A stretch of DNA of 34,472 bases from Candidatus Gastranaerophilales bacterium (GCA_944323635.1 CALUTH010000002.1:1-34472); one strand, 5' to 3'. Positions 1 through 34,472 are shown, numbered from the stretch's first letter. Translations and numbers: made by a program. Notes: generated from the sequence alone by a model not told the origin.

Positions 1-42
1 TAACAGCATTTGCGTTCTGAAAATCGTCGATACTACACCCAT
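1..42 (-). CDS. 5' end of an unrecognised gene, cut by the window edge
   Basis: An ATG at 42-40 on the minus strand opens a frame that runs off the left edge. Its first residues are MGVVSTIFRTQMLL. An AGGAAG ribosome binding site lies about 7 nt upstream, over the 3' end of the preceding gene's stop region, so it is probably cotranscribed with the small gene at 56-325. Only 14 codons are visible and no function can be assigned. The MG-x-x-S opening vaguely recalls the MGMAASQ opening of the large protein at 1538-3145, but that is too short to argue homology. Confidence 0.5.
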   Translation of the reverse strand, partial: MGVVSTIFRTQMLL

Positions 43-55
43 AACACACACTTCC

Positions 56-325
56 TTATCTTAGCTGGTTCAGATTTCTTCCTTTCAAAAACGTGTGTTC
101 ATTACTTTCTGCTATCAGTGCTTCCATCTTACTGAGTTTGTGCTTGTTGTAATTAACTCTGTACTTTGCCATCTTCAGTTTTTGTCTGACCTGAAGCATG
201 TCTTTGAAGGAAGTAAACAGACTGTTAAATAACATCATAAACGGGTTATTTCTTGCAAAGAAATTCCTTGTAAAGTTCATAAAGTTTATTAATCGTCTGA
301 TTGTTGTCTTTAAAGTATCGTTCAT
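56..325 (-). CDS. Small basic hypothetical protein (89 aa)
   Basis: This encodes an 89-residue basic protein that I do not recognise. It is rich in Lys, Arg, Asn and Phe. A moderately hydrophobic central stretch (about residues 12-40) is followed by a charged, probably helical C-terminal half. There is no clear signal peptide and no known motif. The gene ends 13 nt before the ATG of the partial gene at the left edge, which has a good ribosome binding site, so the two probably form an operon. A possible promoter (TTGCAG-N15-TATAAT on the minus strand, 383-357) precedes it, with a short spacer. Codon choice matches the neighbours, which together with the operon spacing is the main reason to believe it. 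Confidence 0.5.
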   Translation of the reverse strand: MNDTLKTTIRRLINFMNFTRNFFARNNPFMMLFNSLFTSFKDMLQVRQKLKMAKYRVNYNKHKLSKMEALIAESNEHTFLKGRNLNQLR

Positions 326-649
326 TATAGAATTTTCCTACTTTAATAGACCTTCTATTATATTTAAAACATGTAATCTGCAAAAATTGCTATAATTGCG
401 GGTGTAGTTTAACATGTCTTAACATTCTTACAGTCTATTTCATCGCCGGTAACACTGCGGAACGAAATCTGGTTATTCGTATCCAATTTGTATAACGGCA
501 CATTTTGTGAAAACTTTAGGAAATTTTTGTTATTTCCGCTGATATTTTTACAAAAATTTACAAAAAAACACACAAACCTAGTAACAGCGTTGTTGCAAAT
601 ATTATTAAACATGACTCTCAGAAACATTCTTATAAACATAACAATATTA
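326..649. other. Intergenic stretch, no convincing gene
   Basis: This 324-nt AT-rich gap lies between the small gene and the glycine/serine-rich gene. Open frames on both strands exist here, but they run into the 3' end of the next gene and have no ribosome binding site. A TATAAT hexamer on the minus strand at 362-357, with a TTGCAG 15 nt further upstream (383-378), may be the promoter of the small gene. Nothing else structured was found. Confidence 0.4.
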
Positions 650-1501
650 TTAAGAGATATTTTGTACTTCCTGACTGTTGCCTTCAATATCGTCTTTAAG
701 CATTTTTCTTACAATATCCGATTGTGTATCAAGCATTTTAACAACAGTTTCAATGTTGGTAACTTTTTGGGAAAGGATTGTATCTGCATTAGTAAGTACG
801 TTTTGTGCAACACTTTGCACTGCGGATATTGCGGCAGAACCTGTACCTGATAAGAGGTTTCCGCACAATATTGCGGGCAAGCCCCATTCACCCATATACG
901 GAGCCATATTTTGCAATATACCGCCCCATCCTGAAATGATACCGCCTAATTGTGTTACAAAAGTCTGTCCGACACCGTATCCTGATGCCATACCTGCACC
1001 GTAGCCTGCAGCAGAAGCAATGTCTGCAATTGATCCGATACTTGATGCATAACCTGTTGCATATCCGTCATAGGAGCCTACACCGTTAATCAATCCGATG
1101 GATGCGGCGCCGCCGGTTGCTGTTCCGCTCAAGCCGGAATAGACTGAAGCGGCGCCATTGGGAAATCCGGAATAATTGTAAAGTGAATTTAATCCGAAAG
1201 AACTGTATTGAGCACTTGCAGATCCGTTTGCACCAACGTACGGCGACCAGTATGAGGTACCGGGGATATTCATTGTATCGGTACCGCCAAGGGTGGTCAT
1301 AAACGCAGATGGAGAAAATAAACTTGCCAGCTGGTACAGAAAGCCGCCGGTAGCGCCAAATCCGCTGCCTGTTGCCGTACTTCCCGATACGGTTAAGTCT
1401 CTTAAACGGTCATAGGTTTCATACATCAGAGCTTTAGCGTTGCCGGAGGCTGCGCCGTATCTGTTTGCTATTACCAGGTATCCATCATTTTTATAAGCCA
1501 T
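650..1501 (-). CDS. Gly/Ser/Ala-rich low-complexity protein with helical tail
   Basis: This is a 283-residue protein of unknown function. Roughly residues 30-215 are a low-complexity run dominated by Gly, Ala, Ser and Tyr with very few charges. The last 60 residues switch to an amphipathic helical segment (around TNIETVVKMLDTQSDIVRK). There is no signal peptide and no cysteine-rich or enzymatic motif. The start at 1501 has an AAGAGG site about 4 nt upstream. It follows the 535-residue gene with a 36-nt gap, so the two are probably one transcript. The glycine-rich body with a helical end suggests a structural or surface-exposed polymer subunit. This is inference from composition only. Confidence 0.7.
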   Translation of the reverse strand: MAYKNDGYLVIANRYGAASGNAKALMYETYDRLRDLTVSGSTATGSGFGATGGFLYQLASLFSPSAFMTTLGGTDTMNIPGTSYWSPYVGANGSASAQYSSFGLNSLYNYSGFPNGAASVYSGLSGTATGGAASIGLINGVGSYDGYATGYASSIGSIADIASAAGYGAGMASGYGVGQTFVTQLGGIISGWGGILQNMAPYMGEWGLPAILCGNLLSGTGSAAISAVQSVAQNVLTNADTILSQKVTNIETVVKMLDTQSDIVRKMLKDDIEGNSQEVQNIS

Positions 1502-1537
1502 ATTAACCTCTTAATGATTTTTATCAGGAAGTCAAGA

Positions 1538-3145
1538 CTAATCGCCGAATGTTTTGTAAGTTCTTTCGATGTTGTCGCTGAGAACTTTTTGTACGGCTTC
1601 CATTTCTGTACTTAGGGTATTTCGTTCTGTATCAAGCTGTTCCAGACGAAGTTCGAGGGTTCTGTCTTCCTGCTGAATAATTGATGTTTTTGCGTTAATA
1701 TCCGCAATGGTTTTTTGATACTGTGCTGTATCATAGTAGTACTGGTTCATTGCGTCTTGATACGCATTTTCGTCAGTAATAGTTTCAGCGTTCAGTGTGT
1801 ATGTGACAGAATCATTTTCAAGTCTTATTGATGTAAATCTGCCGCTTGAATCCGTTTCGAGTAACGCATTTTCTGTTGTTTCCACTTTTGTGTCAACATA
1901 GGTTGCACTGTAGTACGGCAATGATGTCTGTCTGTCAATACCGTTATTAGAGTCGGATTCATCTACTGATTGATAAGACTCGTATAAATCCGCGTAGGTT
2001 GTATAGTAAGTTGTGCCATATAATTCGAACGCAAATACACCGCCTTTGTAATCGCCGTTTGCGTCAAAACATGAGGCAAGATTTGATTCAATACCTTCCT
2101 GAGCAAGGTCGTATATTACTTGCTGTAATTCTGTTTTTTGTGCATCGGTCATTTGACCTACCGGAATTTCTGTTAGTGCGCAGTTTCCGATGTACGTAGG
2201 ATGGGTCGAGTCATTGTATGTATTTAATAGTGTTTGATAATTATTGTAAGCATTAGTTACTTCATTATCATAATAATTTTGAGCGGCATCCATTGCATCA
2301 TTGTATGTTTGAAGAGCGGTATCATAATCATTTATTGCCTGTTGTGTCTCGGAATCTGACATGTTAATGGAATAGCCGGTAAGACCTGTTGTAGCACCGG
2401 TAGTATAGTTTTCCATATCAGAACCGGATAAATAATGAGTTGTACCATCTCCGTCCTGATAGCTGTAATATGTATCCCCTTCTTTCATTACTCCGGCTTT
2501 AATAAGTGCTTCAATATCGGCATTTGAGGAAATCTGGGTAAGGTCATACTGCCCGCCTGCATTGTCTGTTACCGTATAAGTGTCGCTAAGTGCGTCATAG
2601 GTTAAATTCGTCTCAGTAGTTTTGCCTATTCTGTTTAATAAAGCAACCTGTGCTGATTCTACATCTGTTAACAGTGCTTCTGCATCATCCTGCATAGTAT
2701 TATAAGTTGCAAGTTCATTTTGATAATCTGCGTAACTTCTATATATAGCCTGTTGAACAGTATTATATGCTTCAGGTGTAAGCAGGTTTTCATTACTTGA
2801 GAATTGTACCTGAGGATCAGACAGGTGTTTCATTGAGCCGGTATAGCGTTCTACAGTGTAAGAGTGTGTTACAACATAGTTATATTCGCTGTTTGGTGTT
2901 CCTATCTGATAATACGAATCAATGGTTTGATCATATGAACCGTCTGAGAATGTGTATTGAACAGTTGTATAATCAGTTGATGACGGAACTGTAGGAACTT
3001 GCATAACCAGCATCTGGTTAAACAGATTTGCACTTTCGTTTGCTAATATGGTACGTTGTTGGTTTATTTGCTGACCTTCATATTCACAGTTTGACATTCT
3101 TGCGGAAAGTTGAAGGTATCTGGCTTGTGATGCTGCCATTCCCAT
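1538..3145 (-). CDS. Large unrecognised protein with helical termini (MGMAASQAR type)
   Basis: This 535-residue protein opens MGMAASQARYLQLSARMSN and continues as a polar amphipathic helix to about residue 50. The middle (about 55-430) is rich in Tyr, Asn, Gln, Thr and Asp and poor in Lys and Arg, with heptad-like stretches around 150-185 and 265-310. The C-terminal 70 residues form a strong coiled coil ending ERTYKTFGD. Paired N- and C-terminal helices around a variable centre are the layout of flagellin- and hook-type exported subunits, and there is no Sec signal peptide. Export by a flagellar-type secretion apparatus is therefore a reasonable guess, but no flagellin or hook signature is present. 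An AGGAGA site sits 8 nt before the ATG, and a promoter lies at 3220-3193. Confidence 0.75.
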   Translation of the reverse strand: MGMAASQARYLQLSARMSNCEYEGQQINQQRTILANESANLFNQMLVMQVPTVPSSTDYTTVQYTFSDGSYDQTIDSYYQIGTPNSEYNYVVTHSYTVERYTGSMKHLSDPQVQFSSNENLLTPEAYNTVQQAIYRSYADYQNELATYNTMQDDAEALLTDVESAQVALLNRIGKTTETNLTYDALSDTYTVTDNAGGQYDLTQISSNADIEALIKAGVMKEGDTYYSYQDGDGTTHYLSGSDMENYTTGATTGLTGYSINMSDSETQQAINDYDTALQTYNDAMDAAQNYYDNEVTNAYNNYQTLLNTYNDSTHPTYIGNCALTEIPVGQMTDAQKTELQQVIYDLAQEGIESNLASCFDANGDYKGGVFAFELYGTTYYTTYADLYESYQSVDESDSNNGIDRQTSLPYYSATYVDTKVETTENALLETDSSGRFTSIRLENDSVTYTLNAETITDENAYQDAMNQYYYDTAQYQKTIADINAKTSIIQQEDRTLELRLEQLDTERNTLSTEMEAVQKVLSDNIERTYKTFGD

Positions 3146-3532
3146 GGTACATTCTCCTATATTTGATTGTTGATTGGTTCTTTACTGACTTTAGTTTAAT
3201 AATTTTTTTTACAAAGTCAACAGTATAACATTATTATATTGTATATGCTACTTTGATAATAGTGTTTTTTACAAAAAATCATACTTTAGTAGGGGGAATT
3301 TCATTAGATAGAATGGAATTTGCAGCAGCCGGAAAATATCAGTTTTTTACATTTAGAGTTTGCGGAAAAATTCAACCGGGAAAGAAATGACATCAAGTTA
3401 GGTTAGACTTGAAAAATAATCCAAAATTCGCAGATTTGTAAATTGTTTATTTTCTGGTTGAAAATATTTTGTTTTTTAAACTCCAATAAACAGTTGATTT
3501 TATATATATAGAAATCTGATAGTATTTAACGT
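3146..3532. other. Divergent intergenic region
   Basis: This 387-nt AT-rich gap separates the minus-strand large protein from the plus-strand protease. Apart from the minus-strand promoter at 3220-3193 I see no gene and no strong hairpin. On the plus side the protease ATG at 3533 lacks a Shine-Dalgarno sequence. TTGATT (3494-3499) and a TAGTAT (3520-3525) 20 bp downstream are poorly spaced promoter candidates that would give almost no leader. Confidence 0.4.
3193..3220 (-). promoter_or_regulatory. Probable sigma-70 promoter for the 3145 to 650 gene pair
   Basis: On the minus strand TTGACT (3220-3215) and TAAACT (3198-3193) are 16 bp apart and lie 48 nt before the ATG at 3145. The -35 is 5/6 and the -10 4/6 to consensus. 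Confidence 0.5.
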
Positions 3533-4714
3533 ATGAAGAAACTTTTATTAACCGGTTTATTATGTGTATTTTTGGAAGCAGGTGTAATTGCTTCGCCTTA
3601 TGATACTATTTACATTAATCCTTATAATCTTAATGAAACGGTTGCAAATTCTTATATAAGAGGTGTTATTGCGCAGGGTGATGTTACAAGATGGAATACA
3701 ACAACATTTCCGCTCAAGGTTTATATTCAGCAAAACAGCGGCGTACCGGCGTATTATGTAAATGAAATTAAAAAAGCGTATAATAAATGGCAGAATGTTA
3801 CGGGGGGTACAATTTCGTTTAAATTAGTTTCGTCTCCGGAAAATGCGGATATGAAATGTTATTTTGAGCAGGACTTGTCAAACCTGTCTGATGATACTGC
3901 AGGTTATCACCAGTTTAAATATTACGGAGATACTATTGCCGATTCAGTGATAAGGTTTCGTTATACTGATAAAAACGGGCGTGCGTATCCTGCCGATATG
4001 ATTTATAATGTTGCCCTTCATGAGATTGGGCATTCTCTTGGACTTGCAGGACATAGTTCAAAGTCTTCGGATCTTATGTATCCGATTTCTTTAAATAGAA
4101 AATATGATATTTCAAAGCGGGATTTGACTACTTTAAAACTGTTGTACTCAATGGTGCCGGATTTGACTAACAAGCCCTTTACGAGCAGTGATAAGTCAAA
4201 TTTGCTTACCAAAGAGCAGGTCGTCGGCGGAGCAGAACAATTACGTAAAGATGCAGAGACCGCCGCAAAAATAAATACAAAAATTACGCCGGATGACCCA
4301 AGTTCAAAGCTACGGCTTGCAATGGCTTATCAGAAAAATAAAAATTATACTGCAGCAATAAAAGAGTATAAAAGTATTATTCCGCTTATAGATTCGTCAG
4401 AGCTGAAGGTTGAAATATATTCTGAAATTACAAATTGTTATATAAAACTAAAAAATTATACTGCAGCACAGAATTGTGCTAATTATACTTATAAAAAATA
4501 TCCGACGCAGCGTACAGCAGTACTTTTGCCCAGAGTTTTGTATGAAAAGGGAGCTAAAACAGACGCCGTGATAAAACTTTTAAGAATACTGAAAAATGAT
4601 TCGGATAATGAGTATGCTGTTGTTTTATTAAAACAAATTTATAATAAAGAGAAAAACAATTATAAATTACGAAAAGAAATATTTATGACATTAAAAAAAG
4701 AGGGTAAACTATAG
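3533..4714 (+). CDS. Secreted matrixin-like zinc metalloprotease with C-terminal TPRs
   Basis: This 393-residue protein is likely an extracytoplasmic zinc endopeptidase of the metzincin (M10/matrixin-like) class. A Sec signal peptide covers residues 1-21 (KK, hydrophobic core, A-S-P). The metzincin zinc site is complete at residues 163-174, HEIGHSLGLAGH, with three His ligands and the catalytic Glu164. A Met-turn follows (SDLMYP). Residues ~245-390 are helical repeats with TPR character (KLRLAMAYQKNKNYTAAIKEYKS and similar), probably a partner-binding module. There is no cysteine-switch propeptide. The start has no obvious ribosome binding site. A paralogue with the same layout is at 9478-10947. 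The substrate is unknown. Confidence 0.85.
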   Translation: MKKLLLTGLLCVFLEAGVIASPYDTIYINPYNLNETVANSYIRGVIAQGDVTRWNTTTFPLKVYIQQNSGVPAYYVNEIKKAYNKWQNVTGGTISFKLVSSPENADMKCYFEQDLSNLSDDTAGYHQFKYYGDTIADSVIRFRYTDKNGRAYPADMIYNVALHEIGHSLGLAGHSSKSSDLMYPISLNRKYDISKRDLTTLKLLYSMVPDLTNKPFTSSDKSNLLTKEQVVGGAEQLRKDAETAAKINTKITPDDPSSKLRLAMAYQKNKNYTAAIKEYKSIIPLIDSSELKVEIYSEITNCYIKLKNYTAAQNCANYTYKKYPTQRTAVLLPRVLYEKGAKTDAVIKLLRILKNDSDNEYAVVLLKQIYNKEKNNYKLRKEIFMTLKKEGKL

Positions 4715-4764
4715 GTAAAAATATTTTTAATGTCTTATATCCCCCATCTGTATGATTTTTGTAA

Positions 4765-4783
4765 CAATACTTGCCAAGTATTG
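4765..4783. repeat. Perfect 19-bp inverted repeat upstream of the LysM gene
   Basis: The arms CAATACTT and AAGTATTG are separated by GCC. The repeat is about 50 nt upstream of the LysM gene's ATG (4832), in the right place for a repressor or activator operator. There is no T-tract, so it is not a terminator for the upstream protease gene. Confidence 0.5.
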
Positions 4784-4831
4784 GATTTTATGTTACGTTG
4801 AGTGTGTGTAATTATCGGGCAGCGAGGTTCA

Positions 4832-5383
4832 ATGAAAGGTTCAACTTTAAGACGTTCTAATTTGACCAGAGAAAAGATGGATATGATGCGCTCCATCAAC
4901 AGCTACAGTGCAAGGCATCAGGATAGCAGTTTTTATCGCGACCAGAGCAAAGAACGGGAATTAGATGTTTTATGGCAAAACTTTAGAGTCTCTCACAAGC
5001 CGATGGATAAATCTCCGCAGGTGTATTTTGTTCTAGGGCTTGTTGTTGGTGCGGTTATCACACTTATTATGACAACAATGGTTTCAATACTTATCAACTG
5101 TACGGCTCCGCGTGAAGCTAAAATTCAAACACCTAAGGCAGCTACTGAGGATGCAAAATTTGCGTTTATTCCGGCAGATTCTGCTGCTGTTGTTGAGACT
5201 GTTTCGACTCCGTCTTCACAAACTTATACCGTTCAGTCCGGTGATACGCTTGAAAGTATTATTATCAGATTTTACGGCAGTTTCGATATGAAAAAAGTTA
5301 ACCTTATTAAAGAGGCTAACAATATGGCTAATCCAAATGCTCTTTCTATCGGTCAAAAACTTATTATTCCAATGATTCACTAA
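4832..5383 (+). CDS. Membrane-anchored LysM peptidoglycan-binding protein
   Basis: This 183-residue protein has a polar, basic cytoplasmic N-terminus (1-62), one transmembrane helix at about 65-90 ([17 protein letters not shown]), a low-complexity linker, and a single LysM domain at about 131-180 ([12 protein letters not shown] through [11 protein letters not shown]). LysM binds the glycan backbone of peptidoglycan, so the protein should tether the inner membrane to the wall. I chose ATG 4832, preceded by GAGG 5 nt away, over an in-frame GTG at 4802 that has no ribosome binding site. No catalytic domain is attached. It is a single gene between the protease and glyA. Its exact role (wall anchoring or division) cannot be told from the sequence. 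Confidence 0.85.
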
Positions 5384-5418
5384 TAAATATAACAAAGTTT
5401 ATGCTCCTGCTTAACAAA

Positions 5419-5447
5419 TTGCAAGCTGTAGTTTTTTGTCCTATAAT
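5419..5447 (+). promoter_or_regulatory. Sigma-70 promoter of glyA
   Basis: TTGCAA (5419-5424) and TATAAT (5442-5447) are exactly 17 bp apart. The -10 is perfect. Transcription would start near 5454 and give a leader of about 20 nt containing the AGGAGG site. Confidence 0.8.
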
Positions 5448-5472
5448 CAAAAAAGAATGCAGGAGGATGTGT

Positions 5473-6717
5473 ATGGATTTGGAAAATTTGAGAGCAACTG
5501 ACCCTGAGGTCGCAAAATATATTGATTTGGAATTAAAACGGCAGCAGACAACCATAGAATTGATTGCAAGTGAAAATTTTACTTCTCCTGCAGTAATGGA
5601 AGCTTGCGGTTCTGTTCTGACAAATAAGTACGCGGAGGGTAAACCTTATAAGCGTTTTTATAACGGATGCGACAATGTAGACAAAATAGAAGAACTTGCG
5701 CAGGAGCGTGCTAAAAAATTATTCAATATGGCGCATGCTAATGTTCAGCCGCACAGCGGCGCACAGGCAAATATGGCGGTGTTTATGTATCTTCTAAAGC
5801 CCGGTGATACAGTACTCGGCATGGATTTGTCAAACGGAGGACACTTAAGTCACGGGTCTCCGGTTAATTTTTCAGGTATCTATTTTAATGTAAAAAGCTA
5901 CGGCGTAAACGATAACGGCGAAATCGATTATGATGATGTTCTTAAAAAAGCAAAAGAATATAAACCAAAACTCATAATCTGCGGTGCAAGCAATTATTCA
6001 AAGATTATTGATTTTAAACGTTTTAGAGAAATAGCGGATGAAGTCGGCGCATATCTTCTTGCTGATATTGCGCATATTGCAGGGCTTGTTGCGGGCGGCG
6101 TCCATCCGAGTCCGGCAGGCTATGCACAGTTTGTAACAACAACAACGCACAAAACCCTTAGAGGACCAAGAGGCGGTATTATTATGTGTGATGAAGAACA
6201 TGCTGCAGGAATTGATAAAGCTGTATTCCCCGGCATGCAGGGCGGGCCGCTTGAACATATTATTGCTGGTAAAGCCGTTGCTCTCCTTGAGGCGTCAACT
6301 CTGGAATTTAAAGAGTATGCAAAACAAATTGTTAAGAACGCAAAGGCTCTTGCACAGGGACTTTTGGACAACGGTATGAATATTGTCGGCGGTATGACAG
6401 AAAACCATCTTATGACTTTAGACCTCCGTGGTACCGGAAAAACAGGCAAAGACATGGCAAATGTATTAGAGGTTGTAGGAATTACGGCTAATAAAAATAC
6501 GGTTCCTAACGATCCGCAAAGCCCCTTTGTCACAAGTGGTATAAGACTTGGTGCGGCAGCCGCAACGACCAGAGGGTTTAAAGAAGAAGATATGAAAGAA
6601 GTTGCCGGCATTATCGCTGACGCAATTAAAAATTCCGATAACGAAGCTGTGTTAAAAGAGTTGAGAGGAAAATCGCTTGCTCTGTGTGAAAAACACCCGC
6701 TTTATCAATCGGTATAG
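5473..6717 (+). CDS. glyA: Serine hydroxymethyltransferase
   Basis: A cytoplasmic PLP enzyme that interconverts serine plus tetrahydrofolate with glycine plus 5,10-methylene-tetrahydrofolate, the main source of one-carbon units. The 414-residue length is normal for the family. Visible signatures are the N-terminal [14 protein letters not shown] and NKYAEG segments, the central [14 protein letters not shown] segment, and the PLP-lysine motif [14 protein letters not shown] with the Schiff-base Lys at residue 227. I chose ATG 5473 because AGGAGG lies 6 nt upstream; two earlier in-frame ATGs (5401, 5467) are badly placed, and 5401 precedes the promoter. The WecA/TagO-like gene follows after 18 nt in the same frame and is presumably cotranscribed. 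Confidence 0.97.
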
Positions 6718-6735
6718 CAGAAAGAGGAAAATAAA

Positions 6736-7788
6736 ATTATTATCAAGTTATCGCAGGCTCATATAATCGGTGCAATTATTTCTTATATTTTAGGTGTATT
6801 AATACTTCCGTTTGTAATAGATTTTTCTAAAAAAGAGGGACTTGTAGATGAACCTAATGAAAGAAAAATTCATAAAATTCCAATATCACGGCTTGGCGGG
6901 ATTGCTATATGGCTGAGTACGATGGCGACATTTTTATTTCTTGTAATTTTAAGTTATTATCCATACGGCAGCCTGCTTTCGGGTATTCTTCTCGGCGGTT
7001 CTCTGATGTTTCTGCTCGGGCTTGTTGATGATATTTACAACCTGCCCGCAAAATTCAAACTTGTTATTCAAATCCTTATTGCAACACTGGTCTACCTTCT
7101 CGGGGTAAAGATTGATGTTGTTTTTAATATGACCGATAACCCGATTTTTTTGGGGTATCTTTCTTATCCGATTACTGTTTTGTGGATAGTCGGTATAAGT
7201 AATGCTATAAACTTTATAGACGGTGTAGACGGGCTTGCGGGGTCTGTTATAACGGTTAATTCAATAACACTTGCGCTTATTGCGCTTGCCGTAACCCCGG
7301 GGTATCCGATAAGTGCGCTTATTGCGTTTATCCTTGCAGGTTCTATGCTTGCCTTTTTGACTTACAATTTTAATCCGGCGCGTATTTTTATGGGAGATTC
7401 GGGTTCGTTATTTTCCGGATTTCTTCTTGCGGCACTCTCGATTACAGGTGTTATGAAAGGTGCCGCACTTGCAATTCTTCTTCCGTTTATTGTACTTGCG
7501 GTTCCGATTATTGATATTACTTTTGCATCCTTGAGACGTATTTTGAAGGGTAAATCTCCGTTTGTAGCGGATGCGGAACATATCCACCACAAACTTTTAA
7601 AAGCCGGATTTTCGCAGAAGAAAACAACTGCAATAATGACTTCTGTTGCAATTGCGGGCGGTGCGGTTGCGACATACTTTGCAGGTTCAATAAAGCACTA
7701 TATCAGTTATATAGTTGCACTGGTAATTATTATGTTTTGCCTCAGTCTTATAAATGTTTACAGAACAAGGAAAACAAATAATAATTAA
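6736..7788 (+). CDS. WecA/TagO-type undecaprenyl-phosphate sugar-1-phosphate transferase
   Basis: An inner-membrane enzyme of the MraY/WecA superfamily that moves a sugar-1-phosphate (usually GlcNAc-1-P) from UDP-sugar to undecaprenyl phosphate, starting surface glycan synthesis. Family motifs appear in order: VDEPNERKIHKIPISRLGG, GLVDDIYNL, NFIDGVDGLAG, FNPARIFMGDSGSLFSG and the HIHH motif (EHIHHKLL), with about ten transmembrane helices. HIHH points to the WecA/TagO branch, not MraY. The conserved N-terminus lies upstream of the first ATG (6922). Between the glyA stop and this region there is no ATG, GTG or TTG in frame. With AGAGGA 7 nt upstream, ATT at 6736 is the best start and gives a normal 350 residues. 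The 3' end overlaps the convergent repressor gene by 4 nt. Confidence 0.88.
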   Translation: MIIKLSQAHIIGAIISYILGVLILPFVIDFSKKEGLVDEPNERKIHKIPISRLGGIAIWLSTMATFLFLVILSYYPYGSLLSGILLGGSLMFLLGLVDDIYNLPAKFKLVIQILIATLVYLLGVKIDVVFNMTDNPIFLGYLSYPITVLWIVGISNAINFIDGVDGLAGSVITVNSITLALIALAVTPGYPISALIAFILAGSMLAFLTYNFNPARIFMGDSGSLFSGFLLAALSITGVMKGAALAILLPFIVLAVPIIDITFASLRRILKGKSPFVADAEHIHHKLLKAGFSQKKTTAIMTSVAIAGGAVATYFAGSIKHYISYIVALVIIMFCLSLINVYRTRKTNNN

Positions 7789-8396
7789 ACCGTTCTTATT
7801 ATGCCTACAACTTCACCTATTATGTTAACAGAGTTCAAATCCTCGTCTTTTATAACGCGGGGTCTGTAATCTTCGTTATCAGATTTGACAATAAGTTCAT
7901 CAATGTTTTTGGATAAACGTTTTACAAAGAATTCGTTTTTGTAGCAAAATACGTATATTTTATCATCCGTAACCTGTTCATTGCCGGCTTTATGCTCTAT
8001 CAGTAATTTGTCGCCGCTGTTAATAAAAGGTGACATGCTGTTGCCGGAGGCGTTAATCAGTGAATATTTCTTTTTGGATGAATAATTATTGATAAATAGT
8101 TTTGATACGCTTACCTGTGTTTTATCATCCGAGAAAACTATATTTCCGTCTCCGCAGCTTGCAAACACATCCTGATAATAGTCAATCAAAACTGAATTAT
8201 TATCAGACGTTCCTATTAGATTTATATGAAAGCGTTCTTCAATTTTCATTAATTCAGACACGGTGAGTTCACTGTCTGTCTTAATGCGGTTGCTTATGGT
8301 TTGTCTGGTAACGCCCAGAATTTCTGCAATCATTGATTGGTTGACTGCCATCCCTGCTTTTTGGGTGACTAGTGATGTTAATTCTTTAATTTTCAT
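7785..8396 (-). CDS. LexA/CI-type S24 autoprotease repressor
   Basis: This 203-residue protein has an N-terminal helix-turn-helix of the phage-repressor (XRE-like) kind at about 18-50 (SMIAEILGVTRQTISNRI) and a C-terminal S24 peptidase domain. The catalytic Ser is residue 120 (SGNSMSPFINSGD) and the catalytic Lys is residue 159 (FFVKRLS). A Cys-Gly pair at 81-82 (FASCGDG) is the likely self-cleavage site, the dipeptide cut in UmuD; most LexA and CI proteins use Ala-Gly. The spacing of cleavage site, Ser and Lys is close to LexA's, but the DNA-binding domain is not LexA's winged helix. It should repress the divergent small genes and be removed by RecA-stimulated cleavage. A GAGGGG site precedes the ATG. 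Confidence 0.88.
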   Translation of the reverse strand: MKIKELTSLVTQKAGMAVNQSMIAEILGVTRQTISNRIKTDSELTVSELMKIEERFHINLIGTSDNNSVLIDYYQDVFASCGDGNIVFSDDKTQVSVSKLFINNYSSKKKYSLINASGNSMSPFINSGDKLLIEHKAGNEQVTDDKIYVFCYKNEFFVKRLSKNIDELIVKSDNEDYRPRVIKDEDLNSVNIIGEVVGIIRTV

Positions 8397-8556
8397 GGCC
8401 CCTCACGACAAGTACTTGACAATCGTCAAATATTGTTTTACAATATGTATAAAGATGTATACCTTTTCTTAACCCATTATGACACATATTTGTCAAAAGG
8501 TCAATACATTTTTATATAATTGTCAAATAATATTTAAAGGAGGAGATTTGCCGTTT
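8397..8556. promoter_or_regulatory. Divergent control region with several inverted repeats
   Basis: Between the repressor and the small genes lie TTGAC-N4-GTCAA (8416-8429), ATATTGT-N3-ACAATAT (8430-8446) and TGACA-N6-TGTCA (8480-8495), plus single TTGTCAA copies at 8490-8496 and 8520-8526. On the plus strand TTGTCA (8490-8495) and a perfect TATAAT (8515-8520) form a promoter with a long 19-bp spacer. The TTGTCAA copies overlap both boxes, as expected for repressor operators. The shared half-site TTGTCAA/TTGACAA is the best guess for the repressor's recognition sequence. Confidence 0.6.
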
Positions 8557-8829
8557 ATGCTAAACGCTTTGTACAAACCATTTTTCAACTGTGTATCGTT
8601 TTGTAAATATTTTTTTGTAAATAAAAAATATTCTTCAAAACAAAAACTGATAAGGAAGCTCAAAAAAATGTTTCTTATGCACTACATTACTGAATGTGTA
8701 CTGCTTTCGGATAATTATCTTATAACAGCACATCAAGCGCGTGTTATGGCTCAAAAATATTTTCATACCCCGGCAGGAAGAATTCTGCTTCGCAACGCTG
8801 CTGCAGTTCTGAAAGAGTGTTTAAGATGA
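8557..8829 (+). CDS. Small basic protein, first gene of the repressor-controlled set
   Basis: This 90-residue basic protein is not recognised. It is Lys-, Phe- and Tyr-rich in the first half (residues 1-45) and helical with alanines in the second (HQARVMAQKYFHTPAGRILLRNAAAVLKE). An AAAGGAGG site is at 8536-8543. The in-frame TTG at 8548 is 4 nt away and the ATG at 8557 is 13 nt away, so the start is ambiguous. The stop overlaps the next ATG in an ATGA arrangement, indicating translational coupling. By position it is an early gene under the S24 repressor. Confidence 0.65.
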   Translation: MLNALYKPFFNCVSFCKYFFVNKKYSSKQKLIRKLKKMFLMHYITECVLLSDNYLITAHQARVMAQKYFHTPAGRILLRNAAAVLKECLR

Positions 8830-9113
8830 TAAAAAAGAGTATTGTATCAAACAGTGATTGTATTGAAGAAGAATGGACGCCTTCGGCAATCGACTGTTTT
8901 GAAATTAAATGCAATTGCAAAAGATGTTTTTTGTATCACGTTTATTTCAAATATTCGCCCGATAAGTGCAAAATGTATCAGGCGGTAAAAAGGTTAATCA
9001 GAAAGGTTGGTATTCCAGTTAAATATGAGAAAGAAGCATATTCGGAAACAAAAAATAAAGCCGCAGGACATAAAAAACTACGGTCTGGTTCTGTTGACGC
9101 AGGAGCAGTTTGA
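8826..9113 (+). CDS. Small Cys-containing protein, second gene of the set
   Basis: This 95-residue protein begins at the ATG of an ATGA overlap with the upstream stop (8826-8829). That start is preferred to an in-frame GTG at 8817. The central part (about residues 20-45) carries a C-x-C-x2-C cluster followed by FLYHVYFKYSP and another Cys, compatible with a small zinc- or metal-binding fold. The C-terminus is basic. It overlaps the next gene by about 90 nt in another frame. I do not recognise the family. Dense overlap of tiny genes is typical of phage or plasmid early operons. Confidence 0.6.
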   Translation: MIKKSIVSNSDCIEEEWTPSAIDCFEIKCNCKRCFLYHVYFKYSPDKCKMYQAVKRLIRKVGIPVKYEKEAYSETKNKAAGHKKLRSGSVDAGAV

Positions 9114-9318
9114 CAGGCTGATTGAGAATTTTGGAGAGGATTTAACGATGTTTGCAGTAAAATTGCTAAACGATAAGATAAAAGTTGACAGGTCTGACGG
9201 AAAGCTCCGTAAGGCAAAAAATCATTATCAATATTTTAGGAGTGATAGCAAAATTATACTTTTTGCACTTGAAGTAATGAATTCGTCACAAAAATATGGT
9301 CATATCTATTTCTGTTAG
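9025..9318 (+). CDS. Small protein resembling a phage replication-protein tail domain
   Basis: The gene encodes 97 residues from ATG 9025; a TTG at 9007 is also possible. After a very basic start (RKKHIRKQKIK) comes YGLVLLTQEQFDRLIENFGED and, about 35 residues later, GKLRKAKNHYQYFRSD. The spacing recalls the short C-terminal module of phage DnaD/helix-turn-helix replication proteins (LT-x-EQ-x2-LV-x2-FGE ... K-x-Y-x-SHY-x-TI-x-W), here detached from any N-terminal domain. This resemblance is from memory and approximate. The large overlap with the preceding gene and the weak ribosome binding site imply coupled translation. It ends before the terminator at 9373. Confidence 0.55.
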   Translation: MRKKHIRKQKIKPQDIKNYGLVLLTQEQFDRLIENFGEDLTMFAVKLLNDKIKVDRSDGKLRKAKNHYQYFRSDSKIILFALEVMNSSQKYGHIYFC

Positions 9319-9372
9319 TCTAATAAGCTTAATCTTTCACCCCCTAATGTATGTTTATACATTTACCACCTG

Positions 9373-9396
9373 CCGGTTTTATTGAACCGGTTTTTT
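9373..9396 (+). terminator. Intrinsic terminator of the small-gene set
   Basis: The stem CCGGTT / AACCGG (9373-9378, 9385-9390) has a 6-nt loop and is followed at once by six T. Confidence 0.85.
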
Positions 9397-9413
9397 CTTT
9401 TGTAATAATCCGC

Positions 9414-9442
9414 TTGTTATTCTTATATTCTTAAAATATAAT
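9414..9442 (+). promoter_or_regulatory. Sigma-70 promoter of the second protease gene
   Basis: TTGTTA (9414-9419) and TATAAT (9437-9442) are separated by 17 bp. The predicted start near 9449 gives a leader of about 29 nt with AAGGAG 7 nt before the GTG start. Confidence 0.8.
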
Positions 9443-9477
9443 ACTTGTAAAGGAAAATAAATTTAAGGAGAGGGTTT

Positions 9478-10947
9478 GTGATTAAGCGTATAGGTATTAT
9501 CGTCGGTGTACTTATCTTATTGTGGAGCGGGTATTTTTATCTGGAGCACCGTGCGGAATTTGATTACAGACAGGCGCAGTCGGCTTTTGGCTCCGGCGGG
9601 GATGAAAAAGCGTTTAAACTTGCACGCAGTGCATACCTTAGCGATATTACAAATAACAATTACAGAAAACTCTTTCTTGATACAATAATCAGGTTGGATG
9701 GAACGTACGAGGCGCAGGAGGCGCTGCTTGCGTTTATTGATGACGGAATTTATGATATTTATCAGACAAAAGCAATTGAATATTTACACACGCTTGAAAG
9801 GCGTTTTGCGGACAAGTATCAGCCTAACTATATAGAGCTTATCCCTTATAATGATAAAATTATCCGCTGGGGGAAAAGTCCGATAAAAGTCGGGATTAAA
9901 AAACGGGATGATCTTGATGTGTATTTTATAAACGAGGTTGAAAGCGCACTTATGGAATGGCAGCGTGCAACTGATAATAAACTTGTGTTTGTATTTGATG
10001 ATTGTAAAAATCCTGATATAACAATTGAATTTGAAGAATTAAATGTTGATAAAGAAAACAAAAATAATCTGTATATTGTTGCAAATACGGAGCCTGTATT
10101 TGACGGGAATATTTTGCAGAATATGAAGATTACCATGTACACTAAAAACAATCAGGGCAAGTATTTTACTAAAGAAGAAGTATATAACACAGCCCTGCAC
10201 GAAGCCGCACATGCGCTCGGAATTTTCGGGCACAGCAGACATCCTGAGGATGTTTTATACCTCTCCTCTCCCAGTATCGCTGGCAAAAAAGAATACAAAA
10301 AACTCTCCGGGAGTGATATTAATACGATGAAACTTTTGTACGAAATTAAGCCGGACATAACCTCGGGCAAGCCGGAGTACAGTATTCATCCGAAAATCAT
10401 TTTCGGTGAGCCGGAAGAAATTAACAAAACAAAGATTTCCGAAGCTGAAAACTATATCAAACAGGCGCCTGCATTGCCTAACGGGTATATTGATTTAGCG
10501 CAGACGGCTATTTTTGCAAAGGATTATGACAAAGCACGCGAGTGTTTGAAACGCGCAATAAAATATGCAAACGATAACAATACAAAGTTTATTATTTATT
10601 ATGACTTTGCGGTTATTTGCTACGAGACGGGCGATATGAATAAATCGCTCTATTATACTCAAAAAGCGCAGGAATTCAGGAGCAAAAACAGTGTGACTGC
10701 GCTGCTTGCAAATATTTACTACAAGAAACGCGAATACAAAAAAGCGATTGAACAGTATGAAATTCTTGTAAGCGAGTATCCGCAAAGTATAATGTACGGT
10801 GTAAATCTTACAAAACTCTATATTAATCAGCGCCGGTTTATAAGAGCGGCAAAAACGCTCAAGCACCTAATTGCAACCAACCCCGAGTCGGCTGATGATA
10901 AACGTGTTAAGGGGCTTAAGTGGGTTCTCCTGTTTGCGGGGAAATAA
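9478..10947 (+). CDS. Membrane-anchored matrixin-like metalloprotease paralogue with TPRs
   Basis: This 489-residue paralogue of the protein at 3533-4714 starts at GTG with an AAGGAG site. An N-terminal hydrophobic helix (residues 4-22, with basic residues before it) is a signal anchor. Residues 25-110 form an extra helical region absent from the paralogue. The zinc site HEAAHALGIFGH is at 241-252 with Glu242 intact. The Met-turn methionine is replaced: the paralogue's SDLMYP aligns with EDVLYL. C-terminal TPR-like repeats span about 330-480 (YIDLAQTAIFAKDYDKAREC, YYKKREYKKAIEQYE). A changed Met-turn can still fold, so activity is uncertain. It is a single-gene unit between its own promoter and a strong terminator. 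Confidence 0.83.
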   Translation: MIKRIGIIVGVLILLWSGYFYLEHRAEFDYRQAQSAFGSGGDEKAFKLARSAYLSDITNNNYRKLFLDTIIRLDGTYEAQEALLAFIDDGIYDIYQTKAIEYLHTLERRFADKYQPNYIELIPYNDKIIRWGKSPIKVGIKKRDDLDVYFINEVESALMEWQRATDNKLVFVFDDCKNPDITIEFEELNVDKENKNNLYIVANTEPVFDGNILQNMKITMYTKNNQGKYFTKEEVYNTALHEAAHALGIFGHSRHPEDVLYLSSPSIAGKKEYKKLSGSDINTMKLLYEIKPDITSGKPEYSIHPKIIFGEPEEINKTKISEAENYIKQAPALPNGYIDLAQTAIFAKDYDKARECLKRAIKYANDNNTKFIIYYDFAVICYETGDMNKSLYYTQKAQEFRSKNSVTALLANIYYKKREYKKAIEQYEILVSEYPQSIMYGVNLTKLYINQRRFIRAAKTLKHLIATNPESADDKRVKGLKWVLLFAGK

Positions 10948-10958
10948 GGTTTTATTAA

Positions 10959-10990
10959 AGAAACGCCCCGCATTTACGCGGGGCGTTTCT
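10959..10990. terminator. Strong hairpin between convergent genes
   Basis: A perfect 13-bp GC-rich stem (10959-10971 with 10978-10990, core CGCCCCGC / GCGGGGCG) encloses a 6-nt loop. It sits between the convergent protease and the 10996-11607 gene and probably ends both transcripts, although neither flank has a long T-tract. Confidence 0.8.
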
Positions 10991-10995
10991 GTTCT

Positions 10996-11607
10996 TTATA
11001 CAATACAGGATATGAAAACGGGTTTTGATTTCTTATCCCTGTAATACCTTATTCCTTCAACGGCGCCGCCTGTTACTGCCATAATTCCCGCGGTCGCAAG
11101 TGCGTTTTTGCCGAGAATTTTGCCTGTGTTTTTGAATTTGCCTGAAACAAGTTCCAGCCCCGAAGTAAGTATGTAGCTTGCCGCACCTAATATTCCGAGT
11201 GCTTTCATTCTGTCCGGCAGCGATGTTTTTTCGGGTTCTTTTATCGGTTCAATTGAGAGGGTGTATCCGATTGTCTGTTTTGGTGGCAATTTATCCCAGA
11301 TGCCGGCATGGTATCCGGTGCCTATAAGTGCGCCGCCAAGAAGTCCGTTGTACAGGGCTTTTACTGTTGAAGGAATTTTATTTCCTTTTCCCTTCCAGCT
11401 TTTGTTAAAGAAAATAACATTACCGGCAATGACTGCACCCGCTGCTGTCCCTCCGCATTTAAGCGCGGACTTGAACCTGTTTTGTCTTTTCTCCTGTTCT
11501 TTTTTTGCCTTTTCTTCAGGTGAAATTTCTTTTTGTTTTTCTAATTCTACCGGGTACGGCATCCTAATATCGGATGCCGCAGAGCCTACAGGTGATATTG
11601 CAGTCAT
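10996..11607 (-). CDS. Lineage-specific protein with Gly/Ala-rich hydrophobic segments
   Basis: This 203-residue protein is not recognised. The N-terminus (MTAISPVGSAASDIRMPYP) is followed by a highly charged helix (EKQKEISPEEKAKKEQEKRQNR, about 23-45). Three Gly/Ala-rich hydrophobic stretches come next (about 50-66, 85-102, 135-155 and 165-185 with a break), similar to glycine-zipper membrane segments. There is no Sec signal. An AAGGAGG site lies 6 nt before the ATG, and a TATAAT (minus strand, 11679-11674) stands upstream with a 24-bp palindrome between. It is monocistronic, convergent with the protease and shares its terminator. A membrane-associated role is inferred from composition only. 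Confidence 0.75.
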   Translation of the reverse strand: MTAISPVGSAASDIRMPYPVELEKQKEISPEEKAKKEQEKRQNRFKSALKCGGTAAGAVIAGNVIFFNKSWKGKGNKIPSTVKALYNGLLGGALIGTGYHAGIWDKLPPKQTIGYTLSIEPIKEPEKTSLPDRMKALGILGAASYILTSGLELVSGKFKNTGKILGKNALATAGIMAVTGGAVEGIRYYRDKKSKPVFISCIV

Positions 11608-11643
11608 TGTGCGCCTCCTTAAAATTTATTTTTTGAATGCAGT

Positions 11644-11679
11644 TTTTGTCATATATATATGACAAAACGGTATATTATA
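11644..11679 (-). promoter_or_regulatory. -10 box and perfect 24-bp palindrome before the 11607 gene
   Basis: A minus-strand TATAAT lies at 11679-11674 without a good -35. Just downstream, at the expected start of transcription, is a perfect palindrome (11644-11667) with arms TTTTGTCATATA and TATATGACAAAA. It could be a repressor operator, and in RNA it would fold into a hairpin 24 nt upstream of the ribosome binding site. Confidence 0.55.
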
Positions 11680-11725
11680 CAAGTCTTATACCGCACAATT
11701 ATAATAAAACTTAATAATCGGAAAC

Positions 11726-12919
11726 TTATTTTACAATATCGTCATAAATGATTTTACTTGCCTTCTGGATAAATTCTTTGCCTGCAGGGTGGTTGAACGG
11801 TCTGTTTGCAAGGATTACAACAATATATCTTTTGCCGTTCGGGGCATAAACTATTCCCGCATCCCCGAGCATTGTACCTATATCGCCGGTTTTGTGAATA
11901 AACAGAGCTTTAGGATCAATTCCTGCCTGTATAAGTCTGTTATTTTTAACGTGGCTCATATAATCAATAATTGATTCTCTTGAATTAACATTCAAAAATC
12001 CCGGATTATCTAGGTTGTAAAGGAGTTTTGACATTTCCATTGCGGTTGTTGTGTTAGTTCCGTCTAAATCCGGAAGCCAGTTATTAACTCTTGTGCGGCT
12101 CAATCCCCAATCACGCAGTCCCGCATTAACGTCTTCCATTGAACCCATTTTTGACATCAGCATGTTAGTTGCTGTATTGTCAGATGTAGTTATCATATCA
12201 TGTGCAAGCTGGTCTATAGTCAGTTTTAATCCGCTTTGTTTGTATTGCAAATCCCCTGAGCCTGATGAACGATAGTAGTCGGTTAAGTACATTTCATCGT
12301 ATATTGTAAACTGGTTTGCTTCAATGGATTTAAACATTCTGACAAGCACGGGAATTTTTATTATACTTGCTGCCGGATAAACTTCGTTTTCGTTTATTCC
12401 GAGGTAATTCCCCGAATCGTATTCCCACACAAAAATCCCCGGTTTAATCATCGGATATGATTTCATGAGGTTTCTTAATTTGTATTCAAGCAGAGTAAGT
12501 TTATTTGTTAAATAAAGCGAAGAAATTTCACGGTTTGCTGTATTTATCGGTGTTACAAAATACTCGCCCATAAAGTAGGTGTTATAAACCTTTGATGTAA
12601 GCGGGAACGCCAAATCTCTTATATCGACTTTTGAATCAATAACACTGCCGTTTTTGCCTATAAAACCGACCTGATCGGTCGTGGTTTGTATATTTTGTTT
12701 GATATAAGTCTGATAATAAATCCTGTTGAATACGTGAGGCAGGATAAAATACGCAATGGCAAGAATAGCTGCAAGCGCCAGTGAACGTGATAAAAAATTC
12801 AAAATCGGGTTGCGTTTTTTTACAACTTTATGTTTTACAACCGTACGCCTGTTAATGCGGCGCCTGTTGACACGCGTATAGTCTATTCTCTCTGCTGTGC
12901 GGTAACTGTATGCGTACAA
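11726..12919 (-). CDS. Membrane-anchored class A beta-lactamase-like serine hydrolase
   Basis: This 397-residue protein has an Arg-rich cytoplasmic N-terminus (1-43), a transmembrane anchor at about 45-64, a spacer domain, and a penicillin-recognising serine hydrolase domain from about 155. The triad motifs are complete: SIIK at 185-188 (nucleophile Ser185), SDN at 246-248 and KTG at 343-345. The omega-loop region (WLPDLDGTNTTTAMEM) lacks an obvious counterpart of class A Glu166, so efficient beta-lactam deacylation is doubtful; a peptidoglycan-related or penicillin-binding role is possible. The start is TTG with GAGAGG just upstream and a promoter at 12968-12939; no nearby ATG keeps the anchor. 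Confidence 0.85.
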   Translation of the reverse strand: MYAYSYRTAERIDYTRVNRRRINRRTVVKHKVVKKRNPILNFLSRSLALAAILAIAYFILPHVFNRIYYQTYIKQNIQTTTDQVGFIGKNGSVIDSKVDIRDLAFPLTSKVYNTYFMGEYFVTPINTANREISSLYLTNKLTLLEYKLRNLMKSYPMIKPGIFVWEYDSGNYLGINENEVYPAASIIKIPVLVRMFKSIEANQFTIYDEMYLTDYYRSSGSGDLQYKQSGLKLTIDQLAHDMITTSDNTATNMLMSKMGSMEDVNAGLRDWGLSRTRVNNWLPDLDGTNTTTAMEMSKLLYNLDNPGFLNVNSRESIIDYMSHVKNNRLIQAGIDPKALFIHKTGDIGTMLGDAGIVYAPNGKRYIVVILANRPFNHPAGKEFIQKASKIIYDDIVK

Positions 12920-12938
12920 AATATCCTCTCCCCATTAC

Positions 12939-12968
12939 ATAATACCATTTTTAAAGTTTGGATTTCAA
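12939..12968 (-). promoter_or_regulatory. Promoter of the beta-lactamase-like gene
   Basis: On the minus strand TTGAAA (12968-12963) and TATTAT (12944-12939) are 18 bp apart, about 20 nt before the TTG start. It supports that start codon. Confidence 0.6.
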
Positions 12969-13052
12969 TTAAAAAGGCAAAATATCATACATACAGTGTA
13001 GGGGGAAAATGAGAAACCGGAATACCTGCCGACTGTTATTATTAAATACAAA

Positions 13053-13730
13053 CTAATAATCAACCCGTCCGTGGGCTTTTAAATACTCTCTTATATTGTT
13101 GAGCGATGCCTGTACGATACGCGTAATTCTTGACGGTGAAAGCCCTACGGCGGTTGCAATGTCTTTTGCCTGCATATTTCTGTAAAAGCGGTACTCAACA
13201 ACCGTTCTTTCTTTGGGCGGGAGTTTTGCGATAGCTTCTTTTATAAGCCGTGACATTTCCACAATCTCTGCTTTTTCATCAGGCATTGCAGACGGGTCTT
13301 TTATAAAGTCAAACGGTGATGCGTTATCAGAGGCTGCCGCCGCAAGTCCGTCTATTGATAAAATCGTTTCATAAACGGCTTCACGAACCTTGCCCGGGGA
13401 AATGTTAAATTCTGTTGATTCATCCTCGGAGTTTTCTTCTATATAATCGTCATCATCGGTATTCTTGGTTTTCGTTTTAACGGAATACCATTTGAACCGG
13501 TGTCTTAACTCATTACGTATTGCCCACTTAATAGCAGTGCCCATGTAGGCGTCATTGTAATGCGCAAGCTGTTCCGGTGTTTTGTTCTTTATCATAGCCT
13601 GAACAGCAATAATACCAATACTGACCAGCTCTTCGTACTCGAGCATGTGTTTTGGCATTCTCTTATGTTCAATTCTCGCTACTCTCTGAACAACACCGAT
13701 GTATTGTTTTAATATAGAATTATTTTCCAT
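13053..13730 (-). CDS. FliA-like alternative sigma factor (sigma-28 family)
   Basis: This 225-residue sigma-70-family protein has regions 2 and 4. Region 2 covers about residues 5-85 (YIGVVQRVARIEHKRMPK, LEYEELVSIGIIAV, AIKWAIRNELRHR). An acidic linker follows (DDDDYIEENSEDES), and then region 4 at about 165-220 with LPPKERTVVEYRF and the helix-turn-helix KDIATAVGLSPSRITRIVQASL. The length, the region 4 sequence and its place directly after flhB favour the flagellar/WhiG type, which reads late flagellar or secretion promoters. It follows flhB by 13 nt with a poor ribosome binding site and is probably translationally coupled. No anti-sigma factor gene is in the window. Confidence 0.82.
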   Translation of the reverse strand: MENNSILKQYIGVVQRVARIEHKRMPKHMLEYEELVSIGIIAVQAMIKNKTPEQLAHYNDAYMGTAIKWAIRNELRHRFKWYSVKTKTKNTDDDDYIEENSEDESTEFNISPGKVREAVYETILSIDGLAAAASDNASPFDFIKDPSAMPDEKAEIVEMSRLIKEAIAKLPPKERTVVEYRFYRNMQAKDIATAVGLSPSRITRIVQASLNNIREYLKAHGRVDY

Positions 13731-13743
13731 AACCGATTAAAAG

Positions 13744-14826
13744 TTAACTTTTCTCTATATTACCTTGTTTTTTATTATTTTTCAAGCCGTACACAAAAAG
13801 TAAAATTTCCGCAACCGCCTTGTACAGTTCCGGCGGGATTTCCTGATTGATTTCAACAAGCCTGAAAAGCGCTCTTGCAACCGGCGGGTTATCAATAACC
13901 GGAACCTGATGTTTCTCTGCAATCTCTATAATCTGTTTTGCAATAAGCTCTGTACCTTTGGCAATAAGTGTGGGTGATTGCATGGTCTCTGCATCGTATT
14001 TAAGTGCACAGGCAACGTGAATAGGGTTTCTAACTACAAAATCCGCATCAGGAACACTGTCCATTGCGCCGCGCTGCAGCATTGCCATACGGCGCTGCCT
14101 TAATGCCGCTTTGACGTTAGGATCGCCTTCGGAGTTTTTGTACTCATCTTTGATTTCTTTAAATGACATCTTCTGGTCTTTTAAAAATTTCCATCTTGTA
14201 ACCCCGTAATCTGCCGCGGCAATTACAAGGAAGGCGATACCCGCTTTAAACACGAATTCTACAACCAGTGAGCCGAATTCCATCATTATGGCAAACTGGT
14301 TGTCAATTGCTGCAAGCATCAAAATGCTTTCAAGGTGGTCACGGTATACACACCAGCCTACATACCCCAGAACAACAACTTTCAGGATATTTTTAAAGAG
14401 TTCAAAAAAGGTTTTGGGGTTTATTAGATTTTTAAAATACTTGGTGGGGTTAAGTTTATCAAGCTTAGGTACAAGCGGCGCAACAGTAACCAGAGGTCCT
14501 ACCTGCATAAAATCAGATATTATTGCAACAAACGCCGCAATAAAGAGCAGCGGAAAAATAATCAACGCAAATGGTACTATTGTAACAGTCATTATGTAAG
14601 AGATACCTATGTCGGAGATATGAGCATTGGGTATTTGTTCATACAGATTGGTAAACATTCCGCTTATCTGGTTCCACAAAAATGGTGCAAGCCCTTTTAT
14701 AATGGAAAACATTATAAGCAGAGAAAGTGCGATGCCAACCTCTCTGGATTTGACAACCTGTCCTTCTTTTCGTGCTTTTTCCAGTTTCTGAGGCGTTGCC
14801 TCAAACTGTTTATCTTCATCTCCCGT
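13744..14826 (-). CDS. flhB: FlhB, flagellar/type III export switch protein
   Basis: Inner-membrane component of the flagellar-type export gate whose cytoplasmic domain controls substrate specificity after self-cleavage. Family signatures: DKQFEATPQKLEKARKEGQVVKSRE at the N-terminus (residues 5-29, best read in two halves), four transmembrane helices, the linker KMSFKEIKDEYKNSEGDP, and the cleavage motif at residues 267-270, which here is NPIH where NPTH is expected. The conserved N-terminus begins upstream of the first ATG (14712). The only codons between an in-frame TAA (14835-14833) and the conserved block are TCA, CAA, ACG and GGA, so ACG at 14826 is the likely start (360 residues). It lies 18 nt after the GspE-like gene and 13 nt before the sigma gene. 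Confidence 0.9.
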   Translation of the reverse strand, partial: TGDEDKQFEATPQKLEKARKEGQVVKSREVGIALSLLIMFSIIKGLAPFLWNQISGMFTNLYEQIPNAHISDIGISYIMTVTIVPFALIIFPLLFIAAFVAIISDFMQVGPLVTVAPLVPKLDKLNPTKYFKNLINPKTFFELFKNILKVVVLGYVGWCVYRDHLESILMLAAIDNQFAIMMEFGSLVVEFVFKAGIAFLVIAAADYGVTRWKFLKDQKMSFKEIKDEYKNSEGDPNVKAALRQRRMAMLQRGAMDSVPDADFVVRNPIHVACALKYDAETMQSPTLIAKGTELIAKQIIEIAEKHQVPVIDNPPVARALFRLVEINQEIPPELYKAVAEILLFVYGLKNNKKQGNIEKS

Positions 14827-14844
14827 TTGTGATTATGCCCCGGG

Positions 14845-16227
14845 TTATACCAAGTATTTTTTTATTGTGGATTTATCAAAAACTTCGATACTGTTTTGTG
14901 AGTGTATAAATATCAAACAGCTTATCAATGATTTAAAGGATTCAAAATCTATATAATTCATTTTTTGCCTTAAATCGGTCATACTGTTTGCTAAGAATTC
15001 TGTTATAACGGTCTTATCATTGTAGAAAAGTTCGGATAAAAACTCGATTCCCTCTTTTGTTTTAACTCCTTCCAGATATAAAACATCGGGGTGTTGAAAT
15101 TCTATAAATCTGAGAGCTTTATCCATATTAAAACCGACATTCTCATTTAATTCGCACTGGTGGACATGCGGAAGATTGTATTTTGCAATAGATTCAATAC
15201 TCATGATATTTCTGTTTTCTTTTGCGGTATCAAGAAGGATTGAATAAATAACGTGTGTTTTGCCGCTCAGCGGGGAGCCGCACACAAGAATAATTCCGGG
15301 TTTTTCCATTGCCATTTGTATAATGCGGCGCTGGTTCTCATCAGGAATAAGCTCTTCCAGCGGTTTCGGTTTTTTATAAATCTTTAAAAGTATTCTTTCG
15401 CCCATAATTGTCGGGAAGGCGGAAATGCTTGCCGTTAGCATAATTTCATCGACTTTAAAACAGAGTTTGCCAAGCTGCGGGATTTCACACACCGTGGGGT
15501 CGAGATTGGAAAGAGTTTTCAGTTTTACAACAAACGACGCTGACAGGAATGACGGTAAAAGCCCGCGTTCAATTGTTTCTCCGTTTCGTTTAAAGAAAAC
15601 TCCAAGCCCTTCGTCTGACTGTTCAAAGTATATTTCATGTATCCCTTCAATGATAGCCTGCTTAAGAATTGCTCTTATAATCCGTTGAATATGGTCTTCG
15701 TCAGAACTGTCTTTGTGCAGTTCTTCTCTCCAGTCAAAACCTTCTTCGCCGTCTTCAAGGAAAATTTCTTTGACCGTTTCCGCTGCGTTGTAGTATTCGT
15801 CTATCTTCTTCTGGATAGCGGTTTCTGACGCTATAACCGGCTCAATGGAGCACTCCGCGGATTCTATGATTTTATCAATGGCAAATAAGTCTAACGGGTC
15901 TGCCATTGCAACGGTTAGGACATCTTCAATTTTAAATAACGGAATTATTTTGTACCGCCTTGCATCAGCGTAATTAATCAGAGAAAAACATTTTGCGTCG
16001 GGGGTGTAATCCTCCAGATTTACGTAAGGAATATGGAGTTTTGTTTCTAAGAACTTGAGGAGTTTTGCTTCATCAATCACGCCGGAATTAATCAATGCCT
16101 GTCCGATATTTATGTTCTGGGATGCTGCAAGTTCGTCTGCCTGCTCAAGAAGTTCGTAAGAGACTATTCCGTCCCTTACAAGTTCGTATTTGAGTTTTTC
16201 TAATGTTTTGTTTGTGACTGCTTCCAT
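14845..16227 (-). CDS. Degenerate GspE/PilB-like ATPase with MshEN-type N-terminus
   Basis: This 460-residue relative of type II secretion/type IV pilus assembly ATPases is shorter than usual. Residues ~15-145 match the GspE N-terminal (MshEN) domain (IGQALINSGVIDEAKLLKFL, IPYVNLEDY), which in relatives can bind c-di-GMP. The ATPase core keeps a Walker A at 317-324 (GSPLSGKT). The Asp box is altered (MSIESIAKYNLP for the usual SIEDPVEYQLP), Walker B is HPDVLYLEGVKT instead of DPDVIMVGEIRD, the HTND His box is missing, and so is the four-Cys zinc module. A regulatory or c-di-GMP-sensing role is more likely than pilus extension. It sits between the two-component genes and flhB in one operon. 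Confidence 0.78.
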   Translation of the reverse strand: MEAVTNKTLEKLKYELVRDGIVSYELLEQADELAASQNINIGQALINSGVIDEAKLLKFLETKLHIPYVNLEDYTPDAKCFSLINYADARRYKIIPLFKIEDVLTVAMADPLDLFAIDKIIESAECSIEPVIASETAIQKKIDEYYNAAETVKEIFLEDGEEGFDWREELHKDSSDEDHIQRIIRAILKQAIIEGIHEIYFEQSDEGLGVFFKRNGETIERGLLPSFLSASFVVKLKTLSNLDPTVCEIPQLGKLCFKVDEIMLTASISAFPTIMGERILLKIYKKPKPLEELIPDENQRRIIQMAMEKPGIILVCGSPLSGKTHVIYSILLDTAKENRNIMSIESIAKYNLPHVHQCELNENVGFNMDKALRFIEFQHPDVLYLEGVKTKEGIEFLSELFYNDKTVITEFLANSMTDLRQKMNYIDFESFKSLISCLIFIHSQNSIEVFDKSTIKKYLV

Positions 16228-16254
16228 ATCCCGTTTCCGTTGTGTTTATAATTC

Positions 16255-16626
16255 TTATTTTTCCGTGCCGATATATTCTTCGACCTTTTTTACAATCTGG
16301 TCTAATTCAAACGGTTTTGTAATATATTCGTTTACGCCGGTTTCTTCGCCTATCAGTTTATCTTCAGTTTGAGAACGCGCCGTAAGCATTATAATAGGAA
16401 TATCTTTGTACTTGTTATCGTATTTTAAAAGCCTGCTTATCTTATATCCGTTGATTTTTGGCATCATAACGTCCAGAATGATTAAATCCGGCATAAGTTC
16501 TTTGGCAAGCTTAAGCCCGTCTTCTCCGTTATATGCGCAATAACAGGTGTAGCCCGATACTTCCAGTACAAATTTCAAACTTTCGACGATATCCTGCTCA
16601 TCATCAACTATGAGGATTTTTTTCAT
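16255..16626 (-). CDS. Single-domain response regulator (CheY/Spo0F-like)
   Basis: This 123-residue stand-alone receiver has acid-pocket Asp8-Asp9 (KKILIVDDEQD), phospho-acceptor Asp52 (LIILDVMMP), a conserved Thr in IIMLTAR, and the Lys of ITKPFE. There is no output domain, so it acts by protein contact or as a phosphorelay carrier. I start it at ATG 16626, with AAGGAGA 7 nt upstream. An in-frame ATG at 16641 lies inside that ribosome binding site's leader and is unlikely. The start lies inside the 3' end of the kinase gene (23-nt overlap), so kinase and regulator are coupled partners. The next gene, the GspE-like ATPase, follows after 27 nt. Confidence 0.93.
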   Translation of the reverse strand: MKKILIVDDEQDIVESLKFVLEVSGYTCYCAYNGEDGLKLAKELMPDLIILDVMMPKINGYKISRLLKYDNKYKDIPIIMLTARSQTEDKLIGEETGVNEYITKPFELDQIVKKVEEYIGTEK

Positions 16627-18616
16627 GAGAATCTCCTTCAATCTCGTATGAATACATTATATCACACTTATTCCCGCTGGGCTCGTATTCTTCCGCTGCG
16701 GATAGAATTCTGGTTTTTAAGAATTCTGCGGATGGCTTGTCGCCTTCCGGCATGAGCATTGTTATTGACGTTCTGTCATTGTCGCTCTTTTCAATCAAAG
16801 CGTTCTGAAGAAAGACTTTGTTTATGATGTTTTCGGTATTAAGCAGGTGTTCTATAAAACCGCTTTTGCCCGATATATTTACGATTGCAAGTGTCGAACC
16901 GTTTGATTTTGCTTTTACAATCATCTGTTTTTTTATCATATCAAAGTTGCTTTTGTCGTTGGCGACGGGGATTACAAAGTAGAACCGCGAACCTTTGGAA
17001 ATTTCACTGTCGCACCAGATTGCGCCGTTGTGTGCCTCCATAAGCTGTTTGGCAATTGGAAGTCCAAGTCCCGAACCGCCTACTTTGCGCGAGAGCGGGT
17101 TTTCTATCTGGGCAAACTTGTCAAATACGTGGTTTAAGTCTTTGCGCTCAATCCCGATACCTTTATCCTCAACGCAGACTTGAAGATAGTTGCCGCGCAG
17201 CCGCTTGATTTCTTCTTCAAAACAGTGGTCGTACTGAATATCACGCGCATTGACTACTTTTGTGGAAATTTCTATTTCTCCGGAATCCGGTGTAAATTTG
17301 ATTGCGTTTGAAACAAGGTTTGTCAAAACCTGCTCAAGCCTGTTAGAGTCGGCAAAGATTTCCACATCATCGGTCATTGGCGTGTATTTAATTTCCAGAT
17401 TTTTTTCTTTTGCCATTTCTGTGAGGTTGGATTTTACATACTCGATGACCGGATTAATATTGATAAGTGCAAATTTGAAATCCATTTTGCCCGCTTCGAT
17501 TTTGGAAATATCAAGCAAATCATTGATAATTCCCGAAAGCCTTACTGTGTTGCGTTTCCCCATCATTACAAATTTTTCGATATTCTCGCTCAATTCTCCT
17601 GCTTTGCCGCTCAAAATTATGTCCATAGCGTTTTTAATTGCAGTAAGCGGCGTTCTTAATTCGTGGGAAACTATCGAAATAAAATCTGATTTCAGGCGTT
17701 CGAGTTTTTCAAGCTTTCTGTTGGTTTCTTTGATTTCCTGATAAAGTGACGCACTCCGAATCGGCAGACTGACCTGTCTTACAAGTGTTTGAAAACAGGT
17801 TGCATCCTCCGTATTGAACGGGGTTGAACGGTAGATTTCCACAAACCCGTAAAAATCATCGTTAAAACTGATTTGGGAAAACATGCTGTCAAATCTGAGT
17901 ACCGAAAAATCGTATTCTTTTATCGTGTGTTTTACGGTTTTTTCGATTTTCAGGTTCCCGATTTTAATATCAACCGGCGGGTCTTCTATGATTGATTTGT
18001 AACTCAATATAGCGCGGAGTTTAAGGGCTTCAAGCAGTCTGTCTGATACATTGTAGATAGAATTAATTACAAGCACGGGCTCGCGCGGCGAGCGGAAAAT
18101 CAGGACACACGCCAAATCAAAATTTAATGACTTATCAATCCCTTCAATCATTATTTTGATAAGTTCTTCCTTGTCCAATGACCCTGCAAGCTGTGAACTT
18201 GTGTTATACAGCACGTTTAACTGGTACAGACTGCGTGCAAGTTCCTGGTTGGAGTCGGCAAGTTTCTGGAGTGATGTTCCGGTTCTTAGCCCCGCATCGA
18301 CTATTGCAGAAATTATGTTTTTGTCGGCGTCTTTTGAAATAATAAGGTTGGCGTGGTTTGTGACATCTTTGCCGACCGGATTTTCTCCCGTGTATAAAAT
18401 CAAAATAACCGGATAGTGCTTAATTGTTTTTATCACAGCTTTTATTTCAAGCCTCTGAATATCACAATCAAGTATAACAACATCGGGAGTTTCAACTTTC
18501 AAAATATCTTCAATATTGATTTCGTCAGAAGATACAAGAAACTCTTTGCCTTTAAGCGCCGATTTGACGGTCTTTTCTTTTTCATCCGAGTCTGTTATAA
18601 AAAGTATCCGTGCCAT
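16604..18616 (-). CDS. Hybrid sensor histidine kinase (REC-GAF-HisKA-HATPase)
   Basis: This 670-residue cytoplasmic kinase has no transmembrane segment. Residues 1-110 form a receiver-like domain (LFITDSDE, VVILDCDI with Asp50/52, ISKDAD). A coiled segment and a GAF-like sensor domain follow (about 125-285), then HisKA with phospho-His318 in VSHELRTPLTAI. HATPase_c has an N box (NLVSNAIKFTP), a G1 box (VEDKGIGIE), an F box (FDKFAQIE) and a G2 box (GGSGLGLPIAKQLM), ending near 550. The last 110 residues (STLAIVNISG onward) may be a degenerate GGDEF or receiver-like tail. It is the first gene of the operon with the receiver, ATPase, FlhB and sigma genes, suggesting it controls the secretion/flagellar module. 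Confidence 0.92.
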   Translation of the reverse strand: MARILFITDSDEKEKTVKSALKGKEFLVSSDEINIEDILKVETPDVVILDCDIQRLEIKAVIKTIKHYPVILILYTGENPVGKDVTNHANLIISKDADKNIISAIVDAGLRTGTSLQKLADSNQELARSLYQLNVLYNTSSQLAGSLDKEELIKIMIEGIDKSLNFDLACVLIFRSPREPVLVINSIYNVSDRLLEALKLRAILSYKSIIEDPPVDIKIGNLKIEKTVKHTIKEYDFSVLRFDSMFSQISFNDDFYGFVEIYRSTPFNTEDATCFQTLVRQVSLPIRSASLYQEIKETNRKLEKLERLKSDFISIVSHELRTPLTAIKNAMDIILSGKAGELSENIEKFVMMGKRNTVRLSGIINDLLDISKIEAGKMDFKFALININPVIEYVKSNLTEMAKEKNLEIKYTPMTDDVEIFADSNRLEQVLTNLVSNAIKFTPDSGEIEISTKVVNARDIQYDHCFEEEIKRLRGNYLQVCVEDKGIGIERKDLNHVFDKFAQIENPLSRKVGGSGLGLPIAKQLMEAHNGAIWCDSEISKGSRFYFVIPVANDKSNFDMIKKQMIVKAKSNGSTLAIVNISGKSGFIEHLLNTENIINKVFLQNALIEKSDNDRTSITMLMPEGDKPSAEFLKTRILSAAEEYEPSGNKCDIMYSYEIEGDSHEKNPHS

Positions 18617-18885
18617 ATCTATATATTAACAGTAAATCAGCCGAGGGCAAATTATAACAAGAAATTAATAATCGGGCAGGAAAACGCCGTTGTGACGACG
18701 CGTTGAACGCCTGAATGCTCTTTCTTACTGCGGTTGCTGTGCAGGCGAGGGCTGTAGGGACAATTTTTTTGTTTACACTCTTGACAAAAGTAAAATAATA
18801 CATTACAATGTGTATAACAAATTTATACATGTAAACAGTTTGTTACCCCCAAAAAGATGGAATTATTGTGGTTAGGAGGATTTAA
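18617..18885. other. Divergent intergenic region with promoter and operator-like repeat
   Basis: This 269-nt gap separates the kinase operon from the first cassette gene. Positions 18680-18770 are more GC-rich than the rest and contain CGCCTG and CAGGCG as a loose inverted repeat, perhaps a dispersed intergenic repeat. The rest holds the promoter and inverted repeat listed separately. No kinase promoter is obvious. Confidence 0.4.
18781..18828 (+). promoter_or_regulatory. Consensus promoter and inverted repeat of the first cassette gene
   Basis: TTGACA (18781-18786, perfect) and TACAAT (18804-18809, 5/6) are 17 bp apart. Directly downstream, over the expected transcription start, is GTATAA-N5-TTATAC (18812-18828), placed like a repressor operator. 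AGGAGG precedes the ATG at 18886. Confidence 0.8.
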
Positions 18886-20091
18886 ATGCCAAAAAACTTG
18901 AGAGATTACGTCAATGACGTAATGAATGACAACAGAATATTCAGCTATGAAGATGTACTTGCGATGGATAATGAAGAGGGCAAATATTATCAGAAGGCGC
19001 TGGATTATCAATATGGGAAAATCGGGTTTCCAAGCAATGCGGAACTAGCAAACTCGAGTGACGTCGTCTTTGTTAACGAATATACAAGACAGGACGGAAC
19101 TTTAGTAAGAGCACATTACCGTTCAAAAGCGGGACACGGGAACCCGAATAAACCTGTAATGCAGTCACCCAAAGAATACAAGTCAACACTGGAAAAAGAA
19201 ATAAACGACTACATGGACAGAGATGTACAGAAACGTTACGGTAAACCGACAGGGTTTGCTGTACCTGTATCCCATAATTATGAAGTGGCTAATAAGATTA
19301 TGCAAACAAAAGAATATAAGGAATTTGAAGCTGTTCTGAATCAATTATTACAAGGTTCTGACCAGAAGCAATCAGATATGTATTTAGAAATGGTTGAAAA
19401 GGCTCAAAAGCTGCAAAAACTACCTGAATTTGGTAAATTAGAAAAAGGGTTGGGCTTATCGTATTCTCTTGCAACTTCAAGACCAGTATACAATGCTCAA
19501 GTAAAAGCAATAAAGAATCCTAATTCTATATCATCAAAGATTGCTGAAGGGTTATTCCCAAATGCTACAAAATATTATAGGATTGCGGCAACAAATGGTC
19601 AATCTGTTCTTCGCGGTATAGATGATGATAATATACTGTATACTGTAAAGCAAATAGAAGATAGAAAATTAAAGGAGCATATATTGATGTCTATGCGAGG
19701 AAATAATGTTAATATACATACATTGGTTGTTCAACCAAAACTTAATGCTGAGTTAACACGTGTTGTAAAAAACACATCAACAGTAAAAAATGCTTTAAAA
19801 AATTATTCTGGCAAATTAATTTTTCCAATTGATTTTCAAAATGAAAATAATGATTTATATAAAACTATTGGACATGCACATTTATTTAATCCGCATAGGA
19901 ATAGTGATGGTAATATAATTGTTACATTGGTAGATTACTATGACTTTGATGAAAGTTTTACTGGTGGTTTCGCTGGTGCATTGGTTGATAATGCTTATGT
20001 TCAACAAGAAAGAGGTGATTTAACTAATTATGTTTTATTGATAGACCTTAAATATACTCCAGAAGAATGGCAAAAAATAATAAATAATTAG
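18886..20091 (+). CDS. Putative toxin/effector, cassette 1 (shared C-terminal domain)
   Basis: This 401-residue soluble protein has no signal peptide. The N-terminal half (1-225) includes RQDGTLVRAHYRSKAGHGNP at about 64-85, a motif style common near phage-derived or polyvalent proteins, and Lys/Gln-rich helices. Residues 226-401 match the C-terminus of the protein at 21132-22157: NAT-x-YYRIAATNG, DDDN, VVQPK, DLY-x-T-x-GH-x-H (His330, His332), DGNI and VDYYDF (350-354), then NAY-x-QQE-x-G-x-LTNYVLL. The invariant His, Asp, Tyr and Lys suggest an enzyme. DNA becomes visibly AT-richer from mid-gene. A 64-nt spacer leads to a polytopic membrane protein, the probable immunity protein. Toxin function is inferred from architecture only. 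Confidence 0.7.
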   Translation: MPKNLRDYVNDVMNDNRIFSYEDVLAMDNEEGKYYQKALDYQYGKIGFPSNAELANSSDVVFVNEYTRQDGTLVRAHYRSKAGHGNPNKPVMQSPKEYKSTLEKEINDYMDRDVQKRYGKPTGFAVPVSHNYEVANKIMQTKEYKEFEAVLNQLLQGSDQKQSDMYLEMVEKAQKLQKLPEFGKLEKGLGLSYSLATSRPVYNAQVKAIKNPNSISSKIAEGLFPNATKYYRIAATNGQSVLRGIDDDNILYTVKQIEDRKLKEHILMSMRGNNVNIHTLVVQPKLNAELTRVVKNTSTVKNALKNYSGKLIFPIDFQNENNDLYKTIGHAHLFNPHRNSDGNIIVTLVDYYDFDESFTGGFAGALVDNAYVQQERGDLTNYVLLIDLKYTPEEWQKIINN

Positions 20092-20107
20092 AAAATATAT
20101 TAAACAG

Positions 20108-20150
20108 TTGCAAATGTTGATAGTATATGTTAATATACTATCAACAGGAG
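20108..20150 (+). promoter_or_regulatory. Internal promoter overlapped by a 13-bp inverted repeat, cassette 1
   Basis: TTGCAA (20108-20113) and TAATAT (20131-20136) are 17 bp apart. A perfect inverted repeat, GTTGATAGTATAT (20116-20128) and ATATACTATCAAC (20133-20145) around GTTA, spans the promoter and ends against the AGGAG site (20146-20150). It could bind a repressor as DNA, or form an RNA hairpin in readthrough transcripts from the toxin-like gene. Confidence 0.65.
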
Positions 20151-20155
20151 CAATA

Positions 20156-21082
20156 ATGACACATAAGCGGACATGCATGTTTTGGGGCTGGGAAAATATA
20201 ATTATTCTGTGTTTAAACTTGTTTAATTGTTTTACGGGATTTGTACTGATATTTTCTTTGTATTTTTGGGAAAGTTTAGCAGAAACTGTATTAGATATAA
20301 AGCTATTACCGGTCTATATTTTTACTGCTGCATTGAACTTTTCTATCATACTTGCGTTGGTGTATTTTAGTATATTTAGTATTACCCAAAGAACCGGAAT
20401 GCTGCGGTATATTTATGATTTAAGATGTAATAGTGCTAAAAGACGGAAATTATATGCTTTGGCGTTATTCTTATCCCCCTGCTTTCTTTTTAATATACTG
20501 GTAATTCTTAGCGGAACTTTTAAAACTCCAATGGATAACTTAATAACACTTCTAAACGGGGCTTATTTTTCAATGGCGTTTCCTTTAATTTTGGTATTTG
20601 CGGTGTGGAAGTTTATGGCGTATCTTTCAGAGCGCTGTGAAAAAATATTAAAAGGTATTTTTAAATTAACTGTATTTGTTTTACTGCCGTTGTATTCGTG
20701 TTTAGTTCATTATTTTGTACTTGAGTTAATAAAAGACTTATATTACTACTCTATAATATTTGAAGTTCTTATTTGTCTTGTGGTCATGTTGTCCGGTATA
20801 CCACTACTGATTGATGAAAAAACTTCGAAATTAATAGATTGTATCATGTCAAAAATATTGTGGATAATACCTGCGTGGTTTTTGGGGGTATACTGGGTAT
20901 GCTTTAATGTGCAGGAAGATTGGATTGTGTTTATTACGTTGTACTTATCGGTAATGCTCGGGTTGATTTTTCTGCTTTCATCCCCGATTATGAAACTCAA
21001 GGCAAAGAATATAGAACTGCGCAGAGAAGTTGAAGAAATGTGTATCAACCAAAATAATGGTGTTTGTATAAATAACAAATAA
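20156..21082 (+). CDS. Polytopic membrane protein, putative immunity protein 1
   Basis: This is a 308-residue membrane protein with about eight predicted helices and no known motif. It belongs to a local family with the proteins at 22222 and, more distantly, 23194. Shared traits are a mid-protein L-S-P-x-F ... FPLI-x-VF stretch and a C-terminal signature, SSPIMKLKAKNIELRRE, which places a basic tail just after the last helix. I start it at ATG 20156 with AGGAG 5 nt upstream. An earlier TTG at 20108 would fall inside the -35 box of its own promoter. It follows the putative toxin by 64 nt. Immunity is inferred from pairing, duplication and membrane topology; a transporter or sensor is not excluded. 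Confidence 0.72.
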   Translation: MTHKRTCMFWGWENIIILCLNLFNCFTGFVLIFSLYFWESLAETVLDIKLLPVYIFTAALNFSIILALVYFSIFSITQRTGMLRYIYDLRCNSAKRRKLYALALFLSPCFLFNILVILSGTFKTPMDNLITLLNGAYFSMAFPLILVFAVWKFMAYLSERCEKILKGIFKLTVFVLLPLYSCLVHYFVLELIKDLYYYSIIFEVLICLVVMLSGIPLLIDEKTSKLIDCIMSKILWIIPAWFLGVYWVCFNVQEDWIVFITLYLSVMLGLIFLLSSPIMKLKAKNIELRREVEEMCINQNNGVCINNK

Positions 21083-21090
21083 TCCTATAT

Positions 21091-21131
21091 AAAGAAATGT
21101 CCAGAAACGTTACGGGACAGGGGTAAATAAA
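21091..21131 (+). repeat. Scrap of cassette-1 coding sequence before cassette 2
   Basis: The 14-mer CAGAAACGTTACGG at 21102-21115 is identical to 19228-19241 inside the first toxin-like gene. ATGT precedes and GACAGGG follows in both, with a 6-nt gap in this copy. It looks like a leftover N-terminal coding fragment at a recombination junction. The AGGGG that serves as the ribosome binding site for the next gene lies within it. Confidence 0.6.
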
Positions 21132-22157
21132 ATGGATAATAATACGGACTACCTGCAGGAGCTTATAGACATACTTCCTGAAACAGAATATACACCGTTA
21201 TACCCGTCAAACGGAACATTAACGGGTCAGATAGAAATGTCAAACAATATAAGTAATGAAATACCTGCAGTGAATGTACAACCAAACATAAAACCATCAA
21301 CCCAACCAAAACCGCTTGCAAAACCCTATACCGGCAGGGAGATGAATATAAGTAATATTGAACTGCCTGAAAAGGAAAGATTAGGACAATGGGATAGAAT
21401 GCAAAAACAGATTGAAAAACCAGTTTGGTATCCTTCAAAACTAACACCAGTAGACAAAATGGAACGTGTGGTAAGAAAAACCCCAGATAATATATTAAAA
21501 GCATTTAAGTATGTAATTAATAAGGTGGGCTATCCTCTGCTGTCTACTGATAAAGGATATAAATTGCAGGAATTTGCAAGTAAAAACAAAGTAGTTTCAG
21601 AAGCCGTTGAAAAAATTTATTCTCCAAATGCAACGGAATATTATCGGATAGCAGCTACAAATGGTAGGTCTGTACTTGAAGGAACGGATGATGATAATTT
21701 GATATTTACTGTTGATAAAGTTCAAGACACTGACTTGAAAAATCATATATTAGAGATAATGCACGAACATGGTGTAAATCGTAAAACTATGGTAGTCCAA
21801 CCCAAGGAGGGCTCACGTTTGATGAACGATGTTAAGTATTCCCCAACAGTAATAAATGCATTAAAAAATAATCTGAATAAGAAAATAATAGATCTTGATT
21901 TTACCGGAGAAGGTGATTTATATAGAACATTAGGGCATACCCATATCTATAGACCATATAAAGATAGAGATGGAAATATAGTTGTAAATATCGTAGATTA
22001 TTATGATTTTAGTGATTCTGATGCTCATACAGTAGACGGAGCTGTAATCAGAAATGCATATAAACAGCAGGAAAAAGGAGAGTTAACTAATTATGTATTG
22101 TTACTTGAATTGAAATATGAGCCGTGGAAATGGATAATGTTAAACTATGATTGGTAA
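21132..22157 (+). CDS. Putative toxin/effector, cassette 2 (same C-terminal domain)
   Basis: This 341-residue soluble protein has residues 166-341 homologous over their full length to residues 226-401 of cassette 1, with His269 and His271 (GHTH), DYYDF at 289-293, and the same YYRIAATNG, VVQPK and LTNYVLL blocks. Residues 1-165 are unrelated to the other protein: an acidic start, a Pro/Asn-rich linker (about 40-75), then a basic helical region. A constant C-terminus on exchangeable N-termini is what cassette shuffling produces. There is no signal peptide. It is followed by a 64-nt spacer and the second membrane protein. The catalytic activity is unknown; a D-x-Y-D motif as in colicin M-type enzymes is present but the His-Arg pair is not. 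Confidence 0.7.
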   Translation: MDNNTDYLQELIDILPETEYTPLYPSNGTLTGQIEMSNNISNEIPAVNVQPNIKPSTQPKPLAKPYTGREMNISNIELPEKERLGQWDRMQKQIEKPVWYPSKLTPVDKMERVVRKTPDNILKAFKYVINKVGYPLLSTDKGYKLQEFASKNKVVSEAVEKIYSPNATEYYRIAATNGRSVLEGTDDDNLIFTVDKVQDTDLKNHILEIMHEHGVNRKTMVVQPKEGSRLMNDVKYSPTVINALKNNLNKKIIDLDFTGEGDLYRTLGHTHIYRPYKDRDGNIVVNIVDYYDFSDSDAHTVDGAVIRNAYKQQEKGELTNYVLLLELKYEPWKWIMLNYDW

Positions 22158-22171
22158 ATATATTAAAACGA

Positions 22172-22214
22172 TTGCAAATGTAGATAGTATATGTTAATAT
22201 ACTGTCTACAGGAG
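22172..22214 (+). promoter_or_regulatory. Internal promoter overlapped by inverted repeat, cassette 2
   Basis: TTGCAA (22172-22177), 17 bp, TAATAT (22195-22200). The inverted repeat TGTAGATAGTATAT / ATATACTGTCTACA (22179-22192, 22197-22210) encloses the same GTTA centre and abuts GGAG. Against cassette 1, a T to A change in the left arm is matched by A to T in the right, and one further change leaves a G-U pair. Confidence 0.65.
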
Positions 22215-22221
22215 CAATTAT

Positions 22222-23082
22222 ATGTTTAACAGGATAAATAGAGTACCAATAGTAGAAATCGTTACAATATTACTGTTAAATATTATAATATTTATTATTG
22301 GTACATTTCAATTATTCCTTCTCTTTCTTGAATTTGACGGGTATGTTTCTCAGGAGAGGTATAATGAGTTAGTTTTCTTATTAAGATGTAACATTTTTGT
22401 GATTAGCTGCTATGTTTGTGTATATTTAAATCTGTTTCATCTATCAGTAAATCGTTTTTTTATAAATTTGATTTATTATTTTATGCATCGTCGAATAATC
22501 TTAAAAGTTGTATGTGCAGCATTGCTTGTTTTGTCGCCGGCATTTTGGCTTGGCTTTGGTACTGGGGATTATCTGGGGATTATAAGTGGGATAGTTTTGA
22601 CTTTCGGGTTTCCGCTAATTGTACTTTTTATGAACAAGGCTTTTTTAGATTGGGTGAGGAAATACAGTGTAATCATTTCCGACTGGTTATATTTTATAAT
22701 GATAACCCTTTTATTACTGCTGCTCTTGATTTATCCTGGTATCTTATACTATTACTTGCTTTATTTTGACCAAACTAAATTTTCGACTGTTGAAATAGTA
22801 ATATTGGCTTTTGTGTTGTTGATAACAGTTCCTCTTTTAGTTACTTCCTTTACGCGGGCAATAATAGAAAAGGTAAAGAAATATGTTTTGTATTTATTGC
22901 CATTTTGGGGTATCTTTTTGTATTTTGTAATACATGTACAAAATAATTACCTGATAAAACTTTATTCTGTTTATATTTCTGTTCTATTACTGTTTGTCCT
23001 GCTATTCTCAACTCCAATATTAAAACTAAAAGCAAAGAATTTGGAATTACGCAGAGTGATAGAAAAGAGTTTGAAAATGTAA
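22222..23082 (+). CDS. Polytopic membrane protein, putative immunity protein 2
   Basis: This 286-residue homologue of the protein at 20156-21082 has about eight helices. Collinear landmarks are VLSPAFWLGF, GFPLIVLF, LLPFWGIFLYF and the C-terminal LFSTPILKLKAKNLELRR. Overall sequence divergence from its sister is much greater than that of the two spacers preceding them, as expected if each copy is adapted to a different partner. The ATG has GGAG 7 nt upstream. No enzymatic residues stand out. The third family member follows after a short gap without an intervening toxin-like gene. Confidence 0.72.
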   Translation: MFNRINRVPIVEIVTILLLNIIIFIIGTFQLFLLFLEFDGYVSQERYNELVFLLRCNIFVISCYVCVYLNLFHLSVNRFFINLIYYFMHRRIILKVVCAALLVLSPAFWLGFGTGDYLGIISGIVLTFGFPLIVLFMNKAFLDWVRKYSVIISDWLYFIMITLLLLLLLIYPGILYYYLLYFDQTKFSTVEIVILAFVLLITVPLLVTSFTRAIIEKVKKYVLYLLPFWGIFLYFVIHVQNNYLIKLYSVYISVLLLFVLLFSTPILKLKAKNLELRRVIEKSLKM

Positions 23083-23157
23083 ACAATGATTAATTGATGC
23101 ACTGGTATAATAAGAACAAAGGATGTTGCCTATAAATAAGTAAATATATTAAATACG

Positions 23158-23186
23158 TTGATAAAAAGTAAGATGTGTACTATAAT
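23158..23186 (+). promoter_or_regulatory. Consensus promoter of the third membrane gene
   Basis: TTGATA (23158-23163) and a perfect TATAAT (23181-23186) are 17 bp apart, after an AAATATATTAAA block that also precedes the other two internal promoters. The palindrome seen in those two is absent. The predicted start of transcription coincides with the ATG at 23194. Confidence 0.7.
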
Positions 23187-23193
23187 ATGTCAT

Positions 23194-24177
23194 ATGTCTT
23201 GTTTTATTAATAATTTGAAAATAAATCATATAAAAACCTATCCGGTCGTAGAAGTAATATTAATGATTGTGTTAAGTATATCGAGCGCCTGCTTGATAAT
23301 CGCCTCATTAAGTATTTCATCACTATTTATAGACGAATGTATGGCACCTGTTAGTTTGGAAGCTGTTTTAGTGGGCGTGCAAATTTTGCTGCATCCGTTC
23401 TTTTTATTTATTTGTCCTATTTCACCCTTTAGTGTAGTTATTATTACAATTTTAATTAAAAATTTAACCGTTAATAAACTATTGGTAGAAATATTATCAA
23501 AAACCCCAAAAATGCAAAAACTGTTAAAAACGATGAGTTTATTATTATTGCTTTTAAATATAGCGGCTGTATCGGTGTTTTGCTTTCAGATATTTTCTTT
23601 TAACATAAAATTATTGACGTTAATTTTGTTATTTGCAGGATATGTTTTTTATTTTTCCTTCGTAATTACATTTTTACTTGATAAATTAATTTTAAATTTA
23701 AGAAATACTTGTTTGTTAAACAAATTAAGGAGGGTAATAAATCAGTATTTCAACAATTTATTTGCACAGCTGTTACCAGTTTTTGCACCTGTTTTGGGGT
23801 ATTGGTTATGTTATGTATATTTTGGTTTGAGTGAAGAAATAACATTCTATTGTATAACTCCCTTGTTGATATTTTTAATATTCTATATCTCACTTTCAAA
23901 CGCACAAAAGTTGAACGATTTGATTCGCTATTTATACCGCCATATAGTTTACGTTCTAATAGCCTTTGGCGCTGGACTTTATTATATTAATCATTCTTTT
24001 ATACTCTCAATCACCTCAACAAGCGATACTCCCGCCCCGATGACAAATGTTGTAAAATTTGCCATGATAATAATCGCGCCGGTAATGATTTTCCGTTTGC
24101 AGTTATACAAACTTCATCAGCGGAGCAAGCGGCTGTACAGCGAAGTAGAAGAAGAATATAGGCGGTGTAAACTTTAA
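23194..24177 (+). CDS. Polytopic membrane protein, orphan third family member
   Basis: This protein has 327 residues from ATG 23194 and eight or so helices. It is more divergent than the other two, but YPVVEVILMIVLSI near the N-terminus matches VPIVEIVTILLLNI of protein 2, and the C-terminus again ends with a basic stretch after the last helix (RLQLYKLHQRSKRLYSEVEEE). I prefer ATG 23194 to a TTG at 23158 because the latter lies in the -35 box. No ribosome binding site precedes 23194 and the message may be leaderless. It has no toxin-like gene of its own here, which fits an orphan immunity gene kept for protection against relatives. Confidence 0.65.
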   Translation: MSCFINNLKINHIKTYPVVEVILMIVLSISSACLIIASLSISSLFIDECMAPVSLEAVLVGVQILLHPFFLFICPISPFSVVIITILIKNLTVNKLLVEILSKTPKMQKLLKTMSLLLLLLNIAAVSVFCFQIFSFNIKLLTLILLFAGYVFYFSFVITFLLDKLILNLRNTCLLNKLRRVINQYFNNLFAQLLPVFAPVLGYWLCYVYFGLSEEITFYCITPLLIFLIFYISLSNAQKLNDLIRYLYRHIVYVLIAFGAGLYYINHSFILSITSTSDTPAPMTNVVKFAMIIIAPVMIFRLQLYKLHQRSKRLYSEVEEEYRRCKL

Positions 24178-24181
24178 AACA

Positions 24182-24216
24182 TATAAAAACACGGCAGGCG
24201 GTTTATCCGTCTGCCG
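24182..24216 (-). terminator. Intrinsic terminator of clpB
   Basis: A 10-bp stem with one G-T pair (24192-24201 with 24207-24216, loop of 5) is followed on the minus strand by a T-rich run (24190-24182). It lies just beyond the clpB stop and also bounds the cassette region. Confidence 0.75.
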
Positions 24217-24230
24217 CGTTCATAACAACA

Positions 24231-26858
24231 TTATACACAACTCGTTTTGCCGTCGGCATCAGATTTTGCAAATGTGATTTCATCATCTTTAACATCCACA
24301 ATAACCGTATCGCCGTCCGCGAATTTTTGAGCAAGTATGAGTTTTGATAACGGGTTTTCAACAAGCTGTCTGATTGTACGTTTGAGCGGTCTTGCGCCGT
24401 ATATCGGGTTGAAACCTCTTGTTGCAAGGAGTTCCTTTGCCTCCTCTGTGATAACAATCGACAAACCTTGCTCTTCAAGACGTTTTTCCAGACTTGCAGC
24501 CTGTATATCAACAATTTCTTTCAATTGCGGTAATGTAAGCGCCTTGAAGAAGATTGTTTCATCAACACGGTTCAAGAATTCAGGTTTGAATCTTTCGCGC
24601 ATAATGGCCATAACTTTGTCTTTTGTTTCCTCAAAGTTGCCGCCGTTAAGTGCTGAATTAAGCGAGTTTTCAAGAATTATGTCGCTGCCGATGTTGCTTG
24701 TCATAATGATAACTGTATTCTTGAAGTCCACCGTTCTGCCTTTTGAATCAGTCAAACGCCCATCATCAAAGATTTGCAGCATTATGTTGAATACATCCGG
24801 ATGCGCCTTTTCGATTTCATCGAAAAGAACAACGGAGTAAGGTTTTCTTCTTACCGCCTCGGTAAGTTGTCCGCCTTCTTCATACCCGACATATCCCGGA
24901 GGAGCGCCGACAAGTCTTGCAACGTTATGTTTTTCCATGTATTCGCTCATATCTATACGTATGATTGAATCCTCATCATTAAACAGGAATTCTGCAAGCG
25001 CTTTGGCAAGCTCGGTTTTACCAACACCAGTCGGTCCTAAGAAAATAAATGTACCAATCGGGCGTTTAGGGTCTTTCAAGCCGCTTCTTGCACGTCTTAT
25101 CGCGTCGGAAACAATGTCCACCGCCTCATCCTGCCCGATTAAACGTTTGTGCAGCACATCTTCCATGTGGAGAAGTTTTTGCATTTCGCTTTCAACAAGT
25201 TTTGTAACCGGTATCCCTGTCCATTTGCTTACAACTGCCGCAATATCGCCGCCGTCAATTTCTTCTTTTAACAGTTTATTTTCGGTTTTTTCTTTGTTCT
25301 GGATTGATTTAAGTTTCTTTTCCAACTCAAGGAGCGTGCCGTACTTAAGTTCTGCCGCGGTTTGCAAATCCGTGTTTCTTTCGGCTTCCGCAATCTTATT
25401 TTTAACCTTGTCAATTTCATCTTTTATTGCGGCTTCACCGATAATAGAATTCTTTTCAGCCTCCCATTGCGTTTTCATCTCCGCAATCTTGCCTTCGAGT
25501 TCTGTTATTTCTTTGCTGATTTTTTCAACCTTTGCGATACATTCTTCGCTTGTTTCTTTTTTAAGCGCTTCACGTTCGATTTCAAGTTGAATCTTTTGTC
25601 TTAGCATTGAATCGATTTCTTCCGGCATGGAGTCGATTTCTATTCTTAACGACGATGCAGCCTCATCGATAAGGTCGATGGCTTTATCCGGCAGGAACCT
25701 GTCCGTAATATATCTGTCGGAAAGTTTTGCTGCCTGTATAAGCGCTTCATCAAGAATTCTAATCCCGTGGTGAACTTCGTATTTCTCTTTTAACCCTCTT
25801 AAAATACTTATTGTATCTTCAACAGAAGGTTCATCAACCATTACCGGCTGAAATCTTCTCTCAAGTGCGGGGTCTTTTTCGATATACTTACGGTATTCGT
25901 TAATCGTTGTAGCGCCGATTGTTCTGAGGACACCTCTTGCAAGCATCGGTTTTAAGAGGTTACCTGCATCCATTGCTCCGTCGGTTGAACCCGCGCCGAC
26001 AACCGTGTGAAGTTCATCGATAAACATTACGATGTCGCCGTTTGATTCTTCAACATCTTTTAATACCGCTTTTAAACGTTCTTCAAACTCTCCGCGGAAC
26101 TTAGCACCTGCAACAAGTGCGCCCATATCGAGTGATACAAGTTTAACATCTTTAAGGCTTTCAGGAACATCGCCCCTGATTATCCTTTGTGCAAGCCCTT
26201 CTACTATAGCGGTTTTACCGACACCCGGTTCACCGATTAGTACAGGGTTGTTTTTTGTTCTGCGGTTAAGAACCTGTATAATTCTTCTTATTTCTTCATC
26301 ACGCCCGATGACAGGGTCCAATTTCCCTTTGCGGGCAAGTTCCGTAAGGTCGGTTGAATATTTTTCAAGCGCCTTCATATTTTCTTCTGCGTTTTTGCTG
26401 TCCACTTTTTTGTTCCCTTTTATTTTCTTAATAACATTTTTTACCGAAGTTTCATTCACTCTGAACCTTGTTAATATTTCCTGAATGCCGCTTCCTTCAA
26501 GTTTGGTCATTGCAAGCAAAATGCTTTCAATCCCGATAAACTCGTCGCCTGATTCCCTTGCGATATTATCCGCAATTTCAAGCAGTCTGTTTGTCTGTGT
26601 TGATACAAACAACTGCTGCGGGTTCTGCGGGTTGGATAGTACGGGGTAAGTTTTTATTTTTGAGACGATTGCGTTTATAAAGTCTTGATTAAGCAGTTTT
26701 AATTCAGTCAAGTAATCTTTACTTATACCGTTATCCTCAATCATTGTGAGCATAATATGCTCCGGCTGGATTTCGGGGTTCTTGTAATAATTCATCTTTG
26801 CAGATGCGCCAAAGATTATTTCCTGACTGTAGTTGGTGAAACGATTAAAATCTATCAT
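24231..26858 (-). CDS. clpB: ClpB disaggregase
   Basis: Cytoplasmic AAA+ chaperone (875 residues, normal length) that threads aggregated proteins together with DnaK. In order: a Clp N domain (1-150), AAA-1 with Walker A GEPGVGKT at 209-216 and Walker [10 protein letters not shown], the coiled-coil M domain (about 410-525; Glu/Lys-rich) that separates ClpB from ClpA and ClpC, and AAA-2 with Walker [23 protein letters not shown], and the arginine-finger and sensor region through [18 protein letters not shown]. The start at 26858 has GGAG about 9 nt upstream. I saw no CIRCE or other heat-shock operator in the upstream 187 nt. Confidence 0.97.
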
Positions 26859-26958
26859 AAATTTAAACTCCGATTTATTACATTATTATTTTAATGTGAT
26901 TTTGAATAAATCAAATAAAACTTAATCATAAATTAATAATTGTTATGTTTTGTGTAGC

Positions 26959-26966
26959 GGGGGGGG
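26959..26966. repeat. G8 homopolymer upstream of clpB
   Basis: Eight consecutive G in an otherwise AT-rich gap, about 100 nt upstream of the clpB ATG (C8 on the coding strand). GTAAA and TTTAC nearby (26967-26983) form a small inverted repeat. Confidence 0.6.
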
Positions 26967-27045
26967 TAAATGTATTTTTTACGCCGGAAAAAGGACTACA
27001 GGCTAGACGGGAGATAAAGCAACAAGCGCAGGAGAGTGTCTGGGA

Positions 27046-27261
27046 TTAAATATTCATTAGGAGTTTGTATGCAGCAATATTGAGAGCATCTGCTATTATT
27101 ACTAATCTTTTTATACTGGGCAGTTTTTTACCGCGTTCAATTTCTGACAAATAATCTTTTGATATTCCTGAAATTTCGCTCAACTTTTCTTGAGTAAGGT
27201 TTCTTAAATTTCTATAATATTTTATATTATGTATAACTAACTCTATCGTGCTATTTGCCAT
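27046..27261 (-). CDS. Small XRE-family transcriptional regulator
   Basis: This 71-residue protein is essentially one Cro/CI-type helix-turn-helix: IKYYRNLRNLTQEKLSEISGIS, then KDYLSEIERGKKLPSIKRL as the recognition helix and following turn, and a short C-terminal helix. There is no sensor domain. No ribosome binding site is visible before the ATG, so it may be weakly translated or leaderless. It lies between clpB and dut on the same strand, but a terminator separates it from dut. Its targets are unknown; clpB, 187 nt downstream, is a candidate. Confidence 0.85.
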   Translation of the reverse strand: MANSTIELVIHNIKYYRNLRNLTQEKLSEISGISKDYLSEIERGKKLPSIKRLVIIADALNIAAYKLLMNI

Positions 27262-27327
27262 AGGCTAATTTTAATAGCCTTAAATCCCAAATGTAACAGG
27301 CAAATAGCACGGATTGGCATAATGTCA

Positions 27328-27357
27328 AAACAAAAAGCGCTCTTTTTATAAAGAGCG
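27328..27357 (-). terminator. Intrinsic terminator of the dut operon
   Basis: The stem CGCTCTTT / AAAGAGCG (27338-27345 with 27350-27357) has a 4-nt loop, followed on the minus strand by CTTTTTGTTTTG. Confidence 0.85.
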
Positions 27358-27382
27358 TTTCTATTGTTTATTTATTCCTTTT

Positions 27383-27832
27383 TTATTTTCCTGTAGAGCC
27401 GAATCCGCCTGCACCGCGTGCCGTTCCGGTTAATTCCGCAAGAACTTCAATCTTTGCGCGTTCGGTTTTTGCAATAACCATTTGCGCAATCCTTTCCTGC
27501 GGCTGGATTGTGTATGCTTCGTTGCTTATATTCACTATAGGAACGCAAACTTCGCCGCGGTAGTCCTCGTCAATCGTTCCTACACAGTTAATAAGCGTAA
27601 TTCCATGCTTAATACTCATACCGGAACGCGGTCTTACCTGCGCTTCAAACCCGTGCTCGAGTTCGATTTTAATCCCTGTGGGGATGAGTTTTCTCTCTAA
27701 CGGCTGTAATGTAATCGGTTCATCAATTGCCGCGCACAAATCCATACCTGCAGCGCCTTCTGTTTTGTATTCGGGCAAAAACTTGTTATGTGCAAGCCTC
27801 TCTATTTTGAGGGTTGTAGTGTATTGTTCCAT
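27383..27832 (-). CDS. dut: dUTP diphosphatase
   Basis: Trimeric dUTPase (149 residues) that hydrolyses dUTP to dUMP and PPi, limiting uracil in DNA and feeding thymidylate synthesis. All five motifs are present: AGMDLCA, RPRSGMS, the uracil/deoxyribose hairpin [13 protein letters not shown] with the catalytic Asp, ERIAQMVI, and the C-terminal glycine-rich arm [11 protein letters not shown] that closes over the active site. The second gene of a short operon after the 57-residue protein (18-nt gap), ending at a clear terminator. GGAG-like AAGGAG lies just upstream of the ATG. Confidence 0.96.
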
Positions 27833-27850
27833 ATTTCTCCTTAATCCTTC

Positions 27851-28024
27851 TTATGCAAGAAAATTGAGTGACATAAGGCTGTTTTCTCTGTTTAATGACT
27901 TTGTAAAGCAGTCATCAGCCTTAACCGCCGGATTAGATGTGTAGGATTTGTTGCTGTATTTGATAAAATCCATTTTTCTCGGTCTGCACTCTGCTGATAA
28001 TCCGTTTATCTTTTCAACTTTCAT
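27851..28024 (-). CDS. Tiny conserved-looking hypothetical protein ahead of dut
   Basis: A 57-residue protein starting MKVEKINGLSAECRPRKM and ending RENSLMSLNFLA. It has no membrane segment, has two cysteines, and is rich in Asn, Ser and Lys. I use ATG 28024 (AAGG about 9 nt upstream), not 28081, because the longer form adds a basic stretch that reads like leader sequence. It is followed by dut after 18 nt and preceded by a promoter at 28094-28066. I do not recognise it; the operon position suggests a nucleotide or DNA-linked role, but only weakly. Confidence 0.6.
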   Translation of the reverse strand: MKVEKINGLSAECRPRKMDFIKYSNKSYTSNPAVKADDCFTKSLNRENSLMSLNFLA

Positions 28025-28065
28025 ACTTTTTGCCTTATGTTTTGTGATAATTATTTTCAATAAAT

Positions 28066-28094
28066 ATTTTCGTCTCAACAAATACCTGTGTCAA
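28066..28094 (-). promoter_or_regulatory. Probable promoter of the dut operon
   Basis: On the minus strand a perfect TTGACA (28094-28089) and GAAAAT (28071-28066, 4/6) are 17 bp apart, about 40 nt before the ATG at 28024. Confidence 0.5.
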
Positions 28095-28303
28095 TAAAAC
28101 ATAAATATATGTAAAGGTTAAAATTTTGTACCGTTATAACCTTTTCAGGCGGCAATTATACAAGGCATGGATTTCCCTGTATTGACGGCAGCAGCCGCTA
28201 TTTGCGACGTTTTACCGGTTGTTTACAGGGGTGTGTTTTGTTAACTTTTGTAACAATAATTTCGAAAAAATGGACTTTTGCTTAATCTTTCTTAACAAAA
28301 GGG

Positions 28304-28332
28304 TTGAATTTATATACACGATATGATATATT
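28304..28332 (+). promoter_or_regulatory. Promoter of the group-2 sigma factor gene
   Basis: TTGAAT (28304-28309) and TATATT (28327-28332) are 17 bp apart. Transcription from near 28339 would give a leader of about 110 nt. Confidence 0.65.
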
Positions 28333-28335
28333 GAA

Positions 28336-28449
28336 GATATAAAGGTTATATCAATGTGTATCAATAACAACGCCCGGAGACTCCGTAAGCCAGATACGGA
28401 AGCCCTCTTTGAGGCTTAGTTCGCAATGAAAAAATAGGAGTTTAATATT
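28336..28449 (+). promoter_or_regulatory. Structured 5' leader of the sigma factor mRNA
   Basis: Three possible hairpins occur in series: GATATA/TATATC near 28335-28351, TCCGTA/TACGGA (28382-28387 with 28395-28400) and AAGC-C-CTC/GAG-GCTT (28400-28407 with 28411-28417). The second and third share one A, so they either stack or alternate. The segment 28371-28428 is clearly more GC-rich than its surroundings and encodes no protein. A GGAG site (28436-28440 region) precedes the ATG. It does not match a riboswitch class I know. Confidence 0.45.
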
Positions 28450-29397
28450 ATGACAAATCATTTCCCCCGCAAATCAGAAAAATCACAACACACTTTCCAA
28501 ACATTCAAAACAGAACAAAACGAAAACGAGTTTTCAACCTCTCCGTTTAAAAACAACTCTTTTACTGCAGTACTTCCGGAGAGCGAATTTGCACGCTACA
28601 TCAAACGTGTTTATTCTTACAAATCACTTTCTGCTAAGGAAGAGGCGGAAATCACCGCAAGAATTAAAGCCGGTGACAAAGAAGCAAAGAAAATCCTTGT
28701 AAATGCAAACCTCAAACTGGTTTTCACTATCGCTAAAAAGAGTATTCATATTGCTAAAATCCCTTATGTTGACCTTATTCAGGAAGGCAACCTCGGGCTT
28801 ATGGTTGCCGTAGAAAAGTTTAACCCTGATTTGGGCTATAGATTTGCAACCTATGCGGGCTGGTGGATTAAGCAGGCTATGTTTAAAGCGATTTCCGAAC
28901 AGGCTTACTGTATGAAAATTCCCGTATATGTTCAAGAAACGCTTTCAAGATACTCAAAAATCAAGGCTGAAATGGAACGCGCCTACGACTGTAAGGTTAA
29001 AACAGAAGACGTTGCAAAGAAAATGAATGTTGAACCTGAAAAAATCGTTTCTTACCTCTCTGCCTACAACGCAAGTCTTTCACTGGACAGCAGTTTTGAA
29101 GGCAAAGACGGCAGCGAAATTACGCTCAGTGAAATGCTTAGCGATGAAAATTCCAACCTTGAAGGAAATATTGAGTATGAACGTTTGAAACACGATTTAC
29201 ATGTTGTAATTTCCACCCTGAAAGAACGTGAACAAGACGTTTTGAGGATGCGTTTCGGGCTCGAAAATTCTGCAAGAAAGACCCTTGAAGAAATCGGAAA
29301 AATGTTCGGGGTTACAAAAGAGTGCATCAGACAGACAGAAGCGCGCGCGCTGAATAAAATGAGAGTAAGCGGGTTGTTGAATTGCTACGCGGACTAA
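28450..29397 (+). CDS. RpoD-related sigma factor (group 2)
   Basis: A 315-residue sigma-70 of the primary-like type. It has a disordered Ser/Asn/Lys-rich N-terminus (1-45), region 1.2 (FARYIKRVYSYKSLSAKEEAEI), region 2 with LILVNANLKLVF-like core and the -10-binding PYVDLIQEGNLGLM ... YRFATYAGWWIKQAM, region 3 (PVYVQETLSRY onward), and region 4 with LKEREQDVLRMRFGLE and the -35-binding helix KTLEEIGKMFGVTKECIRQTEARAL. There is no region 1.1. The length and conserved regions 2 and 4 suggest a stationary-phase or stress sigma recognising near-consensus promoters. It is monocistronic with its own promoter and a long structured leader. Confidence 0.92.
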   Translation: MTNHFPRKSEKSQHTFQTFKTEQNENEFSTSPFKNNSFTAVLPESEFARYIKRVYSYKSLSAKEEAEITARIKAGDKEAKKILVNANLKLVFTIAKKSIHIAKIPYVDLIQEGNLGLMVAVEKFNPDLGYRFATYAGWWIKQAMFKAISEQAYCMKIPVYVQETLSRYSKIKAEMERAYDCKVKTEDVAKKMNVEPEKIVSYLSAYNASLSLDSSFEGKDGSEITLSEMLSDENSNLEGNIEYERLKHDLHVVISTLKEREQDVLRMRFGLENSARKTLEEIGKMFGVTKECIRQTEARALNKMRVSGLLNCYAD

Positions 29398-29439
29398 GGG
29401 GAGGGGGTAAATATATTTTGCACCCGCTGCGCAGTCCGT

Positions 29440-29472
29440 TTGATGCGGTAAATCTTTGATTTACCGCATCAA
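29440..29472. repeat. Perfect 15-bp inverted repeat, copy A of a dispersed hairpin
   Basis: TTGATGCGGTAAATC and GATTTACCGCATCAA flank a TTT loop. The left arm recurs exactly at 30523-30537. On the plus strand it could end the sigma factor transcript, but there is no T-tract. Confidence 0.7.
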
Positions 29473-29557
29473 GACAATCAGAGAATACCAGAATATAAAT
29501 TGCACCGGATAACAATAGTTTTTGTTGGGCTGTAAGTCCAACCTGCATATCTGTATT

Positions 29558-29588
29558 ATAACCGGCAGGTGTTACGCCTGCCGGTTAT
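29558..29588 (-). terminator. Hairpin after the cupin gene
   Basis: A 12-bp perfect stem (ATAACCGGCAGG / CCTGCCGGTTAT) with a 7-nt loop lies immediately after the cupin stop on the minus strand. The T-tail is poor, so termination strength is uncertain. Confidence 0.65.
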
Positions 29589-29591
29589 TGA

Positions 29592-30026
29592 TTATTCGGT
29601 AAAATTATAAATTCCCGATTTGGATATTGCCATACCCGCGCCTGCTCCGGTAAAGTGGACTATATCAGGAGTATTTGCCGTGCCAAAATCAAGATAAACC
29701 AGTTTTTCCGTTTTTGACGGGTTGGATATAACGTGTGAGCCGTTGATATTTGCGGGGAAACATATTGCATCACCGGCTTTTAGTTTTACATCACCGTTCC
29801 GGGTTTTGACGGATGCTTCGCCGCTTATTATGTAAAAAATTTCTTCGTTGTTTTCGTGGTAGTGGTAGCCGTAAGCGTAATTACCGGGGGCGACTTCGAC
29901 AAAGTTTGCGCAGCACCTGTCGGTGAGTTCCTGCGGAATAATATTTTTAACGGTGAACGAATTGCCGTTTGCGCTTTGAACCGCACCTTCTGTTTCTTTG
30001 TAGTTTTTTACGATGATTTCTTTCAT
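29592..30026 (-). CDS. Single-domain cupin protein
   Basis: A 144-residue cupin with both conserved motifs: motif 1 GYHYHENNEEIFYIISGEA (His-x-His-x4-Glu) and motif 2 around AGDAICFPANINGSHVI. These normally hold a divalent metal in a small beta-barrel. Single-domain cupins include isomerases, dioxygenases and metabolite sensors, so the substrate cannot be named. AAGGAGG lies directly upstream of the ATG. The gene is divergent from an HxlR regulator (118-nt gap to its ATG), a common regulator-target arrangement for small redox or quinone-detoxifying enzymes. Confidence 0.88.
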   Translation of the reverse strand: MKEIIVKNYKETEGAVQSANGNSFTVKNIIPQELTDRCCANFVEVAPGNYAYGYHYHENNEEIFYIISGEASVKTRNGDVKLKAGDAICFPANINGSHVISNPSKTEKLVYLDFGTANTPDIVHFTGAGAGMAISKSGIYNFTE

Positions 30027-30144
30027 ATTACCTCCTTTTATTTTTTATATTGTCATGTTAAACTGTTACTGTAGATAAGTAAAGTAGGCACTTTTTTGTA
30101 ATGTAGTATGCAAAAAGTAACTATTGAAGAAAGAAAAGGTTTTT

Positions 30145-30474
30145 ATGCTGAACAAAGATGACCTGCCGCCATGTCCTGTTGCACTGCTTTTAAAATTAAT
30201 CGGAAATAAGTGGAAAATTCTTATAATACGCGACCTGCTTGGCGGGGTGAAACGGTTTAAAGAACTTCTGCGGAGTGTAGGCTGTTCGCAGAAGGTTTTG
30301 ACGGAAAACCTGCGCGAACTTGAGGATAACGGGCTTGTAAACCGGACTGTATATGCGGAAGTGCCGCCGCGGGTTGAGTACTCTCTGACCGATACCGGAA
30401 AAACACTCAATCCGGTTCTTTCCTCAATGGCTGAATGGGGCGAGTATTACAGGAATGTTGTGACAAACTCTTAG
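30145..30474 (+). CDS. HxlR/YodB-family winged-helix regulator
   Basis: A 109-residue HxlR-type regulator whose signature runs the whole length: [67 protein letters not shown], and WGEYY at the end. Cys10 matches the N-terminal redox-sensing cysteine of YodB/HypR-type members, which respond to quinones or electrophiles; a second Cys lies in the wing-helix region. I start it at ATG 30145 with AAAAGG 5 nt upstream, not at a TTG at 30124. It is divergent from the cupin gene, its most likely target. Confidence 0.92.
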
Positions 30475-30522
30475 ATTCGTTGGCTGGCTTACAGTCCAAT
30501 AACGTTGTTATCTAAAATATTT

Positions 30523-30553
30523 TTGATGCGGTAAATCACAGATTTACAGCATT
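30523..30553. repeat. Degenerate copy B of the dispersed hairpin
   Basis: The left arm TTGATGCGGTAAATC is identical to 29440-29454. The right arm is GATTTAC-A-GCAT, with one mismatch and a shortened end. Loop is ACA. Confidence 0.65.
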
Positions 30554-30984
30554 CTTCTGCGCTGTAATTACTTGAGTCAGATTAGTAAATCCGACCTACA
30601 CGAGATTTATCGCATTTCGCAGACTGCACTGCTGTAAATGATAAATTTAAGTTTTATTTTTCTTCTTTTTTTTCTACAGTTTCTTAACGAAACAATAACA
30701 AGACACATTTTCTCTTGCTCGGCGGCGGTAAACGGGTCTGCACGGCAAGGCTCTTCGCCTTGACCGTTCCGCCCTCTGCCGCCTCACGCTGTCTGAACGA
30801 AGTGAGTTAATGTGTCTTTAGTTGAGTTTAGAAACTGTTTTTGGGAGCGTAGTTTTTCTTTCTTTATCCAAGTTTCTTTCTTTTGTCATCGCAAAACAAA
30901 GCGGATTGCGAGCAGAACGACTGCTTTGCAGAGGGTGAAAGCGTGAGCGTACCCGTTTATCGCAAAGCGGTCAAGACAGGCTGG

Positions 30985-31028
30985 AGGGCAAAACGTGAGT
31001 TTTTGCCCGTAACGCCGTTTAACGCGAG
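30985..31028. repeat. 44-bp repeat, inverted copy at the right window edge
   Basis: Its reverse complement matches 34429-34472 at 37 of 44 positions. Both contain a hairpin with arms GGGCAAAA/TTTTGCCC here and GGGCAAAG/CTTTGCCC there. The differing base pair keeps pairing, as in a selected palindrome. Confidence 0.75.
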
Positions 31029-31280
31029 CAATTCAAGACAAGAAAGAAATTTGGTGCGGGGTTCGGGGGTGCATAGCCCCCGATAAAATTATTGTCTTGA
31101 TACTTTTTTAAGTTACTTTATTTCAATAATATATTGTTATATGAATAATTAATGTAAAATTATTCGGGACAGCAATGCCGCAGACTGCGGGGAAAAAGGG
31201 GGGACTTTATTCCCCCGCCCTGCGGGAATGTGTGGGGGCTTTTATTTACCCCGTACAATTTTTTGTGCTAAAATCCGATT

Positions 31281-31919
31281 ATGAAAAAAGTTCCGATTGA
31301 TAAAGTGGTAAAGACACTTGAAGCGGCAGAACAGCCGAAAAGTGATTTTGTAAAACTTATGGCGGGCTTTAAAGACCCGTATCTTGTACTTATTGCGTGT
31401 ATTTTAAGCCTTAGAACCAATGACAAAACCACTTATCCTGCGACTTTGAGGATGCTCGAAATCGGCAGAACACCGGAAGCTTTTGCAAAATGCGATATTA
31501 AAGTTTTGGAAAAAGCGATTTACCCTGTCGGGTTTTATACAAATAAAGCAAAACAGATTCAGGAATTATCAAAAATTCTTTATGAACAAATGGATTCTAA
31601 AGTACCTGATGAGATTGAAGAACTTACAAAATTCAACGGTGTAGGACGAAAGACAGCAAACCTTGTTCTTGCACTCGGGTTTAATAAACCTGCAATTTGT
31701 GTGGATGTGCATGTCCACAGGATTTGCAATCGTCTGGGGTACATTAAAACGAAAAACCCCGAAGAGACGGAGTTTGCATTAAGGAAAATTCTGCCGGAAA
31801 AATACTGGCTTGTGATTAACACGATTCTTGTCACCCATGGTCAAAATGTCTGTAAACCAATAAAACCGGATTGTGAACGCTGCCCGATATACGAATATTG
31901 CAACAGGGTTGGGGTTTAG
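31281..31919 (+). CDS. nth: Endonuclease III (DNA glycosylase/AP lyase)
   Basis: A 212-residue base-excision repair enzyme that removes oxidised pyrimidines and nicks AP sites. It has the helix-hairpin-helix LTKFNGVGRKTANLVLA with catalytic Lys124, the catalytic Asp142 in VDVHVHRICNRLG, and the [4Fe-4S] ligands Cys191-x6-Cys198-x2-Cys201-x5-Cys207. Length is normal. There is no ribosome binding site. TAAAAT at 31269-31274 lies 6 nt before the ATG, so the transcript may be nearly leaderless. A small terminator follows. Confidence 0.96.
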   Translation: MKKVPIDKVVKTLEAAEQPKSDFVKLMAGFKDPYLVLIACILSLRTNDKTTYPATLRMLEIGRTPEAFAKCDIKVLEKAIYPVGFYTNKAKQIQELSKILYEQMDSKVPDEIEELTKFNGVGRKTANLVLALGFNKPAICVDVHVHRICNRLGYIKTKNPEETEFALRKILPEKYWLVINTILVTHGQNVCKPIKPDCERCPIYEYCNRVGV

Positions 31920-31977
31920 TTCTTTTAATATCTTCTTGCATGACTTTCTGGATTTTTTCATTAAATAAATATCAGCC

Positions 31978-31999
31978 TCATACTAACGTATGATTTTTT
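31978..31999 (+). terminator. Probable terminator of nth
   Basis: A short TCATAC/GTATGA stem (31978-31983, 31988-31993) with loop TAAC is followed by TTTTTT. The stem is AT-rich and weak. Confidence 0.55.
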
Positions 32000-32032
32000 C
32001 AGTACATATTAAAGAAACAAAAATAATGACCG

Positions 32033-33742
32033 ATGAATGTACAGGAAGGACGGTTGATTTTGTTAAACACATTAAACACAGTAAGACAGCGCCCGTATTT
32101 AAACAATCAGAACGGATTAAAAAAGACCGATGACGGTGACGCTAATCAGCGCCCCGACAATGGCGGGCAGCATCAGCAGCAAAATCGTAATCATGATGAT
32201 AATGTAATCGTCCGCGGGCGTGCAAGCCAGCATATTGCACAGCAGCAAATGAACGGCAGGTATCAGCCCAACAATCGTGCCGCGCGCAATCCTTATCCTG
32301 CGGGCTATACTCCTTATCAACGCCCGAATTATCCGGCAGCACAGCAGCCGCGTATGACCCCGCCGCCTCAAAGACCTATGCCGGGGTATGTTCCGGTGAA
32401 CAACAACGTTAATCAGCCTGCGCCGCAGCCGCAAAGACGCAGCAATCGCGTTAATATCGCGCAGATTTTAAGAGATTTCAGAAATACAATTAAAGCTATA
32501 GCAACTCCGCCGGATCTTGAAGAGCAGGTTGAAGAGTATTTACAGCTTGTAGAAATGCACGTTAAGCGTCCTAATCCTAACGTGCCGATTGTGCAGAATA
32601 ATTTAAGAAGTGCTGCACAAATTTTAGACCGTTATATTACGGAAACACTAAAAAAAGAGTCAAAGGTTGTACAAAACTGGCTTGAAGCTCTGTTTTTACA
32701 GCAAATTAACTACAGCTATGATGAAGGCGAAATCAACGAATCCTTCCTTGTCAGATTTCCGCAAAATCAACCCAAACCCCAACCGAAACAACAACCGCAG
32801 CAGCAATCTGGACCTGCGCACGAACCGATAGGTACAGCAGGTGATGAAAATGTACCTATAGGGGATTACGAACCCGTAGGCGTGGCGCCTGAAGAAGAAC
32901 CTGACCTGTTTGATACAAGCGAGTCCGTAGAAGAAAGTATCCAGAAAACTTTTGTACGCAAGCCGCACATTACTGTTATTCCGCAGGATACAAGATTAAA
33001 ATCGCTCTTTATTGAGGCAAAAAAACATGCATACGAAGATAATCCGAAAGCGGCTATGCAAATCTTTAAAGAAGCTTTTTACAGAGCGGAAGAAATTAAG
33101 GACTACGAAACCCAGTCTCGGATTTGTCTTGAGGTAGGCAAAATCTATGATGACAATGATTATTATGTTCAGGCGCTGAACAGTTACAGAAATTCGCTCA
33201 ATTTTACTACCGATAATGAAGTCAGAACACAGGCGCACCTGTCTATGGCAAAGATTTATGATGATGTTAATCAGGTAGAACCTGCAATTGACCACTATCT
33301 TGTGTCTGTTTCTTACGCAGGCGAAACGGATGATGTAGTTACACAATCAACAACCCTTGCTAAAATCGGGAATCTTTTAACAGATAAATACGATAAACAG
33401 TGTTTTGAATTTTACGAAGAAGCAAAAGAGGTAATTGCATCAACTGATGACGCTAAGACAAAAGGGTTTGTTTCAAGCTCTACCGCCGATGCGTACAGTC
33501 ATTTCAACTTTGCTGATACAGCATTGAAATACTACGCTGATGCGGTCAATAATTATACAAAAGCGGGCGATTATGAAGAGCTTGCGCAAAATTACAAATC
33601 AGCCGCAAAGTTAATGATGGAATTTAAAAATAAATCCAAATCCGCATCGCTGCTTAAAAAAGCGTTGACATACGCTTATAAAGCAGAGAACGAAGAATTG
33701 ATAAACGAAATTACTGTAATGTTTGCCGCGCTTGGCGAATAA
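32033..33742 (+). CDS. TPR protein with Pro/Gln-rich disordered N-terminus
   Basis: This 569-residue protein has no signal peptide. Residues ~20-140 are disordered and rich in Gln, Asn, Pro and Arg (runs such as HQQQNRNHDDN, RPNYPAAQQPRMTPPPQRP). Residues 145-235 form a helical segment (VNIAQILRDFRNTIKAI onward). Residues 240-315 are a second Pro/Gln then acidic linker, and ~330-569 are TPR-like helical pairs (AMQIFKEAFYRAEEIKDY, YVQALNSYRNSLNF, ALKYYADAVNNYTKAGDY). It is probably a cytoplasmic scaffold. The start is uncertain: ATG 32033 has no ribosome binding site, while an in-frame TTG at 32054 follows AGGAAGGA. It is convergent with the Nudix gene, 8 nt apart. Confidence 0.82.
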   Translation: MNVQEGRLILLNTLNTVRQRPYLNNQNGLKKTDDGDANQRPDNGGQHQQQNRNHDDNVIVRGRASQHIAQQQMNGRYQPNNRAARNPYPAGYTPYQRPNYPAAQQPRMTPPPQRPMPGYVPVNNNVNQPAPQPQRRSNRVNIAQILRDFRNTIKAIATPPDLEEQVEEYLQLVEMHVKRPNPNVPIVQNNLRSAAQILDRYITETLKKESKVVQNWLEALFLQQINYSYDEGEINESFLVRFPQNQPKPQPKQQPQQQSGPAHEPIGTAGDENVPIGDYEPVGVAPEEEPDLFDTSESVEESIQKTFVRKPHITVIPQDTRLKSLFIEAKKHAYEDNPKAAMQIFKEAFYRAEEIKDYETQSRICLEVGKIYDDNDYYVQALNSYRNSLNFTTDNEVRTQAHLSMAKIYDDVNQVEPAIDHYLVSVSYAGETDDVVTQSTTLAKIGNLLTDKYDKQCFEFYEEAKEVIASTDDAKTKGFVSSSTADAYSHFNFADTALKYYADAVNNYTKAGDYEELAQNYKSAAKLMMEFKNKSKSASLLKKALTYAYKAENEELINEITVMFAALGE

Positions 33743-33750
33743 AGCGCCGC

Positions 33751-34314
33751 TTATTTCTTCATAATTTCGACATAATACAATCCTGCAAGAGCCTGACCGG
33801 AAATTGAATTTCCTTTTTGCTGTTCTTCTTTCAGAAATTCGGGAACTTTGTCCAAATCAATAATCATTCTTTCGATTAATATTCCGCCGTCCGATACCGG
33901 TTCCTGAATTGGAATGGGGTTTGAAATTGTTGCTATTGCGATTGTAGAGGTTTCGGACGTGCAACCTGAGGAGCTGGAAATTTTTTCTGCAACGATTTCT
34001 ATTTTGTCTGCAACCAGTCCGGTTTCCTCTAATAACTCTGCTTTTATCGCATCAAGCGTTGATTCCCCCTTGCGCTCGTCACCCACAAGCCCTGCGGGAA
34101 GCCCGATGTTGTACTTGCTTCTGTTTTCCGCATAAAGCGGCGGACGGAGTTCTCTTATAAAAAGTATTTGTTTTTTATCCCCGTTTATTATCAACGGCAC
34201 AATTATTACAACATTATCGGCGTTGGGGCGGTGGGCGTATACCCAATCTTTTCCGCCCGGTGATTTTGCGGACTTAAGTTGTAAGAATTTTGTGTCATAT
34301 AAGATTCCCGGCAT
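33751..34314 (-). CDS. Nudix hydrolase, ADP-ribose pyrophosphatase-like
   Basis: A 187-residue cytoplasmic Nudix enzyme, probably splitting ADP-ribose or a related nucleoside diphosphate sugar. The Nudix box G-x5-E-x7-x-E-x2-EE-x-G runs from Gly78 to Gly99 (GDERKGESTLDAIKAELLEETG); the metal-binding glutamates 93, 96 and 97 are present, but the usual Arg before the first of them is Ala92. The downstream SSSSGCTSET recalls the SPG-x-T-x-E stretch of ADP-ribose pyrophosphatases. The N-terminal FIRELRPP segment also fits that group. It is convergent with the TPR gene. No regulatory site is visible, and the region upstream is repeat sequence. Confidence 0.87.
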   Translation of the reverse strand: MPGILYDTKFLQLKSAKSPGGKDWVYAHRPNADNVVIIVPLIINGDKKQILFIRELRPPLYAENRSKYNIGLPAGLVGDERKGESTLDAIKAELLEETGLVADKIEIVAEKISSSSGCTSETSTIAIATISNPIPIQEPVSDGGILIERMIIDLDKVPEFLKEEQQKGNSISGQALAGLYYVEIMKK

Positions 34315-34428
34315 GGTTTGTTTCCTTTATTTTGTTTGCTGCGGTTTGTTTCCTTACTCCCGCCCCTCTACCGCACACTACTGTCCGATAAAACGCAATT
34401 TGTCATGCTGAACTTGTTTTCTTACTCA

Positions 34429-34472
34429 CTCGCGTTAAACGAGTCTACGGGCAAAGGCTCACGCTTTGCCCT
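34429..34472. repeat. Right-edge copy of the 30985 repeat, inverted
   Basis: Matches the reverse complement of 30985-31028 (37/44) and probably continues past the window. It contains the GGGCAAAG/CTTTGCCC hairpin. A looser relative with a bulged GGCAAGG stem is at 30728-30765. The rest of 34315-34428 shows no gene. Confidence 0.75.

Follow-up and report, generated by a model that had tools for sequence, protein, structure and literature searches.

The closest precedent for the locus described here is FddR of Francisella, a chromosomal S24 repressor that is derived from a lambdoid phage, is located outside predicted prophages, and is present throughout the genus (PMC13148647, 2026). FddR regulates itself and a divergent gene, and the system is induced by ciprofloxacin. 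The repressor has an Ala-Gly cleavage site, and its GTG-N11-CAC operator was demonstrated by gel shift (PMC13148647). HdiR of Lactococcus and Streptococcus and the non-canonical LexA of Bacteroidetes are likewise phage-like S24 repressors in the place of LexA, and they control umuC/dinB or a full SOS regulon (PMC8565304).

We have analyzed the first 34,472 nucleotides (the window) of contig C2 in a near-complete genome (G000, 1.95 Mb) from the Gastranaerophilales, a group related to Cyanobacteria for which a literature search found nothing on SOS regulation. A four-gene block in the window, with a repressor (REP) on the minus strand opposite three small genes (S1, S2 and S3) on the plus strand, shares several features with the FddR locus. 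The repressor is of the S24 type and phage-derived, it is found outside a prophage context and is conserved across its clade under purifying selection, it faces divergent gene(s), and its hosts have no working canonical LexA. On the other hand, the REP block belongs to another phylum, has a Cys-Gly cleavage bond, includes a phage replication-protein tail and a Cys-rich protein (S2), and is known here from sequence alone. In outline, the block probably works like FddR, with the phylum, the cleavage bond and the genes as the differences. In comparison with HdiR and the Bacteroidetes LexA, only a local operon is apparent for REP.

Organization of the locus

The coordinates of the features are listed in Table 1. 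The extents and reading frames of the four genes are as a prior sequence-only reading of the window had described them. S1 overlaps S2 by 4 nt, and S2 overlaps S3 by 89 nt. All three frames are open in six species with synonymous sites near saturation, and they are therefore not chance open reading frames. The set had also been said to end in a terminator; the 8-bp stem there is clear, although chance alone would be expected to supply one such site in the window.

Table 1. Features of the REP block, in window coordinates
Feature	Position	Strand	Description
REP	7785..8396	-	203-aa CI-type repressor, HTH_3 and Peptidase_S24
Lys159 codon	7920..7922	-	Presumed general base; invariant
Ser120 codon	8037..8039	-	Presumed nucleophile; invariant
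Cys81-Gly82 codons	8151..8156	-	Presumed self-cleavage site, motif DVFASCGxG
Rightward promoter	8416..8444	+	TTGACA-17-TACAAT; 11/12 consensus matches
Candidate operator O1	8416..8429		TTGACAATCGTCAA; covers right -35 box; TTGAC-N4-GT core
Leftward promoter (for REP)	8476..8504	-	TTGACC-17-CATAAT; 10/12 consensus matches; -35 region nearly invariant
Candidate operator O2	8480..8495		TGACACATATTTGTCA; within leftward-promoter spacer; some species of the genus only; weak
S1	8557..8829	+	90 aa; GGAGG ribosome site upstream
S2	8826..9113	+	95 aa; invariant W17, C24, C31, C34, C48
S3	9025..9318	+	97 aa; C-terminal tail of Lin1244-type phage replication protein
Intrinsic-terminator-like hairpin and T run	9372..9401	+	3' of S3; 8-bp stem at 9372-9391

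The block is adjoined by a glycosyltransferase-4 gene and a matrixin/TPR gene. No integrase or capsid reading frame was seen in the window, in agreement with the sequence-only reading that phage genes are absent nearby, and neither the window nor the surroundings of the relatives that were read showed phage structural, packaging or integration genes. The window also contains no tRNA and no Rfam match. Among the PADLOC defence models there was no whole-protein match, REP giving short HTH matches only and S1-S3 none.

Two other features of the window lie outside the block. Two related matrixin-type metalloprotease/TPR genes are located at 3533-4714 and 9478-10947. An array at 18886-24177 encodes soluble proteins with a common C-terminal domain (YYRIAATNG...), followed by proteins with multiple membrane spans; it has no Pfam match, could represent paired effector/partner genes, and has a related set on another contig of the same genome (C13; L002, L140).

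The repressor

REP contains a Peptidase_S24 domain (E 6.7e-17, residues 80-197) and an HTH_3 domain (E 3.8e-5). It matches the phage-type repressor family phrog_4 with an E value of 3e-31, and repressors similar to those of Fels-1 and P22 (C2) are among its tblastn matches. The 18 chromosomal sequences compared, and the phage contig L138 (see below), all have Cys81-Gly82, Ser120 and Lys159. The domains and invariant residues thus bear out the description of an S24 repressor with this bond and dyad opposite three overlapping genes. With HTH_3 and Peptidase_S24 domains, a Ser/Lys dyad and an (Ala/Cys)-Gly bond, REP is, as judged from its sequence, a CI-type phage repressor and not LexA.

The Cys-Gly bond had been regarded as unusual for a LexA-like protein. 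This is true, yet it is the form found in UmuD (PMC8565304) and is common to the group of phage repressors to which REP belongs. A search of PDB sequences with the REP profile gave nothing at E 0.001, and IMG/VR holds no close relative of REP.

Distribution and composition of the block

The sample comprised 146 genomes of one Gastranaerophilales family, with a REP orthologue defined by at least 53% identity. Of the 20 genomes sampled from five related genera, 18 have an orthologue (g1, 5/6; g25, 5/5; g34, 4/4; g40, 3/4; g29, 1/1), which suggests that the bacteria now use the block themselves; none was found in the other genera of the sample. Conservation of the four-gene block across strains had been proposed as a check on the switch, and the block does recur with S1, S2 and S3 in five of the six other genomes of the window's genus, where REP is 77-83% identical. 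Another genome of this genus, G005 (99% complete), lacks the block but is uninformative as an empty site, because the adjoining glycosyltransferase gene is missing too.

The 23 chromosomal REP loci of the five genera form one clade (support 100/100), which lies among repressors that are carried by phages or occur as orphans. The REP tree recovers each genus group, which fits mostly vertical descent.

The partners of REP vary among the genera. Those in g1 are S1, S2 and the S3 tail. In g25 they are S2 and the S3 tail, with S2 missing from one locus (L053, REP and S3 only). The g40 loci have an S1-like gene, S2 in one species, and a full-length S3 of about 200 aa. REP is accompanied by S2 only in g34, and by a full-length S3 in g29.

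The control region

The rightward and leftward promoters are both among the top-scoring sites of the region. The rightward promoter is found at all 23 loci as TTGAC(A/T)-17-TAC(A/T)AT, with both boxes and the spacing kept. The two promoters are face to face, the leftward one pointing back across the rightward one, and they should therefore be mutually exclusive.

The divergent operon and its promoters are conserved at 23 of 23 loci; the operators between them are candidates only. The sequence-only reading had placed at least three inverted repeats here. These repeats by themselves are within chance, as 24 of 200 shuffles of this AT-rich stretch equalled the window, and more did so for the relatives; palindromes in a single sequence being not beyond chance, the operators remain candidates. 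What stands is TTGAC-N4-GT at the right -35 box, the sole operator-like element conserved at all 23 loci. It is the core of candidate operator O1, a near-palindrome that reads TTGACAATCGTCAA in the window and TTGACAAATGTCAA in two other loci (L012 and L013).

The 5' leader of the S1 operon (8451-8510) has a long inverted repeat (ATGTA.ACCTTT / AAAGGTCAATACAT) that is kept in the window's genus and not in other genera. A leader hairpin at 8451-8560 was discarded, its folding being unexceptional (z -1.35). A second DNA match in the same genome (C13:4346-4394) is just a common sigma-70 promoter-like stretch before an unrelated gene.

The small genes

S1 has no protein-family match, and a possible homologue with the motif NY(L/I)IT..QA is present in a sister genus.

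For S2, ten residues (W17, A21, C24, C31, C34, C48, M50, V54, G62 and P64, in window numbering) are invariant across the copies in the cassette, the host and phages. A profile of S2 finds at least one matching gene in each of the 146 family genomes, and by sequence S2 is paralogous to a chromosomal gene found throughout the family and to genes of phages. The host paralogue (WTPTAIECYKRGCNCEGCFY...QKCQMKASVLELVR) adjoins a putative ribosome hibernation factor gene, as identified by inspection. Examples of S2-family copies are L140:4598-4816 and L109:1477-1695, and the phage copies are near replication genes. Pfam and NCBIfam gave no convincing family match for S2, and there was no match in named phages. 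The predicted fold is all-helical (pLDDT 75.5), with no significant structure match in the PDB. With its phage copies and a host paralogue in every family genome searched, this small Cys protein deserves attention as a family without a Pfam or NCBIfam model.

S3 aligns with the C-terminal tail of its full-length relatives. The Lin1244_N domain is absent from S3 of the window, whereas three full-length relatives (L046, L048 and L062) show it at E values near 5e-4, which fall short of the curated cut-off but agree with one another. The C-terminal part of phrog_13246 (replisome organizer) is matched by both a g25 tail and a g40 full-length protein. The short S3 is thus a replication protein minus its N-terminal domain. 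S3 is homologous to the C-terminal tail of Lin1244/Lin1753-like replication proteins (PF14297, phrog_13246), and differs from them in having no N-terminal Lin1244 domain in the window's genus and in g25. These relatives, together with the phage protein described below, give good support to the earlier suggestion that the last gene keeps only a replication-protein tail. The predicted structure of S3 (pLDDT 80) has no significant match in the PDB; several chains of the lambda P-DnaB complex are among its weak structure matches (E about 2-7), which is not evidence.

Probable origin from a temperate phage

The IMG/VR phage contig L138 encodes a repressor that is 43% identical to REP, with the cleavage site ASCGGG (DYYPDVLASCGGG). 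Its further genes include exonuclease-like and RecT-like genes, an S2 homologue, a Lin1244_N protein and a primase/helicase-like gene. The Lin1244_N protein (E 5e-10, above the curated cut-off) comes directly after the S2 homologue, and its tail aligns with S3; the primase/helicase-like gene follows. In another genome (G056), a prophage-like stretch (L227) likewise combines an S24 repressor with a replication protein whose tail is S3-like, and RecT-like and exonuclease-like genes lie alongside.

The CI/immunity regions of temperate phages (L138, and those of the P22 and Fels-1 type) have the same repressor architecture as the REP block, with a divergent early operon and the order of S2 and replication protein. 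In comparison, the block is without recombination, primase/helicase, integrase and structural genes, and its replication protein is truncated. From these gene relationships, the origin of the block is viral, and its source was probably the early/immunity control region of a temperate phage that infected Gastranaerophilales in the distant past. The gene order in L138 and L227 suggests that an immunity region was fused to the end of the early operon, and that the intervening part was removed. We consider it likely that the block is this control region, stripped to the switch and domesticated, with damage-released S1-S3 modulating replication.

Selection on the four genes

The dN/dS ratios were obtained for six species of the window's genus, from pairs with measurable dS only, with synonymous sites near saturation. 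They are about 0.03-0.08 for REP (strong purifying selection), 0.1-0.2 for S3, 0.2-0.55 for S2, and 0.15-0.85 for S1. On these ratios, REP and S3 are clearly maintained and S1 at best weakly, and S1 and S2 are evolving much faster than REP. The downstream output may not be the selected trait, because S1 and S2 are fast-evolving and the set of partners varies.

The constraint on REP (dN/dS about 0.05) is much stronger than that on the other genes, S1 and S2 drift, and partners can be lost. REP may thus be kept mainly for superinfection immunity against related phages, with the small genes as passengers. Phages with related repressors do occur in the same bacterial family. However, no phage repressor with more than 43% identity was found, S3 is clearly constrained as well (about 0.1-0.2 where measurable), and the rightward promoter is retained at 23 of 23 loci. 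We regard this explanation as unlikely.

Relationship to LexA and the SOS response

REP was considered as a LexA and rejected by three measures. Its score is 32.8 bits against an equivalog cut-off of 110.95 for TIGR00498, it is separate in the tree from the LexA-like proteins of its own family (support 99/99), and it has the invariant Cys81-Gly82 instead of Ala-Gly.

REP may instead have replaced LexA as the SOS regulator, with repair genes at other loci under its control. Most REP-bearing genomes have no S24 protein besides REP, and the second one of G045 and G111 belongs to the phage type. A LexA-type protein was found in none of the REP-bearing genomes, whereas a canonical LexA-like protein is present in other genera of the family. 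There are precedents for such a replacement by phage-type repressors, in Bacteroidetes (PMC8565304) and, in part, in Francisella (PMC13148647). However, a regulon search with TTKACANNTGTMAA in 12 genomes found 32 sites versus 29 for the reversed control, which is no enrichment; the pattern was built on O1 alone, and degenerate sites would escape it. None of the 18 matched loci that were read lies before a recognizable repair gene, and no gene recurs except the REP locus. Moreover, an S24 protein is absent altogether from 55 of the 146 family genomes, and therefore the absence of LexA alone says little. The replacement is thus quite improbable.

REP could act where LexA is missing, and from the sites found its regulation looks local. 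Of the SOS-type switch proposed earlier, only the mechanism is supported, by homology; the repressor is of the CI type rather than LexA, and a wider regulon was not found in the 12 genomes searched. By analogy with known S24 switches, the block probably works like an SOS switch, but is not LexA.

One genome of the family, G143, has seven S24 repressors. Three of these (L066, L069 and L070) are orphans outside obvious prophages, and some of the three are opposite small Cys-rich proteins and glycosyltransferase-like genes.

Genomic positions

At the 23 loci, REP is always in a compact arrangement amid housekeeping genes. The neighbours, identified by sequence inspection, include YchF GTPase-like and TrkA- or AroA-like genes in g25 and a PheS-like gene in g29. 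In g34 and g40, REP is followed on its own strand by a DUF167-like gene that abuts or overlaps it. The left neighbour differs in one species of g1 (L011) and the right neighbour in two (L012 and L013). A decayed longer prophage, the outcome in relatives that the sequence-only reading had set against its own proposal, was found at none of the 23 loci, no phage genes being seen around them.

The position of the block differs between genera, so that some relocation or horizontal transfer is possible, and the right-hand neighbours vary even between species inside g34 and g40. A minimal mobile or satellite element that moves by borrowed functions, the compact element of the earlier proposal, would show such variation. 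It is nevertheless very improbable. There is no recombinase or tRNA target, no flanking direct repeats of useful length were found, and the block is present in one copy per genome and is near-universal in its genera, with a repressor tree that follows them. The other half of that proposal, a domesticated remnant, is well supported by the non-prophage context, the clade-wide conservation, the purifying selection and the phage relatives. We give hardly any credence to a neutral, slowly decaying prophage scar without function. The loss of the N-terminal domain of S3 and the missing S1, S2 or S3 in some genera resemble erosion, but the frames are open, dN/dS is low at near-saturated synonymous sites (REP, about 0.05, contradicts it), and the promoters are kept across five genera.

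A model for the switch

The domesticated phage control region remains our preferred explanation, and by analogy it is probably a RecA-responsive local switch with a CI-type repressor. Its anatomy, conservation, selection and phage origin, and the loss of the N-terminal domain of S3, can be read at the level of sequence. We infer that REP binds its operators and that RecA triggers its cleavage, and likewise what the small genes do.

In the model, domestication probably preceded the divergence of the five related genera. REP would bind operators between the face-to-face promoters, keeping the rightward operon off and regulating its own gene. Upon DNA damage, RecA filaments would induce self-cleavage of REP at Cys81-Gly82 by way of Ser120 and Lys159, as is expected from homology with S24 repressors, and S1-S2-S3 would be released. 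The most likely output would be a short-lived modulation, probably an inhibition, of replication initiation or helicase loading, directed at the host or at incoming phages. Interference with replication is a guess from the nature of S3, a phage initiator tail without the N-terminal Lin1244 domain.

A bolder form of this model is unlikely. The cassette would be the entire damage response of these bacteria, which have no LexA. Upon DNA damage, the captured phage repressor would free a truncated replication initiator, and this would block helicase loading in a dominant manner. If true, this would be a one-operon replication checkpoint made from phage parts.

As a domesticated control region, the block is a clear addition to the phage immunity switches that have become fixed in bacteria, here among relatives of the Cyanobacteria. 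Because several stages of reduction exist (a complete replication protein, its tail alone, or just S2 or just S3), the locus could show the stepwise conversion of a phage circuit to a host circuit. It could also show whether the tail of a replication initiator has become a regulator.
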